Source of the DNA: Capillimicrobium parvum
GTDB lineage: Bacteria > Actinomycetota > Thermoleophilia > Solirubrobacterales > Solirubrobacteraceae
Reading direction: 5' to 3'
NCBI RefSeq assembly: GCF_021172045.1
Contig: NZ_CP087164.1
Location: 124,001 to 188,000 of the forward strand
Length of the DNA: 64,000 nucleotides
How positions within the stretch are numbered: position 1 is the first letter of the stretch; each line of letters begins with the position of its first letter. Of the stretch, positions 1 through 64,000 are shown one piece after another. The position numbers were made by a program, and so were the translations under genes. The notes below the pieces were generated by a model. The model did not search any database. It saw only the letters and a list, made by a program, of their open reading frames with translations, and was not told the origin of the DNA.

Positions 1-2
1 CC

Positions 3-959
3 CCGCACGCGTACTTCGTCTGCCCGGACACCGACGTGCCCAGCGGCGGCATCCGCGTCATCTACCGCCACGTCGAGCACCTCAACGCCGCGGGCCTGTC
101 GGCGAGCGTCGTGCACCGGGCGCCCGGATTCCGGCCCACGTGGTTTCCGGCCGGCGGGGTGCCGGTCACCCACACGGAGGCGATCACGCCGACGCCGGCC
201 GATCTGCTCGTCATCCCCGAGATCTACGGCCCCGACCTGGCGCGGATCGGGCCGGGGGTGCCGAAGGCGGTCTTCAACCAGAACGCATACAACACGTTCC
301 TCGGCTACACGCCAGAGGTCGGCGACCGCCGCACGCCCTACACGCACCCGGAGGTGGCGGGGGCCGTGGTCGTCTCCGACGACAACGCCGCCTACCTGCG
401 CCACGGGTTTCCGGAGCTGGCCGTGCATCGCGTCGTCAACGCTGTCGACCCCGACCTGTTCCGTCCTGCGCCCAAGCGCCGCCGGATCGCGTTCATGCCG
501 CGCAAGAACGCCGAGCAGGCGCTGCAGGTCATCAACCTCCTGAAGTTCCGCGGCGCGCTGGACGACGTCGAGGTCGTCGCGCTCGACGGCATGAGCGAGG
601 CCGAGGTCGCCGCCGCGCTGCGCGAGACGCTCGTCTTCCTGAGCTTCGGCCACCCCGAGGGCTTCGGCCTGCCCGCGGCCGAGGCGATGGCCTGCGGCTG
701 CGCGGTCGCCGGCTGCCACGGGTACGGTGGCCGCGAGTTCTTCACCGCCGACCACGCGTTCCCGGTGGAGATCGGCGACGTCGTGGGCCTGGCCCGCACG
801 GTCGAGGACCTCCTCGCGCGCGATCCGGCCGAGCTCGAGGCGACCGGCGCCCGCGCCGCCGCCTTCATCGCCGAGCGCTACTCGCCGGCCCGCGAGCGCC
901 AGAGCGTGGTCGCGGCCTGGCGCGCGCTGGCCGGGGCGCCCGCCGTCGCCGCGGCATAG
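3..959 (+). CDS. GT4/GT1-type glycosyltransferase, 5' end outside window
   Basis: GT-B fold glycosyltransferase expected to add a sugar to a surface glycan in the cytoplasm. The frame is open from base 3 and reads PHAYFVCPDTD before a possible GTG at 36, so the real start lies upstream and at least 318 residues are present. The C-terminal half carries the nucleotide-sugar site: HPEGFGLPAAEAMACG, the E-x7-E signature, followed by a GYGGREFF loop. The N-terminal SGGIRVIYRHVEHL loop is typical of these enzymes. It lies at the edge of a glycan locus with another glycosyltransferase at 1857-3689. Donor and acceptor cannot be read from sequence. Confidence 0.9.
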   Translation, partial: PHAYFVCPDTDVPSGGIRVIYRHVEHLNAAGLSASVVHRAPGFRPTWFPAGGVPVTHTEAITPTPADLLVIPEIYGPDLARIGPGVPKAVFNQNAYNTFLGYTPEVGDRRTPYTHPEVAGAVVVSDDNAAYLRHGFPELAVHRVVNAVDPDLFRPAPKRRRIAFMPRKNAEQALQVINLLKFRGALDDVEVVALDGMSEAEVAAALRETLVFLSFGHPEGFGLPAAEAMACGCAVAGCHGYGGREFFTADHAFPVEIGDVVGLARTVEDLLARDPAELEATGARAAAFIAERYSPARERQSVVAAWRALAGAPAVAAA

Positions 960-1037
960 CGCCGTCTCAAGAACGCCCCGCCGGGTCCGATCACCCGGGT
1001 AGCCCCGTTCCCCATTTCCGCGAGGAGACCGCTGCGC

Positions 1038-1805
1038 GTGCCGCACCTCGACGCCCAGAGCATGGACATCCGCGCCGCCAACCGCTTCGTCGAGGCGGAG
1101 GAGCGGCTCGCCGAGCTGTCGGACCGGTTCCCGGGCTCCGACCGAGAGCGGCTGCACCAGCTCCCCCTCTTCCTGCCCCTCCACGTCCTGCGCCGCATCG
1201 CGTTCCTCGAGGCGCTGTACCGGGAGATCCTCCCGGTCCACGGCGTGATCATGGAGCTCGGCGTCCGCTTCGGCCGCGACCTGGCCATCTTCGACGCCCT
1301 GCGGATGCTCCACGAGCCGCTGAACTACGGCCGCAAGATCATCGGATTCGACACCTTCACCGGCTTCCCGTCGGTGCACGACAAGGACGGCGACCACGGA
1401 CTCGTCCACGTCGGCGGCCTCGAGACCGGCGACGACTACGACGCCTACCTCGAGGAGGTCCTCGCCGCGCGCGAGCAGATGGGCACGTACGAGCACATGC
1501 GCAAGTTCGAGATCGTCCAGGGCGACGCGAGCGTCACCCTGCGCGACTACCTCGAGCGCAACCCGCACACGATCGTGTCGCTCGCCTACTTCGACTTCGA
1601 CATCTACGAGCCGACCAAGGAGTGCCTCGAGCTCCTGCGCGGTCACGTGACGAAGGGCTCGATCCTCGCCTTCGACGAGCTCAACTGCCCCGACTTCCCC
1701 GGCGAGACGCTCGCCGTCAAGGAGGTCTTCGGGCTGGACCGCTACGCGATCCGCCGCGTCCCGGGCGTGAACCCGGGGATGCCGTCGTACCTCGTCGTCG
1801 ACTGA
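1038..1805 (+). CDS. TylF/macrocin-O-methyltransferase-like class I methyltransferase
   Basis: Predicted SAM-dependent O-methyltransferase of 255 residues, probably acting on a sugar in the neighbouring glycan pathway. The core shows GVIMELGVRFGRDLAIF (SAM-binding loop), IIGFDTFTGFP, an IVQGDAS segment and SLAYFDFDIYEPTKECL, the pattern of TylF-like enzymes whose acidic residues bind a metal. The GTG start at 1038 is preceded by GAGGAG at about 1020. It lies 78 bases downstream of the first glycosyltransferase on the same strand and ends 51 bases before a convergent operon. The substrate is unknown. Confidence 0.8.
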   Translation: MPHLDAQSMDIRAANRFVEAEERLAELSDRFPGSDRERLHQLPLFLPLHVLRRIAFLEALYREILPVHGVIMELGVRFGRDLAIFDALRMLHEPLNYGRKIIGFDTFTGFPSVHDKDGDHGLVHVGGLETGDDYDAYLEEVLAAREQMGTYEHMRKFEIVQGDASVTLRDYLERNPHTIVSLAYFDFDIYEPTKECLELLRGHVTKGSILAFDELNCPDFPGETLAVKEVFGLDRYAIRRVPGVNPGMPSYLVVD

Positions 1806-1835
1806 GCCGGGACGCGTACGCGAACACCGGCAGCA

Positions 1836-1848
1836 GGACGCCGCGTCC
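1836..1848. terminator. Weak hairpin between convergent genes
   Basis: GGACG-CCG-CGTCC forms a 5-bp stem with a 3-base loop in the 51-base gap between the convergent ends at 1805 and 1857. There is no T tract, and in such GC-rich DNA a stem this short could be chance. Confidence 0.25.
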
Positions 1849-1856
1849 TCGGCCGC

Positions 1857-3689
1857 TCAGGCGAGCGCGATGCCGCGCGCGGCCAGGCGGTCGCCCGCGA
1901 CGGGGATCGGCACGGTGTCGAAGTCCAGCACCGCGCAGGGGTCGGCGGCAGGGGTGAGCTGCAGCTCGAACTCGCCGCCGTCGCCGAGCGCGGCCTCGAG
2001 CGTCGGGACCGCGGCCTCGATCTCGTTCGGGTCGAGCACGAGGACGCAGCGCTCGGCGAGACCGCTGACGGACGCGTCGCGCAGCCGCGCGACGGCCTCG
2101 ACGAGGGCGGCCGGCTCCGGCGCCGGGGCGGCGACCGCCTGGCCGAAGCGGCGCGGCGGCACGGGGAAGCCCCCGGTCACGTGCACGAACAGCGTCGCCA
2201 GCGCCGGATCGGCGGCGATGAGCCGCACGCGGGCGGTCACCGTCGCGGCCTTCGCCGGGTCGATCAGCTTTCCGCCGGAGGCGTGCAGCGCATGCGTGAC
2301 CTCGCTGTCGCGCTCGGCCGCACGGGGCGGCTCGCCCAGCTCGGCCGGATCGACCGGGCCCAGCGCGGCCGCGTCGCGGTACAGCCCGGCGACCGCCGCC
2401 GACCACCGCTCGGCGTCGTGGCTGAGCCGCGTCGCGTCCCACGCCTCCCGGCCGGCCGCCGCGCGGGCGGTTCGGTCGGCGATCAGCCGCGCGAGGCTCT
2501 CGCGGTAGGCCTGCGGCGTCTGCGGATACGGCCATCCGCCGCACGACATGGACCGCGCGCTGAGCAGCGCGGCCTCGTCGGGGTCCGGCGCGAACCCGAG
2601 CAGGGGCAACCCGGCCGAGGCGGCCTCGAGCGCGAAGGTGCCGCCGCCGCACGGGTAGGACTCGAGCACCACGTCGGCCGCGGCGACCAGCCCGGCGGAC
2701 TCGACCACGCCGAGCGCGGCCACCCGCCCGCCGGTGCGGGCGTGCGCGTGCGCCCACCGGCCCTCCTGCGAGGGTCCGGCGGCGATGAGCCGGGCCTGGG
2801 GGTAGTCGTGGAGCACGGGCTCGACCAGGTCGAGCAGGTGCGGGGCGCCGGCGCTCTCGAACTTGTAGGCCGCGGCCACGGTGAGCAGGAGGACGTCGTC
2901 CTCGGCGAGGCCGAGCGCGGTCCGGGTCTGCGCGCGCACCGCGCCGTCGGCGGACGAGGTGACCGGCAGCGGCAGCACGCGGACCCGGCCATCCGGGATG
3001 CCGCGCCGGGTGACCGCCGTCCGGCGCGCCTGCTCGCGCGGAGCGACGTGCAGGTCGACGGCGGGCCGGCCGATGCCGAACGTGTGGTCGGTGACGTCGC
3101 AGCCGAGCACCGGCGGGCGCTCGCGCAGCCCGCCGAGGGCGATCGCCGGCAGCGGGTCGTGCGGGTCGAGGTAGAGGACGACGGCGTCGTGCGCGAACGC
3201 CATCCCGCGCAGCCGCCGGGCGCGCTCGAGCAGCCCGTTGGTGCCGTCGAGCAGGTCGCCCGCCGGATCGAGGACGCTGAGCTCGCGGCCGCCGCCGGCC
3301 GTCACGGCGTCGAGCACGGGGCGCGGCGTCTCGCCGGTCGGCGACGTGACCACGACCGAGTGGCGGCGCCCGGCGTCGCGGCCCATCCAGCGCAGCGCGA
3401 GGCGCGTGTGGCCGCCCTGCGCGTCGGCGTGGCTGAGCACGTGCAGCACGCGTCGCGGGCCGGCGCCGTCGCCGCTCCATCGCGGCGCCGGTCCGAGCGC
3501 CTCGCCGGCGGCCAGCAGGGCGCGGTCCAGCCGCGCGCTGGCGAACCCGCCCGGGTGGTTCATGGCGAAGACGGCCGCCCCGGTCTGGGCGGCGCAGGCG
3601 GCCTGCTCGGCGTCGCCGCGCGCGAGCAGCGCGTCGGTGAGGTCCTCGTACTCGGCCAGCAGGGCCGCGTGCTCGGCGATCGTGGTCAA
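1857..3689 (-). CDS. Glycosyltransferase, last gene of the deoxysugar operon
   Basis: A 610-residue GT-B glycosyltransferase with an N-terminal extension. RRVLHVLSHADAQGGHTRLALRW (from about residue 79) opens the first Rossmann domain, LLTVAAAYKFESAG the second, and VVLESYPCGGGTFALEAASAGLP is the donor-binding region. About 150 C-terminal residues follow that I do not recognise. It starts at TTG 3689, overlapping the aminotransferase stop as TTGA, so translation is probably coupled. As last gene of the operon it may transfer the amino-deoxysugar made by the upstream enzymes; that is inferred from position. Confidence 0.85.
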   Translation of the reverse strand: MTTIAEHAALLAEYEDLTDALLARGDAEQAACAAQTGAAVFAMNHPGGFASARLDRALLAAGEALGPAPRWSGDGAGPRRVLHVLSHADAQGGHTRLALRWMGRDAGRRHSVVVTSPTGETPRPVLDAVTAGGGRELSVLDPAGDLLDGTNGLLERARRLRGMAFAHDAVVLYLDPHDPLPAIALGGLRERPPVLGCDVTDHTFGIGRPAVDLHVAPREQARRTAVTRRGIPDGRVRVLPLPVTSSADGAVRAQTRTALGLAEDDVLLLTVAAAYKFESAGAPHLLDLVEPVLHDYPQARLIAAGPSQEGRWAHAHARTGGRVAALGVVESAGLVAAADVVLESYPCGGGTFALEAASAGLPLLGFAPDPDEAALLSARSMSCGGWPYPQTPQAYRESLARLIADRTARAAAGREAWDATRLSHDAERWSAAVAGLYRDAAALGPVDPAELGEPPRAAERDSEVTHALHASGGKLIDPAKAATVTARVRLIAADPALATLFVHVTGGFPVPPRRFGQAVAAPAPEPAALVEAVARLRDASVSGLAERCVLVLDPNEIEAAVPTLEAALGDGGEFELQLTPAADPCAVLDFDTVPIPVAGDRLAARGIALA

Positions 3690-4786
3690 ACCGCCGCTCC
3701 CGCGCGCAGCCGCCGGACGGCGCCGATGACGACGTCCGCGTCCTCCTCGTCCAGATGCGGCCCGAGCGGCAGCGTAAGCACCTCGGAGGCGAGGCGGTCC
3801 GCGACCGGCAGGTCGAGATCGAGCTCCGCGTACGCGCCGGAGCGGTGGGGCGCGATCGGGTAGTGGATCTGGGCGTCGACGCCCGCCCCGCGCAGCTCGT
3901 CACGCAGCTCGTCGCGGCGCTCGCAGCGCACGACGAACAGGTGGTGGACGTGGTCGGCGCCTGACGGTGCGGGGAGCGCGATGCCGGGCACGCCGGCCAG
4001 CTGCGCGCGGTAGCGCTCGGCCAGGGCGCGCCGCCGCTCGTTCCATTCGTCGAGCACGGTGAGCTTCACCCGCAGGACGGCCGCCTGCAACGGGTCCAGG
4101 CGGGAGTTGACCCCGGCGGCCTCGAACTCGTACCTGCGCCGCGAGCCGTAGTTGCGCAACAGGCGGACGCGGTCGGCCAGCAGCGGGTCGCTGGTCGTCA
4201 CGGCCCCGCCGTCGCCGAGCGCGCCGAGGTTCTTGGCGGGATAGAAGGAGAAGGCGGCCGCATGGCCCAGCGCGCCGGCGCGCCCGTCCTCGTTGCGCGC
4301 GCCGTGGGCCTGCGCGGCGTCCTCGACGAGCGCGATCCCGTGCTCGTCGCACAGCGCGCGCAGCTCGCGGGTCTCGCACAGCCGCCCGTAGAGGTGCACG
4401 CAGACGACGGCGCGCGTGCGCGGGCCGATCGCGCCCGCCACGGCGTCGGCGGTCACGTTGTGCGTGGCGACGTCGGGCTCGACCGGCACGGGCCGCGCGC
4501 CGACGGCGCTGACGGCCAGCCAGGTGGCGACGAAGGTGTTGGACGGGACGAGGACCTCGTCGCCCCGACCGATCTCCAGCGCGCGCAGGACCAGCGTCAG
4601 GGCATCGAGACCGGAGCCGACCCCGACGGCCTCCGTCGTGCCGCAGAGGCAAGCGAACTCCTCCTCGAACGCCTCGACCTCGGGACCGAGCACGAACCAG
4701 CCGGACTCGAGCACCCGCCGCATCGCGGCGTCGATCGGCTCGCGCAGCTCCCGGTACGCCGCTCCGACGTCGAGCGACGCGATCAT
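3686..4786 (-). CDS. DegT/DnrJ/EryC1-family sugar aminotransferase (FdtB/QdtB type)
   Basis: PLP-dependent enzyme of 366 residues that transfers an amino group from glutamate to a keto-sugar nucleotide. Seen: GVGSGLDALTLVLRAL near the cofactor pocket, VEDAAQAHGA, and AAFSFYPAKNLGALGDGGA, in which FSFYPAKNLG holds the Schiff-base lysine. The C-terminal IHYPIAPHRSGAY is also typical. The ATG at 4786 overlaps the previous stop (ATGA). With the ketoisomerase at 8526-8969, FdtB or QdtB, which make dTDP-3-amino-3,6-dideoxyhexoses, are the closest functional models. Which epimer is made cannot be told. Confidence 0.9.
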   Translation of the reverse strand: MIASLDVGAAYRELREPIDAAMRRVLESGWFVLGPEVEAFEEEFACLCGTTEAVGVGSGLDALTLVLRALEIGRGDEVLVPSNTFVATWLAVSAVGARPVPVEPDVATHNVTADAVAGAIGPRTRAVVCVHLYGRLCETRELRALCDEHGIALVEDAAQAHGARNEDGRAGALGHAAAFSFYPAKNLGALGDGGAVTTSDPLLADRVRLLRNYGSRRRYEFEAAGVNSRLDPLQAAVLRVKLTVLDEWNERRRALAERYRAQLAGVPGIALPAPSGADHVHHLFVVRCERRDELRDELRGAGVDAQIHYPIAPHRSGAYAELDLDLPVADRLASEVLTLPLGPHLDEEDADVVIGAVRRLRAGAAV

Positions 4787-5508
4787 CGCTGCGCGACGAT
4801 CGCGATGTTGGCCAGCATGCTCGGCTCGAGCTCCTCGGAGATCCCGAACAGCGCGCGCAGCAGCGGCTCGTCGAAGCCGAGCATCATCGAGTTGGGCAGC
4901 ACCTTGAGAAACCAGCCGAACTCGTCGACGACGCGCAGGCCGGCGGCGCGCACGTCGTCGCCCAGACGGGCGAGCGAGTACACGCGCCGGTGGCCGACGA
5001 GCCCGTCGCGCGCAGACAGCGAGTCGAGGTGCTCCTGCAGTCCCATGCGCACGGCGAGGCGGCGGTGCAGCGACTCCGCGTTCGGCACCGCGACGACGAG
5101 CCGGCCACCGGGCCGCAGCCACCCGGCGGCGTGGCGCAGCAGGGCGCGCGGACCGTCGACGTGCTCGAGCACGTGCAGGGCCAGGACCGCGTCGAACGGG
5201 CGCTCGGGGACGAACTGCTCGAAGAGGCCCTCGTGGACCGGCAGCGCCGGATGCGCCGCCCGGGCGCGGCGGGCGAGCTCGGGCGAGCCCTCCAGCACCT
5301 CGAGCCCGAGCCCGCGGGCGAGCAGCTCGCGCGTCGTCAGGCCGGTGCCGTAGCCCATCTCGAGCACGCGGTCGCAGCCGCCGGCCGCGGCGGCGACGGC
5401 GTCGAGGCTGAGCGTCTGCTGCAGCTCCTCGATCCCCAGGTCCGCGACGTCGCCGGCGAGGTAGTACTCGCGGGCGTAGTCGTCGAGCGCGGCGGCGGTG
5501 AGGGTCAT
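4783..5508 (-). CDS. Class I SAM-dependent methyltransferase A
   Basis: Predicted methyltransferase of 241 residues. VLEMGYGTGLTTRELLARG is the glycine-rich SAM loop, DAVLALHVLEHVDGPRALL is motif II/III, and WLRPGGRLVVAVPN is typical of Methyltransf_11/23 proteins. The C-terminal part, with a GWFLKVLPNSMM element, resembles the protein at 6880-7590, so the two are probably paralogues. ATGA overlaps couple it to both neighbours. The substrate may be the amino-sugar or a lipid carrier; nothing in the sequence decides. Confidence 0.85.
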   Translation of the reverse strand: MTLTAAALDDYAREYYLAGDVADLGIEELQQTLSLDAVAAAAGGCDRVLEMGYGTGLTTRELLARGLGLEVLEGSPELARRARAAHPALPVHEGLFEQFVPERPFDAVLALHVLEHVDGPRALLRHAAGWLRPGGRLVVAVPNAESLHRRLAVRMGLQEHLDSLSARDGLVGHRRVYSLARLGDDVRAAGLRVVDEFGWFLKVLPNSMMLGFDEPLLRALFGISEELEPSMLANIAIVAQR

Positions 5509-6890
5509 GCGGCGGCTGCTCCCACGAGAAGTCCCTGGACGATCTGTTCGTTGAGCGAGTCGGCGGCCGGACCCAGCGCGCCGCCGACCACAGCCACGTC
5601 GAGCTCGCGGTCGGCGAACGCGGCGCGCGCGGCGGCGAAGGCGCGGCGGTTGGCGGGCGAGGGCGCGGGGAACGTCGGTCGCGCTGCCCCGGTGATCGGC
5701 TCCAGGGCGGCGTCCTTGACGACGAGGCCCGCGTCGCGCAGGCCGCCGGTCGCGGCCGCGACGATCGCCGCCGCGTCGAGGTCGTGGCGCAGCTCGACGC
5801 ACAGGACGCGGCGGCCCGGGGGTGCCGAGCCGCTCGTCGACACGCGCAGCACCGGGTTGACCGGATCGAGGACGTGGACGAGGTGGGGGAGGTCGATCGT
5901 GTCACGCTCGGCGACCTCGAGCCAGGCCAGGACGGTGCGTGCGCGAGCGGGGTGGTAGCCGATGCCCGCCGCCGCGAAGAGCTCCGCGGCGCCGGCGCCG
6001 AGCACGGGGCGCTCGGTCACCACCTCGCGCCCGTTCGCGAAGCCCAGCGCGGTGGCGGCGCCGGCCGGTCGCACGCTCGTCAGCGCGCCGGCGACCTCGA
6101 CGGTCACGCCGTCGCGCGCGCGGATCCTGGTCAGCAGCGCGTCGACGATCGCGCCGCACCCGTCACCGGCCACCGTGTGGAAGGGGCGCGCGCCGCGGAA
6201 CCCGAGGGGCTCTCCGCGCAGCGCCTGCAGCAGTGTCCGCGGGTGGAACAACGGCGCCCAGGCCTTGCGGCGCAGCGAGGCGAGGACGGCGCCGGCGCCG
6301 CCGTCGACGACCTTGTCGCAGAGCGGCGCGATGACGCGGCGGTGGAAGCCCTCGCCGTGGTTGGCCAGCGAGGCCTGCTCGAGGGTGAGCCCGTCGAGCT
6401 GAGCGGCGCGGTCCGCCGCCAGGACGCCCGCATCGCCCGACCCCGCGGCCAGACGGGCCTGCACCTCCGCGGCCATGGTGTCGGCCACCCGCGGGCCGAG
6501 CATGCCGCGCAGCGGGGCGAGGTCGACCGTGAAGAGGATGTCGTCGGCGCGCTCGGCGCCCTCGAGGACCATCGCCGGGCGGCCGGCCTCGACCAGCCGC
6601 CGGCCCACCAGCTCCTGCATCCAGGCGCGGATGCGGCGCACGTACGGGCGGTGGCCGCCGGGCCGGTAGTCCTCGAGCGGGGGCACCAGCGCCGCGTCGC
6701 CTTCGTAGGACAGCTCGAGCAGGCGGACGCCGAGCTCCAGCGTGCGGCCGTCGCGCCGCAGCGCCGCGAACCCGCCGCCGACCCCGCGCCCGGGCAGGAG
6801 CAGGCGCACGCGCTCGCCGCGCTCGCCCAGGGTGTCGGCGGCGACGAGCGCCGCCATCGACCCGCCGGCGACGACCCGCTCAGCCGGCAC
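5505..6890 (-). CDS. FAD-dependent amine-oxidase/PPOX-like protein in glycan operon
   Basis: 461-residue Rossmann-type flavoprotein resembling the protoporphyrinogen oxidase / UDP-galactopyranose mutase / phytoene desaturase superfamily. The first strand reads VVAGGSMAALVAADTLGERG, with the usual GxGxxG degraded to GGSMAA, so dinucleotide binding may be altered. The C-terminal VVGGALGPAADSLNEQIVQG matches the closing FAD contact of this fold. It starts at GTG 6890, overlapping the upstream methyltransferase by 11 bases, and its stop overlaps the next start (ATGA). Its place between two methyltransferases suggests oxidation of a sugar or lipid; the reaction is unknown. Confidence 0.65.
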   Translation of the reverse strand: MPAERVVAGGSMAALVAADTLGERGERVRLLLPGRGVGGGFAALRRDGRTLELGVRLLELSYEGDAALVPPLEDYRPGGHRPYVRRIRAWMQELVGRRLVEAGRPAMVLEGAERADDILFTVDLAPLRGMLGPRVADTMAAEVQARLAAGSGDAGVLAADRAAQLDGLTLEQASLANHGEGFHRRVIAPLCDKVVDGGAGAVLASLRRKAWAPLFHPRTLLQALRGEPLGFRGARPFHTVAGDGCGAIVDALLTRIRARDGVTVEVAGALTSVRPAGAATALGFANGREVVTERPVLGAGAAELFAAAGIGYHPARARTVLAWLEVAERDTIDLPHLVHVLDPVNPVLRVSTSGSAPPGRRVLCVELRHDLDAAAIVAAATGGLRDAGLVVKDAALEPITGAARPTFPAPSPANRRAFAAARAAFADRELDVAVVGGALGPAADSLNEQIVQGLLVGAAAA

Positions 6891-7590
6891 GGAAGGTCAG
6901 GAGGTTCAGGGCTCCGTGCTCGGGCAGGTGCCGGACCGCGCCTTCCAGCCCGTCGAGGACCTCGTCGGGCAGGGCCTCGAGCGCATCGTTGGGCAGCGGT
7001 TTGAGGAACACGCCCTCGCGGGCGATCTCGCGCAGCCCGGCGCTGTGCCCGAGGGCCGCCATGTCGCGGGCGTCCATCAGTCGCTTCGTGCCGAAGCGCT
7101 CGCCGCGCTCGGCGACGTCGTGAAGATCGTGGATCAGGCCCATCTCGAGCGCCACCAGGCGGTGCAGCGAGCGCGGGTTCTGCAACGACACGTGCACGAG
7201 CGTGCCCGGCACGACGTGGGCCTGCGCGACGCGCCGAAGGACGGCCTCGGGATCGGCGACCTCGTGCAGGACGTTGGTCAGGACGACGTGGTGGAAGCGG
7301 CCGAGCCGCTCGAGCGCGGCGAGGTCGTCGAGGTCGCCGGCGACGAACTCGCAGCGCGGCAGCGCCCTGGCTTCGGCACGGGCCAGGTACTCCGGCGAAC
7401 GGTCGACGCCGGTGACGCGCCGCCCGTCGCCCGCCAGCAGCGTCGTCATCAGGCCGGTCGCGCAGCCGAGCTCCAGGACGCTCTCGTGCGGGTGCAGCCA
7501 GCGCCCGACCCGACGGCCCGTCGCGCGGGTGTAGCGGGCGTCGAAGTCGCGGTCCGGGTCGTAGATCGCGGTGTAGTCGATCGCGGTCAT
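6880..7590 (-). CDS. Class I SAM-dependent methyltransferase B
   Basis: 236-residue methyltransferase. SVLELGCATGLMTTLLAGDGRRVTGVDRS is motif I with the acidic residue that binds the ribose of SAM; FVAGDLDDL and FHHVVLTNVLHEVADP are later motifs. A GVFLKPLPNDAL segment near residue 200 matches GWFLKVLPNSMM in methyltransferase A, suggesting an old duplication inside this operon. ATG at 7590 overlaps the upstream stop (ATGA). It probably acts on the same glycan intermediate or an adjacent position; substrate unknown. Confidence 0.85.
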   Translation of the reverse strand: MTAIDYTAIYDPDRDFDARYTRATGRRVGRWLHPHESVLELGCATGLMTTLLAGDGRRVTGVDRSPEYLARAEARALPRCEFVAGDLDDLAALERLGRFHHVVLTNVLHEVADPEAVLRRVAQAHVVPGTLVHVSLQNPRSLHRLVALEMGLIHDLHDVAERGERFGTKRLMDARDMAALGHSAGLREIAREGVFLKPLPNDALEALPDEVLDGLEGAVRHLPEHGALNLLTFRAG

Positions 7591-8513
7591 CGCACCAGGA
7601 CGGGTCGCAGCTCGGCCGTGGCCAGGATCGACTGCTTGAACTGCGCGAGACCGTGGCTGACGCGCAGCGGCGGGCCGCCGGGCTCGGTCGTGCGGCCGAG
7701 GTCGAGGACCCGGACGCCCTCGGCCAGGGCTCGCTCGATCACGCGGAACGCGAGCAGGTTCATCGGCGAGCGCTCGAGCCGGTGGCCCGCGTCGCCCCAG
7801 GCCTGCACGTACCAGCGGTCGGCGGCGACGACCATGACGAGCGCGGCGGCGCACGGCGCGCCCTCGTGCTCGAGGACGAAGCAGCGCACCGCCGCCGGGA
7901 GCGCGTCGCGGACGCGCTCGAAGTACTCCCGGCTCAGGCTGAGCGCACGGCCGCGGTCGCGCCGATTGGCGTGCACGAGGGCGTAGCCGGTCGTGAGGTC
8001 CTGGTGCTCGGCGAACGCGAACGGCGCCCCGAGCGCGTGGCGCAGCGCGCGGCGGGCCGGCGATCTCAGCGCGGCGAGGTAGGCGTCCGCGGTCGGGAAG
8101 CGGCTGAGGTCGACGGCGTGGTTGAGGTCGGCCTCGGCGACCGTGAAGCCGCGGTTGAGCAGCCCGAACTGCACGAGCGCCCCGGTCGGCGACCAGGACG
8201 CGGGCGGGCAGCGGAAGGTGAGGCGCTCGGCCCGGAGGCCGCCGAGCTCGGCGAGCCAGTGGTCGATCGCCGCCTCGACGTGGGCGGGCGTCTCGCGGGG
8301 CCGGGCGAAGTCCGGTCCGGAGCACGGCGACGAGAAGCCGGCGGTGAAGGCGCCCTCGTGCAGCACGCCGGAGAGCACGCCCACCGTGCGGCCGCCCTCG
8401 TCGTAGGGCAGCGCGAGGATCGCGTCGCCGGGGGCGGCGTTGAGCGCGTGGAAGGCGGCGCGGTTGAAGAGCGAGACGAAGGGGAGGTCTGTCCGGGGCG
8501 TGCAGATCGTCAT
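7587..8513 (-). CDS. GNAT/FemAB-like acyltransferase
   Basis: 308-residue protein with a C-terminal acetyltransferase-like region: CFVLEHEGAPCAAALVMVVAADRWYVQAWGDAGHRL followed by NLLAFRVIERALAEGVRVLDLGRTTEPGG, the layout of FemAB/BioF2-like GNATs that transfer acyl or aminoacyl groups during envelope synthesis. It is 12 bases downstream of the ketoisomerase and overlaps the next gene by ATGA. In known Fuc3NAc pathways the amino group is acetylated by a left-handed beta-helix enzyme (FdtC); none is visible here, so this protein may do the N-acylation. That is inference. Confidence 0.7.
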   Translation of the reverse strand: MTICTPRTDLPFVSLFNRAAFHALNAAPGDAILALPYDEGGRTVGVLSGVLHEGAFTAGFSSPCSGPDFARPRETPAHVEAAIDHWLAELGGLRAERLTFRCPPASWSPTGALVQFGLLNRGFTVAEADLNHAVDLSRFPTADAYLAALRSPARRALRHALGAPFAFAEHQDLTTGYALVHANRRDRGRALSLSREYFERVRDALPAAVRCFVLEHEGAPCAAALVMVVAADRWYVQAWGDAGHRLERSPMNLLAFRVIERALAEGVRVLDLGRTTEPGGPPLRVSHGLAQFKQSILATAELRPVLVR

Positions 8514-8525
8514 GGCGTGCGGCGC

Positions 8526-8969
8526 TCAGGCGTCCGGCGCGGACCGGGCGACGGTGCGGAACTCGCCGAGGTCGCGGATGTAGTCGGCCTCCTCGAAGAT
8601 CTCCGACGCCAGCACCATGCAGACCGAGCCGGAGGAGAAGTTGTCGATCTCGCGCCACACCATGCGCGGGACGTAGAGCCCGGCGTAGGAGCGGTTGAGG
8701 TGGAAGCGGTGCTTGATCTCGCCGTCGTCGAGCACGACGTCGAAGCTGCCCGACATGGCGATGATCACCTGCTCGAGGTCGCGGTGCGCGTGGCCCCCGC
8801 GCTCGGCGCCGCCCGGCACGTCGTACAGCCAGTACACGCGGCGGATGTCGAACGGGATGTGGACCTGGCCCTCGACGACGCTGAGATTGCCGCGTGGATC
8901 GTTGACGCGCGGGAAGGCGACCATGTGACAGGCGGCGAGGCCGGAGGGGGGAAGCATGGTGGCGGCCAC
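8526..8969 (-). CDS. FdtA/QdtA/WxcM-like dTDP-4-oxo-6-deoxyglucose 3,4-ketoisomerase
   Basis: 147-residue cupin expected to move the keto group of dTDP-4-keto-6-deoxyglucose from C4 to C3, the step before 3-amination. Seen: NDPRGNLSVVEG near the N-terminus, RVYWLYDVPGG, then GGHAHRDLEQVIIAMSGSFDVVLDDG, whose histidines belong to the catalytic pocket, and LYVPRMVWREIDNFSSGSVCMVLAS. I chose GTG at 8969; ATG at 8957 (residue 5) is equally possible. First gene of the seven-gene operon; no dTDP-glucose synthase or 4,6-dehydratase (RmlA/RmlB) is in the window, so the donor must come from elsewhere. Confidence 0.85.
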   Translation of the reverse strand: MAATMLPPSGLAACHMVAFPRVNDPRGNLSVVEGQVHIPFDIRRVYWLYDVPGGAERGGHAHRDLEQVIIAMSGSFDVVLDDGEIKHRFHLNRSYAGLYVPRMVWREIDNFSSGSVCMVLASEIFEEADYIRDLGEFRTVARSAPDA

Positions 8970-9117
8970 GCCCCGGTGGTCGGACGCACGCGGGGCGACT
9001 TGAGCCCCGTGCCCGCCGTTGCCGTCGCCCCAGGGCAGGAGGATCCGAGGGGGCTCGGCTCCGGCGACAGCGGCCAGCTTCGGACCTTGATCGAAGCAGG
9101 ACCGCCGTATCCACCCG

Positions 9118-9123
9118 TAGAAT
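9118..9123 (+). promoter_or_regulatory. -10 box of a probable leaderless transcript
   Basis: TAGAAT sits 8 bases before the GTG at 9132, with no Shine-Dalgarno sequence, as in actinobacterial leaderless genes. I see no clear -35 element. It lies in the 162-base gap between the divergent operon start (8969) and the dehydratase gene. Confidence 0.5.
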
Positions 9124-9131
9124 CATCGCCC

Positions 9132-11072
9132 GTGCGCCGCGTTCGATCGGCGACCGTCCCCCTGCACCGCCATTCGATCCCGCAGATCCTGGTCGATGGG
9201 GTGCTGGTCGCACTCTCCTATTGGCTGGCCTTCTGGCTGCGCTTCGACAACGGCATCAGCCCGCCGTACGAGGAGCTGCTGCGCGACACGCTGCCCTGGG
9301 TCGTGGGCGGCTCGCTGGTCGTCTTCGTCGTCTCGCGCATGTACGGGAAGTGGTGGCGCTACGCCGGCCAGCGCGACCTGCTCGTCGTCGTGCGCTCCGT
9401 CGTGCTCGTCACGCTCGCGCTCGTCGCCGCGGTCGCCGTCCTGCACCCGGTGACGCGCCCGACCACGGAGGGCGACGTCTCCGTCGGCCTGCCCTCGAGC
9501 GTCATCGCGCTGTTCATGCTCATCGCGATCGCGCTCATGTGCGGGGTGCGCCTCCTCGCCCGGATGCTGCACGAGCGCCCGCGCGGCTTCCGTGCGCGGG
9601 CGGACGCGCGCACGGTGCTGATCGTCGGCGCCGGCGACGGCGGCCGGCTGGTGCTGCGCGAGATCCTGCGCAACCGCGACCTGGGCCTCAACCCGGTCGG
9701 CTTCGTCGACGACGACCCGACGAAGCGCCGCATCCGCGTCGAGGGCGTGCCCGTCCTGGGCAACACGCAGGAGGAGTTCCCGCGCGTGCTCGACGAGGTC
9801 GAGCCCGACGAGGTCATCATCGCGATCCCCTCGGCTCCGGGCACGCTGCGCGGGCGGGTCGTGGGCGCCTGCCGGCGGCGCGGCATCCCGATCCGCACGC
9901 TGCCGACGGTCTTCGAGCTGCTGCAGGGCGGCGGCTCGACGTACGTGCGCCAGGTGCGCGACGTCCAAGTCGAGGACGTGCTCGGGCGCGAGCCGGTGCG
10001 CTTCGAGATCGACCGCGTCGGCCGCTACCTCGACGGCGAGGTGGTGCTCGTCACCGGCGCCGGCGGCTCGATCGGCGCGGAGCTCTGCCGCCAGATCGCC
10101 CGCGTCGCGCCGCGCAAGCTGATCCTGCTCGACCATGCCGAGGACAACCTCTTCCGCATCCAGCGCGAGCTCGAGGACGACCGCCACGTGCACCCCTCGA
10201 CGCTGGCCGCGGTGCTCGCGGACTGCAAGGAGGAGGAGCGCATGCGGGAGGTGTTCGGCGAGCACCACCCGACGATCGTCTTCCACGCCGCCGCCTACAA
10301 GCACGTGGGCCTCATGGAGCTCAACCCGGTCGAGGCGGTGCGCAACAACGCGCTCGCGACGCGCGTGATGGCGCGCGTGGGCGGCGACCTCGGCGTGCGC
10401 ACCTTCGTTCTCGTCTCCACCGACAAGGCGGTCACCCCGGCGACCGTGATGGGCGCGTCGAAGGCGCTGGCGGAGTGGGCGGTCGAGGAGGCCGGCGCGC
10501 GCTATCCGGGCACGAGCTTCGCCACCGTGCGCTTCGGCAACGTGCTCGGCTCGTCGGGCAGCGTCGTGCCGATCTTCCGCGCGCAGATCGCCAAGGGCGG
10601 CCCGGTGACGATCACCGACCCGGCGATGACCCGGTACTTCATGACGATCCCGGAGGCGGTGCAGCTCGTCATCCGCTCGGGCTCGCTGGCGAAGGGCGGC
10701 GAGGTCTTCGTGCTCGAGATGGGCGACCCGGTGTCGATCATGCAGCTCGCCCGCGACATGATCGAGCTGTCGGGGCTGCGTCCGGAGGAGGACATCGCGA
10801 TCGAGGTCGTCGGGCGGCGGCCCGGCGAGAAGGTCCACGAGGACCTGTTCAACCCGTACGAGCGGCCGCAGGCCACGCCGGCCGAGAAGATCCAGATCGC
10901 CGAGCGCGAGCCGCTGGCCCCCGAGGTCGTCCACGCGATGTTCGCCGAGATCGGGCTGCTGGTGCTCGAGGGCGACGCGGCCGGCCTCGCGCGCAAGGTC
11001 ACGGAGCTCTCGGCCCTGCGGTCGGGCTCCCACGTCGACGCCGCCGCGGTTTCCGTAGACCCTCGGGCTTAG
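9132..11072 (+). CDS. WbpM/CapD/FlaA1-type membrane nucleotide-sugar 4,6-dehydratase
   Basis: 646-residue polysaccharide-biosynthesis protein. About four hydrophobic segments fill the first 145 residues (ILVDGVLVALSYWLAFWLRF, WVVGGSLVVFVV and others). A CoA-binding-like Rossmann region follows (VLIVGAGDGGRLVLREIL), then the catalytic SDR domain: VTGAGGSIGAELCRQI, FHAAAYKHV, VSTDKAV and VMGASKALAEW. The MxxxK in place of YxxxK is characteristic of UDP-GlcNAc 4,6-dehydratases such as WbpM and PglF. It probably makes UDP-4-keto-6-deoxy-GlcNAc at the inner membrane face. GTG 9132 was chosen because it precedes the first membrane segment and follows a leaderless -10 box. Confidence 0.9.
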   Translation: MRRVRSATVPLHRHSIPQILVDGVLVALSYWLAFWLRFDNGISPPYEELLRDTLPWVVGGSLVVFVVSRMYGKWWRYAGQRDLLVVVRSVVLVTLALVAAVAVLHPVTRPTTEGDVSVGLPSSVIALFMLIAIALMCGVRLLARMLHERPRGFRARADARTVLIVGAGDGGRLVLREILRNRDLGLNPVGFVDDDPTKRRIRVEGVPVLGNTQEEFPRVLDEVEPDEVIIAIPSAPGTLRGRVVGACRRRGIPIRTLPTVFELLQGGGSTYVRQVRDVQVEDVLGREPVRFEIDRVGRYLDGEVVLVTGAGGSIGAELCRQIARVAPRKLILLDHAEDNLFRIQRELEDDRHVHPSTLAAVLADCKEEERMREVFGEHHPTIVFHAAAYKHVGLMELNPVEAVRNNALATRVMARVGGDLGVRTFVLVSTDKAVTPATVMGASKALAEWAVEEAGARYPGTSFATVRFGNVLGSSGSVVPIFRAQIAKGGPVTITDPAMTRYFMTIPEAVQLVIRSGSLAKGGEVFVLEMGDPVSIMQLARDMIELSGLRPEEDIAIEVVGRRPGEKVHEDLFNPYERPQATPAEKIQIAEREPLAPEVVHAMFAEIGLLVLEGDAAGLARKVTELSALRSGSHVDAAAVSVDPRA

Positions 11073-11091
11073 GGAGAACCCACGAGCGCTT

Positions 11092-11315
11092 GCCTCCTGG
11101 CGACAGGGTGCGGTGGTGCACCCTTCACCGCGCTGGTCGCCGTCGGCACCCCTGGTGAACCCTCGGGGGCCCGCCTCCTGGCGACAGGGTGCGGTGGTGC
11201 ACCCTTCACCGCGCTGGTCGCCGTCGGCACCCCTGGTGAACCCTCGGGGGCCCGCCTCCTGGCGACAGGGTGCGGTGGTGCACCCTTCACCGCGCTGGTC
11301 GCCGTCGGCACCCCT
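11092..11315. repeat. 81-bp tandem repeat, 2.8 copies, ending at a -10 box
   Basis: Units begin at 11092, 11173 and 11254, each with GCCTCCTGGCGACAGGGTGC; the third is cut after 62 bases. Between 11072 and 11091 there is a degenerate end of a further copy. Every unit holds AGGGTGC-GGTGGT-GCACCCT (first at 11105-11124), a 7-bp stem with a 6-base loop. The period is 27 codons, so both strands stay open across it, but I see no convincing start or protein. The last repeated base, T11315, is the first base of TAGACT, the likely -10 box of the next gene. Confidence 0.95.
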
Positions 11316-11320
11316 AGACT
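11315..11320 (+). promoter_or_regulatory. -10 box at the edge of the 81-bp array
   Basis: TAGACT lies 10 bases before the ATG at 11331 with no Shine-Dalgarno sequence. It forms exactly where the third repeat copy diverges from the consensus, so the array provides all the upstream promoter sequence. Confidence 0.45.
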
Positions 11321-11330
11321 CACGGCGTTC

Positions 11331-12725
11331 ATGGCCGTCGCCCCCCTGACCGCCGCCTTCGGCATCCCGAGCCAGGTCGAGTCGATCGGAGCAGTCGCCG
11401 GACTCGCCGCCATCCTCGGACTCGCGGTGCTGTCCATGCTCTACTTCGCGCAGGCGCGCGAGCTCAAGCGCCTGCGCGAGTGGGCCGGGCGCGGGCCGGA
11501 GCGGGCGGCCGAGCTGCAGGAGCGCGTGAGCAGCAGCCCCGTTCCACGGCGACCGCCCGCCGCGCAGGCGCGCGGCGCCGTCTCGCCCGCGACGCCCGCG
11601 GGTCAGGCCGTCCAGGGCCAGGTCCCGGGCGCCGCCGCCCCGCGCCCGGCGACCGGCAGCGCCGCCGCGGCCGCGGCCGGAGCGACCGCCGCCACCGCCG
11701 CCCCGGGCCAGCCCGCTACGGCGCCCAACGGCCAGACGGGCGCGCCCGGGGCCCCCGCGGCGCCGTCCGGGCCCGGCGCGCCGGTGCAGCCCGCCCAGGC
11801 GCCCCCGGCGGGCCAGCCCGGCCAGCCCAGTCCCGCCGCTCCGGGCCAGCGTGGCCAGCCCGCTCCCGTCGCTCCGGGCCAGCCCGGCCAGCCCGCTCCC
11901 GCCGCTCCCGGCCAGCCCGGCACCGATCAGCCCACCACCGCATCCCCGGCGGCCCGCCCGGCCACGCCCGCCCCGGGTCAGCCCGCGCAACCCGCCCAGC
12001 CGGTGCGGCCCGCCACGGCCGGCGCCCCCGCGCCCGCCTCGACGGCGGCCCGCAGCGCCGTGCCCGGCGCCCGCACGGCCGCCGGTGCTGCCGGCGCCGC
12101 GGCCCCCGGCGCGCGCGCTGCCGGCCGGCCCCGGGCGGCCGCGCCCCTGCGCACCGGCACGCCCTCGGCCACCGTCCCACCACGGCGAGGCGGGGGCGCA
12201 GGCACCGGCGGCGGCGACGACGGCGACGGCCGCTCGCGCCGGGGCCTGCTGCTGATCGGCGGCGCGTTGATCGCCGTGATCGTCGCGGTCGTCTTCGCCA
12301 TCACCCAGCTCGGCGGCGGCAGCGACGGCAATAGCAGCGGCGGGACGCAGGCGAGCACGCAGACCGGCAACGCCATCGCCCCCACGCGCACGACCCAGCC
12401 GGCGAGCCAGGCGTCCGACAGTTCGCGCGCGAAGACCGTCGTCGGCGTGCTGAACGGCACGACGGTGCCGGGGCTGGCCCGCTCGGTCGCCGACAAGCTC
12501 GAGGCGCGCAAGTACCGCATCGGGACGGTCACGAACGCGCCGGACCAGCAGCGCTCCGCCACCCAGGTGGCCTACCAGCCCGGCAGCGTCCGCATGGCCC
12601 GCGACGTCGCTCGCATCATCGACGTCGGGTCCGACGCCGTCGTGCCCATCGACGAGGTGACGTCGGCCACCGCGGGCCCCGATGCGCTCGTCGTCGTGAC
12701 CGTCGGCTCCGACCAGTCCCGGTAG
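11331..12725 (+). CDS. Membrane protein with proline/alanine-rich linker and LytR_C domain
   Basis: 464 residues. A membrane segment near residues 20-40 (AVAGLAAILGLAVLSMLYFA) is followed by a charged stretch, about 250 residues of low-complexity Pro/Ala/Gly/Gln with GQPGQPAP-like repeats, a second membrane segment (LLLIGGALIAVIVAVVFAI, about 305-323), and a C-terminal domain starting KTVVGVLNGTTVPGLARSVADKLEARKY that matches the LytR/CpsA/Psr C-terminal domain. Such proteins sit at the cell envelope, sometimes near wall-polymer ligases. No LCP catalytic domain is present. ATG 11331 follows the 81-bp repeat array. Confidence 0.75.
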   Translation: MAVAPLTAAFGIPSQVESIGAVAGLAAILGLAVLSMLYFAQARELKRLREWAGRGPERAAELQERVSSSPVPRRPPAAQARGAVSPATPAGQAVQGQVPGAAAPRPATGSAAAAAAGATAATAAPGQPATAPNGQTGAPGAPAAPSGPGAPVQPAQAPPAGQPGQPSPAAPGQRGQPAPVAPGQPGQPAPAAPGQPGTDQPTTASPAARPATPAPGQPAQPAQPVRPATAGAPAPASTAARSAVPGARTAAGAAGAAAPGARAAGRPRAAAPLRTGTPSATVPPRRGGGAGTGGGDDGDGRSRRGLLLIGGALIAVIVAVVFAITQLGGGSDGNSSGGTQASTQTGNAIAPTRTTQPASQASDSSRAKTVVGVLNGTTVPGLARSVADKLEARKYRIGTVTNAPDQQRSATQVAYQPGSVRMARDVARIIDVGSDAVVPIDEVTSATAGPDALVVVTVGSDQSR

Positions 12726-12899
12726 CCGTGGCCCGTCCCGCAAGCATCGACCTGAGATTCGGGCCGTCCATCATCGCCATGCGGCGTCCTCGGCCACTCG
12801 AGATCCCGGATTGCATCGGGCCTGCGTCCTGGCCTGGCGGCGCTGCGGACCTGCCGTTCAAGTCGATGGCCACGAGACGAACCACTTGACTGCCGCCCC

Positions 12900-13655
12900 A
12901 TGACCTCCGGCCCGCTCGAGCTGCCCCGCCGCAGCGCGAAGCCCCGGTCGACCGGCATCACCCACGTCCTCGACCGCGGCCTCTCCCTACGCCAGATCGA
13001 CGACCTCGTCGAGGTCTGCGGCGACAGCGTCGACATCGTGAAGCTCGGCTGGGGGACAGCGCTGGCCACCGGCAACCTCCAGCCGAAGCTCGACCGGCTG
13101 CGGTCGCACGGCATCACGGCCGTCCTCGGCGGGACGCTCACCGAGCTCGCCATCCGCCAGGGCCGGGTGGACGGGCTCGTCGCCTGGCTGCACGAGCTGG
13201 GCCTCGAGCACGTCGAGGTCTCCGATGGCACGATCTCGCTCGATCCCGAGGAGAAGCGAGGGCTCATCGCCCGTTTGGCGAAGGAGTTCACCGTGCTCAG
13301 CGAAGTGGGATCCAAGGACGCCGAGGAGATCATGGCCCCGTACCGGTGGGTCGAGCAGATCGAAGCCGAGCTCGCGGCCGGGGCGTGGAAGGTCATCGCC
13401 GAGGCCCGGGAGACCGGCACGGCCGGCATCTACCGCCCGGACGGCGAGGTGCGCAAGGGGCTGATCGACGAGATCGCCCACGCGATCGACCCGGCGAAGC
13501 TGCTGTTCGAGGCGCCGCGCAAGGACCAGCAGGTGTTCTTCCTGCGCCGCTTCGGGCCGGACGTCAACCTCGGCAACATCGCTCCGGACGAGGTGCTCTC
13601 GCTGGAGACGCTGCGCCTCGGGCTGCGCTCGGACACGATGGAGCTGGGCGGATGA
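12900..13655 (+). CDS. comA: Phosphosulfolactate synthase (ComA family)
   Basis: 251-residue TIM-barrel enzyme expected to add sulfite to phosphoenolpyruvate to give (2R)-phospho-3-sulfolactate, first step towards sulfolactate or coenzyme M. Seen: GITHVLDRGLSLRQIDDL, DIVKLGWGTAL, VLGGTLTELAIRQ, HVEVSDGTISL, VLSEVGSKD, KVIAEARETGTAGIY and NLGNIAPDEVLSLETLRLGLRSDT, motifs in ComA order and spacing. Some bacterial and plant homologues of this family have no proven activity, so the reaction is probable, not certain. Its stop overlaps the start of a histidine phosphatase (ATGA). No comB, comC or other sulfonate gene is visible. Confidence 0.85.
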   Translation: MTSGPLELPRRSAKPRSTGITHVLDRGLSLRQIDDLVEVCGDSVDIVKLGWGTALATGNLQPKLDRLRSHGITAVLGGTLTELAIRQGRVDGLVAWLHELGLEHVEVSDGTISLDPEEKRGLIARLAKEFTVLSEVGSKDAEEIMAPYRWVEQIEAELAAGAWKVIAEARETGTAGIYRPDGEVRKGLIDEIAHAIDPAKLLFEAPRKDQQVFFLRRFGPDVNLGNIAPDEVLSLETLRLGLRSDTMELGG

Positions 13656-14188
13656 TCCTGTTGGCGCGCCACGGCGAGACGCCGTACAACGCCGAGCGCC
13701 GCTTCCAGGGCCAGGGCGACGTGGCGCTCAACGCCCGCGGCCTCGAGCAGGCCCGCGAGCTCGCCCAGCTCGCCGTGCAGGAGCCGCTCGCGGCGCTGTA
13801 CGCGAGCCCGATCCGTCGCGCCCGCGAGACCGCGGAGATCGTCGCCGAGGCCGTCGGGCTCGAGCCGCGCTTCGACCCGCGCTTCGCCGAGACGGACGTC
13901 GGCGACTGGCAGGACCTGCTGTTCGATGACGTCGAGCGCGAGCATCCGGACCTGTGGGCGGCCTGGCAGGCCGGCGGCGCGTGGAGGTTCCCGGGCGGCG
14001 AGTCCCTCGCAGAGCAGCAGGAGCGCGTGATCGCCGGGCTCGTCGACGTCACGCAGCGCGGCGAGCTGCCGGCGCTCGTCGTCTGCCACCGGGGCTCGAT
14101 CCGCGTCGCCCTCTGCCACACCCGCAACGAGGGCCTGGAGGCGTTCCAGCAGATCGCGATCCCGAACGGGGCCCTGATCCGGCTGTGA
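13652..14188 (+). CDS. Histidine phosphatase family protein coupled to comA
   Basis: 178-residue phosphoglycerate-mutase-like phosphatase. ILLARHGETPYNAERRFQGQGD holds the RHGE motif with the phospho-accepting histidine; ALYASPIRRARETAEI, ETDVGDWQDL and LVVCHRGSIRVAL (second catalytic histidine) complete the active site. It starts inside the comA stop (ATGA), so the two are made together. The known phosphosulfolactate phosphatase, ComB, is a different fold; this protein could replace it and release sulfolactate. That role is inferred only from coupling. Confidence 0.85.
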   Translation: MILLARHGETPYNAERRFQGQGDVALNARGLEQARELAQLAVQEPLAALYASPIRRARETAEIVAEAVGLEPRFDPRFAETDVGDWQDLLFDDVEREHPDLWAAWQAGGAWRFPGGESLAEQQERVIAGLVDVTQRGELPALVVCHRGSIRVALCHTRNEGLEAFQQIAIPNGALIRL

Positions 14189-14206
14189 GCCATGCCGGCC
14201 CCGTTC

Positions 14207-14449
14207 GGCGGCCCGTCGTCGTGAGACCCTGCGGGTCCTCACACTCGAGCGTCGCGTCCCTCGGCGGCCCGTCGTCGTGAGACCCTGCGGGTCCTCACAC
14301 TCGAGCGTCGCGTCCCTCGGCGGCCCGTCGTCGTGAGACCCTGCGGGTCCTCACACTCGAGCGTCGCGTCCCTCGGCGGCCCGTCGTCGTGAGACCCTGC
14401 GGGTCCTCACACTCGAGCGTCGCGTCCCTCGGCGGCCCGTCGTCGTGAG
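14207..14449. repeat. 56-bp tandem repeat, 4.3 copies, ending in a start codon
   Basis: Units begin at 14207, 14263, 14319, 14375 and 14431, each opening GGCGGCCCGTCGTCGTGAG; spacing is exactly 56 bases with almost no divergence. Each full unit contains GTGAGACCC-TGC-GGGTCCTCAC, a stem of nine pairs with one bulged C. The fifth copy is cut after GTCGTGAG, and its GTG is the start codon at 14445. The array fills nearly all of the 256 bases between 14188 and 14445. Because 56 is not a multiple of 3 a coding role is unlikely. Confidence 0.95.
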
Positions 14450-16250
14450 CACGACCCGCCTGCGGGTGGGGGTGTTCGTCCTCCTTGTCCTGGCCACGTT
14501 CGGCGCGTTCTTCGTCGTGCAGCGCATCAAGCGCGAGCCGGCCGACGTGCGCTTCGCCCGCATCACGCCGCTGTTCTCGCCGAACGGCGACGGCCGCCTG
14601 GAGCGCGCCCGCGTGAGCTTCCAGCTGCGCACGGCGGACACGATCTCGCTGCGCGTGATCGACCGGGCCGGCGACGTCGTGCGGACGCTGATCGCCGACC
14701 GGCGTGTACCCGCCGGCACGCGGGTGCGGGCGCTCTGGAACGGGCGTGACGACGCGGGCCGCGTCATGCCCGACGGCGTCTACCGCTACCGGGTCACGCT
14801 GCAGGACCAGGGCCGCGCGGTCCCGCTGCCGCGCGGGGTGCGCATCGACACGAAGCCGCCGCGCCCGCGCGTCCAGCGCATCGGCGGCGACAACCGCGGC
14901 CCTGACATCCTGCCCCGGCCCGACGGGCGCCCGGTGACGATCCGCTTCTACAACCCCGCGCGCAACCAGCCGACCGAGCTCATGGTCTACCGCACGAACC
15001 CCGGCACGGCGATGGTGTTCCGCACGGTCGTCCCGGGCGGGCGGCGCTCGTTCGTCTACGACGGCCGCGACGCCGCCGGCCGGCCGCTGACCCCCGGCAC
15101 GTACGTCGTGGCGCTGCGCACGCGCGATCTGGCCGGCAACGCCGGCACGGCGCCCGGGCGCCTGCCGCCGAAGGCCCAGTACGGCCAGCGCCTGTCCGGC
15201 CATGGCGGCATCACCGTTCGCGACCTCGCGGCGCAGCCGCCGCTCGAGCCGACGATCACCGAGTCCGCGGCGACCTTCGGCGTCGACGCCCGCGGGCGGA
15301 ACTTCGCCTGGTCGGTGCGTCGCGCCGGCACCGGCCGGCCGTACCGCGAGGGCCGCCCCCGCACCCTGCCCGTCGTGAAGATCGACGCGCCGAAGACCCC
15401 CGATTCCGGCCTGTACCTCTTCGAGGCGCATACGCGCGACCACCAGACGCAAGTCCCGTTCCCCGTCCAGGCGGTGAAGACCCAGAAGGTGCTCGTCGTG
15501 CTGCCGGCGATCACCTGGCAGGGCACGAACCCGGTGGACGACGACGGCGACGGCTGGCCCAACACGCTCACGGACGGGCTGCCGGTGCGCCGCGAGCGCG
15601 TCTTCGCCAACGGCCTGCCCGAGGACCTCGTCCAGCGCGTCGCCCCGCTGCTCATCCACCTCGACCGCACCGGCCTGCGCTACGACCTCACGACCGACCT
15701 GGGCCTGGCGACGAACGAGGGCCCCCGGCTCGAGGGCCATACCGGCGTCGTGCTCGCCGGCGACATGCGCTGGCTGCCGGCCGCACAGCAGCGCGCGCTG
15801 CGGCGCTTCGTGCGCAACGGCGGCAAGGTCGCCACGTTCGGCATCGACTCGCTGCGCCGCCAGGTCCGCGTCACGCCGAACCGCCTCGTCGACCCCACCG
15901 CGCCCGCCCGCACCGACGCGTTCGGCGCGACGCTGCGCCCGCTCGTCCGGGCCCCCGGCACGACGCTGACGATCTTCAACGACGAGATCGACCTGTTCGC
16001 CGGCAACGTGTTCGGCGGCACCGGCGTCTTCTCCGGCTACGACAGCTACGAGGAGACGGAGTCGGTCGGCGCCGGCGCGAAGGTCGTGGCGAGCGCGGTC
16101 ACCGAGTCCGGGCGCAAGGTGGTCGTCGCGGAGCGCCTCGGCAAGGGGCTGATCATCCGGTTCGGGCTGCCGCAGCTGCCGCAGCGGCTCGGCCGGCCGG
16201 GCAACGAGAGCGAGCTGGTGCGGAGGACATGGACGCTGCTCTCCCAGTGA
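14445..16250 (+). CDS. Membrane-anchored extracellular protein with FlgD-Ig-like domains
   Basis: 601 residues. One N-terminal anchor (VGVFVLLVLATFGAFFVV), then ITPLFSPNGDGRLERA, a hallmark of FlgD_ig-type beta domains, with a second such module ending GRDAAGRPLTPGTYVVALRTRDLAGNAG. The remaining part, including VLVVLPAITWQGTNPVDDDGDGWPNTL and GGKVATFGIDSLRR, resembles the N,N-dimethylformamidase-beta-like region of some actinobacterial surface proteins. The GTG start at 14445 lies in the last copy of the 56-bp repeat; no Shine-Dalgarno is visible. It overlaps the O-antigen ligase gene by 22 bases, so a role at the surface alongside exported glycan is plausible. Confidence 0.75.
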   Translation: MSTTRLRVGVFVLLVLATFGAFFVVQRIKREPADVRFARITPLFSPNGDGRLERARVSFQLRTADTISLRVIDRAGDVVRTLIADRRVPAGTRVRALWNGRDDAGRVMPDGVYRYRVTLQDQGRAVPLPRGVRIDTKPPRPRVQRIGGDNRGPDILPRPDGRPVTIRFYNPARNQPTELMVYRTNPGTAMVFRTVVPGGRRSFVYDGRDAAGRPLTPGTYVVALRTRDLAGNAGTAPGRLPPKAQYGQRLSGHGGITVRDLAAQPPLEPTITESAATFGVDARGRNFAWSVRRAGTGRPYREGRPRTLPVVKIDAPKTPDSGLYLFEAHTRDHQTQVPFPVQAVKTQKVLVVLPAITWQGTNPVDDDGDGWPNTLTDGLPVRRERVFANGLPEDLVQRVAPLLIHLDRTGLRYDLTTDLGLATNEGPRLEGHTGVVLAGDMRWLPAAQQRALRRFVRNGGKVATFGIDSLRRQVRVTPNRLVDPTAPARTDAFGATLRPLVRAPGTTLTIFNDEIDLFAGNVFGGTGVFSGYDSYEETESVGAGAKVVASAVTESGRKVVVAERLGKGLIIRFGLPQLPQRLGRPGNESELVRRTWTLLSQ

Positions 16251-17779
16251 TCCACGCGGCCACCGACCTCGGCGACGCCCTTGACCGGCTCGGCGTCGTC
16301 GCCGTCGCGGTGCTCGCCGCGGCCGCGCTGCTCGCCCCCGGGCTGCGGGCGCGGGCGGCCGCGTCGCTCGGCGCGCTGGTCCTCGTGCCGGTCCTGCTGC
16401 TCGCCGACATCTGGGACTCCTCGCAGGTGGCGAGCCTGCGCGACCGCCCCGCGCTGTTCGCCGGCGCTGCGGTCGTGGCGATCCTGGTGGTCGCCGCGCT
16501 CGCCCTCCTCGTCGCTCGTCGCCCCCTGCTGCTGCCCCTGCTCGCGGTCGCGGCGCTCCCGTTCCGCATCCCGATCTCCGCGGGCGGCGACACCGCGAAC
16601 CTGCTCGTGCCGCTGTACCTCGTCATCGCGGCGGGCGTGCTCGCCACCGGCGTCACGCGTCTGCGCGCCGAGGACGACGATGCGCCGTTCCGCCCGCGGG
16701 CGCTCGAGTGGCTGCTGTGCGGCGCGGTCGTCCTCTACGCGATCCAGGCGGTCTACTCCGACGACTTCGCCCACGGGCTGCAGAACGTCGTCTTCTTCTA
16801 CGTGCCGTTCGCGCTGCTCTTCGGCCTGCTGCGCGAGGTGCCCTGGACGCAGCGGCTGGCGCTGCAGTGCCTCGGCGTCCTCGCCGCGCTCGCGGCCGTG
16901 TTCGTCTGCATCGGGTTCGTCGAGTACGCGCGCAAGGAGCTGCTGCTCAACCCGAAGCTCGTCGCGGCGAGCCAGTTCCAGACGTACTTCCGCGTCAACT
17001 CCCTGTTCTTCGACCCGAACATCTACGGGCGCTTCCTCGTGACCGTGATGCTCGGGATCACGACGGTGATCCTGTGGACGCGGCGCACCCGCGACGTGCT
17101 CGCCGGCGTCGCGCTGCTCGCGCTGCTGTGGGCGGGCCTGGTCCTGAGCTTCTCGCAGTCGAGCTTCGCCGCCCTGCTGGCCGGCCTGGCCATCCTGGCC
17201 GGCCTGCGCTGGGCGTGGCGCTGGACGATCGCGGCGGTGGGGGTCGCCGCGGTGGTCGCGGTGGGCATCGTGGTCCTGTTCCCGAGCGCGATCAACCTCG
17301 ACCTGGGGTCCTCGAAGTCGGCCGACAAGGCGACGAGCGGCCGCCTGGACCTCATCAAGGGCGGGGGGCGCCTGTTCGCCGACCGGCCCGTGCTCGGCTG
17401 GGGCTCCGGCTCGTTCCCGGCGGTCTACCGGCGCGAGGAGCAGGTCTCCTCGGAGAAGGCGACGACGGCCTCGCACACGATCCCCGTCACCGTGGCCGCC
17501 GAGCAGGGCGTGATCGGGCTCGCCGTCTATCTGGCGCTGCTCGTCGCCGCCCTGGCCCGGCTGTTCGCCGGCGCCCGGGCGCTGCCGCTGCGCGCCTACG
17601 TCGCTGCCGCGTTCGTCGCGCTGCTGGTGCACACGATGCTCTACGCGGCGTTCCTGGAGGATCCGCTGACCTGGGCGCTGCTCGCGGTCGGCACGGCGGC
17701 CGCGGTGCTCCCGCGCCCGGGGGAGGGCGACGAGGCGGCGGCGCCCGGCGTAGCCTCCGCGCACGATGACGCTGACTGA
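16229..17779 (+). CDS. O-antigen ligase/polymerase (Wzy_C) family membrane protein
   Basis: 516-residue polytopic protein with about 11-12 hydrophobic helices and a large periplasmic loop. The loop contains SGRLDLIKGGGRLFADRPVLGWGSGSFPAVYRRE, the W-G-x-G-S-F pattern of Wzy_C proteins that polymerise or ligate undecaprenol-linked glycans outside the membrane. VLSFSQSSFAALLAGLAIL is the preceding conserved helix. It starts 22 bases inside the previous gene and overlaps the GlcD-like gene by 14. It fits the glycosyltransferases and dehydratase in the first 24 kb. Confidence 0.85.
   Translation: MDAALPVIHAATDLGDALDRLGVVAVAVLAAAALLAPGLRARAAASLGALVLVPVLLLADIWDSSQVASLRDRPALFAGAAVVAILVVAALALLVARRPLLLPLLAVAALPFRIPISAGGDTANLLVPLYLVIAAGVLATGVTRLRAEDDDAPFRPRALEWLLCGAVVLYAIQAVYSDDFAHGLQNVVFFYVPFALLFGLLREVPWTQRLALQCLGVLAALAAVFVCIGFVEYARKELLLNPKLVAASQFQTYFRVNSLFFDPNIYGRFLVTVMLGITTVILWTRRTRDVLAGVALLALLWAGLVLSFSQSSFAALLAGLAILAGLRWAWRWTIAAVGVAAVVAVGIVVLFPSAINLDLGSSKSADKATSGRLDLIKGGGRLFADRPVLGWGSGSFPAVYRREEQVSSEKATTASHTIPVTVAAEQGVIGLAVYLALLVAALARLFAGARALPLRAYVAAAFVALLVHTMLYAAFLEDPLTWALLAVGTAAAVLPRPGEGDEAAAPGVASAHDDAD
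17751..17756 (+). promoter_or_regulatory. Possible leaderless -10 box inside the ligase gene
   Basis: TAGCCT ends 9 bases before the ATG at 17766 with no Shine-Dalgarno. If used, the GlcD-like gene has its own start inside the upstream coding region. Confidence 0.35.
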
Positions 17780-19139
17780 CGACCTGCGCGCCGCGGTCGG
17801 CGAGCGCCACGTCCTCAGCGACCCGGAGCTGCGCGCACCGTACGAGACCGACTGGAGCGGGCGCTTCCATGGCGAGGCGGCGCTCGTCGTGCGCCCCGGC
17901 ACGACGGACGAGGTCGCGGCCGTGCTCGCCGCCTGCCGGCGCGCGGGCGCGCCGGTCGTGCCGCAGGGCGGCAACACCGGCCTCGTCGGCGGCGGCGTGC
18001 CGCGCGGGGGCGAGGTCGTGCTCAGCCTCGGGCGGCTCGACGACGTCGGCGTCCCCGACCTCGCGACCGCCCAGGTCGAGCTGGGCGCGGGCGCGACGCT
18101 CGGCGCGCTGCAGGCCGCGGCGCGCGCCGCCGGCCTCGACGCCGCGATGGACTTCGGCGCGCGCGACAGCGCCACGCTCGGCGGGATCGTCGCCTGCGAC
18201 TCCGGCGGCGTGCGGGCGCTGCGCCACGGCACCGCGCGAGCTCGCGTGGCGGGCCTGGAGGCGGTGCTCGGCGACGGCACGGTCGTCCGGCGCATGTCGG
18301 GCCTCCTGAAGGACAACGCCGGCCTGAACCTCCCGGCGCTGCTCGTCGGCAGCGAGGGGACCCTGGGCGTGGTGACCCGGGTGCGCTGGCGGCTCGCCGC
18401 GCCGCCGCGGCGCCGCGTTGCGGTCCTCGTCGCGCTGGACTCGCTCGACGAGGTCGTCGGCCTCGTGGGCCGACTGCGCACCGAGGTGCCCTCGCTCGAG
18501 GCGGTGGAGCTGCTGCTGCCCGAGGGCATCGCGTTCACCTGCGAGTACCTCGGCGTGCCGTCCCCGGTCCGCGACGCGGCGGCCTACGTGCTGGCCGAGG
18601 CGGTCGGCGCCCAGGACCCCACCGAGGAGCTCGCGGCCGTCGTGCCCGACGACGCGCTGCTGGCCGACGACACCGCGACCCGGGAGCGCCTGTGGCGCCT
18701 GCGCGAGACGCTCACGGAGGCGATCGCGGCGGCCGGCATCCCGCACAAGTTCGACGTCGGCGTGCCGATCGCCCGCCTGGCCGAGTTCCTCGAGCGCGTG
18801 CCCCCGGCCGTCGAGGCGGCGGCGCCGGGCTCCCGGACGTTCCAGTTCGGCCATCTCGGCGACGGCAACGTGCACGTCAACGTGCTCGGGCCGGAGCCCG
18901 GCGACGAGGCGGCCGACGAGGCGGTGCTGCGCCTCGCGGCCGAGGTGGGCGGGACCATCAGCGCCGAGCACGGGGTGGGCGTGGCCAAGGCGCGCTGGCT
19001 GCACCTGATCCGCAGCGACGCCGAGATCGCGGCCATGCGGTCGATCAAGCGCGCGCTCGACCCCGATGGCGTGCTGAACCCCGGCGTTATGCTCCCTGGG
19101 ACGGCTTCGCCCGCTGCGTCCGCCACGACGCACCTCTGA
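17766..19139 (+). CDS. FAD-linked oxidase, GlcD / D-lactate dehydrogenase family
   Basis: 457-residue enzyme that oxidises a 2-hydroxy acid such as glycolate or D-lactate. The PCMH-type FAD domain is in the first 210 residues (VVPQGGNTGLVGGGVPRGGEVVLSLGRL and LKDNAGLNLPALLVGSEGTLGVVTRVRW). The C-terminal FAD-oxidase cap contains FGHLGDGNVHVNVLG, ISAEHGVGVAKARWL and ALDPDGVLNPGVML, all conserved. There is no partner GlcE/GlcF. The physiological substrate is not determined by sequence. Confidence 0.9.
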   Translation: MTLTDDLRAAVGERHVLSDPELRAPYETDWSGRFHGEAALVVRPGTTDEVAAVLAACRRAGAPVVPQGGNTGLVGGGVPRGGEVVLSLGRLDDVGVPDLATAQVELGAGATLGALQAAARAAGLDAAMDFGARDSATLGGIVACDSGGVRALRHGTARARVAGLEAVLGDGTVVRRMSGLLKDNAGLNLPALLVGSEGTLGVVTRVRWRLAAPPRRRVAVLVALDSLDEVVGLVGRLRTEVPSLEAVELLLPEGIAFTCEYLGVPSPVRDAAAYVLAEAVGAQDPTEELAAVVPDDALLADDTATRERLWRLRETLTEAIAAAGIPHKFDVGVPIARLAEFLERVPPAVEAAAPGSRTFQFGHLGDGNVHVNVLGPEPGDEAADEAVLRLAAEVGGTISAEHGVGVAKARWLHLIRSDAEIAAMRSIKRALDPDGVLNPGVMLPGTASPAASATTHL

Positions 19140-19164
19140 TTCGCCCCCTCTGGAGACCTCCCGC

Positions 19165-19823
19165 ATGACCCGCTTCCGCCCGCTCGCCCTCGCGGCGCTG
19201 CTTCCGCGCGGCTCCTGCGCTGCATCGACCTGCTCGACGAGATCGACGACGGCGACGTCCTCCTCGACGGCGAGGTCATCACCGACCCGTCCGTGCGCCC
19301 CGACCGCGTCCGGCGCCGGCTCGGGATGGTCTTCCAGGGCTACAACCTCTTCCCGCACCTCACCGTGCTGGAGAACATCGTGCTCGCGCCGGTGCGCGCG
19401 CACCGGACGCCGCGCGAGGAGGCCGAGGCCCGCGCCCGCCGGCTGCTGGACCGCTTCGGCCTCGCCGACCGCGCCGGCGAGCGCCCGGACCGCCTGTCGG
19501 GCGGCCAGCAGCAGCGCGTCGCGATCGTCCGCGCGCTGGCCACCGGCCCGCGCGCGCTCCTGCTCGACGAGGTCACGAGCGCGCTCGACCCCGAGCTCGT
19601 CGGCGAGGTCCTGGCGCTGGTCCGCGACCTGAAGGCCGACGGGATGACGATGGTCCTCGCCACGCACGAGATGAGCTTCGCGGCGGAGGTCGCCGACGAG
19701 GTCTGCTTCCTGCACGACGGCCTCATCGTCGAGCGCGGAACGCCGCAGCGGATCTTCGAGGCGCCGGAGCGCGCCGAGACCCGGCGCTTCCTGCGCCGCC
19801 TGCTCGAGGCGCGCCGGCTCTGA
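19165..19823 (+). pseudogene. Collapsed amino-acid ABC importer: start of a binding protein joined to a headless GlnQ-type ATPase
   Basis: A GGAG at 19152 precedes ATG 19165, which opens a signal-peptide-like MTRFRPLALAALLP, as expected for a solute-binding protein. After about 14 codons the other frame becomes meaningful: from 19212 it reads LLRCIDLLDEIDDGDVLLDGE, the sequence just after Walker A in GlnQ/HisP ATPases, then Q-loop (GMVFQGYNLFPH), signature (RLSGGQQQRVAI), Walker B (LLLDEVTSALDP) and H-loop (LATHEMSF) to the stop at 19823. Walker A, the first 40 or so residues, the rest of the binding protein and any permease are missing, and the parts are out of frame. A single deletion with its junction at about 19205-19212 explains this. 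Confidence 0.85.
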
Positions 19824-19825
19824 TC

Positions 19826-19842
19826 GCCGGCGGCACGCCGGC
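19826..19842 (+). terminator. Short hairpin after the ABC remnant
   Basis: GCCGGC-GGCAC-GCCGGC, a 6-bp stem with a 5-base loop, follows the ATPase stop by two bases. There is no T tract. Possible terminator of the former importer operon. Confidence 0.35.
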
Positions 19843-19907
19843 TGACGTGACCGCGAACGAGCTTCAAGGCGTCGTGTCGCGCGACAGGCACGGCGACCAG
19901 CGCAGAT

Positions 19908-20402
19908 CTACGGGCGCTGCTGCGTTCGGACCGTCAGCTCGAAGGGCTCGAAGCCCAGCGCCTCGTAGAACGCCCGCGCCGGGACGTTCGCCGCGATGAC
20001 GCCGAGGCGCACCTCGGTCCCGCCGAGCGCGGCGACGCGGTCCCAGACGGCGCGCAGGAGCTCGCGCCCGAGCCCGCCGCCCCGGGCCTCCGGCAGCAGG
20101 ACGAGGCTCTCGACGTAGCCGAAGCGGTCGGGCCGGGGCCACGTGGCGCCGGGGCCGTTGAGCGTGACGAAGGCGTAGCCGACCGGCCGTCCGCCCGCGT
20201 CCCGCGCGACGGCCACGAACGCGTCGGGCTCGTGGATCCACTCGCCGTAGAGGCAGCGGCGGTGGCCCCAGCCCTCGTCGTCGCCGCGGACGGGCCCCTC
20301 GTCCGGCGCCATCGCGCCGTGGTGGCGCTTGAGCGCCAGCCACAGCGGGCGCAGCTCGTCGAGCACCTCCTCACCGGCGATGTCGATCCGGTGCGGCGTC
20401 AA
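19908..20402 (-). CDS. GNAT-family N-acetyltransferase
   Basis: 164-residue acetyltransferase. FGYVESLVLLPEARGGGLGRELLRAVWDRVAALG holds the acetyl-CoA pyrophosphate loop (ARGGGLG), and VPARAFYEALGFEPFELTV is the closing motif. The start is TTG 20402, overlapping the stop of the EamA transporter as TTGA. Such stand-alone GNATs acetylate amines, amino acids or proteins; no substrate is indicated. It is the last gene of a ZIP-EamA-GNAT run on the minus strand. Confidence 0.85.
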   Translation of the reverse strand: MTPHRIDIAGEEVLDELRPLWLALKRHHGAMAPDEGPVRGDDEGWGHRRCLYGEWIHEPDAFVAVARDAGGRPVGYAFVTLNGPGATWPRPDRFGYVESLVLLPEARGGGLGRELLRAVWDRVAALGGTEVRLGVIAANVPARAFYEALGFEPFELTVRTQQRP

Positions 20403-21373
20403 GCGACCGTGGGATCGATGCGTGCGTCTCCGACGTCGGGCACGTCGCGCGGGGCCGCCCGCGCGCGCGGGCCGCGCCCGAACGCCCGCAGCGCAGAGCC
20501 CAGGCCGGGCGGCAGGCGGCCGTCGGTCGCCAGCCACGAGCCGGCGAGGATCAGCAGCAGCCCGGCGACGGCGCCCACGCCGAGGCTCTCGCCGAGCACC
20601 GTGACGCCGAGCGCCACCGCGACGATCGGCGAGACGTACGTGATGACGATCGCGCGGCCGCCGCCCACCTCGGCCACGAGGATCGCGAAGAGCACGAGCG
20701 CCGCCGCCGAACACGCGACGCCGAGCACGACGAGGGAGGCGCTCGCGGTGGCCGACGGCATCGCGGCCGGCAGGTCGGCGAGCGCGAGCGGGGTCAGCGC
20801 GAGCGCGCCGAACACCATCGCCACGGTGACGACCGCGATCGTGTCGATCCCCGCCAGCGGCCCGCGCAGCGTGAACGGGCCGACCGCGTAGCAGAGGGTC
20901 GCGAGGAGGACCGCGCCGGCGCCGAGCATCTCCTCGGACCGGCCGGCGACGTCGATGCCCATCAGCGCGACGACGCCGGCGAGGCCGACCACGAGCCCGG
21001 CCAGCCGCGCGCCGCGCGCACGCTCGGCCGGATCGAGCCGGATCGCCAGGAGCGCGACCATCAGCGGCGCGGACGCGATGAGGATCGCGGTCAGCGACGA
21101 CGACACGCGCTGCTCGCCGAACGGGATCAGCGAGAACGGGATCGCCATCTCGGTCAGCCCCCACAGCAGCCCCCAGCGCAGCCGTCCGCGCATCTCGGCC
21201 AGCACGCCCATCCGCCAGGCGATCGCCAGGAGGATGACGGCGCCGATGACCAGCCGCGACCACGCCACGAACACGGGCGGCAGCCCGTCGTCGACGGCGA
21301 GCTTGATGAACAGGTACGGGATGCCCCACAGCACCGAGACGGCGGCGAAGCAGGACCAGGCGCGCAGGCTCAC
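20399..21373 (-). CDS. EamA/DMT-family transporter
   Basis: 324-residue membrane protein of about ten hydrophobic helices in two EamA repeats. The first repeat opens CFAAVSVLWGIPYLFIKLAVDDGLPPVF, typical of the drug/metabolite transporter superfamily; the second has VLGVACSAAALVLFAILVAEVGGGRAIVITYVSPIVAVALG. It exports or imports a small metabolite that cannot be named from sequence. The GTG at 21373 lies 10 bases after the ZIP gene stop. Its own stop overlaps the GNAT start, so the pair may be co-translated. Confidence 0.88.
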   Translation of the reverse strand: MSLRAWSCFAAVSVLWGIPYLFIKLAVDDGLPPVFVAWSRLVIGAVILLAIAWRMGVLAEMRGRLRWGLLWGLTEMAIPFSLIPFGEQRVSSSLTAILIASAPLMVALLAIRLDPAERARGARLAGLVVGLAGVVALMGIDVAGRSEEMLGAGAVLLATLCYAVGPFTLRGPLAGIDTIAVVTVAMVFGALALTPLALADLPAAMPSATASASLVVLGVACSAAALVLFAILVAEVGGGRAIVITYVSPIVAVALGVTVLGESLGVGAVAGLLLILAGSWLATDGRLPPGLGSALRAFGRGPRARAAPRDVPDVGDARIDPTVA

Positions 21374-21383
21374 AGCGCGCCGA

Positions 21384-22103
21384 TCATGCCACGACCTCGG
21401 ACAGCAGCACGGCGAGCGCGTAGCCGAGCAGCGTCGCCAGGCCCACCACCCGCCCGCCCTTCTCGAACGCCTCCGGGACCATCGCGTCGATGAGCATCAC
21501 GACCAGCGCCCCGGCCGCGAACGCCTGCGTGAAGCCGACGATCCAGCCCGACGCATCGCCGAGCACCGCGTACCCCGCCAGCGACGCGAGCGTCGTGACG
21601 ACCCCCACCGCCGCCCACAGCCCGAGGATCGAGCGGGCCGAGCGCCCGGACTCGCGCATGTCCGCGGACGAGCCCAGCGACTCCGGGATGTTCGAGATGA
21701 ACACCGCCGCGACCAGGCTCAGCCCGACGCCGCTGCCCGCCGCGATGCTCAGCCCGATCGCCGCCTGCTCGGGCAGCCCGTCGAGCAGCGCACCGAACGC
21801 CAGCGCGCCGCCGCCCGCGCTGCGCCGCTCCTTGCGCGGCGTGCTGGTCCCGCGCTCGATGAGGCGGTCGCCGAAGTAGAAGGCGAGCCCGCCGGCCGCC
21901 AGCCCGGCGGCGAGCGCGCCCGGCCCGCCCTCGTGCAGCGCCTCGTCGGCCAGCTCGAACGAGATCGCGCTGACCAGCGCGCCGGCACCGAAGCCGAGCA
22001 GCAGCCCGAGCGCCCGGCGCGGGACGTGCAGCACCACGCCGGCCACCGCGCCGATCACCAGCGACGACGATCCGACGAGCCCCCAGAGCAGCGCCGACAG
22101 CAC
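21384..22103 (-). CDS. ZIP-family metal transporter
   Basis: About 239 residues with eight hydrophobic segments. VAAVFISNIPESLGSSADMRESG is the conserved HNxPEG-like segment of helix 4 (here SNIPES), and GALLDGLPEQAAIGLSI is close to the metal-site helix, with D and E instead of the usual histidines, so metal preference is uncertain. GTG 22103 is chosen because TAGGGT stands 8 bases before it (leaderless) and the protein then starts VLSALLWG as ZIP proteins do. An ATG at 22151 would add 16 poor residues and overlap the divergent gene start. Confidence 0.8.
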   Translation of the reverse strand: MLSALLWGLVGSSSLVIGAVAGVVLHVPRRALGLLLGFGAGALVSAISFELADEALHEGGPGALAAGLAAGGLAFYFGDRLIERGTSTPRKERRSAGGGALAFGALLDGLPEQAAIGLSIAAGSGVGLSLVAAVFISNIPESLGSSADMRESGRSARSILGLWAAVGVVTTLASLAGYAVLGDASGWIVGFTQAFAAGALVVMLIDAMVPEAFEKGGRVVGLATLLGYALAVLLSEVVA

Positions 22104-22111
22104 GGTGGCAG

Positions 22112-22117
22112 ACCCTA
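22112..22117 (-). promoter_or_regulatory. -10 box for the ZIP-EamA-GNAT operon
   Basis: On the minus strand TAGGGT is followed after 8 bases by the GTG at 22103, with no Shine-Dalgarno: a leaderless layout that also decides the start. Confidence 0.5.
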
Positions 22118-22149
22118 CGCCCGTTCCTCCGCGACAATGCGCGCCGCCC

Positions 22150-23259
22150 ATGCTCCGAACCGTCCTCTACGCGTCGCTCGCCCTGCTCGCCTACGCCCAG
22201 GCCGGCTACGGCGTGCTGCTCGCGCTCCTGCGGCGGGTGCTGCCGGTCGACCCGGTCCGCCGCGGACCGGTCGAGCCGCACGTGAGCCTCGTCGTCGCGG
22301 CCCACGACGAGGCGGCGGTCATCGAGGCCAAGGTCGCCAACGCGCTCGCGCTCGACTGGCCGCGCGAGCGGCTGCAGGTCGTCGTCACGTCCGACGGCTC
22401 CACCGACGACACGGTCGCCCTGGCCCGCGGCGCCGGCGCCGACCTCGTGCTCGACCTCCCGCGCGGCGGCAAGATCCGCGCGCAGGACGCCGCGGTCCGC
22501 GCCGCGGCCGGGGAGATCGTGGCCTTCTCCGACGCCAACGCGCTCTGGGAGCCCGGGGCGCTGCGCGAGCTCGCCGGCGCGTTCGCCGACGCCCGGGTCG
22601 GCTACGCCTGCGGCCAGGTCGCGTTCGTCAACGAGGAGGGAACCAACCAGGAGGGCGTCTACTGGCGCTACGAGATGTGGCTGCGGGCGATGGAGTCCGA
22701 TCTCGCCTCGGTGACCGGCGGCAACGGGGCGATCTACGCGGTCCGCCGCGAGGCCTACATCGAGGTCGACCCGATCATGGGCCACGACCTGTCGTTCCCG
22801 TTCAACATGGTCAAGCGCGGCTGGCGTGCGGTCTACGTCCCGCAGGCGCGGGCGACCGAGAAGATGGTCCCGTCGATCGAGGGTGAGTTCGCCCGCAAGC
22901 GGCGGATGATGAGCCACGGCTGGCCGATCGTCGTGCGCGGCGGCCTCGCGGACCCGCGCGGCTACCCGCCGCGCTACCTGCTGTTCATCGCGTCCCACCG
23001 GCTGCTGCGCTACCTCACCCCGTTCCTGCACCTCGTGGCGCTGGCGGCGACGCTCGCCGCGTGGCGCCGGCACAAGCTGCTGCTCGCCGCCCAGCTCGGC
23101 CTGCTGGGCGCCGCCGCGGCCGGCGGGCGGGTGCGCGCGCGGCCGCTGCTCATCGCGCGCTACTACGTGCTGACGACCGCGGCGCTGGCCGGCGGGCTGT
23201 GGGACTGGCTGCGCCACGGCACCGAGGCCGAGTGGGACGCGCCCGAGGGGACGCGATGA
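22150..23259 (+). CDS. Family 2 glycosyltransferase, membrane-associated
   Basis: 369-residue processive-type GT-A enzyme. One N-terminal hydrophobic helix, then HVSLVVAAHDEAAVIEAKVANALAL, VVVTSDGSTDDT and IVAFSDANALWEPGAL (DxD-like metal site), SVTGGNGAIYAVRREAY and MGHDLSFPFNMVKRGWRAVYVPQARATEKM (the acid and QxxRW-like area), with two C-terminal membrane segments. It probably builds an extracellular polysaccharide. The ATG at 22150 is the first plausible start; a possible GACAAT -10 box stands 11 bases upstream. Its last base pair overlaps the sugar transferase (ATGA). Confidence 0.88.
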   Translation: MLRTVLYASLALLAYAQAGYGVLLALLRRVLPVDPVRRGPVEPHVSLVVAAHDEAAVIEAKVANALALDWPRERLQVVVTSDGSTDDTVALARGAGADLVLDLPRGGKIRAQDAAVRAAAGEIVAFSDANALWEPGALRELAGAFADARVGYACGQVAFVNEEGTNQEGVYWRYEMWLRAMESDLASVTGGNGAIYAVRREAYIEVDPIMGHDLSFPFNMVKRGWRAVYVPQARATEKMVPSIEGEFARKRRMMSHGWPIVVRGGLADPRGYPPRYLLFIASHRLLRYLTPFLHLVALAATLAAWRRHKLLLAAQLGLLGAAAAGGRVRARPLLIARYYVLTTAALAGGLWDWLRHGTEAEWDAPEGTR

Positions 23260-23843
23260 GGCGGCTCTTCGACGTGGCCGTGGCCGGCACCGCGCTGATC
23301 GTCACCGGGCCCGTCGTGCTCGCGGCGATGGCGGCGATCCGCCTCGAGTCGCCGGGGCACCCGATCTACCGCCAGCGCAGGGTCGGCCGCCACGGGCGCG
23401 AGTTCGACGTGCTGAAGCTGCGGACGATGGTCCACGGCGCCGAGGGCATGGGCGCCGGCATGGCGGTCAGCGAGGGCGACCCGCGCATCACGCGGGTGGG
23501 CGCGTTCCTGCGGCGCACCTCGATCGACGAGCTGCCGAACCTCGTCAACGTCCTGCGCGGCGACATGGCGATCGTCGGCCCGCGGCCCACCATCCCCGTG
23601 CAGGTCGCCCAGTACACCGAGCGCCAGCGCGGGCGGCTGGCAGTCCGGCCCGGCATCACCGGATGGGCGCAGGTCCAGGGCCGCGCGTCTCTGCCGTGGT
23701 CGCAGCGCATCGAGCTCGACCTCTGGTACATCGAGCACCGCTCGTGGCGCCTGGACGTCGAGATCCTGCGGCGCACCGTGTCGGTGCTGTTCGGGGGCGA
23801 GGGGCTCTACAAGGGCGACCGCGGCGGCTTCGACCTGCGCTGA
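23256..23843 (+). CDS. Bacterial sugar transferase (undecaprenyl-phosphate sugar phosphotransferase)
   Basis: 195-residue small monotopic phosphoglycosyl transferase, which starts a glycan by putting a sugar phosphate on undecaprenyl phosphate. Seen: one N-terminal helix (LFDVAVAGTALIVTGPVVLAAMAAI), GHPIYRQRRVGRHGREFDVLKLRTM, RVGAFLRRTSIDELPNLVNVLRGDMAIVGPRP with the catalytic DE pair, VRPGITGWAQVQGR and LDLWYIEHRSWRLDVEIL. It is the catalytic half only, lacking the multi-helix N-terminal domain of WbaP. Coupled to the preceding GT2, it marks a glycan assembly pair. Confidence 0.93.
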   Translation: MRRLFDVAVAGTALIVTGPVVLAAMAAIRLESPGHPIYRQRRVGRHGREFDVLKLRTMVHGAEGMGAGMAVSEGDPRITRVGAFLRRTSIDELPNLVNVLRGDMAIVGPRPTIPVQVAQYTERQRGRLAVRPGITGWAQVQGRASLPWSQRIELDLWYIEHRSWRLDVEILRRTVSVLFGGEGLYKGDRGGFDLR

Positions 23844-24001
23844 GGCGTGTCGTCGAGGCGCTCGCACGCCTGTTCGAGACGCGCCTCCGCTCTGCTCTCG
23901 CGCATCGGGTCGAACCCGTCCGCCATGCCCTCCAGCAGGCGCTGCTCCTCGCAGCACAGCCGTTCGATGCGGTCCGGCTCAGGGTCGCGCGACCGGCGCA
24001 T
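23807..24001 (-). CDS. Possible small charged helical protein
   Basis: 64 residues from ATG 24001 (or 77 from GTG/ATG at 24040), rich in Arg and Glu: DRIERLCCEEQRLLEGMADGF followed by ESRAEARLEQACERLDD. It looks like a helical hairpin. It overlaps the end of the sugar transferase by 37 bases and occupies the gap before the PD40 gene. No family is recognised, and it may be chance in GC-rich DNA. Confidence 0.35.
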   Translation of the reverse strand: MRRSRDPEPDRIERLCCEEQRLLEGMADGFDPMRESRAEARLEQACERLDDTPQRRSKPPRSPL

Positions 24002-24024
24002 GAGACGCAGCCTACGCCACCGGA

Positions 24025-24030
24025 TAGGGT
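24025..24030 (+). promoter_or_regulatory. Leaderless -10 box
   Basis: TAGGGT is followed after 8 bases by the ATG at 24039 without a Shine-Dalgarno sequence, and supports that start over longer upstream readings. Confidence 0.5.
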
Positions 24031-24038
24031 GCCGCGCC

Positions 24039-25067
24039 ATGCATCGCCTCCGGATCGCCCTACCGCTCGCGGTGCTTGCCGCGCTCCTCGCCCTCCCGTC
24101 CTTCGCCGCAGCCGCGCTGACCTACCAGACGGGCGTCGTGCGCACCTCGGTCTGGGTGGCCGGCGACGACGGCAGCGGCGCGCGGCGGCTGGCTCCCGGC
24201 CGCAACCCGTCGATCTCCCCCGACGGCCAGACCGTCGCCTTCGGCAACCGCTTCACCGCGCGTAACAAGCCGGTCCTGCAGGTCATCCCGGCGGCGGGCG
24301 GGGCTGCGCGTACGATCGTCACGAACTGGCAGTACGGCCCGTTCGCGTGGTCGCCCGACAGCCGCTTCATCGCCACGCAGGCGGGACCGGAGGTCGGCCG
24401 CCAGCGCCTCGTGCTCATCGAGGTGGCGACCGGCACGGTGCGGACCGTCGCCACCGGCTACTTCAGCGGTGCCTCCTTCTCGCCCGACAGCACCCAGCTC
24501 GTCTATGGCCGCGCGACGTCCGAGCGGCTCTTCCGGCCGACGAACATCGAGATCGCCGCCGTCGCCGGGGGCGCGCCGCGGCGCCTGACGACCGACGGCC
24601 ACAGCGAGTACCCGCTCTGGGGCCCGACGCAGATCGCGTTCACCCGCTGGAGCCGGCCGACCGGCAGGCACCGCAAGGAGGACGGGCCGAAGTACCACCT
24701 CTGGCTCATGAACGCGGACGGCACGAACCGCCACCAGCTGACGCGCGGGCGCATCCCGTTCCTGCTCGCCGGGCTCACGCCCACCGCGTGGTCGGTCGAC
24801 GGCAGCCGCCTGCTCGCCCAGTTCGGCGGCCAGGACACGAGCTACCCGGTCACGGTGGACCCGGCGACCGGCCGTCAGCGGACGATCGGCCCGGCGACGG
24901 AGAACGGGATGCAGGCGACGGGGCTGTCGCGCGACGGCTCGACGATCCTCGGCTGGTATCCGTCGTTCGAGGCGTCCAACAACGCGAACGTCCTCACCGT
25001 CCCGTACACGGGGGGCCGGACGCGCGTGCTCGTGCGCCACGCGTCGATGCCCACCTGGACCCGCTGA
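24039..25067 (+). CDS. Secreted PD40 (WD40-like beta-propeller) protein
   Basis: 342 residues with a signal peptide (LRIALPLAVLAALLALPSFAAAA) and TolB-like propeller blades: NPSISPDGQTVAFG, PFAWSPDSRFIATQ, GASFSPDSTQLVYG, LWLMNADGTNRHQLT and GLSRDGSTILGWYP. It would fold outside the membrane as a binding scaffold; no enzyme motif is seen. Start chosen at the signal peptide ATG with its leaderless -10 box. An ATP-grasp gene follows 11 bases later. Confidence 0.82.
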   Translation: MHRLRIALPLAVLAALLALPSFAAAALTYQTGVVRTSVWVAGDDGSGARRLAPGRNPSISPDGQTVAFGNRFTARNKPVLQVIPAAGGAARTIVTNWQYGPFAWSPDSRFIATQAGPEVGRQRLVLIEVATGTVRTVATGYFSGASFSPDSTQLVYGRATSERLFRPTNIEIAAVAGGAPRRLTTDGHSEYPLWGPTQIAFTRWSRPTGRHRKEDGPKYHLWLMNADGTNRHQLTRGRIPFLLAGLTPTAWSVDGSRLLAQFGGQDTSYPVTVDPATGRQRTIGPATENGMQATGLSRDGSTILGWYPSFEASNNANVLTVPYTGGRTRVLVRHASMPTWTR

Positions 25068-25078
25068 CCGCCGCCGCC

Positions 25079-26071
25079 ATGCCCGAGGGGGTGCTCCTCA
25101 CCGGCGTGGGCAAGCGCTACGACATCGTCGCGTCCTTCGCCCAGCACACCACCGTGGTCGCGGCCGACCCGAACCCGCTCGCCCCGGCCCAGTACGCGGC
25201 GACCGTCCGCACGAGCGTGCCGCGCATCGACGACCCCGGCTACGTCCCGGCGCTCCAGGAGCTCTGCGAGCGCCACGACGTCGGCGCGATCGTCCCGCTC
25301 ACGGACCTCGACATCGAGGTGCTCGCGCAGGCGCGGGCCGACGGGCGGCTGCCGGAGGCGCTCGTGCCCGACCCGGAGGTCGCCGCCGCCACGTACGACA
25401 AGTACGAGACCCATCTGCTGCTCGAGCGCCTCGGCTTCCCGTCGCCGCCCACCGTCCTGCCGGACGAGACGCCGCCGGGCTATCCGGTGATGGTCAAGCC
25501 GCGGCGCGGCTCGGGCGCGCGCTCCATCCACCCGGCGCGCGACGCGGCGCAGGCCGCGTTCTTCTGCGAGTACGTCGAGGAGCCCGTGATGGTCCAGCGC
25601 CTCATGGACGGCCCCGAGTTCTCGATCGACCTCCTGTCCGACCGCGAGGGCCGCTGCCTGAACGCCATCCCGCGCACGATGATCGAGTCGCGCGGCGGCG
25701 AGTCGATCAAGGGGACGGTCATCGACGATCCCGAGCTCGTCGACCTCGCGAGCCGGCTCGTCGAGGGCCTCGGCGTCCGCGGCCCGTGCACGGTGCAGGT
25801 CTTCCGCGACCGCGAGATCGGCCTCGGGATCACCGACGTCAACACGCGCTTCGGCGGCGCCTACCCGGCGCCGATGTACGCCGCGCTGCCCGGCCGGACG
25901 TACCCGGAGCTCATCGCGGCGATGGCGCGCGGAGAGACGGTCGAGCCGCACGTCGGCGAGTACCGCTCGCAGATCACGTTCACCCGGTACTTCTGGCAGC
26001 TCGAGCTCGATCCGGACCTGCGGCCCACCGGCCGCGACATCGTGCCCGGCGGTCCGCCCGCCCCGCGATAG
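25079..26071 (+). CDS. ATP-grasp ligase (carbamoyl-phosphate-synthase-like)
   Basis: 330-residue ATP-grasp enzyme. GVLLTGVGKRYDIVASF opens the pre-grasp domain, VAAATYDKYETHLLLERLGFPSPPT the small ATP subdomain, PVMVKPRRGSGARSI is the ATP lysine loop, VMVQRLMDGPEFSIDLLSD the second strand, and GITDVNTRFGGAYP provides the metal-binding Asp/Asn. Related stand-alone enzymes ligate amino acids or modify sugars and peptides. The gene follows the PD40 gene by 11 bases and is likely co-transcribed. The product is unknown. Confidence 0.85.
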   Translation: MPEGVLLTGVGKRYDIVASFAQHTTVVAADPNPLAPAQYAATVRTSVPRIDDPGYVPALQELCERHDVGAIVPLTDLDIEVLAQARADGRLPEALVPDPEVAAATYDKYETHLLLERLGFPSPPTVLPDETPPGYPVMVKPRRGSGARSIHPARDAAQAAFFCEYVEEPVMVQRLMDGPEFSIDLLSDREGRCLNAIPRTMIESRGGESIKGTVIDDPELVDLASRLVEGLGVRGPCTVQVFRDREIGLGITDVNTRFGGAYPAPMYAALPGRTYPELIAAMARGETVEPHVGEYRSQITFTRYFWQLELDPDLRPTGRDIVPGGPPAPR

Positions 26072-26116
26072 ACCAGCGCGACTTCGGGGAAGGTCCCTCG
26101 TTGATGCAACACTGGG

Positions 26117-27274
26117 ATGGTCGTGAAGAGCCTGTTCTCCGATCCTGAGACCGCCGAGACGGAGGCGCCCGAGACCCCGGAGGGGACGGCGCCCGACGGC
26201 TCTGGCAGCGAGCCCGACGCCGCCGACGTCGCGGTCGAGCGCGCCTGCCCGCACTGCGGCGCGGCGCTCGCCGACGACCAGGACTGGTGCCTGGAGTGCG
26301 GCCAGAGCACGCGCGAACGCTGGAGCGGCCTGCCCGGCTGGCGCACCGGCGCCGCCGTCATCGCGGTGACGCTCGTCATGGCCTCCGGGGCGGTCGCCGC
26401 GGCGTACGCGGCGCTGAAGTCCGACGACTCGGGCGACGCGCCCTCCACCACGCAGATCGCGCAGGGCCCGAACGCCGACCAGATCCCGGCGCCGCCGCCG
26501 ATCGACATCCCCGAGGAGACCGCCGCGGAGAAGAAGGCCGCCGCGGCCGCCGCCTCGGCGCAGGTCCCGCCGCCGGTCGACCCGCCCGCGGCCGCGCCGC
26601 CGGTCTCCACGCCGCCCGCCACGCCGCCCGTCACCTCGGCGCCACCCGTCACCCCGGCGCCGCCGGTGACTCCGGCCCCGCCGGTGACTCCGGCCCCGCC
26701 GAGCACCGGGTCCACGCCGCCCGCCGCCTCCGGATCCAACCCGGGCAGGAAGGGCTCGGGCAAGACCCCGGAGACCAAGCCCGTCGAGCGCACGCCGCTG
26801 ACCGCGGTCACGCTCGACCCGGCATCGACCGTCGCGGCCGCCTACAACCCCTTCGCGCACGACCCGAGCGTCTTCACCGGCGACCCGAAGCAGGCGCTCG
26901 ACGGCGATCCCGCCACCTCGTGGGCCGTCGGGCTGCCGACCCCCACGGACGTCGCCACGCCCGCCGTCGGCCTGGTGGTCGACCTCGGCAAGGCCCAGAA
27001 GCTGCGCCGCCTGAGCATCACCACCACGACGCCGGGCACGACCGTCGAGGTCTACGGCAGCCCCGACCCCATCCCGCCGGCCACGCTCGACGACGACGGC
27101 TGGACGCACCTCGCGACGCAGCTGGACGTCGACGGCGGCCGGAAGACGAACATCACGCTGGGCGAGGACGTGACCGGGACCGGCAAGGTCCGCCAGGTGA
27201 TGATCTGGTTCGCCCAGGGCCCGGACGACGGCTCGACGTCCGTGGGCATCAGCGAGATCAAGCTCTTCGGCTGA
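26117..27274 (+). CDS. Zinc-ribbon membrane protein with Pro-rich linker and discoidin-like domain
   Basis: 385 residues: CPHCGAALADDQDWCLECG is a two-CxxC zinc ribbon (about 40-58), TGAAVIAVTLVMASGAVAAAYAAL a membrane helix (about 75-98), then a Pro/Thr/Ala linker with PPVTPA units, then a beta domain with SVFTGDPKQALDGDPATSWAVG and VVDLGKAQKLRRLSITT, the pattern of F5/8-type-C or NPCBM-like carbohydrate-binding domains. The ribbon is cytoplasmic and the beta domain outside. Such proteins occur near kinase or secretion genes in actinobacteria; no such partner is adjacent. Confidence 0.75.
   Translation: MVVKSLFSDPETAETEAPETPEGTAPDGSGSEPDAADVAVERACPHCGAALADDQDWCLECGQSTRERWSGLPGWRTGAAVIAVTLVMASGAVAAAYAALKSDDSGDAPSTTQIAQGPNADQIPAPPPIDIPEETAAEKKAAAAAASAQVPPPVDPPAAAPPVSTPPATPPVTSAPPVTPAPPVTPAPPVTPAPPSTGSTPPAASGSNPGRKGSGKTPETKPVERTPLTAVTLDPASTVAAAYNPFAHDPSVFTGDPKQALDGDPATSWAVGLPTPTDVATPAVGLVVDLGKAQKLRRLSITTTTPGTTVEVYGSPDPIPPATLDDDGWTHLATQLDVDGGRKTNITLGEDVTGTGKVRQVMIWFAQGPDDGSTSVGISEIKLFG
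26640..26703 (+). repeat. Short in-frame Pro/Val/Thr repeat
   Basis: About four units encoding PPVTPA or PPVTSA, spaced 18 bases apart (CCGGTGACTCCGGCCCCG and variants), in the linker of the zinc-ribbon protein. Length changes here would keep the frame. Confidence 0.8.
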
Positions 27275-27281
27275 CGCCCAC

Positions 27282-27302
27282 GGCCGCCCGCGCCGCGCGG
27301 CC
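27282..27302. terminator. Hairpin between convergent genes
   Basis: GGCCGC-N9-GCGGCC spans the 27-base gap between the convergent stops at 27274 and 27302. A bidirectional terminator is possible; no T tract is seen. Confidence 0.35.
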
Positions 27303-28015
27303 TACGGGATGAACTCGGGGCCCTTGTCGGTGTAGCGCTCGCGGAAGTCGCGCAGGGCGTCGATCGTCGCGTCGTCGAGCCCGGGGCACGTGATCATCTG
27401 GCCCCACGCGGTGGCCGCCACCGCGGCGGTCATGCCCGTGTTGTTCTCGAAGACCAGGGCGTGGTAGCCGGGCGAGCCGTTGACCGGCTCGTTGAAGATC
27501 GCCGTCATGGTGTCGATCGTCCGCTGCGGCGAGCCCTTCTTGTACTGCAGCTCGATCCGGCCGTGCTCGAGCGAGTGGACGTAGTGCTCGGGCGACGGCG
27601 TGTTGCCCGGGTCGTAGACGCCGTCCTGGGACGGCTCCGGGTTGTGGTTGCCGGACGTCGGCGGGTTCGTCTTGTAGGTGACGTTGGCCGTCGTGTGGTC
27701 GCGGCCCTCGATAGGCGGGCTCTTCAGCGTGCAGCCGGCCGTCTTGGCCGCGTCCTCGAGGTTCGTGATCCTGCGCGTCGGCAGCTTGACCGCCGTGGAT
27801 GCCGTCGTCGACACCGAGCCGTTGCCGCCCCCGTCGCCGCTGCCACCGCCGCCGGACGTGATCAGCACGATGGCGACCACGACCACCGCGATGCCGATGA
27901 CGGCTCCGCCGATGATCTGCAGCCGCTTGGTGCGTGCGGACTGGGCCGATGCCTTGCGCTCGGCCTCCTCGCGCTCCTTGCGGCGGCGCTCCTTCTCTTC
28001 CTGACGGCTCGACAT
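27302..28015 (-). CDS. DUF3105 membrane protein
   Basis: 237 residues. A charged, helical N-terminus (EEKERRRKEREEAERKA), one membrane helix (LQIIGGAVIGIAVVVVAIVLI), a Gly/Ser linker, and a C-terminal domain with TNPPTSGNHNPEPSQDGVYD, EHYVHSLEHGRIELQYKKG and ALVFENNTGMTAAVAATAWGQ, the conserved features of DUF3105. The His residues in the second and third segments could bind metal; function is unknown. ATG 28015 is supported by TAGTCT 8 bases upstream on the minus strand. Confidence 0.88.
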   Translation of the reverse strand: MSSRQEEKERRRKEREEAERKASAQSARTKRLQIIGGAVIGIAVVVVAIVLITSGGGGSGDGGGNGSVSTTASTAVKLPTRRITNLEDAAKTAGCTLKSPPIEGRDHTTANVTYKTNPPTSGNHNPEPSQDGVYDPGNTPSPEHYVHSLEHGRIELQYKKGSPQRTIDTMTAIFNEPVNGSPGYHALVFENNTGMTAAVAATAWGQMITCPGLDDATIDALRDFRERYTDKGPEFIP

Positions 28016-28023
28016 GGCGGGGC

Positions 28024-28029
28024 AGACTA
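28024..28029 (-). promoter_or_regulatory. Leaderless -10 box for the DUF3105 gene
   Basis: Minus-strand TAGTCT ends 8 bases before the ATG at 28015; no Shine-Dalgarno sequence is present. Confidence 0.5.
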
Positions 28030-28149
28030 CCGCGCGCGTGCCGGACGCCGGTCCGGTTCGGCGCACCTCGGCCGCCCGCGCGAGCCGGGGAGCCCGGCGA
28101 TCTCCCCGGTCAGCCGCTCGGGGTCATCCGCAGCCGGAGGGTGGTGCCG

Positions 28150-30120
28150 TCACTCGGCCGCGGCGATCGCGCCGGCCGTGCGGTGCGCGAGCGCCATGGC
28201 CGTCGCCATCGGGTTCGTGCCCGTCGCGGTCGGGAAGGCGCTCGTGTCGCCGATCCACGCGCCGCTGACGTCGTGCAGCTGGCCCCACGGGTCGGCGACG
28301 GACGTCGCCCGGTCGCGGCCCATGCGCGCCGACCCCATCTGGTGCAGCGCGAAGATCGGGTGCTCGTAGGGCGCGAGCGGACCGTCGTGGACGGCCTGCG
28401 CGTACGCCTCGAGGTCCTCGCCGCGCCGCCAGCGCATCGGCCGGCGGTGGAAGGACTCGATCTCCTCGGCCCCGGCCGCCTCGTGCAGGCGCACGATCTG
28501 GGCCAGGCCGCGGCGGAAGTGGCGCACGTCGAGCTCGTCGGCGAGGTCGTAGTGGTGGACGGCGTTGCCGGCCGCGTCGATCGCGACCCGCCCGTGGCCG
28601 CGGTCGCGCAGCAGCAGGACGAGCGCCGCGGTGCGCGCCCCCTGCGCCATCTCCTCCTTGTGCTGGCGCCCGCTCTCCCACGGCAGGGCGGTGCCGGTGA
28701 GCCCCGGTGCGGCGTTCGAGGTCTCCACGAGGAACCCGTAGCCGTCCTCGAGGTCCGCCCACTGGGCCGACAGCGCGGCCTGCGGCGGGCCCCACCAGCC
28801 GTGCTGCGGCTCGGCGTAGCGGCCGACGAGCACGGTCGCCGGGTGCAGGCGCAGGTACTCCCCGGCCGCGGGGCCGCCGATGCCCGACCGCAGCAGCAGC
28901 GCCGGCGTCTCGAGCGCGCCCGCGGCGCACACCACGATCGGCGCACGCACGACGACCCGGGCCTGGGCCCCGTCGTCACCGGCGTAGCCGCCCTCGACGC
29001 CCACCGCGCGGCCGCCCTCGACGAGGACGCGCTGCGCCCGGCAGCGCGTGACGATGCGAGCGCCCCGGTCGGCGGCGTCCTGCAGGTAGGTCTTCAGCGT
29101 GCCCTGCTTGGAGCCGGACTGGTCGCCGAAGCCGAGGAAGCCGGCGCTCTGCGCGTCGTAGGCGTCCGGATCGGTGTTGCGCACGATCGTCTGCCACGAG
29201 GCGCCGGCGCGCTCGCACGCCTCGCGCAGGCGCTCGTTGGGCCCGTTGCGGTCCGAGCAGCGGTCGTTGACCGAGCAGCGCGCGAAGATCGCGTCGAGGT
29301 GGGCGTCGAACTCCGGCCCCGCCAGCCCCTCGAGGCCGTGCTCGCGCTCCCACTGCTCGCGCACCCACGGATGCGGGCGCAGCATGTTCGTCCAGTTCAC
29401 CGTCGTGCCGCCGCCGAGGTTCGATCCCGCCATGAGCGCGATCGAGCCGTTCGCGGTCTGGGTGAGGCCCCCGCCGCGGAACAGGTTCCGGTACGCGACG
29501 AGCTCGAGCTGGTTGAAGTCCGCCTCGTTGAAGTAGCCGCCCGCCTCGAGCACGACGACGTCGAGCCCGGCGCCGCTGAGCTCGCCCGCGATCACCCCGC
29601 CGCCCGCGCCCGAGCCGACGATCACGGCGTCGGCGGTCAGCTCGAGCGTGCCGGCGCCCGGCCGGGTCAGCGCGATCCGCTTCGGCGCCTGCTCCGGGGA
29701 CGGCGGGGCCGACACGGGGCCGGGGTAGCCGATCGCCTCCCAGTTCGGATTGCGCCCGGCGGCGTCGGGCAGCGCGTAGAACAGCAGGTGCGTGAGCGCG
29801 CGCAGGTTCGACAGGCCGGCCAGCGCGCCGGGCCCGCTGTCCATGAAGCCGTGGAGGATCTGCTCGCGTGCCTCGAGCGGCGCCTCGGCGAACCCCTGGG
29901 CCGCGAGCGCGTCGAGCAGCGCCCGCACGCCCTCCAGCGCGTCCTCGGGCGCCGTGTCGGCCAGCGTGCGCTCGACCGCGTCGGGGATGCCGAGATCCGA
30001 TGCGGTCCGGGCGTAGAAGCCGCCGGGGTCCTCGTCGACCTCGACCGACGGCACGAACGTGTCGCACACCTGCGCGAGCGCGGCGCGCTGCACCTCCGAC
30101 AGGACGACGGTCACCGCCAT
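28150..30120 (-). CDS. GMC-family FAD oxidoreductase with gluconate-dehydrogenase-subunit-3-like N-terminus
   Basis: 656-residue flavoenzyme that oxidises an alcohol or sterol. The first 120 residues (SEVQRAALAQVCDTFVPSV and following) resemble gluconate 2-dehydrogenase subunit 3. FAD binding: AVIVGSGAGGGVIAGELSGAGLDVVVLEAG. GSNLGGGTTVNWTNMLR is the GMC flavin-attachment loop. The C-terminus has LHQMGSARMG and TGTNPMATAMALAHR, with the catalytic His and Asn. No cytochrome partner is adjacent. GAGGAGAG precedes ATG 30120. Substrate not indicated. Confidence 0.9.
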   Translation of the reverse strand: MAVTVVLSEVQRAALAQVCDTFVPSVEVDEDPGGFYARTASDLGIPDAVERTLADTAPEDALEGVRALLDALAAQGFAEAPLEAREQILHGFMDSGPGALAGLSNLRALTHLLFYALPDAAGRNPNWEAIGYPGPVSAPPSPEQAPKRIALTRPGAGTLELTADAVIVGSGAGGGVIAGELSGAGLDVVVLEAGGYFNEADFNQLELVAYRNLFRGGGLTQTANGSIALMAGSNLGGGTTVNWTNMLRPHPWVREQWEREHGLEGLAGPEFDAHLDAIFARCSVNDRCSDRNGPNERLREACERAGASWQTIVRNTDPDAYDAQSAGFLGFGDQSGSKQGTLKTYLQDAADRGARIVTRCRAQRVLVEGGRAVGVEGGYAGDDGAQARVVVRAPIVVCAAGALETPALLLRSGIGGPAAGEYLRLHPATVLVGRYAEPQHGWWGPPQAALSAQWADLEDGYGFLVETSNAAPGLTGTALPWESGRQHKEEMAQGARTAALVLLLRDRGHGRVAIDAAGNAVHHYDLADELDVRHFRRGLAQIVRLHEAAGAEEIESFHRRPMRWRRGEDLEAYAQAVHDGPLAPYEHPIFALHQMGSARMGRDRATSVADPWGQLHDVSGAWIGDTSAFPTATGTNPMATAMALAHRTAGAIAAAE

Positions 30121-30161
30121 GGCTTGCTCTCCTCTCGACGCCGTTCGGCGATGCTACGCCG

Positions 30162-31307
30162 GTGCGCCTCCTCACGATCACGTTCCTCCTGCTCGCGCTG
30201 CTCGCCGCGCCGGCCGCCGCCTCCGAGCTCGGCGCGGCCCAGTACCTGAAGCGCCACCGCGGCGACCACGTGCAGCGTCACGCCTTCCTCTACGACATGC
30301 CCAAGGGCGGCGACGTGCACAACCACCTGTCGGGCGCCGTGTACGCCGAGTCGATGGTCCGCCGGGGCGCGGCCGGCGGCGTCTGCGTGGATGTGATCAC
30401 GCTGTTCTCGAAGGCCGGCCCGTGCACCGCGGGCCAGCGGCCGCTCACGGACGCGTTCGGCGACAACATCTTCTACAACGAGATCCTGCGCGCCTGGTCG
30501 ATGAAGGGCTTCCGCGACGGCGGCCGGTCCGGCCACGACCACTTCTTCGCGACGTTCGACAGGTTCAGCGCGGCCAACGGCGGCCAGACGGGGGACATGC
30601 TCGCGGAGGTCTCCAGCCGCGCCGCGGCCCAGAACGAGCAGTACCTCGAGACCCTCATCACCCCGCGCTTCGGCGACGTGTCGGCGCTGGCGCGCCGCGT
30701 GGAGTTCGACCCGGCCGACCTCGCCGGCTCCCGCCGGCGGCTGCTCGACGCCGGCCTGCGCGACATCGTGCCGCGCGCCGCCGCGGACCTGACCGCGGCG
30801 CTCGCGCGCCAGCGGGCGCTCCTGCAGTGCGCGACGCCGGCGGCCGACGCCGCGTGCGACATGCCCGTGCGCTTCCACGTCGGCTCGGCCGTGCGGATCG
30901 CGGGTGCCGAGCGCATCGGCCACGGCGTCGACATCCGCGGCGAGCGCAACCCCGCCGGGCTGATGCGGATCATGGCCCGCCGCGGGATCGCGGTCGAGGT
31001 CCCGCTCACGTCGAACTGCCAGGTCCTCGAGGTCTGCGGCCGGGCGCACCCGATCCGGCTGTACGTGCGCTCCGGCGTCCCGGTGGTGCTGGCCACCGAC
31101 GACGAGGGCGTGTCGCGCAGCGACCTCACCGCCCAGTACGAGCTGGCCGTGGTGGAGCAGGGCTTTGGCTACCGGACGCTCAAGCGATTCGCCCGCAACG
31201 CGCTGCGGTACTCGTTCCTCGCCCCGGCCGACAAGGCGGCCGCCCTCCGCGCGCAGCGGGCGGCGTTCCGGCGCTTCGAGGCGAGGTTCCCGGCGAAGAC
31301 TGGCTGA
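30162..31307 (+). CDS. Adenosine-deaminase-like secreted protein lacking its central catalytic block
   Basis: 381 residues with a signal peptide. It keeps KGGDVHNHLSGAVYAESM (zinc ligands H53 and H55), AERIGHGVD (H254) and VVLATDDEGVSRSDL (D313, D314). The HAGE segment carrying the third zinc histidine and the catalytic glutamate is absent: MPVRFH (237-239) runs straight into VGSAVRIAGAERIGHG. Related deaminase-like proteins have roughly 80-90 residues more here, with a second RFH just before the final block, so an in-frame deletion between two RFH-coding stretches is likely. As it stands the protein should not deaminate. GTG 30162 chosen for the signal peptide. Confidence 0.8.
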   Translation: MRLLTITFLLLALLAAPAAASELGAAQYLKRHRGDHVQRHAFLYDMPKGGDVHNHLSGAVYAESMVRRGAAGGVCVDVITLFSKAGPCTAGQRPLTDAFGDNIFYNEILRAWSMKGFRDGGRSGHDHFFATFDRFSAANGGQTGDMLAEVSSRAAAQNEQYLETLITPRFGDVSALARRVEFDPADLAGSRRRLLDAGLRDIVPRAAADLTAALARQRALLQCATPAADAACDMPVRFHVGSAVRIAGAERIGHGVDIRGERNPAGLMRIMARRGIAVEVPLTSNCQVLEVCGRAHPIRLYVRSGVPVVLATDDEGVSRSDLTAQYELAVVEQGFGYRTLKRFARNALRYSFLAPADKAAALRAQRAAFRRFEARFPAKTG

Positions 31308-31317
31308 TCGACCAGTC
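31298..31317. promoter_or_regulatory. Palindrome GACTGG-N8-CCAGTC at the SDR promoter
   Basis: A perfect 6-bp inverted repeat with an 8-base centre (CTGATCGA), including the stop codon of the deaminase-like gene. It covers the -35 region expected for a TAAAGT -10 box at 31325-31330 upstream of the SDR gene. Its layout suits a TetR-type dimer; a terminator hairpin is the alternative. No adjacent TetR gene is seen. Confidence 0.45.
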
Positions 31318-31363
31318 AACCCGCTAAAGTGACGCCCTCGTCACCGAAGCGAGGTCTTGTCCC

Positions 31364-32275
31364 ATGGCGAAGCAACCGAAGGTCCTGGCCGGTCAGGTCG
31401 CCGCGATCACCGGCGGTGCACGCGGCATCGGCCGCGCGATGGCGTACGCCTTCGTGCGCCAGGGCATGCGGGTGGCCATCGGCGACCTCGACGTCGAGGC
31501 CGCGCGCCGCACCGCGGAGGAGATCGGCTCCGGGACCGTCGCCTTCGAGCTCAACGTGACCGACCGCGGCTCGATCGAGCGCTTCGCCGACGACGTCGAG
31601 CGCGAGCTCGGCCCGATCGACGTGTTCGTCAACAACGCCGGGATCATGCAGCTCTCCCGCTTCCTCGACGAGGACGACGCGACCGCCCACCGGATGGTCG
31701 ACATCAACCTCCACGGCGTCCTGTACGGGATGAAGGTCGTGCTGCCGCGCATGGTGGCCCGCAACCGCGGCCACGTCGTCAACGTCGCCTCGCAGGCCGG
31801 CAAGTTCGGCTTCGCGGGGGGCGCCACGTACTCCGCGACGAAGTTCGCCGTCGTCGGCGCGAGCGAATCGGTGCGCCAGGAGCTGCGGCTCATGGGCGCG
31901 GACGGCGTGGCGCTGAGCGTCGTCATGCCGGCCATCGTCAACACGGAGCTCGGCGGCGGGCTCAACAAGCCGGTCGGCCAGAAGGACATCCAGCCCGAGG
32001 ACGTCGCGGACGCCACGGTCGAGGCGCTGCAGACCGGCCGCTTCGACGTGTGGGTGCCGCGCGACAACCAGCGCATCTACGCGGCCAGCGGCCTGCTGCC
32101 CCGCCGCGTGCGCGAGACTCTGAGCCGCGCGATGAAGGCCGATCGCCCGCTGTGGGGCGTCGACGAGGGCCGTCGCCGGGCCTATGAGCTGCGCGCCGCG
32201 CAGTCCGAGCCCGGCCTCGAGCCCGGGCAGGAGCCGGTCGCGCTGACGGCCGGCGAGCGCGCCGCCGAGGATTAG
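31364..32275 (+). CDS. Short-chain dehydrogenase/reductase
   Basis: 303-residue NAD(P)-dependent SDR. AAITGGARGIGRAMAYAF is the cofactor loop, VFVNNAGIM the NNAG motif, VVNVASQAGKFGFAGGATYSATKFAVVGASES holds the catalytic Ser-Tyr-Lys, and VMPAIVNTELGG follows. The extra 60 residues at the C-terminus are longer than a minimal SDR. A GAGG stands upstream of ATG 31364. Its stop overlaps the convergent DUF190 stop by four bases. Substrate unknown. Confidence 0.9.
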   Translation: MAKQPKVLAGQVAAITGGARGIGRAMAYAFVRQGMRVAIGDLDVEAARRTAEEIGSGTVAFELNVTDRGSIERFADDVERELGPIDVFVNNAGIMQLSRFLDEDDATAHRMVDINLHGVLYGMKVVLPRMVARNRGHVVNVASQAGKFGFAGGATYSATKFAVVGASESVRQELRLMGADGVALSVVMPAIVNTELGGGLNKPVGQKDIQPEDVADATVEALQTGRFDVWVPRDNQRIYAASGLLPRRVRETLSRAMKADRPLWGVDEGRRRAYELRAAQSEPGLEPGQEPVALTAGERAAED

Positions 32276-33336
32276 CCGTCGAGGGCGAGCCGCAGGCCGC
32301 CGCGCCCGATCCCGGGGCCGGAGGCCCGCACGGCCGGCACGACCTCGCTCGTCACGAGGCCGGTCCCGGCGGTCAGCTCGTCGACGATCGGCCACCAGCG
32401 GCGCATCCGCTCGGGCCGGTCGACGAGCACCGTCACGACCGGCACGCGGCGGCGCAGCGCCCAGAAGCGGTCGCCGTGCGGCTCGTGGTCGCCGTGGTAG
32501 CCCCAGAACCCGCGCAGCGACGTCGCCCCGCTCGCGCCCGCCTCGCGCAGGCGGCGCACGAGCTCGCTGTACAGCGGCGCACCACCGTCGCGGGCCTGCT
32601 CGCCGGCGAAGACCATCAGCTTCTGCCACAGGCCCAGCCCGGCCGCGTCGGTCTCGGCCAGCGCCGGCGGCCCGGCCAGCCGACGGCCGTCGCGCTTGCA
32701 CACGGTCACGCGCTCGAGCGTCGCGAGCGGCCGCGCCAGGACCGCGAGCAGCTCGGGCAGCACCGCCGCGATCCGCTCCGCGTCGCCCACGCTGAGCACC
32801 ATGACCGGCACGCCGGCGTTGCGGCCGGCGAAGCGCGCCCGGCGCCGGACGCCGTGCGCGGTCCCGTCGACGCCGAGCAGCGCGGTCGCCCCCGCGACCC
32901 CGTGCCGGTGCAGCAGCGCGACGACCGCCTCGGGCGCCGGCCGCCCGCCCACCCGCTCGTGCCGGCCGACGAAGACGGTGAGCTTCGCGGCTCCGTCGCG
33001 CTCTCCCGGCGCCGGCGGGCGGCCGGTCACCAGCCGGGCGCGCTCGAGCGTGACGAGCCCGTCGCCCGACACCCGCTGCACCTCGGGCAGCAGGGCTTCG
33101 ATGCGCCGCCGGGCGTCGACGGCGACCGACACCATCGGCAGGTCCTCCGACAGCGTCAGCAGCCGCGCGGTCTGCAGGTGGTGCTTGACGCCGAAGCCCT
33201 CGACCCCGCGGAACACCGCGCTCGCCTGCACCGCGTGACGCGCGTAGACGTCGACCAGCGCGTCGGCGAGGAACCGGTCGCCGGCGCGGTCGCGCTCGCC
33301 GAAGTACGTCGTGAGCTTCAGCGCGTCGAGGCTCAT
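32272..33336 (-). CDS. Triple DUF190 protein of the CrcB operon
   Basis: 354 residues forming three consecutive DUF190 units of about 110 residues. Unit 1 begins LKLTTYFGERDRAGDRFLADALVDVYARHAVQASAVFRGVEGFG; unit 2 KLTVFVGRHERVGGRPAPEAVV with GATALLGVDGTAHGV; unit 3 KLMVFAGEQARDGGAPLYSELV with GATSLRGFWGYHGDH. DUF190 is PII-like and often sits beside crcB; most known members have one unit. It is translationally coupled (ATGA) downstream of two CrcB genes, so it probably assists or regulates fluoride export. The triplication is unusual. Confidence 0.85.
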   Translation of the reverse strand: MSLDALKLTTYFGERDRAGDRFLADALVDVYARHAVQASAVFRGVEGFGVKHHLQTARLLTLSEDLPMVSVAVDARRRIEALLPEVQRVSGDGLVTLERARLVTGRPPAPGERDGAAKLTVFVGRHERVGGRPAPEAVVALLHRHGVAGATALLGVDGTAHGVRRRARFAGRNAGVPVMVLSVGDAERIAAVLPELLAVLARPLATLERVTVCKRDGRRLAGPPALAETDAAGLGLWQKLMVFAGEQARDGGAPLYSELVRRLREAGASGATSLRGFWGYHGDHEPHGDRFWALRRRVPVVTVLVDRPERMRRWWPIVDELTAGTGLVTSEVVPAVRASGPGIGRGGLRLALDG

Positions 33337-33701
33337 CCGCCACCGCCGATCCAGCGCCCGAGCGCGGCCGCCGCCACGCCCAGCACGAGGCTCGCGACGA
33401 CGTTGAGCACCGCCGCGCCGGCCTGACCGTCCTCCGCGAGCCGGTGCGTCTCGAACATCCAGGTCGAGAAGGTGGTGTAGGAGCCCAGCAGCGCCGTCCC
33501 GGCGAGCAGCAGCGCGTCGCCCCTCAGCGCGAGCCCGGCGAGCAGCCCGAGCAGCACCGCGCCCGACACGTTCACGACGAACGTGCCGGCCGGGAACCGC
33601 CCGCCGGTGCGCGCGCTGACGAGCGCGTCGACGCCGAAGCGGGCGATCGCGCCGAGCCCGCCGAGCCCGCCGACGGCGACCCACACGAGCACGCCGGTCA
33701 T
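33333..33701 (-). CDS. crcB: Fluoride exporter subunit CrcB (second copy)
   Basis: 122-residue Fluc channel half with four helices: [61 protein letters not shown] and [15 protein letters not shown]. The TTFST turn and the Asn of NVSG are Fluc hallmarks. It lies in tandem with another crcB, so the channel may be a heterodimer. Both ends overlap neighbours by ATGA. Confidence 0.95.
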
Positions 33702-34105
33702 GCGTGCAGCAGCCGCGTCCGGCGCGAGAGGTTCGTCGCGAGCAGGACCGCCGCGAACCCGGCGGCCAGGCTGGCTGCCGCGTAGCCGAGCGCGAGACCC
33801 CCATCGCCCGCGTCGATCATCCGCAACAGCTCGACCTGCACCGTCGAGAACGTCGTCAGGGCGCCGCAGAACCCGGTGCCGAGGAGGGGGCGCCGGTAGC
33901 TCGACAGCGGCAGTCGCTCGGTCAGCCGGGTGATGAACCACCCGAGCAGGAAGGCGCCGGCGACGTTGACCGCGAACGTCGCCCACGGCCACTGCCCGGG
34001 ATGTGCGGCGACCGCCTCGGCGAGCCCGGCGCGCGCGAGCGCGCCGGCGCAGCCCCCGGCGAAGATCGCGGCGAGCTCACGGCCGTCCAGTGTCCGCTTC
34101 GGCAC
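33698..34105 (-). CDS. crcB: Fluoride exporter subunit CrcB (first copy)
   Basis: 135-residue Fluc protein: [62 protein letters not shown] and [23 protein letters not shown] and NVAG match the fluoride-path motifs. GTG at 34105 starts the operon. Only 20 bases separate it from the divergent transketolase start, so there is no room for a fluoride riboswitch unless transcription begins inside tkt. Confidence 0.95.
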
Positions 34106-34111
34106 GAGGGG

Positions 34112-34117
34112 TAGTCT
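34112..34117 (+). promoter_or_regulatory. Leaderless -10 box of transketolase
   Basis: TAGTCT ends 8 bases before ATG 34126, in the 20-base gap to the divergent crcB gene; no Shine-Dalgarno sequence is present. Confidence 0.5.
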
Positions 34118-34125
34118 GACGCGCG

Positions 34126-36192
34126 ATGAGCACGGCCGAAGACTCCACCACTGCGGTCGATCTCGACCGCCTCTCGATCGACACGATCCGTGTCCTGTCC
34201 ATGGACGGGGTGCAGAAGGCCAACAGCGGCCATCCCGGGCTGCCGATGGGCATGGCCCCCGTGGGATACCTGCTGTTCACGAAGTACCTGCACCACGACC
34301 CGCAGGACCCGTCGTGGCCGGATCGCGACCGCTTCGTGCTCAGCGCTGGGCACGGGTCGATGCTGCTCTACAGCCTCCTGCACCTCTCGGGCTACGCGCT
34401 GTCGATGGACGACCTCAAGTCCTTCCGCCAGTGGGGCTCCATCACGCCGGGTCACCCCGAGCGCGACAAGGTGCACGTCACGCCGGGCGTCGAGATGACG
34501 ACCGGCCCGCTCGGGCAGGGCTTCGCCAACGGGGTCGGCATGGCGATGGCCGAGCGCTTCCTGCGCGACAAGTTCGGCAGCGAGGTCCAGGACCACCACA
34601 CCTTTGCGATCGTCTCCGACGGCGACCTGCAGGAGGGCATCGCGTCCGAGGCGGCGTCGCTGGCCGGCCATCTCAAGCTCGGCCGCCTCGTCTACGTCTA
34701 TGACGACAACCACATCCAGCTCGACGGGCCGACGCGGGAGTCCTACAGCGAGGACGTGCCGAAGCGCTTCGAGGCCTACGGCTGGCACACGCTGCGCGTC
34801 GACGACGCCAACGACCTCGACGAGCTGACGACCGCGATCGACGCGGGCATCGCCGAGGAGGAGCGCCCGACGCTCATCTCGGTGCGCTCCATCATCGGCT
34901 GGCCGTCCCCGAACAAGCAGGGCACGAGCAAGGCGCACGGCTCGCCGCTGGGCGAGGACGAGGTCCGCCTGACCAAGGAGGTCATGGGCTGGGATCCGGA
35001 CCAGCACTTCCAGGTGCCCGACGGCGTCTACGACCACTTCTCGCAGGTCGAGCGCGGCGGCGAGGCGCACCGTGCCTGGAAGACGCGCTTCGACTCCTGG
35101 CGCGGGTCGCACGCCAAGCTGGCCGAGCAGTGGGACGCGGCCTGGAGCTCGCCGGCGAAGCCGCTGCGCGGCCTCGCCGAGGCGCTGCCGGCGTGGAACG
35201 CCGGCGACGATGCGATCGCGACCCGCAGCGCCGGCCAGAAGGTGATGGCGGCCTTCGAGCCGTTCACGCCGACGATGATGGGCGGCGCGGCCGACCTCTC
35301 GGAGTCGACGAAGACCGAGTTCCCGAAGTCGCACATCTTCGACGCCTCGGCGCCGGGCCGCAACGTGAAGTTCGGCGTGCGCGAGCACGGCATGGGCGGG
35401 GCGGTCAACGGCATGGCCGGGCACGGCGGCATCCTGCGCCCGTACGGCTCGACGTTCGGCCAGTTCTCCGACTACATGCGCGGCGCGGTCCGGCTGTCGG
35501 CGCTCATGGGGCTCGAGGTCGCGTGGGTGTACACGCACGACTCGGTCGGCCTGGGCGAGGACGGACCGACCCATCAGCCGGTCGAGCACTACGCGGCGCT
35601 GCGCGCGATCCCGGGGCTCTTCCTCTATCGCCCGGCCGACGCCAACGAGACGGCGCACAGCTGGCGCTACGTCCTGGAGAACCAGGAGGGCCCGGCGGCG
35701 TTCATGCTCTCGCGCCAGAACCTGCCGATCCTCGAGGGGACGAGCTGGGAGGGCGTGTCGAAGGGCGGCTACGTGCTGGCCGAGGCCGACGGCGACGCCC
35801 AGCTCGTCCTCGTGGGCACGGGCTCCGAGGTCTGGCTGTGCGTCGATGCCCGCGAGCGCCTGCAGGCCGAGGGCGTCCCCACCCGGGTCGTCTCGCTGCC
35901 GTGCTGGGAGCTGTTCGCCGAGCAGGACGCCGGCTACCGCGAGTCGGTGCTGCCGAGCGGCGTGGCGAAGCTGTCGGTCGAGGCGGGCGTGGCGATGGGG
36001 TGGGCGAAGTGGGTGGACGCCTCGGTGTCGCTCGAGCGCTTCGGCGCCTCCGCGCCCGGCGAGACCGTCCTCGAGAAGCTCGGCTTCTCGGTCGGCAACG
36101 TCGTCGCCCGTGCGCAGGACCTGCTCGCGGGCCGCGGGGTCCCCGGCCGGACGCCGGCCGACACGGAGCCGCCCGGCACGCCGCAGGGCTGA
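34126..36192 (+). CDS. tkt: Transketolase
   Basis: 688-residue thiamine-diphosphate enzyme of the pentose phosphate pathway, moving two-carbon units between sugar phosphates. [60 protein letters not shown] and [40 protein letters not shown] (ThDP motif) are in the N-terminal domain; [20 protein letters not shown] and [19 protein letters not shown] are in the pyrimidine domain. Length fits the family. A Nudix gene follows by 11 bases. Confidence 0.97.
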
Positions 36193-36203
36193 GCCGCCCC
36201 GGC

Positions 36204-36671
36204 GTGCCGCCCGTCAGCGCCGGCCTGCTCCTGCACCGCTGGCGCGACGGGCGTCGCGAGGTCCTGCTCGGGCACATGGGCGGGCCGTTCTGGTCGCGCA
36301 AGGACGAGGGCGCGTGGTCGATCCCGAAGGGCGGCTGCGAGCCGGACGAGGACGCCCTCGCCGCCGCCCGCCGCGAGTTCACCGAGGAGATGGGCACCGC
36401 GCCTCCGGACGGCCCGGCGGTCGAGCTCGGCGAGGTGCGCCAGCGCGGCGGCAAGCGCGTCATGGCCTGGGCGGTCGAGGGCGACCTGGACACGGCGAGC
36501 GTCGCCAGCAACACCTTCGAGCTCGAGTGGCCGCCGCGCTCGGGCCGGATGCAGGCGTTCCCGGAGGTCGACCGCGCGGAGTGGTTCGACCTGGACACCG
36601 CGCGGCGCAAGCTCGTCCGCGCCCAGGCCGCGCTGATCGACGCGCTCGAGGAGCAGCTCGGCGCGGGCTGA
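36204..36671 (+). CDS. Nudix hydrolase
   Basis: 155 residues. The Nudix box is GGCEPDEDALAAARREFTEEMGT, matching GX5EX7REUXEEXGU. The N-terminus SAGLLLHRWRDGRREVLLGHMGG resembles ADP-ribose or Ap4A-type members that clean up nucleotide diphosphates. GTG 36204 begins just before the first strand. It is co-directional with transketolase and abuts the convergent transglycosylase gene. Confidence 0.9.
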   Translation: MPPVSAGLLLHRWRDGRREVLLGHMGGPFWSRKDEGAWSIPKGGCEPDEDALAAARREFTEEMGTAPPDGPAVELGEVRQRGGKRVMAWAVEGDLDTASVASNTFELEWPPRSGRMQAFPEVDRAEWFDLDTARRKLVRAQAALIDALEEQLGAG

Positions 36672-38147
36672 TCAGCCCGGCAGCACGCCGAGCGGCTTCA
36701 TGAGCCGCGCCGTGTCGGTGGACACCGTCACGTGGATGGCGCCGGGCTCGCGCACCCAGGCGATCAGGTTCAGCGCCGTCAGGCGGTCGAGCATGAACTG
36801 CAGCGCCATCGCCTGGTCGCGGCCGGCGTAGTCGCGCGCGATGTCGAACGTGTAGCCCGTCGTGTGCAGCGAGTAGTCGTGCGTCGCCTCGCGGTTGACT
36901 CCGACGAGCGCCTCCTGGTAGCTGCCGTCGCGCACGGTGCTCGTCAGGCGCAGCGGCCGCTTGGCGCCGGAGATCTCCTGCACGCTGGCGCCGATGTAGC
37001 CGAGCGTGGCCAGCGCCTCGCGGCGCAGGCCCCGGTAGAGCCGCGGGTCGGCGTCGATCTTGCGCGCCAGCTCGCCCATCCGGCGGTCGATGCGCACGCC
37101 GTGGCGGGCGAGCCAGCGCGCCGGCAGCGCCACGATGTCGCCCGCATCGCGTGCGTCGGCGATGTCGCCGGGCTCGTCGAAGTGCTGGGTGGCGTCGGGC
37201 GGGTGCATGAGCACCTCGGCCGAGTTGCGCGCGTTCATCAGCGTGTCGCGGCGCACGAGCTCGGCGGGGTCGTCGCGCGAGAGCGCCATGATCTCCCGGG
37301 CGGCGCGCACGCGCCACAGGTACGTCGAGGAGTCGTCGCCGAGGCCCGCGAGGAACTGCCACGCCGCGTCGTGGCGGACGGGCGTGCTGTCGAAGAACAG
37401 CTGCGCGTAGGGGACGGTGCCCTGCCCGTAGCGGGCGAGGGCGGTCTGCACGTTGCCCATGCCCATGTGGTAGCTCGCGACCGCGAGGTCGGTGCGTCCG
37501 AGCTTCTGCTCGGCGGTCTGCAGGTAGCGCGCGGTCGCGTCGAGCGACTTGACCGGGTCCAGCCGCTCGTCGACGCGGCGCAGCTCGGAGCGCAGGCGCG
37601 CGACCTCGGCGTCGTCGCCCTTGCGGGCGGCACGGGTCATGCGCTTGGCGATCCGCCGCTCCTGCGGCAGGTCGACGTGCATGCCGAGCAGGCCGGTGGC
37701 GGTCTGCGCGAGGATCTGGGTCAGGCCGACCGCGCCGTTGAGGTCGTCCGAGGCGCGCGCCTCCGGCCGCCCCGCGCTCTCGAGCAGGACGATCGCCTCG
37801 AGCGTGTCGGGGTCGACGTCATGGGCCGCGGCCGCCTTCTCGACGTCCGGGCGCCACGCCGCGGTGCGCCGGGCGGCCGCGACGATCCCGCCGATCTCGC
37901 GGGTGCGGGCGTACAGCGGATGGGCGAGTCCTTCGACGGCGCGGCGGGCGTAGCCGGCGGAGCGGGCGTTCGTCCAGGCGAGCGGGTCGCGGTCGGGCAC
38001 GCCGGCGCTGGGGACGATCGGGGCGGGGGTCGCGTCCACGCTCGGGCCGGCGGTGCTGCTGCTGCCGCCGTCGCGCAGGACGAACGTGGCGCCCACGACG
38101 ACGGCGGCGAGGACGAGCAGGGCGATGGCGATACGGGCAGGACGCAC
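36672..38147 (-). CDS. Membrane-anchored lytic transglycosylase (SLT domain)
   Basis: 491 residues. An N-terminal anchor (ARIAIALLVLAAVVVGATFVL) is followed by a lytic transglycosylase domain: VDPDTLEAIVLLESAGRPEARASDDLNGAVGLTQILAQTATGLLGM, where E in LLESAG is the catalytic glutamate, then SLDATARYLQTAEQ and DLAVASYHMGMGNVQTAL. It cleaves the glycan strands of peptidoglycan. The C-terminal 200 residues, including DYSLHTTGYTFDIARDYAG, resemble a Zn-dependent DD-peptidase-like fold (H...H/D), so this may be a two-activity wall hydrolase. GTG 38147 precedes the anchor. Confidence 0.8.
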   Translation of the reverse strand: MRPARIAIALLVLAAVVVGATFVLRDGGSSSTAGPSVDATPAPIVPSAGVPDRDPLAWTNARSAGYARRAVEGLAHPLYARTREIGGIVAAARRTAAWRPDVEKAAAAHDVDPDTLEAIVLLESAGRPEARASDDLNGAVGLTQILAQTATGLLGMHVDLPQERRIAKRMTRAARKGDDAEVARLRSELRRVDERLDPVKSLDATARYLQTAEQKLGRTDLAVASYHMGMGNVQTALARYGQGTVPYAQLFFDSTPVRHDAAWQFLAGLGDDSSTYLWRVRAAREIMALSRDDPAELVRRDTLMNARNSAEVLMHPPDATQHFDEPGDIADARDAGDIVALPARWLARHGVRIDRRMGELARKIDADPRLYRGLRREALATLGYIGASVQEISGAKRPLRLTSTVRDGSYQEALVGVNREATHDYSLHTTGYTFDIARDYAGRDQAMALQFMLDRLTALNLIAWVREPGAIHVTVSTDTARLMKPLGVLPG

Positions 38148-38398
38148 GGCGGGGTTTCCAGGGTGCCAGACGCGCAGGAGGGCAGCGGAGCCGGCAGGCG
38201 CCGCCGGCCGCCGAGGGGCTGCCCTGATGGACGCGCCGAGGCAAGGGACCTGACGGTGGGCCGCCACATCGAGCTGCTGTCGCGGTGATCTCGTTCGCGC
38301 GCTTGGCGGCGGTCGGATCGCCGTCGCCCGGCGACCTCGCCGTCGCTCTCGCGGCCGAGTTCCCGCCCGCCGATGCCCTCGGTGCAACCCGTGCGCAT

Positions 38399-38404
38399 TA
38401 CGCT
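38399..38404 (+). promoter_or_regulatory. Possible leaderless -10 box of a LysR gene
   Basis: TACGCT ends 10 bases before ATG 38415. The preceding 240 bases, 38148-38390, contain no gene I can support. Confidence 0.3.
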
Positions 38405-38414
38405 CGACCGGCCC

Positions 38415-39296
38415 ATGGAGCTGCGCCAGCTCGAGTACCTCGTGGCCGTCGCCCGCCACGGCCAGTTCACCAGCGCCGCCGACGCGCTCTGGCTCACCCA
38501 GTCCGCGCTCTCGCAGCAGGTCCGGCGCCTCGAGGCCGAGCTCGGCGTGGCGCTGCTTCAGCGAACGTCGCGCGGCGTCGTCCCGACCGCCGCGGGGGAG
38601 GAGCTGCTGGTGCGCGCCGAGCGCGTGCTCGCCGAGGTCGCCGCCGCGCGCTCGGAGCTGGCGCGGCACGCGGGCGCGACCCGCGGCCGGGTGCGCGTCG
38701 CCGCGACGATCGCCGACGCCCCCGGCCTACCCGCGGCGCTCGCGGCGTTTCACCGCGAGCAGCCCGACCTGCAGATCGCGCTGCGCCACGCCTCGGCCGA
38801 CGAGGTCGTCGCCCTGCTCGCGCGCGGCGCGGTCGACGTCGCGCTCACCGCCGAGCCCGCCGGCGCCCTGCCGGGCGGCGTCGAGCGCGTCGCGGTCGCC
38901 GAGGAGCCGCTGCACGCGATGCTCCCGGCCGGCGACCCACTGGCCGCGACCGCGCGGCTGAGCCTCGGCGCCCTCAGCGACCGGCCGTTCATCCTGGGCG
39001 AGCCCGGCAGCGCGCTGCGGGCGACGGTCCTCGCCGCCTGTCAGGCCGCGGGCTACAGCCCGGTCCCGCTGTTCGAGCTCGGCGACCCGGCCGCGGCGCG
39101 CCACCTCGTCGCCGCCGGCCTCGCCGTGGCGGTCGCGCCGGCGTCGTGGTTCGTCGCGGGCGACGGCGCGGTCGAGCGCGTCACGCTCGCCGAGCCCGCC
39201 CCGCGCCACCGCATCGCTCTGCTCGCCCCGGCGACGCGGCCCTCGCCGCCGGGCCGCCTCCTGCTCGCGCATCTCACGGCGGCGCTCGCGCGCTGA
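38415..39296 (+). CDS. LysR-family transcriptional regulator
   Basis: 293 residues. MELRQLEYLVAVARHGQFTSAADALWLTQSALSQQVRRLEAELGVALLQRT is the winged helix-turn-helix; a periplasmic-binding-protein-like effector domain follows. ATG 38415 matches the normal LysR N-terminus; a longer start at 38373 would add 14 residues. Its targets are unclear: the divergent gene is a lytic transglycosylase and the convergent one a thioredoxin. Confidence 0.93.
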   Translation: MELRQLEYLVAVARHGQFTSAADALWLTQSALSQQVRRLEAELGVALLQRTSRGVVPTAAGEELLVRAERVLAEVAAARSELARHAGATRGRVRVAATIADAPGLPAALAAFHREQPDLQIALRHASADEVVALLARGAVDVALTAEPAGALPGGVERVAVAEEPLHAMLPAGDPLAATARLSLGALSDRPFILGEPGSALRATVLAACQAAGYSPVPLFELGDPAAARHLVAAGLAVAVAPASWFVAGDGAVERVTLAEPAPRHRIALLAPATRPSPPGRLLLAHLTAALAR

Positions 39297-39299
39297 CGT

Positions 39300-39629
39300 C
39301 TACAGCACGGCGTCGAGCTCGCGCTCCAGCCGCCGCTTCGGCCGCGCGCCCACCAGCTGCGTCACCGGCGCGCCCCCGCGGAAGAGGATGAACGTCGGCA
39401 TCGAGAGGACGCCGTAGCGCGCCGCGGTGATCGTGCTGTCCTCGACGTCGACCTGGACGATCGCCAGGTCGTCGCGCTCGGCGGCGAGCTCCTCGAGGAC
39501 GGGCTTCATCATCCGGCAGGGAGGGCACCAGGCCGCGGTGAAGTCCACGAGGACGGGGCGCTCGGCCTCCAGGACCTCGGCGGTGAAGTGGTCGTCGTCG
39601 ACGACGGGGATGGAGTGCGTCGTGGTCAT
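39300..39629 (-). CDS. Thioredoxin
   Basis: 109-residue thioredoxin with PVLVDFTAAWCPPCRMMKPVLEEL; the active site is WCPPC rather than the common WCGPC, which usually shifts redox potential. VDVEDSTITAARYGVLSMPTFILFRGG carries the cis-proline. The stop lies three bases from the LysR stop on the other strand. A general disulphide reductase role is likely. Confidence 0.93.
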   Translation of the reverse strand: MTTTHSIPVVDDDHFTAEVLEAERPVLVDFTAAWCPPCRMMKPVLEELAAERDDLAIVQVDVEDSTITAARYGVLSMPTFILFRGGAPVTQLVGARPKRRLERELDAVL

Positions 39630-39743
39630 GACGCCAGGGTCGCGCGCCGCCGCCGGCCCGGCCAGTGCGATTCGTGATGCGCGCAGTGCCGATCGTGACC
39701 CTCCCGTTCTAGGAATCGTTCCACTCCGGGAGAAAGGATCAGA

Positions 39744-39893
39744 GTGCCCACGGACACCCTCGAGCAGTGCCTGCGCGACGCCGGCAGCGGAGCCTCGCCC
39801 GCGCGGCGCTCAGCGGCGGCTGAGAGCCTGCTGGGAGGTCAGGCGCGCTCGAGGACGACGACCGGGATCTGGCGGTCGGTCTTGGCCTGGTAG
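39744..39893 (+). other. Short open frame with good ribosome-binding site, possible gene stub
   Basis: AGAAAGGA stands 7 bases before GTG 39744; the frame reads PTDTLEQCLRDAGSGASPARRSAAAESLLGG and continues into the antisense of the next gene, stopping near 39891. The first 13 residues look like an ordinary protein start, the rest do not. It may be the stump of a truncated gene or chance. Confidence 0.25.
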
Positions 39894-40240
39894 CTGTCGT
39901 AGTCCGGCCAGGCCTTCGTCATGACCTTCCACATGTCCGGCTTCTCCTCGGGCGTGGCGTCGCGCGCGGTCGCCCGGAACTTCTCGCCCTTGATCTGGAC
40001 CTCCACGCCGGGGTTCTCGCGCAGGTTGACGTACCACGCCGGCGGCTTCGGGGCGCCGCCCTTCGAGGCGACGACGAGGTAGGCGTCGCCGTAGGGCTCG
40101 TAGATCAGCGGCGCGATGCGCGGTTCACCGGACTTCGCGCCGGTCGTGGTCAGCAGCAGGCACATGGTGCCCTGCCAGTCGTGGCCCTCCTCGCCGTCGG
40201 TGGCGAGGTAGCGGTCGACGTGTTCCTTGCCGAAGAGCAT
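39839..40240 (-). CDS. Deazaflavin (F420)-dependent nitroreductase family protein (Ddn-like)
   Basis: 133 residues of the split-beta-barrel Ddn/FDOR-B family, which use F420 as hydride donor. LLLTTTGAKSGEPRIAPLIYEPYGDAYLVVASKGGAPKPPAWYVNLRENPGVEVQIKGE contains the TTGRKSG-like and GGxxxxPxWYxNL motifs of the family. Reduced substrates of this group include quinones and nitro compounds. ATG 40240 is preceded by a leaderless -10 box. Supports an actinobacterial F420 producer. Confidence 0.93.
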   Translation of the reverse strand: MLFGKEHVDRYLATDGEEGHDWQGTMCLLLTTTGAKSGEPRIAPLIYEPYGDAYLVVASKGGAPKPPAWYVNLRENPGVEVQIKGEKFRATARDATPEEKPDMWKVMTKAWPDYDSYQAKTDRQIPVVVLERA

Positions 40241-40247
40241 GCGCGCG

Positions 40248-40253
40248 ATCCTA
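40248..40253 (-). promoter_or_regulatory. Leaderless -10 box of the Ddn-like gene
   Basis: Minus-strand TAGGAT ends 7 bases before ATG 40240; its TAG is also the stop codon of the upstream acyl-CoA dehydrogenase gene. Confidence 0.45.
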
Positions 40254-41246
40254 CCGGTGCTCCGGTCCCGCCCCGAGCCGGTGCAGCAGGGCGGCGCGGA
40301 TCGGCGCCCGCAAGCCGAACGCCGCGAGGAAGAGCGCCTCCCGGCCGAGGCGCTCGACCTCGCTGCCGGCGACCACGCCGCCCGCTCCCGTGCCGACGAG
40401 CGCCGCGGCCGACGCCCGCAGGGTCAGGCCGGCCACCCGCGCCCGCGCGGCGACCATGGCCTCGGGGTCATCGAGCCCCGCGTCGAGCTCGCGGCGGCAG
40501 GCCGCGAGCTCCGCGTCCAGCGGGGAGGCGCCGGCGATCTCGCAGCACCGGCCGGCCACGCCGAGCGCCATCGCCGCGTGCGTGCGGATGGCGTACGGCC
40601 GCAGGCCGGCCCCGGGGGGCAGCGGCTCGACCGCCGTGACCCGCTCGGCGGGCAGCGGCACGGCGTCGAAGTCGGCACGCACGGTGGCGCTCGCGTCGAC
40701 CGCCAGCAGCTCGAGCGGCTCGACGACGAGCCCGCGGGGCTGGGCGGCGTCGAGCAGGCCCCACACGACGCGGTCCTCGGGGTCGCGCCCGGCGACGTAC
40801 AGCACGTCGACGACGCCCCAGCCGCTGATCCACGGCGCCGTGCCGTCGAGGCGCCAGCCGCCGTCGGCCTGCGTCGCGTGCAGGAGCGGGGGACCGGGCA
40901 GCGCACCGCCGGTGAACGCCGTGCCGGCCCGGCGCTCGCCGCGGCTCAGCGGCTCCAGCCACTCGGCCCGCAGCGGATCGCCCTCGGGCCGGGAGCCGAC
41001 TGCGAGCAGCACGCCGAGGTGCTGCGTCCAGACGAACGTCGTGGTCAGGCAGGCGGCGGCGAGGATCTCGATGACCGCGCAGACGGTGGCGAAGTCCTCC
41101 TCGACCCCGATCCCGTAGAGCCCCGCTCCGGCCAGCGCGTCGAGCTGCTCGGCGGGCGCGACCCCGGCCAGGTCGAGCTCGGTCGCGACGGGGGCGAGGT
41201 GCTCGCGCGCGACGCGGCGCGCGGTCTCGGTCGCGGGGGCGTCCAC
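40251..41246 (-). CDS. Acyl-CoA dehydrogenase-like flavoprotein
   Basis: About 331 residues with ACAD features: VAREHLAPVATELDLAGVAPAEQLDALAGAGLYGI (N-terminal helical domain), TAFTGGALPGPPLLHATQADGGWRLDGTAPWISGWGVVDVLYVAGRD (the middle beta domain and WISG-like flavin contact) and a C-terminal helical bundle. The catalytic glutamate cannot be placed with confidence and the protein is short for the family (about 380), so the role is uncertain. GTG 41246 is chosen; GTG 41285 would overlap the divergent MFS gene. Confidence 0.75.
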   Translation of the reverse strand: MDAPATETARRVAREHLAPVATELDLAGVAPAEQLDALAGAGLYGIGVEEDFATVCAVIEILAAACLTTTFVWTQHLGVLLAVGSRPEGDPLRAEWLEPLSRGERRAGTAFTGGALPGPPLLHATQADGGWRLDGTAPWISGWGVVDVLYVAGRDPEDRVVWGLLDAAQPRGLVVEPLELLAVDASATVRADFDAVPLPAERVTAVEPLPPGAGLRPYAIRTHAAMALGVAGRCCEIAGASPLDAELAACRRELDAGLDDPEAMVAARARVAGLTLRASAAALVGTGAGGVVAGSEVERLGREALFLAAFGLRAPIRAALLHRLGAGPEHR

Positions 41247-41257
41247 CGCGCGACAGC

Positions 41258-42787
41258 ATGCCAGCACCGCCTGCGCCCTCGCCACGCCGGAGCCTGGTCT
41301 ATCGTCGCGCCGTTCTGCGCATCACCGATGACAACCGTCGCTGGTGGACCCTCGCCGGGGCCTGCATGGGCCTGTTCATGCTCATGCTCGACTCCACCGT
41401 GGTGACGCTGGCCCTGCCCGCCATCCGGCGCGAGCTCGGCGCCTCGCCGAGCGAGCTGCAGTGGGTGGTCAACGCCTACCTGCTGACCGTCGCGGTCTTC
41501 GTCGTCACCGCGGGCCGGCTCGGCGACATGGTCGGCCGCAAGCGCGTCTTCCTCGTCGCGCTGGCGATCTTCTCCGGCGGCCTCGTGGTCGCCGCTCTGG
41601 CGCCGTCGATCGAGGTGCTCGTCGTCGCCCGCGTCATCCAGGGCGTCGGCGCGGCGGGGATGCTCACCCTGTCGCTGGCGCTCGTCAGCTCCGCCTTCTC
41701 CGACGCCGACCGCCCGCGGGCGCTCGGGATCTGGGCGGGCGTCTCCGCGCTGGCGCTCGCCATCGGGCCGCTCGTCGGCGGCGTGCTCGTCGACCAGCTG
41801 TCGTGGCGCTGGGTGTTCTGGATCGGCGTGCCGCCGCTCGCCCTCGGCTTCCTGTGGACCGCGCGCGCGACGCGCGAGACCCGCGACGAGGCCGCCGGCC
41901 GCCACCTCGACGTGCCCGGCGTCGTCACGCTGACCCTGGGTCTCGGGCTGATCGTGCTCGCGCTCGTGCAGGGCGATGACTGGGGCTGGTCGTCGGCGCG
42001 CACCCTCGTGGTGCTGGCACTCGGGATCCTCGCGGCGATCGCGTTCGTCGTCATCGACGAGCACGTCAAGAGCCCGATCGTCGAGTTCGACCTGTTCCGC
42101 AACCGCCCGTACCTCGGCGCGACCGCCGCCGCGTTCTGCCTCGTGGGGGCCTGGTGGGCGGTGATCTTCTACATGCCGCAGTACCTCCAGGACATCCTCG
42201 GCTACAGCGCGGTGGCGAGCGGCGTGCTCGTGCTGCCCATCACGGCGCCGATGGTCGTCATCTCGCCGCTGTGCGAGCGGCTGATCGCCCGCGTCGGGGC
42301 GAAGGTGCTCATGACGGCCGGGATGCTCTGCGCGACCGTCGGGGTGCTGATCATGACCCGGATCGACGCGACGAGCGGGTACGCCCTCCTCCTGCCCGGC
42401 TTCCTGCTGTTCGGCGTCGCGCTCGGGCTCGTCTACACGCCGATGTCGACCGCCGCCATGGCCGCGATGCCGCGCTCGAAGGCGGGGATCGCGGCCGGCG
42501 TCCTCGCGATGAACCGCCTGCTCGCCGGCTCGGTGCTGCTGGCGGCGACCGGCGCGCTGTTCGCCGCGTTCGGCCACGAGCGCGACGGCGCGCCGCTCGA
42601 CGTCCACTACACGTACGCGCTCTCGCACGCGCTGTGGGCGACCGTCGCGCTGCTGGCGGTGGGGACGGTCCTCACGGCGTGGCTGGTCGAGGGCCGCGCC
42701 ACGCCCACGCCCGCGCCCGACGGCGGCCCTCAGCCGTCCACGGCGAGCGGCACGATGGCGAACCGGTCGACGTCGACCAGCCCGTAG
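41258..42787 (+). CDS. DHA2/EmrB-QacA-type MFS efflux transporter
   Basis: 509 residues from ATG 41258, about 14 membrane helices. LFMLMLDSTVVTLALPAIRRELGASPSELQWVVNAYLLTVAVFVVTAGRLGDMVGRKRVF contains motif D1 and motif A of drug:proton antiporters; VIQGVGAAGMLTLSLALV and GPLVGGVLVDQLSWRWVFWIGVP (motif C) follow. Family members I recall begin around RITDDNRRWWTL, so the true start may be CTG 41315, 9 bases after TATCGT (41300-41305). The last 58 bases overlap the convergent adenine deaminase gene. Confidence 0.93.
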   Translation: MPAPPAPSPRRSLVYRRAVLRITDDNRRWWTLAGACMGLFMLMLDSTVVTLALPAIRRELGASPSELQWVVNAYLLTVAVFVVTAGRLGDMVGRKRVFLVALAIFSGGLVVAALAPSIEVLVVARVIQGVGAAGMLTLSLALVSSAFSDADRPRALGIWAGVSALALAIGPLVGGVLVDQLSWRWVFWIGVPPLALGFLWTARATRETRDEAAGRHLDVPGVVTLTLGLGLIVLALVQGDDWGWSSARTLVVLALGILAAIAFVVIDEHVKSPIVEFDLFRNRPYLGATAAAFCLVGAWWAVIFYMPQYLQDILGYSAVASGVLVLPITAPMVVISPLCERLIARVGAKVLMTAGMLCATVGVLIMTRIDATSGYALLLPGFLLFGVALGLVYTPMSTAAMAAMPRSKAGIAAGVLAMNRLLAGSVLLAATGALFAAFGHERDGAPLDVHYTYALSHALWATVALLAVGTVLTAWLVEGRATPTPAPDGGPQPSTASGTMANRSTSTSP

Positions 42788-44445
42788 TCGGTCACCTTCA
42801 GCGCGGGAATCACCGACAGGGCCAGGAAGCTCAGCGCCATGAACGGGCTCGCCACGGCGACGCCCTGCTCGGCCAGCAGCGCGGTCAGCGTGTCGAGCCG
42901 TTCGACGACCTCGGCCGCGGGCGCCTCCGACAGCAGCCCGGCGACGGGCAGCGCGAGCTCGGCGCGCACCGCGCCGTCCCGGGCGACCGCGAGGCCGCCG
43001 CCCAGCGCGGTGAGGCGCTCCACGCAGGCGAGCATCGAGGCGTCGTCGGCCCCGACGACGACGATGTTGTGGCCGTCATGCGCGACGGTCGACGCGAACG
43101 CGCCCGCCCGGAGCCCGAAGCCGCGGACGAGCGCGCGCCCGACGCGTCCCGACCGGTGGTGGCGCTCGACGACGGCGATCTTCGCCAGGTCGAGCTCCGG
43201 GTCCGCGACGACCTCGCCGTCGCGCCGCGCGGGCTGCGCCTCCCCGGCGCCGGTCAGCAGCTCGCCCGGGACGAGGTCGATGACGCGGACGCGGCCGTCC
43301 GCCGTCCCGAGCGCGAGGTCGTCCGCGGTCACCGGGGCGGGGCGTACGGTCCCGTGCAGGAACGCGGGAACCGGTGGGTCGGCGAACGCCGGCGCGGCTC
43401 CGTCGCGCGCGACGACGCGGCCGTCCTGCACGACGACCGACGGGCGGAACGACGTCAGGTCGTCGAGCACGAGGAGGTCGGCGCGGAACCCCGGCGCCAC
43501 CGCGCCGAGGTCGTCGAGCCGGTGGCAGCGCGCCGCGTGCAGCGTCGCCATCACGAGGACGTCCTCGACGGCGATGCCCGCCGCCACCGCGTCGCGGCAG
43601 AGCGCGTCGATGTGGCCCTCGCGCGTGAGCGTGTCCGGCTCGCGATCGTCGGTGCACAGCGCGCACAGCTCCGGGCCGTACCGGCGCACGAGCTCGAGGC
43701 CGGCGCCGAGGTTGCGCGCATTGGAGGCGTCGCGGACGAGCACCCACATGCCGCGCCGGCGCTTGTCGAGCATCTCCTCCCAGGTCGTGGACTCGTGGTC
43801 GGAGCGGATGCCCGCGGCGACGTACGCATCCAGGCGCCGGCCGCGCAGCTGCGGGGCGTGACCGTCGACGTGCGTCGCGCCGCTGACCGCGATGCGCGCG
43901 AGCACGTCGGGATCGCCCGCGACGACGCCGGGGAAGTTCATCATCTCGGCGACGCCGAGCGCCCGCCGGCGGTGCAGGATGCCCTCCATGTCGCCGGGCC
44001 CGAGCGCACGGTAGGCGGTCTCGAACGCGCTCGCCGGCACGCACGACGGCACCATGACGAAGACCCGCAGCGGCAGGTCCTCCGTCGCGTCGAGGATCCA
44101 GTGCACGCCGTCGGCGCCGAGCACGTTGCCGACCTCGTGCGGGTCGACGACGACCGACGTCGTGCCGCGCGGGACGACGACCCGCGCGAACTCGCCCGGC
44201 AGCAGCTTCGAGGACTCGAGGTGCATGTGCGCGTCGATGAGCCCCGGGACGACGAAGCGCCCGCGCGCATCGACGCGCTCGCCGCCCTCGAACGTCCCGA
44301 TCCCGGCGACGCGGCCGCCGGCGATCCCGACGTCGCCCTCGAGCCACTCGCGCGTGAACGCGCAGAACACGCGGGCGCCCTCCACGACGAGGTCCGGGGC
44401 GGCGTCGCCGCGCGCGACGGCGATCAGCTGGGCGCGGTCGGTCAT
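42730..44445 (-). CDS. ade: Adenine deaminase
   Basis: 571-residue amidohydrolase converting adenine to hypoxanthine and ammonia. VVPGLIDAHMHLESSKLLPGEFARVVVPRGTTSVVVDPHEVGNVLG carries HMHLESS and DPHE of the family; VDGHAPQLRGRRLDAYVAAGIRSDHESTTWEE follows, with ALCTDDREPDTL the metal aspartate. The C-terminal half includes VAHDGHNIVVVGADD. Length and order match Ade. Purine salvage is the likely use. Start ATG 44445 overlaps the LLM gene stop (ATGA). Confidence 0.95.
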   Translation of the reverse strand: MTDRAQLIAVARGDAAPDLVVEGARVFCAFTREWLEGDVGIAGGRVAGIGTFEGGERVDARGRFVVPGLIDAHMHLESSKLLPGEFARVVVPRGTTSVVVDPHEVGNVLGADGVHWILDATEDLPLRVFVMVPSCVPASAFETAYRALGPGDMEGILHRRRALGVAEMMNFPGVVAGDPDVLARIAVSGATHVDGHAPQLRGRRLDAYVAAGIRSDHESTTWEEMLDKRRRGMWVLVRDASNARNLGAGLELVRRYGPELCALCTDDREPDTLTREGHIDALCRDAVAAGIAVEDVLVMATLHAARCHRLDDLGAVAPGFRADLLVLDDLTSFRPSVVVQDGRVVARDGAAPAFADPPVPAFLHGTVRPAPVTADDLALGTADGRVRVIDLVPGELLTGAGEAQPARRDGEVVADPELDLAKIAVVERHHRSGRVGRALVRGFGLRAGAFASTVAHDGHNIVVVGADDASMLACVERLTALGGGLAVARDGAVRAELALPVAGLLSEAPAAEVVERLDTLTALLAEQGVAVASPFMALSFLALSVIPALKVTDYGLVDVDRFAIVPLAVDG

Positions 44446-45392
44446 GCGGCGCGCATCGCCGGCGCGACCTCCCGGGCGATCAGCTCCAGCGTACGGGCGT
44501 CGCCCGGGGCGACCGTGCCGAGCAGGAAGTCGCCGGCGCCGAGGTCCCGGAGGGCGCCGAGGCGCTCGGCGCACTGCTCCGGGGTCCCGGCGATGAGCAT
44601 CTTGCGCATGAGGGGGTTGTCCATGACCGGCCCGAAGACCTCGCGCACGGCATCGGCCGCCTCGCGCTCGGTGTCGCGCAGCACCGCGCGGAACGTGAGC
44701 GAGACCCGGATGCCGGCCGGCTCGCGGCCCACGTCGGCGCAGTGGCCGGCGAGCACGCCGAGCTTGTGGCGGAACTCGTCCTCGTCGCCGTAGAACGTGT
44801 TCCAGATGTCGGCGTGCTCGGCGACGATGCGCAGCGTCCGCCGCTCGCCGGATCCGCCGATGACCAGCGGCAGGTGCTGCTGCACCGGCTTGGGCTCGCA
44901 GCGCGCGTCGCGCAGGTGGAAGTGCCGGCCCTCGAACGTCGTCGTCTCCTGCGTCCACAGGCCGCGGGCCACACGGCACGCCTCGTCGAGCATGTCCATG
45001 CGCTCGCCGATGCGCGGGAACGGGATGCCGTACTGCTCGTGCTCGAGCTCGAACCACGCGGCGCCGAGGCCGAACTCGATGCGCCCGCCGGCGATGTGGT
45101 CGAGCGTCGCGACGATGTTCGCCAGCACGGCCGGATGCCGGTAGGTCACGCCGGTGACGAGCATCCCGCACCGCACCCGGCTCGTGTGCGCGGCCATCGC
45201 CCCGAGCAGCGTGGGGCCCTCGAAGCACAGGCCCTTCTCGCTGCCGTGGATGGGCAGGAAGTGGTCGAACACCGAGACCCAGTCGTAGCCCAGGTCCTCG
45301 GCGTTGCGCCACAGCGCGAGGTAGTCGTCGTAGCTCGCGTGCTGCGGGCCGGCGTGCACGCCGAACCGGATCTCGTCCCCGAAGATCTGCAT
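44442..45392 (-). CDS. LLM-class F420-dependent oxidoreductase
   Basis: 316-residue luciferase-like enzyme. FGVHAGPQHASYDDYLALWRNAEDLGYDWVSVFDHF, VRCGMLVTGVTYRHPAVLANIVATLDHIAGGRIEFGLGAAWFELEHEQYGIPFP and LPLVIGGSGERRTLRIVAEHADIWN are standard for the F420-binding branch. Hydride transfer to or from an unidentified organic substrate is expected. It is translationally coupled upstream of adenine deaminase. ATG 45392 follows minus-strand TACCGT by 6 bases. Confidence 0.92.
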   Translation of the reverse strand: MQIFGDEIRFGVHAGPQHASYDDYLALWRNAEDLGYDWVSVFDHFLPIHGSEKGLCFEGPTLLGAMAAHTSRVRCGMLVTGVTYRHPAVLANIVATLDHIAGGRIEFGLGAAWFELEHEQYGIPFPRIGERMDMLDEACRVARGLWTQETTTFEGRHFHLRDARCEPKPVQQHLPLVIGGSGERRTLRIVAEHADIWNTFYGDEDEFRHKLGVLAGHCADVGREPAGIRVSLTFRAVLRDTEREAADAVREVFGPVMDNPLMRKMLIAGTPEQCAERLGALRDLGAGDFLLGTVAPGDARTLELIAREVAPAMRAA

Positions 45393-45398
45393 GGACGG

Positions 45399-45404
45399 AC
45401 GGTA
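45399..45404 (-). promoter_or_regulatory. Possible leaderless -10 box of the LLM-ade operon
   Basis: Minus-strand TACCGT ends 6 bases before the ATG at 45392. Confidence 0.35.
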
Positions 45405-45418
45405 CCGGCGCCGGGTGG

Positions 45419-45482
45419 CCCGGCGGGGGCCGTTGCGACACTGCGCAGCCCCGGGCGGGGGCCGCTGCGACACTGCGCAGCC
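45419..45482. repeat. Two 32-bp direct repeats ending at the modA start codon
   Basis: 45419-45450 and 45451-45482 match at 30 of 32 positions and share GCGGGGGCCG then TGCGACACTGCGCAGCC. The second copy ends directly before ATG 45483. Each has TGCG-N6-CGCA, a short inverted repeat that could bind a dimeric regulator. Confidence 0.9.
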
Positions 45483-46286
45483 ATGGTCGGCTCCCGAGCT
45501 CTCGCCACGCTGCTCGCCGCCGTCGCGCTCGCGGCGGCCGGCTGCGGCTCGGACTCGCAGGGCGGCGATCGGGGCGGTCCTGGCGCGTCGGCCACCGTCT
45601 ACGCGGCGTCGTCGCTGCGCGACGTGCTGCCCGAGATCGATCCCGCCGCGCGCTTCAGCTTCGGCGGCTCGGACACCCTGCAGCTGCAGATCGAGCGCGG
45701 CGCGCCCGCGGACGCGTTCGCCTCCGCCGCCCCGACGCAGGCGGAGGCGCTCTTCGCCGAGGGCCGCTGCGAGCGGCCGGTCGCGTTCGCGACGAACCGG
45801 CTCGTGCTCATCGTGCCGCGCGAGGGCCGCGGGGCCGTGACGTCGCTCGGGGATCTCGGCCGGGGCGGGCATCGGCTCGCCGTCGGCGCGGCGGGCGTGC
45901 CCGTCGGCGACTACACCCGCCGTCTGCTGGCCGCCCTCGGCCGCGATGACGTGCTGCGCGACAACGCCGTCAGCCAGGAGAAGGACGTCGCGGGCATCGT
46001 CGCCAAGGTCGCGCTGGGGTCGGCCGACGCCGGGTTCGTCTACCGGACCGACGGACTCGCCTCGCGCGGCCGGACGCGGACGATCGCGCTGCCCGAAGGC
46101 GCGCAGCCGCCCGTGCGCTACCTCGCCTGCGCGGTCCGCCGCGACGGCGCTCGCAGCGCGGCGGCGCAGGCGTTCCTGGTCCGGCTGCGCTCTGACGCCG
46201 GCCGCGCGGCGCTGCGCCGCGCCGGCTTCGTCCTACCCGGCGCGCGCGATCAGCGCCGCGCTGCGCCGCGGCGCGCCGCGCGGTAG
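45483..46286 (+). CDS. modA: Molybdate-type ABC transporter substrate-binding lipoprotein (ModA-like)
   Basis: 267 residues. Lipobox LAAAGC after a signal peptide; ATVYAASSLRDVLPEI is the ModA opening, FSFGGSDTLQLQIERGAPADAFASAAPTQAEAL the oxyanion-binding region, and FATNRLVLIVPREG, VPVGDYTRRLLAAL and KVALGSADAGFVYRTDG are conserved later. It would bind molybdate or a related oxyanion outside the cell. No modB or modC is adjacent, so its membrane partner must be elsewhere or it acts alone. The start codon abuts a 32-bp duplication. Confidence 0.9.
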   Translation: MVGSRALATLLAAVALAAAGCGSDSQGGDRGGPGASATVYAASSLRDVLPEIDPAARFSFGGSDTLQLQIERGAPADAFASAAPTQAEALFAEGRCERPVAFATNRLVLIVPREGRGAVTSLGDLGRGGHRLAVGAAGVPVGDYTRRLLAALGRDDVLRDNAVSQEKDVAGIVAKVALGSADAGFVYRTDGLASRGRTRTIALPEGAQPPVRYLACAVRRDGARSAAAQAFLVRLRSDAGRAALRRAGFVLPGARDQRRAAPRRAAR

Positions 46287-46333
46287 CTTGCGCCGGACCC
46301 GTACGCGAGCGCAGAGCACGAGGGGACTGAGGC

Positions 46334-47350
46334 ATGCAGCTGGGGATGGTCGGACTGGGACGGATGGGGGCGAACATGGTCCGGCGGCTGATGCGCGCGG
46401 GCCACGAGTGCGTCGTCTACGACGTCGATCCGGACTCGGTGAAGCGGCTCGCCGGGGAAGGCGCCACGGGTGCGAGCTCCCTGCAGGACATGGTCGACAA
46501 GCTGGACGCGCCGCGCTCCGTCTGGCTCATGGTGCCCGCCGCGTTCGTGGACGGCACGGTCGCCGACCTCGCGCCGCTGCTGTCGAAGGACGACACGATC
46601 ATCGACGGCGGCAACTCGTCCTACCGCGACGACCAGCGCCGGTCCAAGGAGGTCGGCGAGCAGGGGCTGCACTACGTCGACTGCGGCACGAGCGGCGGCG
46701 TCTGGGGACTCGACCGCGGCTACTCGCTCATGGTCGGCGGCGACGACGCGGCGGTCGGGCGCCTGCAGCCGATCTTCGAGGCACTCGCCCCGGGGATCGA
46801 CGCGGCGCCGCGCACGCCGGGCCGCGACGGCGATCCCCAGCCGGGCGAGGCGGGCTGGCTGCACTGCGGCCCGCCCGGCGCCGGGCACTTCGTGAAGATG
46901 GTCCACAACGGCATCGAGTACGGCCTCATGGCCGCCTACGCGGAGGGCCTGAACATCCTGCGCGGCGCGAACGCCGGCAACGCGAAGCAGGCCGACGACG
47001 CCGAGACCGCGCCGCTGCGCGATCCCGACGCCTACCGCTACGACATCGACATCGCCTCCGTGGCCGAGGTCTGGCGCCGCGGCAGCGTCGTCGGCTCGTG
47101 GCTGCTGGACCTCACCGCGGCGGCACTCGCGTCCTCGCCGCAGCTCGACCAGTTCTCGGGCCGCGTGTCGGACTCGGGCGAGGGCCGCTGGACGGCGATC
47201 GCCGCGGTCGAGGAGGGCGTCCCGGCGCCCGTCCTGACGAGCGCGCTGTTCTCGCGCTTCAGCTCGCGCGACTGCGACGAGTTCGCCAACAAGGTCATGT
47301 CGGCGATGCGCTCGGAGTTCGGCGGGCACGACGAGAAACCCGCCTCGTAG
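46334..47350 (+). CDS. gnd: 6-phosphogluconate dehydrogenase, decarboxylating (short GndA/YqeC type)
   Basis: 338-residue enzyme oxidising 6-phosphogluconate to ribulose 5-phosphate with NAD(P). MQLGMVGLGRMGANMVRRLMRAGHECVVYDVD is the Rossmann fold; DDTIIDGGNSSYRDDQRR, DCGTSGGVWGLDRGYSLMVGG, GAGHFVKMVHNGIEYGLMAAYAEG with the catalytic Lys and Asn, and WRRGSVVGSWLLDL follow. The family is about 300-340 residues in actinobacteria. GAGGGGACTGAGG precedes ATG 46334. With transketolase at 34126 it serves the pentose phosphate pathway. Confidence 0.95.
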   Translation: MQLGMVGLGRMGANMVRRLMRAGHECVVYDVDPDSVKRLAGEGATGASSLQDMVDKLDAPRSVWLMVPAAFVDGTVADLAPLLSKDDTIIDGGNSSYRDDQRRSKEVGEQGLHYVDCGTSGGVWGLDRGYSLMVGGDDAAVGRLQPIFEALAPGIDAAPRTPGRDGDPQPGEAGWLHCGPPGAGHFVKMVHNGIEYGLMAAYAEGLNILRGANAGNAKQADDAETAPLRDPDAYRYDIDIASVAEVWRRGSVVGSWLLDLTAAALASSPQLDQFSGRVSDSGEGRWTAIAAVEEGVPAPVLTSALFSRFSSRDCDEFANKVMSAMRSEFGGHDEKPAS

Positions 47351-47365
47351 ACGGCCCGCGGCGCC

Positions 47366-47665
47366 ATGGAGCATGTCCCGTGCCCCGCGTGCGGCCAGGA
47401 GGCGACGGTGCTGCACGACGGGGCGATCTACTGCCGCGCCGAGGGTCGCATCGTGCCGCGGGGCCTGGCCGCCGACGCGGCGCTCGCGCGTGGCCGCCAC
47501 AGGCTCCACGAGCGCCATCCCCCGGACGGCGTCGCCGAGGCGCACTGGAGATCGACCGGTGAGAAGCTGTCGGCGTTCGGCGTCTTCAACCTCGTCCTAC
47601 TGATCCTCGTGATGGCGACGCTGGCCGCCGCGGTGGCGGGCTTCGTCGTGGTCGTGCTGGTCTGA
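47366..47665 (+). CDS. Small zinc-ribbon membrane protein
   Basis: 99 residues: VPCPACGQEATVLHDGAIYC with CxxC near the N-terminus, a charged middle, and one C-terminal membrane helix (VFNLVLLILVMATLAAAVAGFVVVVLV). It follows gnd by 15 bases, so it may be co-transcribed. The second metal pair is incomplete (only C28 is seen). Function unknown. Confidence 0.7.
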   Translation: MEHVPCPACGQEATVLHDGAIYCRAEGRIVPRGLAADAALARGRHRLHERHPPDGVAEAHWRSTGEKLSAFGVFNLVLLILVMATLAAAVAGFVVVVLV

Positions 47666-47669
47666 GGCG

Positions 47670-48608
47670 CTACACCGTCGTCAGCTCGCGGCGCACGATG
47701 TGCAGGGCGCGGGCGACGAGCGGCGTCGTCCCGTCGCCTCGCCAGGCGACGGCGAGCTCGACCTGATGGTCCTCGTCGCGCAGCGGCCGGTAGACGGCCC
47801 CGGCGACCGTCATCTGCGTCACCGACTCGGGGACGAGCGAGACGCCGTACCCGGCGGCGACGAACGAGACGAGCGTCGCGGTCTCCGCCGCCTCGAGCGC
47901 GCTGCGCGGCCGGAAGCCGTGCGCGGCGCACATCGACTCGACCGCCTGGCGCAGCACGGACCGGGGGTAGGACGGATAGGTCACGAACCGCTCGCCGGCG
48001 AGCTCCTCGAGCGCGATGCTGTCCGCCGCCGCGAGCCGGTGCGCGCGGGGCAGGACGGCGACGAGCGACTCGCGCCGGATCGTGGCCAGGTTGAGCTCGG
48101 GCTCGTCGACGGGCGGGCGCAGCAGCGCCAGATGCAGCGTGCCGTCGAGCAGGCCGGCGACCTGCGCGGGGGTGAGCATCTCGCCGTGCAGCTCGAGCTC
48201 GACGCCCGGCAGGTGCGCGCGCAGGGTCGTCGCCAGCGACGGCAGCAGCGAGTACGTCGCGGAGCCCGTGAAGCCGATCGACAGGCGCCCGTACTCGCCC
48301 CGCGCGGCGCGCCGCGCGTCATCCTCGGCCCGCTCGACCGCCGCGAGGATCGCCTTGGCCCGGGCGAGCAGCACCTCGCCGGCCGGGGCGAGGTCCACCC
48401 GGCGCGTGGTCCGGTACAGCAACGGCGCGCCGAGCTCGGCCTCGAGCCGACGGATCGTCTGCGACAGCGGGGGCTGGGCGATGTGCAGGCGCTCGGCGGC
48501 GCGGCCGAAGTGACGCTCCTCGGCGACCGCGACGAACGCCCGCAGTTGGCGTAGCTCGATGGGACCGGCCTCCTGGCCGCTATCGGATTCGGAGGCAGAG
48601 GCTATCAA
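47670..48608 (-). CDS. LysR-family regulator of the catechol operon (CatR/BenM-like)
   Basis: 312 residues from TTG 48608. IELRQLRAFVAVAEERHFGRAAERLHIAQPPLSQTIRRLEAELG is the DNA-binding domain; the effector domain follows with GRLSIGFTGSATYSLLPSLA. It faces catB across 53 bases, the classic arrangement of cis,cis-muconate-responsive regulators. The start is odd: TTG 48608 has no ribosome-binding site, whereas an ATC at 48560 lies 8 bases after a perfect AGGAGG (48574-48569) and would start the protein IELRQL as LysR proteins normally start. Confidence 0.9.
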   Translation of the reverse strand: MIASASESDSGQEAGPIELRQLRAFVAVAEERHFGRAAERLHIAQPPLSQTIRRLEAELGAPLLYRTTRRVDLAPAGEVLLARAKAILAAVERAEDDARRAARGEYGRLSIGFTGSATYSLLPSLATTLRAHLPGVELELHGEMLTPAQVAGLLDGTLHLALLRPPVDEPELNLATIRRESLVAVLPRAHRLAAADSIALEELAGERFVTYPSYPRSVLRQAVESMCAAHGFRPRSALEAAETATLVSFVAAGYGVSLVPESVTQMTVAGAVYRPLRDEDHQVELAVAWRGDGTTPLVARALHIVRRELTTV

Positions 48609-48625
48609 TCATGCAGGTATTGGTC

Positions 48626-48654
48626 TTGTTGGGCGTCTTCGTGCGACATAACGT
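48626..48654 (+). promoter_or_regulatory. catBCA promoter, leaderless
   Basis: TTGTTG (48626-48631), a 17-base spacer and TAACGT (48649-48654). Transcription should start 7-8 bases later, at the GTG 48662, which has no Shine-Dalgarno. The site lies between the divergent LysR regulator and catB. Confidence 0.5.
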
Positions 48655-48661
48655 CCGTCAT

Positions 48662-49819
48662 GTGAGCCTGACCGAGCCCGCCGTCACCGCCGGCCTGGAC
48701 CTCGCCGGCGCCATGGGCGCCGTGCGGATCACCGCCGTCGAGGCGATCCCCTTCGCCGTGCCCTACCGGCGCCCGGCGCGCTTCGCGTCCGGCCAGGTCG
48801 ACACGGCGGACAACGTGCTCGTGCGCGTGCACACCGACGCCGGCGTCGTCGGCAGCGCCGAGGCCCAGCCGCGCCCGTACACGTACGGCGAGACGCAGGC
48901 GTCGATCGTCTCGCTCGTGCGCGACGTGCTCGCGCCGCGCGTCGTCGGGCTCGACCCGCTCGCCGTCGAGCAGATCCATGCCCGCTGCGCGACCATCGCC
49001 GGCAACCAGGTCGCCCGCGCGAGCATCGACCTCGCCGCGTGGGACGCCGTCGGCCGGCTGCTCGGCGTGTCCTGCAGCCGGCTGCTGGGCGGCTTCGCGC
49101 CGGACGTCCCCGCCGCCCACATGCTGTCCTTCGACGAGCCGGCCGCGATGGCGGAGGAGGCGCTCGCCGTCCACGCGGAGCTCGGCGTGACCACGTTCAA
49201 GGTGAAGGTCGGCCGCGAGCCGGACGTCGACGTCGCCGCGGTGCGCGCCGTGCGGGAGGCGCTGCCCGCCGCCGCCCTCTACGTCGACGCCAACCGGGGC
49301 TGGTCGCTGCCCGACGCGCAGCGCGCCGGCGACGCGCTCGTCGAGCTCGGCGTCAGCGCCATCGAGGAGCCGATCGCCGTCGAGGACCACGCCGGCCGCC
49401 GCCGCCTGACGGAGCGCTGGAGCGTGCCGCTCGTCGGCGACGAGAGCGCGATCAGCCTCGACCACGTCGAGCGCGCCATCGACGGCGGCGAGGTCCGCGC
49501 GATCAGCCTGAAGACCGCCCGGACCGGCTTCACGGAGTCGCGCCGGATCCTCGGGCTGTGCCTCGGCCGCGGCGTGCCCATCCACGTCGGCAGCCAGTAC
49601 GAGGGCCGCCTCGGCGCGCTCGCCTCGGTGGCCTTCGCCGCCGCCCACGCCGAGACCGCGGTGCGGCCGGCCGAGGTGACGAACTTCCTCGACCTGTCCG
49701 GCGACCTCCTCGCGGGCCTGCCGGTCGTGCGCGACGGCCGCGTCGCGGTGCCCGCCGGGCCCGGGCTCGGTGCGGATGTCGACGAGGACGCGCTGCACCG
49801 CTACCGGGAGGACCGCTGA
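48662..49819 (+). CDS. catB: Muconate cycloisomerase (mandelate racemase/enolase superfamily)
   Basis: 385 residues. ITAVEAIPFAVPYRRPARFASG opens the capping domain; VTTFKVKVG carries the KxK catalytic pair, YVDANRGW, AIEEPI and LVGDES provide the metal ligands D-E-D, and AISLKTARTGF the second base lysine. It turns cis,cis-muconate into muconolactone in the cytoplasm. GTG 48662 is placed 7 bases after a -10 box; ATG 48713 is possible. First gene of catB-catC-catA, with catC starting inside its stop. Confidence 0.93.
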   Translation: MSLTEPAVTAGLDLAGAMGAVRITAVEAIPFAVPYRRPARFASGQVDTADNVLVRVHTDAGVVGSAEAQPRPYTYGETQASIVSLVRDVLAPRVVGLDPLAVEQIHARCATIAGNQVARASIDLAAWDAVGRLLGVSCSRLLGGFAPDVPAAHMLSFDEPAAMAEEALAVHAELGVTTFKVKVGREPDVDVAAVRAVREALPAAALYVDANRGWSLPDAQRAGDALVELGVSAIEEPIAVEDHAGRRRLTERWSVPLVGDESAISLDHVERAIDGGEVRAISLKTARTGFTESRRILGLCLGRGVPIHVGSQYEGRLGALASVAFAAAHAETAVRPAEVTNFLDLSGDLLAGLPVVRDGRVAVPAGPGLGADVDEDALHRYREDR

Positions 49820-50142
49820 TGCTCTTCATGGCCGAGATGGAGGTCCGCCTCCCCGCCGACATGCCGGCCGGCGAGGCCGACGAGATCAAGGCGCGCGAGA
49901 AGGCCTACTCGCAGGAGTTGCAGCGCGACGGACGCTGGCGCCACATCTGGCGGGTGGCCGGGCGCTACGCGAACGTGAGCATCTTCGACGTCGGCTCGGT
50001 CGACGAGCTGCACGACCTCCTCAGCGGCCTGCCGCTGTTTCCCTACATGGACATCCGCGTGACGGCCCTGGCCGGCCATCCGTCCGCGATCGCAGAAGGA
50101 CCGAACGCCCCGGAGAACCGGGAGAAGGAGAGAGGGTCATGA
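49819..50142 (+). CDS. catC: Muconolactone delta-isomerase
   Basis: 107 residues, the usual length. MLFMAEMEVRLPADMPAGEADEIKAREKAYSQELQRDGRWRHIWRVAGRYANVSIFDVGSVDELHDLLSGLPLFPYMDIRVTALAGHPS is characteristic, with the E-K-A and R/W residues of the active site. It isomerises muconolactone to 3-oxoadipate enol-lactone. Start shares one base with the catB stop and its stop overlaps the catA start (ATGA). Confidence 0.97.
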   Translation: MLFMAEMEVRLPADMPAGEADEIKAREKAYSQELQRDGRWRHIWRVAGRYANVSIFDVGSVDELHDLLSGLPLFPYMDIRVTALAGHPSAIAEGPNAPENREKERGS

Positions 50143-50912
50143 GCACCAACCGCACCGACCTCATCGTCGGCGACATCCTCAAGCGCATCCATGAGGCGAT
50201 CGTCGAGCACGACGTCACCTATCCCGAGTTCCAGGCCGCGAAGCAGTGGTTGATCGACGTCGGCGAGGCCGGCGAGTGGCCGCTGTTCCTCGACGTCTTC
50301 GTCGAGTTCGCCGTCGAGCAGAACGCCAACCGGGCGCGCGAGGGCTCGCAGGGCACGATCCTCGGGCCGTACCACCTGCCCGGCGCACCCGTGCTGGAGG
50401 CGCCGTACGAGCTGCCGCGCCGCGAGGACGAGGTCGGCGACCCGCTCCTCATCACCGGCGAGGTCGTCGACACGCACGGCCAGCCGATCGCCGGCGCCGA
50501 GCTCGACGTCTGGCAGGCCGACGCCGCCGGCTTCTACTCCGGCTTCGAGCCGTCGCTGCCCGAGGGCATCCTGCGCGGCAAGGTCATCACGGGCGAGGAC
50601 GGCCGCTACGAGGTCCGCACGGTGCTGCCGGGTCCGTACACGATCCCGCTGGGCGGCCCCTGCGGCGCGCTCTGCGCGTCGGCCGGCTGGAGCCCGTGGC
50701 GCCCGGCGCACGTGCACCTCATCGTCAGCGCCGAGGGCTACGAGCCGCTGATCACCCAGATCTTCTTCGACTCGACCGAGTACCTCGACAACGACGTCGC
50801 GGGCGCGGTCAAGGACGATCTGGTCGTCAAGCCCGAGCGGCAGGACGACGGCAGCTTCACGTTCGACTACGAGTTCAAGCTGGAGCCGGCGAAGGTCCCG
50901 GCGAACGCCTGA
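50139..50912 (+). CDS. catA: Catechol 1,2-dioxygenase
   Basis: 257-residue intradiol dioxygenase splitting catechol to cis,cis-muconate. ILGPYHLPGAP provides the first Fe(III) tyrosine, VLPGPYTIP the second, and PAHVHLIVSAEG the two histidines. The N-terminal 60 residues (LIVGDILKRIHEAIVEHDVTYPEF) form the helical dimer linker. It is a little shorter than common CatA proteins (about 280-310). GGAGAAGGAGAGAG lies upstream. Last of catB-catC-catA, closed by a strong hairpin. No ring-supplying or later beta-ketoadipate genes are in the window. Confidence 0.95.
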   Translation: MSTNRTDLIVGDILKRIHEAIVEHDVTYPEFQAAKQWLIDVGEAGEWPLFLDVFVEFAVEQNANRAREGSQGTILGPYHLPGAPVLEAPYELPRREDEVGDPLLITGEVVDTHGQPIAGAELDVWQADAAGFYSGFEPSLPEGILRGKVITGEDGRYEVRTVLPGPYTIPLGGPCGALCASAGWSPWRPAHVHLIVSAEGYEPLITQIFFDSTEYLDNDVAGAVKDDLVVKPERQDDGSFTFDYEFKLEPAKVPANA

Positions 50913-50927
50913 CCGAGGTTCCCTCGA

Positions 50928-50965
50928 GGTCGGTTGCCGGCTTCGTCCAGGGCCGGCAACCGACC
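50928..50965 (+). terminator. Perfect 14-bp hairpin after catA
   Basis: GGTCGGTTGCCGGC (50928-50941), a 10-base loop and its exact complement (50952-50965) lie 15 bases after the catA stop. No T tract follows, but the stem is too long to be chance; a terminator or 3'-end stabiliser is likely. Confidence 0.75.
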
Positions 50966-51039
50966 CGCACCGGCCGAGCTCGGCTCCGCGGTGCTCATCT
51001 GGCAAGCTTGCGCGGCATGGCAGCGAAGTGGGGTGCAGA

Positions 51040-52683
51040 ATGAATCGGGTCGTCGATGCCGTCGTGATCGGCTCCGGCCACAACGGGCTGGTCGCCGCGG
51101 CGTACCTGGCGCGCGCGGGCTGGAGCGTCGAGGTGCTCGAGCGCGCCGAGCGCGCCGGCGGCGCCGTGACGACCGAGGAGCTCACGCTCCCCGGGTTCCG
51201 CCACGACACGTTCTCCTCGTGGCATCCGCTGTTCATGGGCTCGGCCGCCTACGCCGAGCTCGGCCCGGAGCTCGAGCAGCGCGGGCTGCGCTACGTCAAC
51301 ACCGACGTGCCGACCGGCGTCGCGTACGGCGACGGGCACGCGGTCGTCGCCGCGCGCGACCCCCAGCGCACGGTCGAGGGCTTCAACGCCGCCGACGCCG
51401 CGGCCTTCCTCGCCGAGCTCGGCCGCTTCGGCGCCATCGCCGACGTCATCGGCGAGCTGCTGTCCAGCGAGCTGCACGCGCCGCGCACCGCGGGCCGCCT
51501 GCTGGCGCTCGGGCGCCGCCTCGGCGCGCGCGGGTCGCTCGCCGCGGCCGCGTTCTCCGTGCAGAGCGCGCGCGGCTGGCTCGAGTCGACCTTCACCGGG
51601 CCCGAGCCGGGCCTGCTCTACGCGCCGTGGGTGCTGCACACCGGCCTCGAGCCGTCGGCGGCGGGCGGCGCACTGCAGCTCGTGGCCCTGGCCGGCGGCC
51701 TGCACGCCGGCGGCATGCCGGTCGTCGAGGGCGGCTCCGAGCGCTTCGTCACCGCGCTGGAGCGGCTCGTCGCCGACCATGGCGGCGCCGTGCGCACCGG
51801 CGTCGACGCCGAGGAGATCCGGGTCGCCGGCGGGCGCGCGACGGGCGTCGTCGCGGCCGGCGAGCTCGTCGAGGCCCGGCGCGCGGTGGTGGCGAGCGTG
51901 ACGCCGCCGCAGCTCTACGGGCGCCTGCTGGCCGGCCACCTGGCGGCGGCGGGCGCGGATGCCCCGGCCGCGCCGGCCGCCGAGGAGGCGCGCCGCTTCC
52001 GCTTCGGTCGCGGCGCGATGCAGGTCCACGTCGCGCTCTCCGAGCCGCTGCGCTGGCGCGACAGCCGGCTCGACACCGCGGCGGTCGTCCACGTCGCCGA
52101 CGGCCCCGCGGCGGTCGACCTCGCCTGCGCGCAGGCGGCCGCCGGCCAGCTGCCGGCCCGGCCGACGGTCGTCTGCGGCCAGCCCTGCACCGTCGATCCA
52201 TCGCGGGCGCCCGAGGGGCAGGCCATCCTGTGGATCCAGCTGCAGGAGGTCCCCTACGCGCCGGTCGCCGACGCCGCGGGCGAGCTCGACACCGCCGGAG
52301 GGTGGACGCCCGAGCTCGCCGGCGCCTACGCCGACCGCGTCCTCGCGCGGATCGCCGAGCACGCCCCGAACCTGCCGGGCGCCGTGCTCGGGCGGGCGAT
52401 CCTCACGCCGGTCGACATCGAGCGGCGCAACGTCAACCTGCAGGGCGGCGATCCGTACGCCGGCGCCGCGCACCTCGACCAGGCCCTGCCCTGGCGGCCG
52501 CTGCCCGGATACGGGTCGCACCGGACGCCCGTCGACGGGCTCTGGCAGATCGGGGCGAGCACGCATCCCGGCCCGGGGCTCAACGCCGCGTCGGGACGGA
52601 TGGTCGCGCGGCGCCTCATCGCCGGCGACGGCGGCCTGGGCGCCGCGGCGCGGCGCATCCGCGGGCGCGTGGGACGCTCCTAG
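51040..52683 (+). CDS. Phytoene-desaturase-like NAD(P)/FAD oxidoreductase
   Basis: 547 residues. DAVVIGSGHNGLVAAAYLARAGWSVEVLERAERAGGAVTTEELTLPGFRHD is the FAD domain of the CrtI/PDS/amine-oxidase group. GGMPVVEGGSERFVTALERLVADHGGAVRTGVDAEEIRVAGGRATGV is the second conserved region, and WQIGASTHPGPGLNAASGRMVARRL closes the FAD site. No carotenoid gene is near, so the substrate may be another hydrophobic molecule. GTGGGG precedes ATG 51040. Its TAG stop overlaps the convergent TAG at CTAG 52680-52683. Confidence 0.88.
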   Translation: MNRVVDAVVIGSGHNGLVAAAYLARAGWSVEVLERAERAGGAVTTEELTLPGFRHDTFSSWHPLFMGSAAYAELGPELEQRGLRYVNTDVPTGVAYGDGHAVVAARDPQRTVEGFNAADAAAFLAELGRFGAIADVIGELLSSELHAPRTAGRLLALGRRLGARGSLAAAAFSVQSARGWLESTFTGPEPGLLYAPWVLHTGLEPSAAGGALQLVALAGGLHAGGMPVVEGGSERFVTALERLVADHGGAVRTGVDAEEIRVAGGRATGVVAAGELVEARRAVVASVTPPQLYGRLLAGHLAAAGADAPAAPAAEEARRFRFGRGAMQVHVALSEPLRWRDSRLDTAAVVHVADGPAAVDLACAQAAAGQLPARPTVVCGQPCTVDPSRAPEGQAILWIQLQEVPYAPVADAAGELDTAGGWTPELAGAYADRVLARIAEHAPNLPGAVLGRAILTPVDIERRNVNLQGGDPYAGAAHLDQALPWRPLPGYGSHRTPVDGLWQIGASTHPGPGLNAASGRMVARRLIAGDGGLGAAARRIRGRVGRS

Positions 52684-53600
52684 CCCGAGCCGCGCTCGGG
52701 CAGGTCGGCCCCGGCCGCCTGCGCCTGCACCGCGGCGAGGATCGAGAAGTCCGAGCCGCCGTGGCCGGCATCGCGCAGCTCGGTGAACAGGCGCTCGGCC
52801 AGCGCGCCCGCGGCCAGCGGGACCCCCTCGGCCTCGGCCAGCCGGCGCACGAGGCCCATGTCCTTGACCATCAGGTCGACCGCGAAGTGCGTCGCGCCGC
52901 GGTCGGCGAGCACGGTTCGCGGGATCCACTCGCTGAGGATCCAGCTGCCGCCGCTGCCGCCGGAGACGGCCTCGATGACGCGGTCGACGTCGACGCCGGA
53001 CTTCGCCGCGAGAGCCAGCCCCTCCGCGATCCCGATGGCGATCACCGAGCCCATCAGGTTGTTGACGAGCTTGGCGACCTCGCCGTCGCCCACGCCGCCG
53101 ACGTGCACGACGTGCGCGCCGAGCGACTCGAGCAGCGGGCGCAGGCGGTCGAACGCGGCCGGCGCTGCACCGACCATGATGGCGAGCGTCCCGGCCTCGG
53201 CCGCGACCGGTCCGCCGCTGATCGGCGTGTCGAGCACGTCCACGCCGAGCGGGGCGAGTCGCTGCGCCAGCGCCCGCGGCGTCGCCGGATCGACCGTGCT
53301 GGTGACGAGCACGGCGTGGCCCGCCCGCAGACCGGCCTCCAGGCCGTCGTCGCCGTCGAGGGCGCCGAGGATGTGCGGCGTGTCGGGGAGCGCGAGCAGG
53401 ATGACGTCGGCGCGCTGCGCGAGCTCGCGGGCGCTACCGGCGGTGCTCACCCCGGCCGGTGCCAGCTGCGCCACCCGGGCGGCGTCGAGGTCGTACGCCC
53501 ACACCTCATGGCCGCGGGCGGCCAGGCGGCGCGCGAGGCCGGCGCCGATCGAGCCGGCCCCGAGCACGCCACAGGCCGGACGAGACGTGGAATCGCTCAT
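52680..53600 (-). CDS. Beta-hydroxyacid dehydrogenase (3-hydroxyisobutyrate dehydrogenase family)
   Basis: 306 residues. ACGVLGAGSIGAGLARRLAARGHEVWAYDLD is the NAD domain, DTPISGGPVAAEAGTLAIMVGA the substrate loop, and GEVAKLVNNLMGSVIAIGIAEGLALA the catalytic Lys region. It oxidises or reduces a small hydroxyacid or tartronate semialdehyde. ATG 53600 is chosen; ATG 53609 would add three residues. Divergent from the LLM gene at 53732 across a promoter-operator region. Confidence 0.93.
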   Translation of the reverse strand: MSDSTSRPACGVLGAGSIGAGLARRLAARGHEVWAYDLDAARVAQLAPAGVSTAGSARELAQRADVILLALPDTPHILGALDGDDGLEAGLRAGHAVLVTSTVDPATPRALAQRLAPLGVDVLDTPISGGPVAAEAGTLAIMVGAAPAAFDRLRPLLESLGAHVVHVGGVGDGEVAKLVNNLMGSVIAIGIAEGLALAAKSGVDVDRVIEAVSGGSGGSWILSEWIPRTVLADRGATHFAVDLMVKDMGLVRRLAEAEGVPLAAGALAERLFTELRDAGHGGSDFSILAAVQAQAAGADLPERGSG

Positions 53601-53603
53601 GTT

Positions 53604-53632
53604 TTGCATGCAAGCACGGTGGTATGCAGAAT
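53604..53632 (+). promoter_or_regulatory. Promoter of the LLM operon
   Basis: TTGCAT (53604-53609), 17 bases, CAGAAT (53627-53632) predict a start near 53639, with an about 93-base leader to GTG 53732. The -35 lies in TGCATGCA, a palindrome next to the divergent dehydrogenase start. Confidence 0.45.
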
Positions 53633-53642
53633 AGGAGGCATC

Positions 53643-53657
53643 TTCGGACATGCCGAA
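53643..53657. promoter_or_regulatory. Operator-like palindrome TTCGG-N5-CCGAA
   Basis: TTCGGACATGCCGAA, just after the predicted start of the LLM operon. Its minus strand reads GTTCGGCATGTC, identical to 59868-59879 before the ABC operon. A repressor site is likely; none of the regulators in the window is adjacent. Confidence 0.55.
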
Positions 53658-53721
53658 CAACGCCGGCGGGCTCCCGGCGCCGGCGGCGAGGATGACGTCG
53701 CACCCGCATTCCGACCGTTGA
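53650..53721 (+). other. Possible 23-codon leader ORF
   Basis: AGGAGG (53633-53638) precedes ATG 53650 by 11 bases; the frame ends in TGA at 53719-53721, just ahead of the GAGGAG that serves GTG 53732. The predicted transcription start at about 53639 would leave AGGAGG outside the message, so it may be chance. Confidence 0.25.
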
Positions 53722-53731
53722 GGAGACGCTC

Positions 53732-54835
53732 GTGGACCAGTCTTTGCGCTTCGGCAGCTACGTGGAGTTCCAGTGCCCACCGGGCGGCGATCACGCCGAG
53801 CTGATCTGGGACGTCATCGCGATCGGCGAGCAGTCTGACCGGCTCGGGTTCGAGGTGTTCACGTGCCTCGAGCACGACTGGTTCGAGCAGTTCGCGATCA
53901 TGCCCGCGCCGCTGCCGCTGTTCACGACCCTGGCGCAGCGGACGCGCAACCTGACGTTCCGGGCGATGTGCCACACGCTGCCGCTGCACAACCCGTTCGT
54001 GCTGGCGGGCGAGCTGGCGACGGCCGACATCCTGCTCGACGGCCGCTTCGAGGTCGGCGTCGGTCGCGGCCACGCCTGGCTGCAGGAGCCGGCGAACATC
54101 GTGCTGGAGGAGAACGTCGAGCGCTACAAGGAGTGCCTGGACATCCTCGAGCTGGCGTGGACGAACGACCGCTTCGACTACGACGGCAAGTACTACACCG
54201 CCGACCAGCTGTCGGTCGTGCCCAAGCCGATCCAGAAGCCGCACCCGAAGATCTTCCAGGTCGGCACGAGCGCGAAGTGGTTCCAGCGCGCGGCCGAGAG
54301 GGAGTACGGCGTCGCGCTCGGCGGCCCAGCGCCGACGTCGGTCTTCCGCGAGCCCGCCAAGCTCTACCGCCAGCTCTGCGAGGAGCAGGGCACGAAGCCG
54401 TTCCTCAGCTGGATCAAGGCGATCTACCTCGACGAGGACGAGGATCGCGCGATGGAGGAGGCCCGCGAGTCGGTGCTGAACTTCATCAAGTTCAACGTCT
54501 CGCCGATCCACTCGCTGGCGCGCACCTCGCCGCAGGAGAAGCAGAAGCTGATCGACGCCGGCTACGCGTTCTACGCGGCCGACGACTTCCCCGATACCGA
54601 GAAGCTGTCCTTCGAGCAGCTCGTCGATCTGGGGATCGTGTTCGTCGGCACGCCGGAGAAGGTCGGCGACCAGCTGCTCGAGCTGTGGGACGAGTTCCGC
54701 TTCGAGGAGCTGTTGACGATCTCCCACTTCGGCGGCACGCAGCGCTGGCAGTCGATGAAGACCCAGTCGCTGTTCGCCCGCGACATCATGCCGCGCCTGC
54801 GCGAGGCCACCACGGCGGCGGGAGCGGCCGTCTGA
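53732..54835 (+). CDS. LLM-class flavin-dependent monooxygenase
   Basis: 367 residues of the bacterial luciferase family: FEVFTCLEHDWFEQFAIMPAPLPLFTTLAQRTRNLTFRAMCHTLPLHNPFVLAGELATADILLDGRFEVGVGRGHAWLQEPANIVLEENVERYKECLDIL contains the TIM-barrel flavin region. HDWFEQF and FQVGTSAKWFQRAA are also family features. It uses FMN or F420 and oxygen or a hydride on an unknown substrate. GAGGAG 8 bases upstream supports GTG 53732. It overlaps the next gene by one base, suggesting a working pair. Confidence 0.9.
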   Translation: MDQSLRFGSYVEFQCPPGGDHAELIWDVIAIGEQSDRLGFEVFTCLEHDWFEQFAIMPAPLPLFTTLAQRTRNLTFRAMCHTLPLHNPFVLAGELATADILLDGRFEVGVGRGHAWLQEPANIVLEENVERYKECLDILELAWTNDRFDYDGKYYTADQLSVVPKPIQKPHPKIFQVGTSAKWFQRAAEREYGVALGGPAPTSVFREPAKLYRQLCEEQGTKPFLSWIKAIYLDEDEDRAMEEARESVLNFIKFNVSPIHSLARTSPQEKQKLIDAGYAFYAADDFPDTEKLSFEQLVDLGIVFVGTPEKVGDQLLELWDEFRFEELLTISHFGGTQRWQSMKTQSLFARDIMPRLREATTAAGAAV

Positions 54836-55512
54836 TGAGCGCGCGCAGCGAGCGCCATCCGCTCACCGAGGCGGCGCCGGACCGGTTGCGCGCGGCGATC
54901 CGGGCGGGGGACACGGAGACGGCGCTCGCCGAGGTCGACAACGTCCTCGCCGAGGCCGTCCCGATCCACGACATGATGGGCGACCTCGCGTCCGCGCTGC
55001 TGACGTTCATCGCCGAGCGCCTCGGCGAGGACGCGGTCGAGGACGCCTGGCGCTACGCGGGGGAGACGTGCTGGAGGCCGTTCTTCGACGCGTTCAGGGC
55101 GTCCGGCGACGTCGAGGCCTTCGCCCGGACGTTCATCGCGTTCCTGCACTCCCACCGCTACGACTTCTCGGTGATCGAGGACGACGAGCGCTGGGTCATC
55201 GAGGTGCACCGCGGCACGAGCGGCGAGCGCATGCTCATCGAGGGCAAGGTGGCGGGCAGCAACGGCCACCCCGACGGCCACCGCCGGTACGGCGTCACGG
55301 AGAAGGCCCACCCGTGGACGTTCGGCTTCGAGGGCTTCCCGTACTACGACGTGCACTCGGCGGTGTGGATGCACCTGAACCCGCGCGAGTGGGGGTGGCC
55401 CGTGCTCGACTGCGAGTACGGCGTCAAGGACCACGGCGACGTGGCCGAGCAGCGCTTCATCGTCTACAAGGACCCGGAGAAGCGGGCCGCCGAGCTGGCC
55501 GCCGCGCAGTAG
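54835..55512 (+). CDS. Uncharacterised protein coupled to the LLM monooxygenase
   Basis: 225 residues, soluble, no signal. Helical first half (AAIRAGDTETALAEVDNVLAEAVPIHDMMGDLASALLTFIAERLG), then DDERWVIEVHRGTSGERMLIEGKVAG, YGVTEKAHPWTFGFEGFPYYDVHSAVWMHLNPREWGWPVLDCEYGVKDHGDVAEQRFIVYKDPEK. The HPWTFG, PYYDVH and IVYKDPE segments are rich in His, Trp and Tyr and look like a binding site. Its order resembles L-2-amino-thiazoline-4-carboxylate hydrolase-like proteins, but I cannot confirm it. One-base overlap with the LLM gene. Confidence 0.75.
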   Translation: MSARSERHPLTEAAPDRLRAAIRAGDTETALAEVDNVLAEAVPIHDMMGDLASALLTFIAERLGEDAVEDAWRYAGETCWRPFFDAFRASGDVEAFARTFIAFLHSHRYDFSVIEDDERWVIEVHRGTSGERMLIEGKVAGSNGHPDGHRRYGVTEKAHPWTFGFEGFPYYDVHSAVWMHLNPREWGWPVLDCEYGVKDHGDVAEQRFIVYKDPEKRAAELAAAQ

Positions 55513-55531
55513 GCCCCGCACCCCATCGGGT

Positions 55532-55566
55532 GTCGACTTCCTCAGCCTGAGGCTGAGGAACTCGAC
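55532..55566. terminator. Bidirectional hairpin between convergent genes
   Basis: GTCGACTTCCTCAGCC (55532-55547), loop TGA, GGCTGAGGAACTCGAC (55551-55566): 16 pairs with a single mismatch. It follows the stop at 55512 and covers the last codons of the convergent gene (stop 55542-55544). T-rich tails are weak but present on neither side in full. Confidence 0.8.
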
Positions 55567-56456
55567 GCTCGATCGCGCCGTCCGCGGCGGACCGCGTCAT
55601 ACGAGGACCAGTGCGCCACGAGCCGCTGGAACGACGCGGCCGCCACGGGCAGCGGCATCCACTCGGCGCCGGCGACCTCGAGCAGCGCGCGCATGTCCTT
55701 GTCGAGGACGTCGAGCGCGTTGCCGGGCTCGTAGTCCTCCCACAGGGAGCGCATCCAGTCCCAGTTGCGAACGACCCAGCCGCCGCCGGTCCCGTGCGCG
55801 ACGACGTCGAGCATCGTCTGCGCGTCGACGCCGTAGCGCTCGGCGATCTGCAGGCCCTCGACCGTGCCGGCCATCGCCGCGGCCATCATCGCCTGGTTGG
55901 CGAGCTTGACCGCCTGCCCGTGCCCGGCCTCGTCGCCGACGCGGGCGACGTGCTCGCCGACCAGGTTCAGGACCGGCTCGGCGCGGTCGAGCGCGCCCGC
56001 CGGGCCGGAGGCCATGATCGCCAGCGTCGCGGCCTCGGCGCCCTTGCGCCCGCCGCTGACCGGCGCATCGACGACGGTGGCGCCGCGCTCGGCCGCGCGG
56101 CGGGCGATCGAGCGCATCGCCCCCGGATCGACCGTCGACATGATCAGCAGGTCGATCGGCTCGCGCCCGGCAGCGAGGCATCCGTCCTCCCCGAAGACCG
56201 CCGACTCGACCTGCGCGAGCGTGCGCACCATGACGACGACCGTCCGGGTCGCCTCGGCGGTGACGGCGGCGGCGCTCGCCGCCCAGCCGATGCCGCGCTC
56301 CGCGGCGTCGCCCCGGCGGGCGGCGAGGGCGTCGTAGGCCACGACGCCGAAGCCGCCGGCGACCAGGTGCGCGGCCATCGGCAGGCCCATCTCGCCGAGC
56401 CCGACGAAGCCCACGCACTCGGCTTGCGAGCTCATCGGCTCTGAATTAGTCGGCAT
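55542..56456 (-). CDS. Beta-hydroxyacid dehydrogenase (second, 3-hydroxyisobutyrate family)
   Basis: 304 residues from ATG 56456 or 297 from 56435. GFVGLGEMGLPMAAHLVAGGFGVVAYDALA is the NAD site, VVDAPVSGGRKGAEAATLAIMASG the substrate loop and AVKLANQAMMAAAMAGTVEGLQIAERYG the catalytic Lys segment. The C-terminal tail of Ser repeats (SSSSASG) is formed by hairpin DNA. It differs clearly from the dehydrogenase at 52680, so the cluster holds two of these enzymes, perhaps acting on different intermediates. Divergent from the SRPBCC gene with overlapping -10 boxes. Confidence 0.92.
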   Translation of the reverse strand: MPTNSEPMSSQAECVGFVGLGEMGLPMAAHLVAGGFGVVAYDALAARRGDAAERGIGWAASAAAVTAEATRTVVVMVRTLAQVESAVFGEDGCLAAGREPIDLLIMSTVDPGAMRSIARRAAERGATVVDAPVSGGRKGAEAATLAIMASGPAGALDRAEPVLNLVGEHVARVGDEAGHGQAVKLANQAMMAAAMAGTVEGLQIAERYGVDAQTMLDVVAHGTGGGWVVRNWDWMRSLWEDYEPGNALDVLDKDMRALLEVAGAEWMPLPVAAASFQRLVAHWSSYDAVRRGRRDRASSSSASG

Positions 56457-56458
56457 AG
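56450..56458. promoter_or_regulatory. TCGGCATAG operator-like site
   Basis: Partial match to GTTCGGCATGTC (TCGGCAT shared), placed in the -35 region of the SRPBCC promoter and at the start of the divergent dehydrogenase gene. Confidence 0.35.
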
Positions 56459-56469
56459 CAGCGGGGTGG

Positions 56470-56479
56470 ACTATAGACT
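56470..56479. promoter_or_regulatory. Overlapping divergent -10 boxes
   Basis: ACTATAGACT: plus strand TAGACT (56474-56479) ends 6 bases before ATG 56486; minus strand TATAGT (56475-56470) points to the dehydrogenase ATG at 56456. Neither gene has a good ribosome-binding site. The two promoters would exclude each other. Confidence 0.5.
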
Positions 56480-56485
56480 ACGTCG

Positions 56486-57094
56486 ATGCCCGCAGACGAT
56501 CCCAACGCGCACATCGCCAGCATCGAGGTTGCGGCTTCGGCCGACGCGGCCTTCGCCTTCATGGCCGACGGCATGGCCCAGACGACATGGGCGCTCGGCA
56601 GCTGGGACCGCCGCGACGAGGGCGGCGGCATCGTCAGCGGGGTCTCGCTGTTCGACGGCCAGCGCCTCTACGTCCGCCTCGAGTCCGATCCGCGCCTGCG
56701 GCTCGTCGACTACTACGCCGGCGGATCGCCGGACGAGCTCGTCGGCCTGGTGCAGGCGCGCATCGTGCCGGGCGAGGACCTTGGCCGCGATCCCGGCTGC
56801 AGCGTCGTGACGCTCGTCGTGTGGCGCGGCGCGCGCCAGACGCCGGAGTCGTGGGCGCGGACCTACCACGCCTTCCGCACGGAGGTGCACCTGATCAAGG
56901 CGCGCATCGAGGGCCTGCTCCCGTGGCCGGTCGACGTGGCGCCGGGCGGCGTGGGCGGCGTGGTACCCGCTGCCGGCGCGGGATCGACCGGCGTGGGCGG
57001 CGTGGTACCCGCTGCCGGCACGGGATCGACCGGCGTGGGCGGCGTGGTACCCGCCGCCGGCACGGGTTCGACCGGCGTCGACGCGGCGAGCTGA
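56486..57094 (+). CDS. SRPBCC-domain protein with a repeat tail
   Basis: 202 residues. IEVAASADAAFAFMADGMAQTTWALG resembles the START/SRPBCC opening, and AQTTWALGSWDRR and WARTYHAFRTEVHLIKARIEGL the ends of such a hydrophobic ligand pocket (helix-grip). The last 50 residues are three GVGGVVPAAGTGST repeats of 14 residues. The enzyme-free pocket could bind or shuttle a hydrophobic substrate for the neighbouring oxidoreductases. It starts at ATG 56486 with a leaderless -10 box and is followed by the OYE gene after 8 bases. Confidence 0.75.
   Translation: MPADDPNAHIASIEVAASADAAFAFMADGMAQTTWALGSWDRRDEGGGIVSGVSLFDGQRLYVRLESDPRLRLVDYYAGGSPDELVGLVQARIVPGEDLGRDPGCSVVTLVVWRGARQTPESWARTYHAFRTEVHLIKARIEGLLPWPVDVAPGGVGGVVPAAGAGSTGVGGVVPAAGTGSTGVGGVVPAAGTGSTGVDAAS
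56948..57078 (+). repeat. 42-bp in-frame repeat in the SRPBCC gene
   Basis: Units begin at 56948, 56990, 57032 and a five-base fourth begins at 57074, each GGCGTGGGCGGCGTGGTACCC. They encode GVGGVVPAAGTGST. Because 42 is a multiple of 3, copy number can change without losing the frame. Confidence 0.95.
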
Positions 57095-57102
57095 GCCGCG
57101 CC

Positions 57103-59115
57103 ATGACCCACACCCTCGACGCGCTGTTCGAGCCGCTCGAACTGGGCCCGCTGACGCTGCGCAACCGCGTCATGGCCGGCCCGGCGACGCTGCTGTACGC
57201 GCGCGACAACGTCCTCTCGGACCGCCACATCGCCTACTACCGCGAGCGGGCGGCCGGGGGAGCGGCGGTCCTCGTCAGCGAGGAGCACGCCGCGCATCCC
57301 AGCGCGCTCGGCGCCTTCCGCCACGCGTGCACCGCGTGGGAGCCCCGCGCGGTGGGGCCGATGCGCAACCTCGCCGCCGCCGTGCACGAGCACGGCGCCT
57401 CCCAGCTCATCCAGCTCTACGCGCCCGGCATCGCCGACACCTCGACCCTGCGCCTCGACGACTGGGAGCCGCTGTGGGGCCCGTCGCCGCTCGTGACGCC
57501 CGATCGTGGCGAGCACGTCGTCGGCATGGGCCAGGCCGAGATCGACGGCATGGTCGAGGGCTTCGCGACGTCGGCCGCGAACGTCGCCGAGGCGGGCCTC
57601 GACGGCGTCGAGCTGCACGGCGCCCACGGCTGGCTCATCGGGCAGTTCCTCAGCCCGCTGTTCAACCACCGCACCGACGCCTACGGCGGCGGCACCGAGG
57701 CGCGCTGCCGCCTCGTGCTCGAGATCGCCCAGGCCGTGCGCGAGCGGGCGCCCGGCCTCGCCGTCGGCGTGCAGCTCTCCGTCGACGAGCACGTCGGCGC
57801 GGCGGGCATCACGCCCGAGGAGACCGGCGCCCAGATCGCCGTCCTCGCCGCCTCGGGGCTGTTCGACTACGTGAGCCTGTCGACCGGCAGCCAGTTCTCG
57901 CGCCATCGCACGATCCCGCCGATGGGCACGCCCGACGCCGTCCTCGCCGAGCACGGCCGGCGCGCCCGCGAGATCGTCGCCGGCCGCACCGCGATCGCCC
58001 TGCTCGGCCGCATCCGCCACGTCGCCACCGCGGCCCGGCTGCTGCGCGACGGGCACGCCGACATCGTGGGGATGACCCGGGCCCACCTCGCCGAGCCGGC
58101 GATCGCGGCCAAGGCACGCGCCGGCCATCCCGAGCGCATCACGCCCTGCGTCGGCGAGAACGAGTGCCTCAGCCGCGCGTTCGCGGGGCTCGAGGTCGCC
58201 TGCGTGATGAACCCGGTGACGGGCCGCGAGGGCGACTGGGCGGTGCCCGCGCCGCCGTCGCCGCGCCCGCGCCGGCTCACGGTCGTCGGCGCCGGCCCCG
58301 CCGGGCTGCGGGCCGCCGCGGTCGCCGCCGAGCGCGGCCACGACGTCATGCTCCTCGAGCGCGACGACCGTCCCGGCGGCCACCTCGCCCTGCTCGCCCA
58401 GCTGCCGGGTCGCGGGGACTGGCAGGAGGGCGTCGACTTCCTCGCCGCCGCCGCGGGCCGCGCGCGCGTGCGCATCCGGCTGGGCACCGCCGCGACGGTC
58501 GACGAGATCCAGGACACGGGCCCCGACGCCGTCCTGCTCGCGACGGGCGCGGACTGGGAGCGCACCGGCCGCGACCCCGGCCGTCCCGGCGCCCCGCCCA
58601 TCCCCGGTGCGGACGCCGCGCACGTCCTCGACGTCGAGGACGCGGCGCGGCGCGTGCTCGCCGGCGGACCGGCGGCGCTGGGCCGCCACATCGTCATCGT
58701 CGACGACGCCGGCGAGGTGCTGCCGATCGCGCTTGCCGAGCTGCTCGGCCAGGGCGGCGCACGCGTGGAGATCGTCACCCGCCAGGCCCAGGCCGGCGCG
58801 CGCCTGCACGCCACGCTGCAGGCGCCCGAGGTGCTCCAGCGCCTCGCCGCGCTCGACGTCCACCTGCGCCCGGGTCATGTCGTCGAGCGCATCGCCGGCG
58901 ACCGGCTCGAGCTCATCGAGGGGTGGTCCGGCCGGCCGGCCGCCATCGAGGGCGTCGACACCGTGGTGCTGGCGCTGCGCCGAGCGCCGCGCGACGATCT
59001 CGCCGTGCCGCTGCGCGAGGCCGGGATCGAGGTGCACGTCATCGGCGACGCCCGCGCGCCGCGGCGCGCCGCCGAGGCGATCTACGACGGCGAGCGGATC
59101 GGGCGCGAGCTGTGA
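57103..59115 (+). CDS. Old-yellow-enzyme/2,4-dienoyl-CoA reductase-type flavoprotein with altered Fe-S motif
   Basis: 670 residues. N-terminal TIM barrel (LFEPLELGPLTLRNRVMAGPAT, DGVELHGAHGWLIGQFLSPLFNHRTDAYGGG) with FMN, then an Fe-S region and a C-terminal FAD/NAD(P) part (LTVVGAGPAGLRAAAVAAERGHDVMLLERDDRPGGHL). The cluster motif is C349-x2-E352-x2-C355-x11-C367: the second cysteine of CxxCxxC is a glutamate. Relatives such as dienoyl-CoA reductase and trimethylamine dehydrogenase carry four cysteines. Demethylase-like relatives also vary here. The substrate is unknown; the position suggests reduction of an unsaturated or N-methyl compound. Confidence 0.9.
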   Translation: MTHTLDALFEPLELGPLTLRNRVMAGPATLLYARDNVLSDRHIAYYRERAAGGAAVLVSEEHAAHPSALGAFRHACTAWEPRAVGPMRNLAAAVHEHGASQLIQLYAPGIADTSTLRLDDWEPLWGPSPLVTPDRGEHVVGMGQAEIDGMVEGFATSAANVAEAGLDGVELHGAHGWLIGQFLSPLFNHRTDAYGGGTEARCRLVLEIAQAVRERAPGLAVGVQLSVDEHVGAAGITPEETGAQIAVLAASGLFDYVSLSTGSQFSRHRTIPPMGTPDAVLAEHGRRAREIVAGRTAIALLGRIRHVATAARLLRDGHADIVGMTRAHLAEPAIAAKARAGHPERITPCVGENECLSRAFAGLEVACVMNPVTGREGDWAVPAPPSPRPRRLTVVGAGPAGLRAAAVAAERGHDVMLLERDDRPGGHLALLAQLPGRGDWQEGVDFLAAAAGRARVRIRLGTAATVDEIQDTGPDAVLLATGADWERTGRDPGRPGAPPIPGADAAHVLDVEDAARRVLAGGPAALGRHIVIVDDAGEVLPIALAELLGQGGARVEIVTRQAQAGARLHATLQAPEVLQRLAALDVHLRPGHVVERIAGDRLELIEGWSGRPAAIEGVDTVVLALRRAPRDDLAVPLREAGIEVHVIGDARAPRRAAEAIYDGERIGREL

Positions 59116-59852
59116 GCCGCCGCGTCGCCCTCGTCACGGGTGCCGGCCGCGGCATCGGCGAGGCGATCGCCCGCGAGCTCGCCCGCCGCGGCGACCACGT
59201 CGTCGTCGCCGACATCGACGAGGCCGCGGCCGGCCGCGTCGCGGCCGCCATCGCGGCGGACGGCGCCAGCGCCCGAGCCGCGGCGGTGGACGTGGGGGAC
59301 GCGGACGCGATCGACGCGCTGATCGCGGCCACGCTCGACCGCGACGGTCCCCCGGACGTGCTCGTCAATAACGCCGCCCGCACCGTCCCGCGCTCGCTCT
59401 GGGACATCGACCCCGAGGAGTGGGACGCGGTCCTCGGCGTCAACCTGCGCGGCGTCTTCCTGCTCAGCCGCGCCGCCGCGATCCCCATGCGCGAGCGCGG
59501 CCGGGGGCGGATCGTGAACCTCGCCTCGCTCGCCGGCCAGCAGGGGGGCGTGGCCGGCGGTGCGCACTACGCCGCGTCCAAGGCCGGCGTGCTCGTGCTG
59601 ACGAAGGTGCTGGCCGCCGAGCTCGCCGGCAGCGGCGTCACGGTCAACGCCGTCGCCCCCGCCGCGGTCGAGGGGCCGGTCATGGACTCGCTGCCGGCGG
59701 AACGGGTCGCGGAGATCGCCGCGCGGGTCCCCGTCGGCCGGCTCGGCACGCCCGCCGACGTCGCCGCCGCGGTGGCCTTCCTGGCCGCCGACGAGGCCGC
59801 GTTCATCACCGGCGCGACGCTCGACGTCAACGGCGGCCTGTTCATGCGCTGA
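59112..59852 (+). CDS. Short-chain dehydrogenase/reductase
   Basis: 246 residues. ALVTGAGRGIGEAIAREL is the cofactor loop, VVADIDEA suggests NAD preference, VLVNNAA is the NNAG motif, and VNLASLAGQQGGVAGGAHYAASKAGVLVLTKVLAAEL has Ser-Tyr-Lys. VAPAAVEGPVMDSLP and FITGATLDVNGGLFM complete a classical SDR. GTG 59112 overlaps the OYE stop (GTGA). It probably oxidises an alcohol intermediate in the cluster. Confidence 0.95.
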   Translation: MSRRVALVTGAGRGIGEAIARELARRGDHVVVADIDEAAAGRVAAAIAADGASARAAAVDVGDADAIDALIAATLDRDGPPDVLVNNAARTVPRSLWDIDPEEWDAVLGVNLRGVFLLSRAAAIPMRERGRGRIVNLASLAGQQGGVAGGAHYAASKAGVLVLTKVLAAELAGSGVTVNAVAPAAVEGPVMDSLPAERVAEIAARVPVGRLGTPADVAAAVAFLAADEAAFITGATLDVNGGLFMR

Positions 59853-59867
59853 GCGCGCACATCGATC

Positions 59868-59879
59868 GTTCGGCATGTC
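59868..59879. promoter_or_regulatory. Operator-like 12-mer GTTCGGCATGTC
   Basis: Identical to the minus strand of 53658-53647 in the LLM operon promoter. It lies about 55 bases upstream of the -35 box of the ABC importer operon and after the SDR stop. Only one half of the palindrome is kept (the second half reads GGG rather than CGAA). Confidence 0.5.
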
Positions 59880-59933
59880 GGGACCAGCGGTGCCAAACGC
59901 GTCGCCCCGGCGCGTAGAACCGAACAGTCTGCT

Positions 59934-59962
59934 TTGCAACCGGCTGCACCGTTGAGTATCGT
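59934..59962 (+). promoter_or_regulatory. Promoter of the ABC importer operon
   Basis: TTGCAA (59934-59939), a 17-base spacer and TATCGT (59957-59962), predicting a start near 59969 and a 33-base leader with GGAGAGG (59990-59996) before GTG 60002. Confidence 0.65.
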
Positions 59963-60001
59963 CGCCGCGGTGTTGTCCGCCGTCCCTTTCGGAGAGGATC
60001 A

Positions 60002-61558
60002 GTGAACGATCAGCCCCAGACATCGGCCCGTGAGCCGCTGATCGCCCTGCGGGGCATCACCAAGGCGTTCCCCGGCGTGGTCGCGCTCGACCGCGTCGAC
60101 CTCACGCTCTACGCCGGAGAGGTTCTCGCCCTGACGGGCGAGAACGGGTCGGGCAAGTCGACGCTGGCCCGCTGCATCAACGGGTCGGTCCGGCCTGACG
60201 CCGGCACGATCGTCGTCGACGGCGTCGAGCGGACGATCCCGGATCCGCGCGCCGCCCTGCGCCTCGGCGTCGTGACGATCAGCCAGGAGCTGACGCTGGC
60301 GAGCACCCTCACCGTGGCGGAGAACATCTTCCTCGGCCGGCTGCCGCGCACGCGCGGTCGGGTCGACTGGCGGCTGGTGAACCGCCGGGCGGCCGAGATC
60401 CTCGACCGCCTCGACGTCCATGTGGACCCGACCATGACGGTCAGCCGGCTCAGCGTGGAGATGCAGCAGGAGGTCGAGATCGCCCGCGCGATCTCGTCCG
60501 ACGCACGCCTGCTGATCCTCGACGAGGCGACCAGCTCGCTGTCGGAGGCCGCGACCCAGCGCCTGCTCGACGTGGTCGAGGAGCTGCGCATCAAGGACGT
60601 CGCCGTGCTGATGATCTCGCACCGCATGCCCGAGCTCTACGCCGCCGCCACGCGCGCGACGGTGCTGCGCGACGGGCGCCTGGTGGGCGACTGCCCGCTG
60701 CCGGAGACGACCGAGCAGCGGCTCGTCTCGATGATGGTGGGCCGCGAGCTCGGCGACTACTACGGCAAGCGCGAGATCGCGCAGGGCGACGTCGTGCTCG
60801 AGGTCCACGAGCTCGCATCGCTGGACGGGGCGCTCAAGCCCACGTCGCTGAAGGTCCGCAAGGGCGAGATCCTCGGCGTGGCCGGCCTCGTCGGCTCCGG
60901 CAAGGCGGAGCTCGGCATGGCGCTCGGCGGCGCGATCCCGTGCACCGGCAGCGCCGTGGTCAACGGCAAGCAGGTCAACCTGGGCGATCCGCGCTCGACC
61001 CTTGCCGGCGGGATCGGCTTCGTGCCCGACGACCGCAAGCGCCTCGCGCTGCTGCCCACGCGCAGCGTCGGCGAGAACTTCTCGATCGCGTGGAACCAGG
61101 CGATCTCGAACAAGGCCGGCGTGCTCGACACGCGGCGCGAGCGCAAGATGGTCCGCGACGCCATCACGAAGTACGGCGTCGTGACCGCCTCGGCGGCGAG
61201 CCGGATCACCACGTTGTCGGGCGGCAACCAGCAGAAGGTCGTCGTCGGCCGCATCTTCGCCCTCGGAGTCGAGGTGCTCGTCTTCAGCGAGCCCACCCGC
61301 GGCATCGACGTCGGCGCCAAGAGCGAGATCTACCATCTGATGCAGGAGGCGGCCTCCGCGGGCGCCGCCATCGTTCTGATCTCGTCGGAGCTGCCCGAGC
61401 TGCTCGGGATCTCCGACCGGATCGTCGTGTTCTTCGGGGGCGAGCTGCGGGGCGAGTTCACCAAGGACCGTATGCAGGAGGAGGACATCGCGCACGTCGC
61501 CGTGACCGGCGCGCCGGTGCTCTCCATCGGAGCCCAGACCAGCATGGAGACGTCATGA
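60002..61558 (+). CDS. Sugar-type ABC transporter ATP-binding protein (RbsA/MglA/XylG family)
   Basis: 518 residues with two ATPase domains. Domain 1: LTGENGSGKSTLARCI (Walker A), LSVEMQQEVEIARAI (signature), LLILDEATSSLSE (Walker B), LMISHRM. Domain 2: GVAGLVGSGKAELGMAL with the degenerate P-loop typical of the family, then LSGGNQQKVVVGRIF, LVFSEPTRGIDVGAK and LISSELPELLGISDR. It powers import of a pentose, hexose or other polar compound through the permease at 61555. GTG 60002 follows a good SD. The periplasmic binding protein is not in the window. Confidence 0.96.
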   Translation: MNDQPQTSAREPLIALRGITKAFPGVVALDRVDLTLYAGEVLALTGENGSGKSTLARCINGSVRPDAGTIVVDGVERTIPDPRAALRLGVVTISQELTLASTLTVAENIFLGRLPRTRGRVDWRLVNRRAAEILDRLDVHVDPTMTVSRLSVEMQQEVEIARAISSDARLLILDEATSSLSEAATQRLLDVVEELRIKDVAVLMISHRMPELYAAATRATVLRDGRLVGDCPLPETTEQRLVSMMVGRELGDYYGKREIAQGDVVLEVHELASLDGALKPTSLKVRKGEILGVAGLVGSGKAELGMALGGAIPCTGSAVVNGKQVNLGDPRSTLAGGIGFVPDDRKRLALLPTRSVGENFSIAWNQAISNKAGVLDTRRERKMVRDAITKYGVVTASAASRITTLSGGNQQKVVVGRIFALGVEVLVFSEPTRGIDVGAKSEIYHLMQEAASAGAAIVLISSELPELLGISDRIVVFFGGELRGEFTKDRMQEEDIAHVAVTGAPVLSIGAQTSMETS

Positions 61559-62661
61559 GCGAGTCACCGTCCGCCGTCCTGACCCCGCCTGGGAGCGCGC
61601 CGAAGGCGAGCCCCGGCGCGGAGTCGTCCAACCGCCGGTGGTGGCAGCGCCTGTCCCTGGGCCGCTACACCGGCGTCGTGGTGGCGCTGCTCGCCGTCGC
61701 CATCTACCTGACGATCACCGAGCCGGTGTTCCTCACGTGGGACAACCTGATGAATATCGTCAAGTCCAACAGCGTGATCTTCGTGCTGGCGATCGGGGCG
61801 ACGTTCGTGGTCATCTCCGGCGGCATCGACCTGTCGACCGCGTCGGCGACGACCGCGTCGGCGATGATCTTCGGTCTCGCCCTGCACAGCGGGTGGGGGC
61901 TCGTCCCGGCGCTGATCGCGACGATCGCCTTCGGCCTGATGATCGGGCTCATCAACGGCGTGCTGATCGCGAAGGCCCACATCTCGTTCCTGGTCGTGAC
62001 GCTGGGCGCGTTGTCGATCTGGGCGAGCTTCGCGCTCGTCGTCAACGACGGCCAGACGGTGTCGGTCTTCAGCGCGCCCGCGTTCGGCCCGATCAAGGAC
62101 TTCGTCAACCAGGACGTCGGGCCGTTTCCGATCCTGCTGATCTTCGACGCGATTCTCGTGCTCCTCGCCGGCGGTGTTCTGCGCTACACCGCCTTCGGCC
62201 GCGCGCTGTTCGCGACGGGGTCCAACGAGGAGGCGGCGCGCCTGAACGGCATCAGCATCAACCGCATCCTGATCGCCGTCTACACGATCGGCGGCCTCGC
62301 GGCCGCGCTCGCGTGCGTCGTTCAGGTCGGGCGTCTCACCGCGGCGTCGGCCACGGGCGATCCGACCCTCCTGCTGACGGTGCTCGCCGCCGTGCTCATC
62401 GGGGGGACCAGCTTCACCGGCGGCGAGGGCGGCGTCCTCGGCACCGTCATCGGCGTGATCTTCCTCGGCGTCGTCCAGAACGGGCTCACGCTCAGCGGCG
62501 TGTCGGCGTTCTGGCAGGGCACGGTCAGCGGCGTCATCCTGATCGCCGCCGTCGGGCTCGGCGTCCTGCGCGACCGCGGCATCAGCCTGCGCCAGCGACG
62601 GGCCGCCAAGACCGCACCGGACGCATCGCACCTGGCGCCGCCGGCGCCACCGCCGGCATGA
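61555..62661 (+). CDS. ABC transporter permease, BPD_transp_2 (RbsC type)
   Basis: 368 residues, about ten helices. IGATFVVISGGIDLSTASATTASAMIFG and LGALSIWASFALVVNDGQTVSVF, GRALFATGSNEEAARLNGISINRILIAVYTIGGLAAALACVVQVGRL (EAA-like loop) and LLLTVLAAVLIGGTSFTGGEGGVLGTVIGVIFLGVVQNGLTLSG are typical of sugar permeases. ATG 61555 overlaps the ATPase stop and its own stop overlaps the aldehyde dehydrogenase start (ATGA), so transport and oxidation are made together. Confidence 0.95.
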   Translation: MSESPSAVLTPPGSAPKASPGAESSNRRWWQRLSLGRYTGVVVALLAVAIYLTITEPVFLTWDNLMNIVKSNSVIFVLAIGATFVVISGGIDLSTASATTASAMIFGLALHSGWGLVPALIATIAFGLMIGLINGVLIAKAHISFLVVTLGALSIWASFALVVNDGQTVSVFSAPAFGPIKDFVNQDVGPFPILLIFDAILVLLAGGVLRYTAFGRALFATGSNEEAARLNGISINRILIAVYTIGGLAAALACVVQVGRLTAASATGDPTLLLTVLAAVLIGGTSFTGGEGGVLGTVIGVIFLGVVQNGLTLSGVSAFWQGTVSGVILIAAVGLGVLRDRGISLRQRRAAKTAPDASHLAPPAPPPA

Positions 62662-64000
62662 CGGCGCCGGTCGCCGCGGCGCGCGGCGCATACGTCCCGT
62701 CGGGGGACTACACGCTGATCATCGGCGGCGAGCCGGTGGCCACCGACGACGGCTTCGACGCGATCGATCCGAGCGTCGGCACGCCGTGGACCCGGCTGCC
62801 GCAGGCCACCGAGGCGCACGTCGACGCGGCGGTCGCCGCCGCGACGCGGGCCTTCGCGACCTGGCGGCGCACGACCGCTTCGCACCGCCAGCGCGTGCTG
62901 TGGGAGATGGCCGATCGCGTCGAGGCCGAGCCCGACCGCTGGGCGTCGCTGCTGGCCACCGAGAACGGCCGGCCGATCCGCGAGGCGTACGCCGCCGACG
63001 TCCCGACGTGCGCCGGCATCCTGCGCTACTTCTCCGGGCTGGCCCGCGACCACCGCGGCGACCAGATCCCGCTCGAGGACCCGGGCAGCCTGGCGTTCAC
63101 CGTACGGGAGCCGCTCGGCGTCATCGCCGCGCTGATCCCGTGGAACTCGCCGATCATCACGCTGGCCAACAAGGTCGGCCCCGCGCTCGCGGCCGGCAAC
63201 ACGCTGGTGATCAAGCCGTCGGAGTACGCGTCGGCGAGCGTCATCGAGTTCGTGCGCGCGGTCGAGGACCTCGTGCCGGCCGGCGTGCTGAACGTGGTGA
63301 CGGGCTTCGGGCCGAGCGTCGGCGCGGCGCTCGTGTCCCATCCCGGCGTCGCGAAGATCACCTTCACCGGCGGCAGCGCCACGGCGCGGCGGATCATGGC
63401 CGCGGCCGGCGGGGCGCTGACCCCGTCGATCATGGAGCTCGGCGGCAAGGGCGCGATGGTGGTCTGCGCCGACGCCGACCTCGACCTCGCCGTGGCGGAC
63501 GCCATGACCGGCATCTACATGGCCAACGGCGAGGTCTGCGTCGCCGCGTCGCGCCTGCTCGTGCACGAGTCGGTCCACGACGAGTTCGCCGAGCGCTTCG
63601 CCGCGCTGGCGCGAGGCATCGTCGTCGGCGACGCGCTCGATCCCGCCACGCAGTTCGGGCCGCTCGTCTCGGCGGCGCAGCTCGAGCGGGTGCGCGGCTG
63701 CATCGACGCAGCGGTCGCCCAGGGCGCCGTCGTGCGCACCGGCGGCGCTGCGCCCGAGCTGCCCGCGGCCCTGGACGGCGGCTTCTTCCTGGCCCCGACG
63801 CTGCTCGAGGACCCGGCCGGCGCGACGAGCGCCTCGCGCGAGGAGATCTTCGGGCCGGTCACGGTGCTCGAGCGCTTCGCGAGTGAGGACGCCGCCGTCG
63901 CCCGGGCCAACGAGGGGCCGTACGGGCTGGCCGCGGGCGTCTGGACCCGCGACCTGGCCCGCGCGCACCGCATCGCCGGCGCGCTCGAGGCGGGGATCGT
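62658..64000 (+). CDS. Aldehyde dehydrogenase, 3' end outside window
   Basis: At least 447 residues, open to the window edge. IPWNSPIITLANKVGPALAAGNTLVIKPSEYA contains the catalytic Asn and the KPS cofactor Lys; ITFTGGSATARRIM the NAD loop, IMELGGKGAMVV the general-base Glu, and NGEVCVAASRLLVH the nucleophilic Cys. It oxidises an aldehyde to the acid with NAD(P). The ATG at 62658 overlaps the permease stop, so its substrate is probably derived from the compound imported by the ABC system. Confidence 0.95.
   Translation, partial: MTAPVAAARGAYVPSGDYTLIIGGEPVATDDGFDAIDPSVGTPWTRLPQATEAHVDAAVAAATRAFATWRRTTASHRQRVLWEMADRVEAEPDRWASLLATENGRPIREAYAADVPTCAGILRYFSGLARDHRGDQIPLEDPGSLAFTVREPLGVIAALIPWNSPIITLANKVGPALAAGNTLVIKPSEYASASVIEFVRAVEDLVPAGVLNVVTGFGPSVGAALVSHPGVAKITFTGGSATARRIMAAAGGALTPSIMELGGKGAMVVCADADLDLAVADAMTGIYMANGEVCVAASRLLVHESVHDEFAERFAALARGIVVGDALDPATQFGPLVSAAQLERVRGCIDAAVAQGAVVRTGGAAPELPAALDGGFFLAPTLLEDPAGATSASREEIFGPVTVLERFASEDAAVARANEGPYGLAAGVWTRDLARAHRIAGALEAGI

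What the first reader, a model, noticed from the sequence alone, without database searches (positions are those of the whole stretch)
12900..14188. Phosphosulfolactate synthase fused in translation to a histidine phosphatase
ComA product needs dephosphorylation, normally by ComB, an unrelated enzyme. Here a ComA-family gene overlaps a histidine-phosphatase gene by ATGA and no ComB is seen. The pair could be an alternative route to sulfolactate, a sulfonate made or excreted by this bacterium.
Basis: partly seen in the sequence, partly recalled or inferred. Interest (0 to 1): 0.7.

Follow-up and report, generated by a model that had tools for sequence, protein, structure and literature searches.

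The report
ComA–phosphatase gene pair, optional partners
A soil actinobacterium carries overlapping genes for a sulfonate-making enzyme and a phosphatase; the pairing recurs in three bacterial families, but the phosphatase also stays at the same spot in close relatives without the sulfonate gene, so it is unlikely to be a dedicated partner, although it may still finish the reaction here.

Summary
Observation confirmed. ComA (PF02679; 12900-13655) overlaps a histidine phosphatase (HP, PF00300; 13652-14188) by ATGA, and no ComB (PF04029) is found in the 5.95-Mb genome. These are two overlapping genes, not a fusion.

ComA→HP adjacency recurs in 29 Thermoleophilia genomes (13 genera, 3 families) with orthologous HPs. 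In sister clades, ComA lies in CysH–CysC–Sat–TauE operons, which supports real phosphosulfolactate synthesis.

HP is the resident of a conserved envelope-polysaccharide locus (LytR_C – HP – FlgD-Ig – Wzy). Fourteen genomes keep HP there with no ComA found anywhere, including two of three other species of the window's own genus and four single-contig genomes. Fourteen others have ComA there without HP. Within the locus the two occur independently (Fisher p=0.8). Genome-wide, ComA carriers nearly always have an HP of this clade (41/43 in the window's family), but not the reverse. Lack of ComB is not diagnostic: a whole ComA-bearing family lacks both ComB and an adjacent HP.

Best reading: ComA makes phosphosulfolactate; HP is an older phosphatase of the locus that may moonlight as its phosphatase. 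No activity was measured. The more striking side finding is a FAD–fumarase–ComA–sulfate-reduction operon in relatives.

The parts
12900..13655 (+). comA-family gene (PF02679), putative (2R)-phospho-3-sulfolactate synthase, 251 aa
13652..14188 (+). histidine phosphatase (PF00300), 178 aa, ATGA overlap with comA; catalytic R6, H7, R56, E80, H146 present
11331..12725 (+). LytR_C-domain protein, conserved upstream member of the envelope locus in the window's family
14205..14449 (+). 56-bp x 4.4 perfect tandem array with a hairpin-like core, between HP and the next gene
14445..16250 (+). FlgD_ig / DMFA2_C-like protein, conserved downstream member of the locus
16229..17779 (+). Wzy_C O-antigen ligase-like protein, conserved downstream member
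8526..8969 (-). FdtA/WxcM-like sugar ketoisomerase, part of the polysaccharide neighbourhood
7587..8513 (-). Acetyltransf_6 (GNAT/FemAB-like), same neighbourhood

Best explanation
ComA condenses sulfite with phosphoenolpyruvate to phosphosulfolactate (inferred from family, conserved residues, and sulfite-supply operons of sister clades; not shown). The overlapping HP is a phosphomonoesterase of the histidine phosphatase fold that is primarily a resident of a conserved envelope-polysaccharide locus. ComA is the optional member of that locus, lying between LytR_C and HP. In ComA carriers HP probably also hydrolyses phosphosulfolactate to sulfolactate (inferred), helped by translational coupling; it is not a phosphatase dedicated to that substrate, because it persists with an unchanged active site where ComA is absent.
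For: ComA identity and conserved residues. Adjacency in 29 genomes of f1, f4 and f11, with the f11 HPs sister to f1/f4 HPs (support 0.89). HP clade tracks ComA in f4 (2/2 vs 0/10) and f11 (8/8 vs 0/1) although all f4 genomes keep the downstream FlgD_ig gene. 41 of 43 f1 ComA carriers have an HP of this clade. HP persists in the locus without ComA in 14 genomes with no ComA found, e.g. L260 = G145 of the own genus, 78% identical HP. Catalytic columns are invariant with and without ComA. HP model matches small-phosphoester phosphatases, best phosphoserine phosphatase PspA, Z 27.5 over 178 residues.
Against: ComA and HP are statistically independent inside the locus (21 both, 14 ComA only, 18 HP only, 15 neither; p=0.8), so moonlighting is not required by the data. 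Genome counts are not corrected for relatedness. No substrate was tested, and the 14 ComA-only genomes carry at most an unlinked paralogous HP whose neighbours (MIP channel, G6PD) do not suggest sulfonate metabolism.
Confidence: 0.48

Rival explanations
1. HP has an unrelated job in the polysaccharide locus and is merely a neighbour of ComA; phosphosulfolactate is dephosphorylated by another phosphatase or used as such.
For: HP-only and ComA-only states of the same locus, also within one genus; independence p=0.8; family f9 has ComA with neither ComB nor adjacent HP in 11 of 11 genomes with usable flank; other ComA clades pair with ATP-grasp or ComB instead.
Against: Adjacency also in f11, where the rest of the neighbourhood differs and includes CysH, TauE and fumarase genes in several genomes; co-absence in f4/f11.
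Confidence: 0.3
2. One reading: HP is a dedicated replacement for ComB, giving a ComA-HP route to sulfolactate.
For: ComB absent; conserved overlap and adjacency; strict co-occurrence in f4 and f11.
Against: HP retained without ComA in 14 genomes including single-contig ones with the same active-site residues.
Confidence: 0.15
3. The ComA-family protein is not a phosphosulfolactate synthase here (as for plant HSA32, whose reaction is not known to me).
For: Below the NCBIfam archaeal equivalog cut-off (252 vs 280 bits); Bacteroidota relatives at about 54% identity sit in unrelated contexts.
Against: Sister Thermoleophilia clades encode CysH, CysC, Sat and TauE beside ComA, like the B. subtilis yitCD / yitBA-yisZ operons (PMC517825); residues shared by both solved enzymes are kept.
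Confidence: 0.07

Closest known systems
B. subtilis yitCD + yitBA-yisZ (ComB-ComA and sulfate activation; sulfolactate is about 5% of spore dry weight, PMC517825)
   Same: ComA-family enzyme expected to make phosphosulfolactate; in sister Thermoleophilia clades also CysH, CysC, Sat neighbours
   Different: Neighbouring phosphatase is a histidine phosphatase, not ComB; located in a polysaccharide locus; no PF02615 (ComC-type dehydrogenase family) match in the genome
Methanogen coenzyme M pathway ComA-ComB-ComC
   Same: ComA homology (1qwg)
   Different: No ComB, no Ldh_2/ComC family
Bacterial coenzyme M pathway of Xanthobacter (phosphosulfolactate synthase followed by an aspartase/fumarase-superfamily phosphate-eliminating enzyme; cited in PMC11507031)
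   Same: ComA homologue without ComB
   Different: No such neighbour in the window; the class I fumarase genes of f7/f8/f11 relatives are a different family and absent from this genome
Histidine phosphatases PspA, GpgP, PhoE, CobC
   Same: Fold and catalytic residues
   Different: Below every NCBIfam equivalog cut-off listed, best alpha-ribazole phosphatase 132.6 vs 162.9 bits

Membership tests
ComA family (PF02679) | Curated Pfam score | tested here: met
   291 bits vs 25.2
ComA family (PF02679) | Residues shared by the M. jannaschii and B. subtilis proteins (K48, E82, E106, E135, K139, E168, R170, E204, N223, R239, R243 and others) | tested here: met
   Present in the window protein and mostly invariant in 117 sequences
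Archaeal ComA equivalog (TIGR03849) | Curated equivalog score | tested here: not met
   251.9 vs 280 bits
ComA family (PF02679) | Sulfite + PEP to phosphosulfolactate | not testable with these tools
   needs an assay
ComA-ComB sulfolactate system | ComB (PF04029) present | tested here: not met
   No hit in own genome
Histidine phosphatase superfamily branch 1 | RHG motif and catalytic Arg/Glu/His | tested here: met
   R6 H7 R56 E80 H146 invariant; PF00300 173 bits vs 21.7
Alpha-ribazole phosphatase CobC (TIGR03162) | Curated equivalog score | tested here: not met
   132.6 vs 162.9 bits; ComA-less orthologue 141
Phosphoserine phosphatase PspA (NF045917) | Curated equivalog score | tested here: not met
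   95 vs 350 bits, although best structural match
Phosphosulfolactate phosphatase (function) | Hydrolysis of phosphosulfolactate | not testable with these tools
   needs an assay

The most novel reading that the evidence does not exclude
HP is a non-homologous replacement of ComB, and the sulfolactate made by the pair is used in, or decorates, the surface polymer of the envelope locus, giving a sulfonated bacterial envelope.
Probability: 0.12. Interest if true: 0.7.

Novelty: new variant of a known kind. Interest (0 to 1): 0.42.

Why it matters
If HP hydrolyses phosphosulfolactate, ComB is replaceable by an unrelated phosphatase, and sulfonate synthesis would be predicted in many soil Thermoleophilia, including genomes without comB. 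The locus comparison also shows why adjacency plus absence of a known enzyme is not enough: the phosphatase stays in the locus of close relatives that have no comA. The ComA operons of relatives (with fumarase and fumarate-reductase-like genes and sulfate-to-sulfite genes) make a possible new sulfonate pathway directly testable.

Tried and rejected
Dedicated pair judged from adjacency alone: rejected after finding HP without ComA at the same locus. ComB absence as support: weak, since f9 lacks both ComB and adjacent HP. ComB/HP mutual exclusion: only weak (p=0.03, uncorrected for relatedness) and family-structured. A natural ComA-HP single-frame fusion: none found. Residues in HP that track ComA presence: the best columns are C-terminal ones that also hold alignment gaps, none catalytic. 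The second-round HP profile was contaminated by shadow frames inside comA; its HP calls were discarded and replaced. Class I fumarase and the Ldh_2 family in the own genome: none; the two long hits of the FAD protein in the own genome are about 40% identical and lie in frames of 583-587 aa, so probably sdhA/nadB (my inference). No paper on a histidine phosphatase acting on phosphosulfolactate turned up in the held library; the Xanthobacter pathway paper is not held.

Full report
Observation. The window (position 124001-188000 of a 5.95-Mb single-contig genome, estimated 96% complete) carries a 251-aa PF02679 ComA protein at 12900-13655 (+) and a 178-aa PF00300 histidine phosphatase (HP) at 13652-14188 (+), sharing the bases ATGA. 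They are two proteins with overlapping reading frames, not a fusion; no single-frame fusion was found in the loci scanned. It is the only ComA in the genome, and PF04029 (ComB) is not found, although the control search detects it in reference genomes. The closest named relatives (Conexibacter, Solirubrobacterales) place the window in that group.

ComA. It matches the solved B. subtilis (1u83) and M. jannaschii (1qwg) proteins and keeps the residues they share. It falls below the archaeal equivalog cut-off of NCBIfam (252 vs 280 bits), so membership is at family level. Evidence that this clade makes phosphosulfolactate comes from sister families of the class (f7, f8): ComA lies in a run FAD-protein – fumarase alpha – fumarase beta – ComA – PAPS reductase – APS kinase – ATP sulfurylase – TauE, i.e. 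beside the genes that make sulfite, as in the B. [quoted passage not shown]

HP. Catalytic residues R6, H7, R56, E80 and H146 are present. The model is confident (pLDDT 97.7) and its best solved matches are phosphoserine phosphatase PspA (Z 27.5, 1.2 A over 178 residues) and glucosyl-3-phosphoglycerate phosphatase. All NCBIfam equivalog scores are below cut-off, so its substrate is not assigned by sequence.

Conservation of the pair. ComA-bearing genomes of the class were examined through their loci. HP follows ComA directly in 29 genomes: 19 of family f1, 2 of f4 and 8 of f11, covering 13 genera (G144 and G164 from the neighbouring coordinates). The geometry varies from a 4-base overlap to gaps of about 100 bases. 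The f11 HPs form the sister clade of the f1/f4 HPs (support 0.89), so the paired HPs look orthologous across families although f11 neighbourhoods differ (CysH, TauE and fumarase genes in several). In f4 this HP clade was found in 2 of 2 ComA carriers and in none of 10 others, although all of them keep the downstream FlgD_ig gene (G210 has only a 33% hit); in f11 in 8 of 8 carriers and not in the one non-carrier.

What breaks the simple story. Searching the HP through family f1 gave 66 of 78 genomes at E <= 1e-25, more than carry ComA. The HP loci without adjacent ComA show, in many cases, the same envelope locus: epimerase – LytR_C – HP – FlgD_ig – Wzy, with ComA missing. Fourteen such genomes had no ComA hit at all (G142, G143, G145, G152, G156, G157, G167, G168, G169, G171, G190, G191, G203, G207; absence, whose list of genomes without a match is cut, so the later ones rest on their not being among the matches); G168, G169, G190 and G203 are single-contig assemblies, and G143 and G145 belong to the window's own genus with HPs about 78% identical. 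In G143 the contig ends about 600 bases upstream of HP, so only the lack of an adjacent ComA and the genome-wide miss can be stated. Conversely 14 genomes (G132, G146, G151, G174-G184) have ComA in the locus without HP. Counting the locus states gives 21 both, 14 ComA only, 18 HP only, 15 neither: no association (p = 0.8). The 'neither' class includes f4 genomes in which only FlgD_ig, not LytR_C, was seen within 1.5 kb. At genome level, 41 of 43 f1 ComA carriers have an HP of this clade against 25 of 35 non-carriers (p = 0.005, not corrected for relatedness); the ComA-only genomes carry an unlinked paralogue in other contexts. The ComA label changes about 10 times on the HP tree of the locus, hardly fewer than shuffled labels.

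ComB. Absence of PF04029 is not specific: 29 ComA genomes had neither adjacent HP nor ComB, including all 11 of f9 with usable flank, while in f7/f8 ComB is usually present elsewhere. A separate deep ComA branch sits beside a real ComB, followed by an ATP-grasp gene in the clearest case (L204; L143 similar), and in G170 such a ComA-ComB pair coexists with the ComA-HP pair.

Reading. The shown facts are the genes, their overlap, the missing ComB, the recurrent adjacency and the independence inside the locus. Inferred: ComA makes phosphosulfolactate; HP is primarily a resident phosphatase of the envelope locus; it may hydrolyse phosphosulfolactate when ComA is present. I put about 0.6 on HP contributing to that step at all (best explanation plus the dedicated version) and 0.15 on it being dedicated. 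Whether the adjacency was ancestral, with ComA lost repeatedly, or was formed more than once is not settled. Whether sulfolactate is excreted, stored or built into the envelope cannot be said; no PF02615 (ComC-type) match is present.

Side finding. The f7/f8 operon suggests a route in which a class I fumarase acts on sulfolactate (an analogue of malate) and the FAD protein on the resulting sulfoacrylate. The FAD protein keeps the His and Arg residues that align with the substrate-binding ones of succinate dehydrogenase (alignment; which positions bind substrate is from general knowledge) but lacks the C-terminal domain. This is a hypothesis; these genes are not in the window, and class I fumarase is absent from the own genome.

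Noticed in passing
L066, L083, L140, L146, L151, L152 and other f7/f8 loci: ComA in an operon FAD protein (SdhA/NadB-like, about 405 aa) - class I fumarase alpha and beta - ComA - CysH - CysC - Sat - TauE; possible sulfate-to-sulfopropionate pathway.
   Followed up: partly
window 14205-14449: 56-bp unit repeated 4.4 times with 100% identity between HP and the next gene; its hairpin-like core GTGAGACCCTGCGGGTCCTCAC also occurs once in another sampled stretch of the genome (L281).
   Followed up: partly
window 11092-11315: 81-bp unit, 2.8 perfect copies, just upstream of the LytR_C gene.
   Followed up: no
L193, L197, L199, L200, L201, L202, L203: Another ComA subclade is followed, mostly with a short overlap, by an ATP-grasp (PylC-like) ligase gene, suggesting ligation of a sulfonated carboxylate.
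   Followed up: partly
L204, L143, L130: Divergent ComA - ComB clusters, with an ATP-grasp gene in L204; in L130's genome (G170) coexisting with the ComA-HP pair.
   Followed up: partly
L055 846-2687 and similar genes in L051, L052: Arylsulfotransferase (PF14269) genes, in two copies in L052 and L055, upstream of the epimerase in some envelope loci with ComA-HP.
   Followed up: no
L184, L185, L191: Very divergent ComA homologues between an MmgE/PrpD gene and a DUF488 gene.
   Followed up: no

What the first reader, a model, noticed from the sequence alone, without database searches (positions are those of the whole stretch)
14207..14449. 56-bp tandem array whose last copy provides a start codon
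Four complete copies and the first 19 bases of a fifth; the GTG of the fifth is the start of the FlgD-Ig-like protein. Every copy has an imperfect terminator-like hairpin, which would put four hairpins in a row before the gene.
Basis: seen in the sequence. Interest (0 to 1): 0.6.

Follow-up and report, generated by a model that had tools for sequence, protein, structure and literature searches.

The report
Mobile spacer pairing with start codons
The four repeats are one array of a short genome-wide element that slips between overlapping genes, carries a tiny reading frame that may keep the genes linked in translation, and contains five letters that almost always match the start of the next gene.

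Summary
The array is real: four identical 56-bp units at 14221-14444, and the GTG after the last one starts the FlgD-Ig-like gene. It is not a local curiosity. The same unit occurs about 70 times at 52 places in this genome: 41 single, 11 in arrays of 2-4. It is almost absent from the nearest relatives. Each unit runs from the upstream gene's stop (DTGA, D = A/G/T) to the downstream gene's start (DTGA); 56 = 3x18+2 lets a 19-codon mini-ORF overlap both neighbours by 4 nt. At one orthologous site two congeners have a bare ATGA overlap, exactly 56 bp shorter. This is the architecture of mycobacterial MIRUs.

New here: after a small hairpin (P1), a 5-nt arm is the reverse complement of the downstream start region in 41 of 52 loci (shuffles: mean 15, maximum 24). 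Arm and start co-vary, also in another family and at an orthologous insertion. I read it as a mobile intercistronic element that masks the next start until its mini-ORF is translated. Terminator-type attenuation is not supported. Folding energies support the helix only weakly in most copies; function is inferred.

The parts
13652..14188 (+). upstream gene, histidine phosphatase branch 1 (His_Phos_1); stop TGA 14186-14188 inside GTGA 14185-14188
   Evidence: Pfam PF00300, E 6.6e-51; sequence
14185..14280 (+). mini-ORF A: GTG overlapping the upstream stop, 31 codons, running in frame through 36 nt and unit 1 to the TGA overlapping unit 2's GTG
   Evidence: read from the sequence; translation not shown
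14205..14220 (+). 16-bp partial unit (tail of a unit) before the first full copy
   Evidence: TRF array starts at 14205
14221..14276 (+). 56-bp unit 1
14277..14332 (+). 56-bp unit 2; mini-ORF B is 14277-14336
14333..14388 (+). 56-bp unit 3; mini-ORF C is 14333-14392
14389..14444 (+). 56-bp unit 4; mini-ORF D is 14389-14448 (19 codons), its stop TGA overlaps the gene start GTG
14393..14405 (+). P1 hairpin of the last unit (unit positions 5-17, stem 5-9 with 13-17)
   Evidence: across 52 loci pair 5:17 is standard in 52 of 52, of types GC 45, AT 3, CG 2, TA 1, GT 1
14406..14410 (+). arm CTCAC (unit positions 18-22), reverse complement of the downstream start region
   Evidence: perfect in 41 of 52 loci against shuffle mean 15.2, maximum 24
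14445..14449 (+). [quoted passage not shown]
14445..16250 (+). downstream gene, 601 aa, FlgD Ig-like domain and DMFA2_C-like C-terminal part
   Evidence: PF13860 E 1.2e-11, PF20254 E 2.1e-12

Best explanation
The array is four tandem copies of a MIRU-like interspersed element. Shown by comparison at one well-aligned site and consistent with the others read: the element sits at DTGA stop/start overlaps, adding exactly 56 bp with DTGA at both ends. Its length gives a 19-codon mini-ORF that begins at the upstream gene's stop and ends at the downstream gene's start, each with a 4-nt overlap. Tandem arrays are local re-duplications, and in a few places further insertions. Inferred: the mini-ORF is translated by ribosomes that terminate on the upstream gene, and it hands them on, so the insertion costs little. 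Shown statistically: a hairpin (P1, positions 5-17) is followed at once by a 5-nt arm (18-22) complementary to the first five bases of the downstream gene (57-61), and this complementarity has been kept by compensatory change. Inferred: as RNA the arm pairs with and masks the downstream start codon, so initiation there depends on a ribosome coming through the mini-ORF; the upstream stop DTGA can compete for the same arm. How the element moves is unknown.
For: Family: 59 hits of a 17-mer with up to 2 mismatches in the genome, none for the reversed control pattern; 69 copies at E < 0.002 with model R1; 52 loci in my list of 71 copies. Placement: an upstream CDS ends at the unit's TGA in 35 of 52 loci and a downstream CDS starts at the right site in 44 of 52 (a 45th, L064, was scored one base out of register there). 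Empty site at 4797964: G001 and G003 read ...GCGCGC|ATGA with projected gap 0 where own and G002 carry the unit (gap 56 in G002); further DTGA or near-DTGA empty sites in the nuo and flagellar regions. Length: 42 of 52 last units give exactly 19 codons although positions 23-56 average only 54% pairwise identity; the 6 loci out of that register whose downstream frame is shifted are in-frame N-terminal fusions. Pairing: arm = reverse complement of right site in 41 of 52 (shuffle maximum 24); among the 26 loci that are not CTCAC/GTGAG, 15 against shuffle maximum 8; arm against left site only 20 of 52, shuffle maximum 22; slid controls fall away. Independent genomes: G058 (another family) 6 of 7, including CTCAT/ATGAG and ATCAC/GTGAT; G063 11 of 11, G220 2 of 2 and G002 2 of 2 with G-U allowed. 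Orthologous insertion: own GTCAT/ATGAC against G002 CTCAT/ATGAG. Diverged units keep the pairing: 14 of 18 in the most diverged third.
Against: ViennaRNA gives the arm:start helix low mean probability (0.13 free, 0.20 with the left DTGA blocked; above 0.5 in 7 and 10 of 52), although for the last unit of this array it goes from 0.02 to 0.98. Five or six in-frame fusions keep a complement near the right site although no start codon is there, which start masking does not explain. The mini-ORF shows no peptide-level constraint (information at codon positions 0.74, 0.87, 0.75), and a second frame is almost as free of stops (4 of 52 against 3 of 52), so translation rests on length conservation and fusions. 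A Shine-Dalgarno-like GAGG/GGAG is present in only 32 of 52, and this array's own unit has none. The shuffles do not correct for relatedness of the copies.
Confidence: 0.6

Rival explanations
1. The arm is a targeting guide used during insertion (as guide sequences are in IS200/IS605-type single-strand transposition, recalled), not an RNA regulator: units land where the target matches their arm.
For: Arm pairs with the target-derived right site at 41 of 52 loci, also where that site is no start codon; the element is clearly dispersed; two tail types (CATC before GTG, CTCG before ATG) look like subfamilies with different targets.
Against: No Y1_Tnp (PF01797) match in the own genome or in G001-G003 (0 of these 4; 5 of 14 genomes searched have one). 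Diverged units keep pairing (14 of 18). The orthologous insertion shared with G002 has a changed start base and a changed arm. In array L061 the inner arms fit the final gene start better than their own right site.
Confidence: 0.17
2. The pairing is kept by mutation, not selection: template switching between imperfect inverted repeats (quasipalindrome correction, recalled) copies the start region into the arm.
For: It would explain pairing at fused sites that have no start codon.
Against: The arm is set 34 nt from its partner, and the bases next to it (23 and 56) were not drawn into the match except in the ATG type (offset table). The same five positions match in several genomes. Not tested directly.
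Confidence: 0.12
3. Transcription attenuator: four hairpins in a row terminate or pause transcription before the FlgD-like gene.
For: A hairpin is present in every copy.
Against: 0 terminator-like sites; z -0.46 for one unit; in 41 of 52 loci there is a single copy, and the same unit sits inside nuo and ribosomal-protein operons, where termination would be costly.
Confidence: 0.05
4. Ordinary minisatellite made by slippage, with no function and a chance start codon.
For: Copies within one array are identical or nearly so, as slippage would give.
Against: 52 dispersed loci with the same 56-bp register between stop and start codons, exact empty site, covariation.
Confidence: 0.03

Closest known systems
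MIRU, mycobacterial interspersed repetitive units (Supply et al. 1997, cited in PMC12548453)
   Same: Short interspersed repeat in intercistronic positions, single or in tandem arrays; appears mobile; inserts at start codons so that an ORF inside it is coupled to the gene with a -4 nt spacing (passage of PMC12548453 read). MIRUs are 40-100 bp at 41 places in H37Rv (PMC2734929 passage).
   Different: Other class of Actinobacteria (Solirubrobacterales), other sequence, fixed 56-bp unit, a P1 hairpin and a start-complementary arm. I did not compare with MIRU sequences, so I cannot say that MIRUs lack such an arm.
REP/BIME palindromic elements and their RAYT transposases (recalled)
   Same: Dispersed short hairpin elements, sometimes clustered.
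   Different: Fixed placement at stop/start codons, mini-ORF, one orientation relative to genes; no Y1_Tnp in the genome.
Rickettsia palindromic elements (recalled)
   Same: A repeat that can end up inside coding sequence in frame; here 6 loci are N-terminal fusions.
   Different: Main habitat here is between genes, not inside them.
RNA-unfolding type of translational coupling (phage coat/lysis and f1 VII/IX genes, described in PMC12548453)
   Same: A downstream start is masked by RNA structure that a ribosome on the upstream ORF opens (passage read).
   Different: Here the masking arm would be carried from place to place by a mobile element and matched to each gene.

Membership tests
MIRU-like intercistronic element | short repeat dispersed at many loci, single or tandem | tested here: met
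   52 loci; array sizes 1: 41, 2: 4, 3: 6, 4: 1
MIRU-like intercistronic element | located at stop/start (DTGA) junctions of co-directional genes | tested here: met
   upstream CDS ends at the unit's TGA in 35 of 52, downstream CDS starts at the right site in 44 of 52, both in 29 of 52
MIRU-like intercistronic element | internal ORF overlapping neighbours by 4 nt | tested here: met
   42 of 52 last units give 19 codons; 27 of 28 units listed before the two weak hits also do, for the 22 scored: 22 of 22
MIRU-like intercistronic element | mobility: filled and empty orthologous sites | tested here: met
   locus 4797964: own and G002 filled, G001, G003, G004 empty
MIRU (mycobacterial family by sequence) | sequence homology to mycobacterial MIRU | not tested
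   no MIRU sequence was fetched
MIRU-like intercistronic element | mini-ORF is translated and coupled | not testable with these tools
   needs ribosome profiling or reporters
REP/RAYT or IS200/IS605-derived element | Y1 transposase in the genome to mobilise it | tested here: not met
   0 matches in G000 at E <= 0.01; present in 5 of 14 genomes searched
Intrinsic terminator/attenuator | stem followed by a T-run | tested here: not met
   0 sites at 13900-14700
Known Rfam RNA | match to a covariance model | tested here: not met
   0 matches with E <= 1 at 13000-16000

The most novel reading that the evidence does not exclude
A mobile element with a variable 5-nt guide: the arm next to the P1 hairpin both fits the element to a particular stop/start target and afterwards pairs with that gene's start codon, so that each copy is matched to the gene it enters. 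This would be RNA- or DNA-guided insertion without a known transposase, coupled to start-codon control.
Probability: 0.2. Interest if true: 0.85.

Novelty: new variant of a known kind. Interest (0 to 1): 0.62.

Why it matters
MIRU loci are used worldwide for strain typing, yet how such elements move and what they do to the genes they split is open. Here is a second, unrelated-looking set in another actinobacterial class, with a clean filled/empty site and a feature that makes a mechanism testable: an arm that follows the start codon of each gene. Reporter tests with arm and start changed singly and together would decide between start masking, target guiding and no function.

Tried and rejected
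Rfam search: no match. Promoter and terminator scans: nothing. The first idea, a hairpin whose two arms DTGAG...CTCAC are the conserved feature, was given up: the left arm does not track the right arm beyond shuffling (20 of 52, shuffle maximum 22), whereas the stem 5-9/13-17 and arm:start pairing do. A peptide function was not supported (flat information over codon positions). A Y1-transposase link was not supported. An MFE-based switch is not generally supported. Other tandem arrays of the window are different sequences. Four pattern hits outside the model list (L175-L178) do not look like complete units, L175 possibly a relic. Of 8 of 232 genomes with R1 hits in the order, the single hits in G044 and G158 look like chance to me; G150 (L107) and G012 (L152) were not inspected. 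Paper searches found no description of this element or of an arm complementary to the start codon in MIRUs; they cover an open-licence library only, and Supply et al. 1997 was not read.

Full report
OBSERVATION. TRF finds 14205-14449, period 56, 4.4 copies, no differences between copies. In the register used below, units begin at GTGAG 14221, 14277, 14333 and 14389 and the next GTGAG, 14445, starts the 601-aa FlgD-Ig-like gene. Upstream lies a histidine phosphatase gene (13652-14188) that ends in GTGA at 14185-14188.

THE UNIT IS A GENOME-WIDE FAMILY. The window is G000:C1:124001-188000 of a 5.95-Mb single-contig genome. Relatives found by the FlgD-like protein are Solirubrobacterales / Solirubrobacteraceae records, apart from one titled Bifidobacterium breve MAG that I take to be mislabelled. 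A 17-base core with up to 2 mismatches has 59 hits against 0 for the reversed control. From 31 units of the first places fetched, which align without gaps over 62 columns, I built model R1; it finds 69 copies at E < 0.002 in the genome. I used these plus two weaker hits, 71 copies, which fall into 52 loci: 41 single, 4 double, 6 triple and one quadruple, the array of this window. Within an array copies are alike; between loci the 34 bp after the hairpin are very different (mean pairwise identity 54%, against 84% for positions 5-17), yet the register stays 56 bp in nearly all.

PLACEMENT. Reading frames and third-position G+C show that an upstream coding sequence ends at the TGA of the unit's first DTGA in 35 of 52 loci, and a downstream one starts at the DTGA after the last unit in 44 of 52 (L064 was scored one base off there and would be the 45th). 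56 is 3x18+2, so the unit is a 19-codon ORF (MRPCGSS... in this genome) whose start overlaps the upstream stop and whose stop overlaps the downstream start; 42 of 52 last units have exactly this length, 2 have 18, 1 has 16 and 7 run on. Six loci (L036-100814, L037, L038, L043, L045, L072-5226339) are shifted so that the mini-ORF is fused in frame to the downstream gene. In this window the chain is: phosphatase - 31-codon mini-ORF (14185-14280) - three 19-codon mini-ORFs - FlgD-like gene, each step with a 4-nt overlap (read). That the mini-ORFs are translated is inference: a second frame is nearly as open and there is no codon-position signal.

EMPTY SITES. At 4797964 the own genome has ...GC[ATGA + 52 bp]ATGACC..., G002 has a unit at the same place, and G001 and G003 (same genus) and G004 (same family) read straight through ...GC-ATGA... 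with a projected gap of 0. In the nuo and flagellar regions the relatives' junctions are DTGA overlaps or short gaps without units; G003 at 97247 may hold a relic (unverified). At the window locus, G001, G002 and G003 lack the array: G002 has a GTGA overlap, G003 an 8-nt and G001 a 24-nt spacing (L029-L031 carry the same sequence as L181, L180, L182). G005 and G008, also, show no array either.

DISTRIBUTION. R1 over 146 genomes of the family: matches at E <= 1e-4 in 4 (own, G002 with 2, G063 with 11, G150 with 1); G001 and G003 none. Over 232 genomes of the order: 8 with E <= 0.001, of which G058 (another family, 7 copies) and G220 (2) are clear and G044 and G158 look like chance. These large searches use stricter filters and lose weak matches. 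The pattern, many copies in a few scattered species and none in close kin, fits a mobile element. No Y1 transposase was found in the own genome; I did not search for other transposases. How it moves is open.

TWO HELICES. Over the last unit of each of the 52 loci, stem P1 (5-9 with 13-17) is complete in 42 of 52, and pair 5:17 is standard in 52 of 52 with GC, CG, AT, TA and GT types. Directly after it, positions 18-22 are the exact reverse complement of positions 57-61, the first five bases of the downstream gene, in 41 of 52; 10,000 shuffles of the right sites give mean 15.2 and maximum 24. Among the 26 loci that are not CTCAC/GTGAG, 15 match exactly, shuffle mean 2.3, maximum 8. Pairs seen include GTCAT/ATGAC (5), CTCAT/ATGAG (4), CACCC/GGGTG (2), ATCAC/GTGAT, GACAT/ATGTC, CTCAG/CTGAG and CGCCG/CGGCG. 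The arm against the left site gives 20 of 52, within the shuffle range (maximum 22). Other offsets give at most 11, and these are the ATG-type units with a sixth pair. R1 was built with the arm unpaired to the start, so the search was not biased to this pairing, though 31 of the units trained it. In other genomes the pairing is complete, G-U allowed, in 6 of 7 (G058), 11 of 11 (G063, arm shifted by one), 2 of 2 (G220) and 2 of 2 (G002); in G063 nearly all sites are GTGAG, so that genome says little about covariation. G058 alone shows CTCAT/ATGAG and ATCAC/GTGAT beside CTCAC/GTGAG, with left sites that do not match.

COMPENSATION AFTER INSERTION. The G002 unit at the shared site is closer to the own unit there (74% over 34 nt) than to any other of the 52 (next 68%), which suggests one ancestral insertion; own has arm GTCAT and start ATGACC, G002 arm CTCAT and start ATGAGC. 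The most diverged third of the units keeps complete pairing in 14 of 18; if the arm changed like the 34-nt part, 12% would be expected to keep it unchanged. This favours selection (or a templating mutation process) over matching at the time of insertion only.

MECHANISM. The arm lies inside the mini-ORF and covers the downstream start. The simplest reading is the RNA-unfolding type of translational coupling: the start is masked until a ribosome translating the mini-ORF opens the helix and terminates on the overlapping stop. The upstream stop DTGA can pair with the same arm, so a stop/start competition is possible; for the last unit of this array, blocking the left DTGA moves the arm:start helix from probability 0.02 to 0.98, but over all 52 loci the mean goes only from 0.13 to 0.20. 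So the case rests on covariation, not on folding energy. The fused loci, where a complement is kept without a start codon, are not explained by masking and keep the guide and templating rivals alive.

COMPARISON. A 2025 review (PMC12548453, passages read) describes MIRUs as mobile repeats that insert at start codons with an ORF coupled at -4 nt, which is this architecture; PMC2734929 (passages) gives 40-100 bp at 41 places, with copy number differing between isolates. I therefore call it MIRU-like: it works, as far as anatomy shows, like a MIRU. Sequence membership was not tested. The start-complementary arm I found in none of the paper searches, which do not hold the original MIRU paper.

Noticed in passing
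window 11092-11315: A second intergenic array: 81-bp unit, 2.8 copies, 100% identical, between the polysaccharide-type gene ending near 11072 and the gene at 11331; different sequence from the 56-bp unit.
   Followed up: no
window 45422-45482: Two 32-bp copies that end directly at an ATG (45483), again a repeat abutting a likely start codon; each holds an inverted repeat around GCTGCG...CGCAGC.
   Followed up: no
window 56947-57099: 42-bp array, about 3.6 copies, which looks in frame at the end of a coding sequence just before TGAGCC.
   Followed up: no
L036 100814 (G000:C1): Three degenerate units in frame form the N-terminal part of a CheR-like protein; relatives start at an ATGA overlap without them.
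   Followed up: partly
L145, L148 and other G063 loci: A variant family in another genus, peptide V/MRPCVALT..., with the arm shifted by one base and the same 19-codon length.
   Followed up: partly
L032 (CAMCUD010000004.1): A record titled Bifidobacterium breve MAG carries the Solirubrobacterales-type phosphatase/FlgD-like pair at 50% identity; the title may be a mislabel.
   Followed up: no
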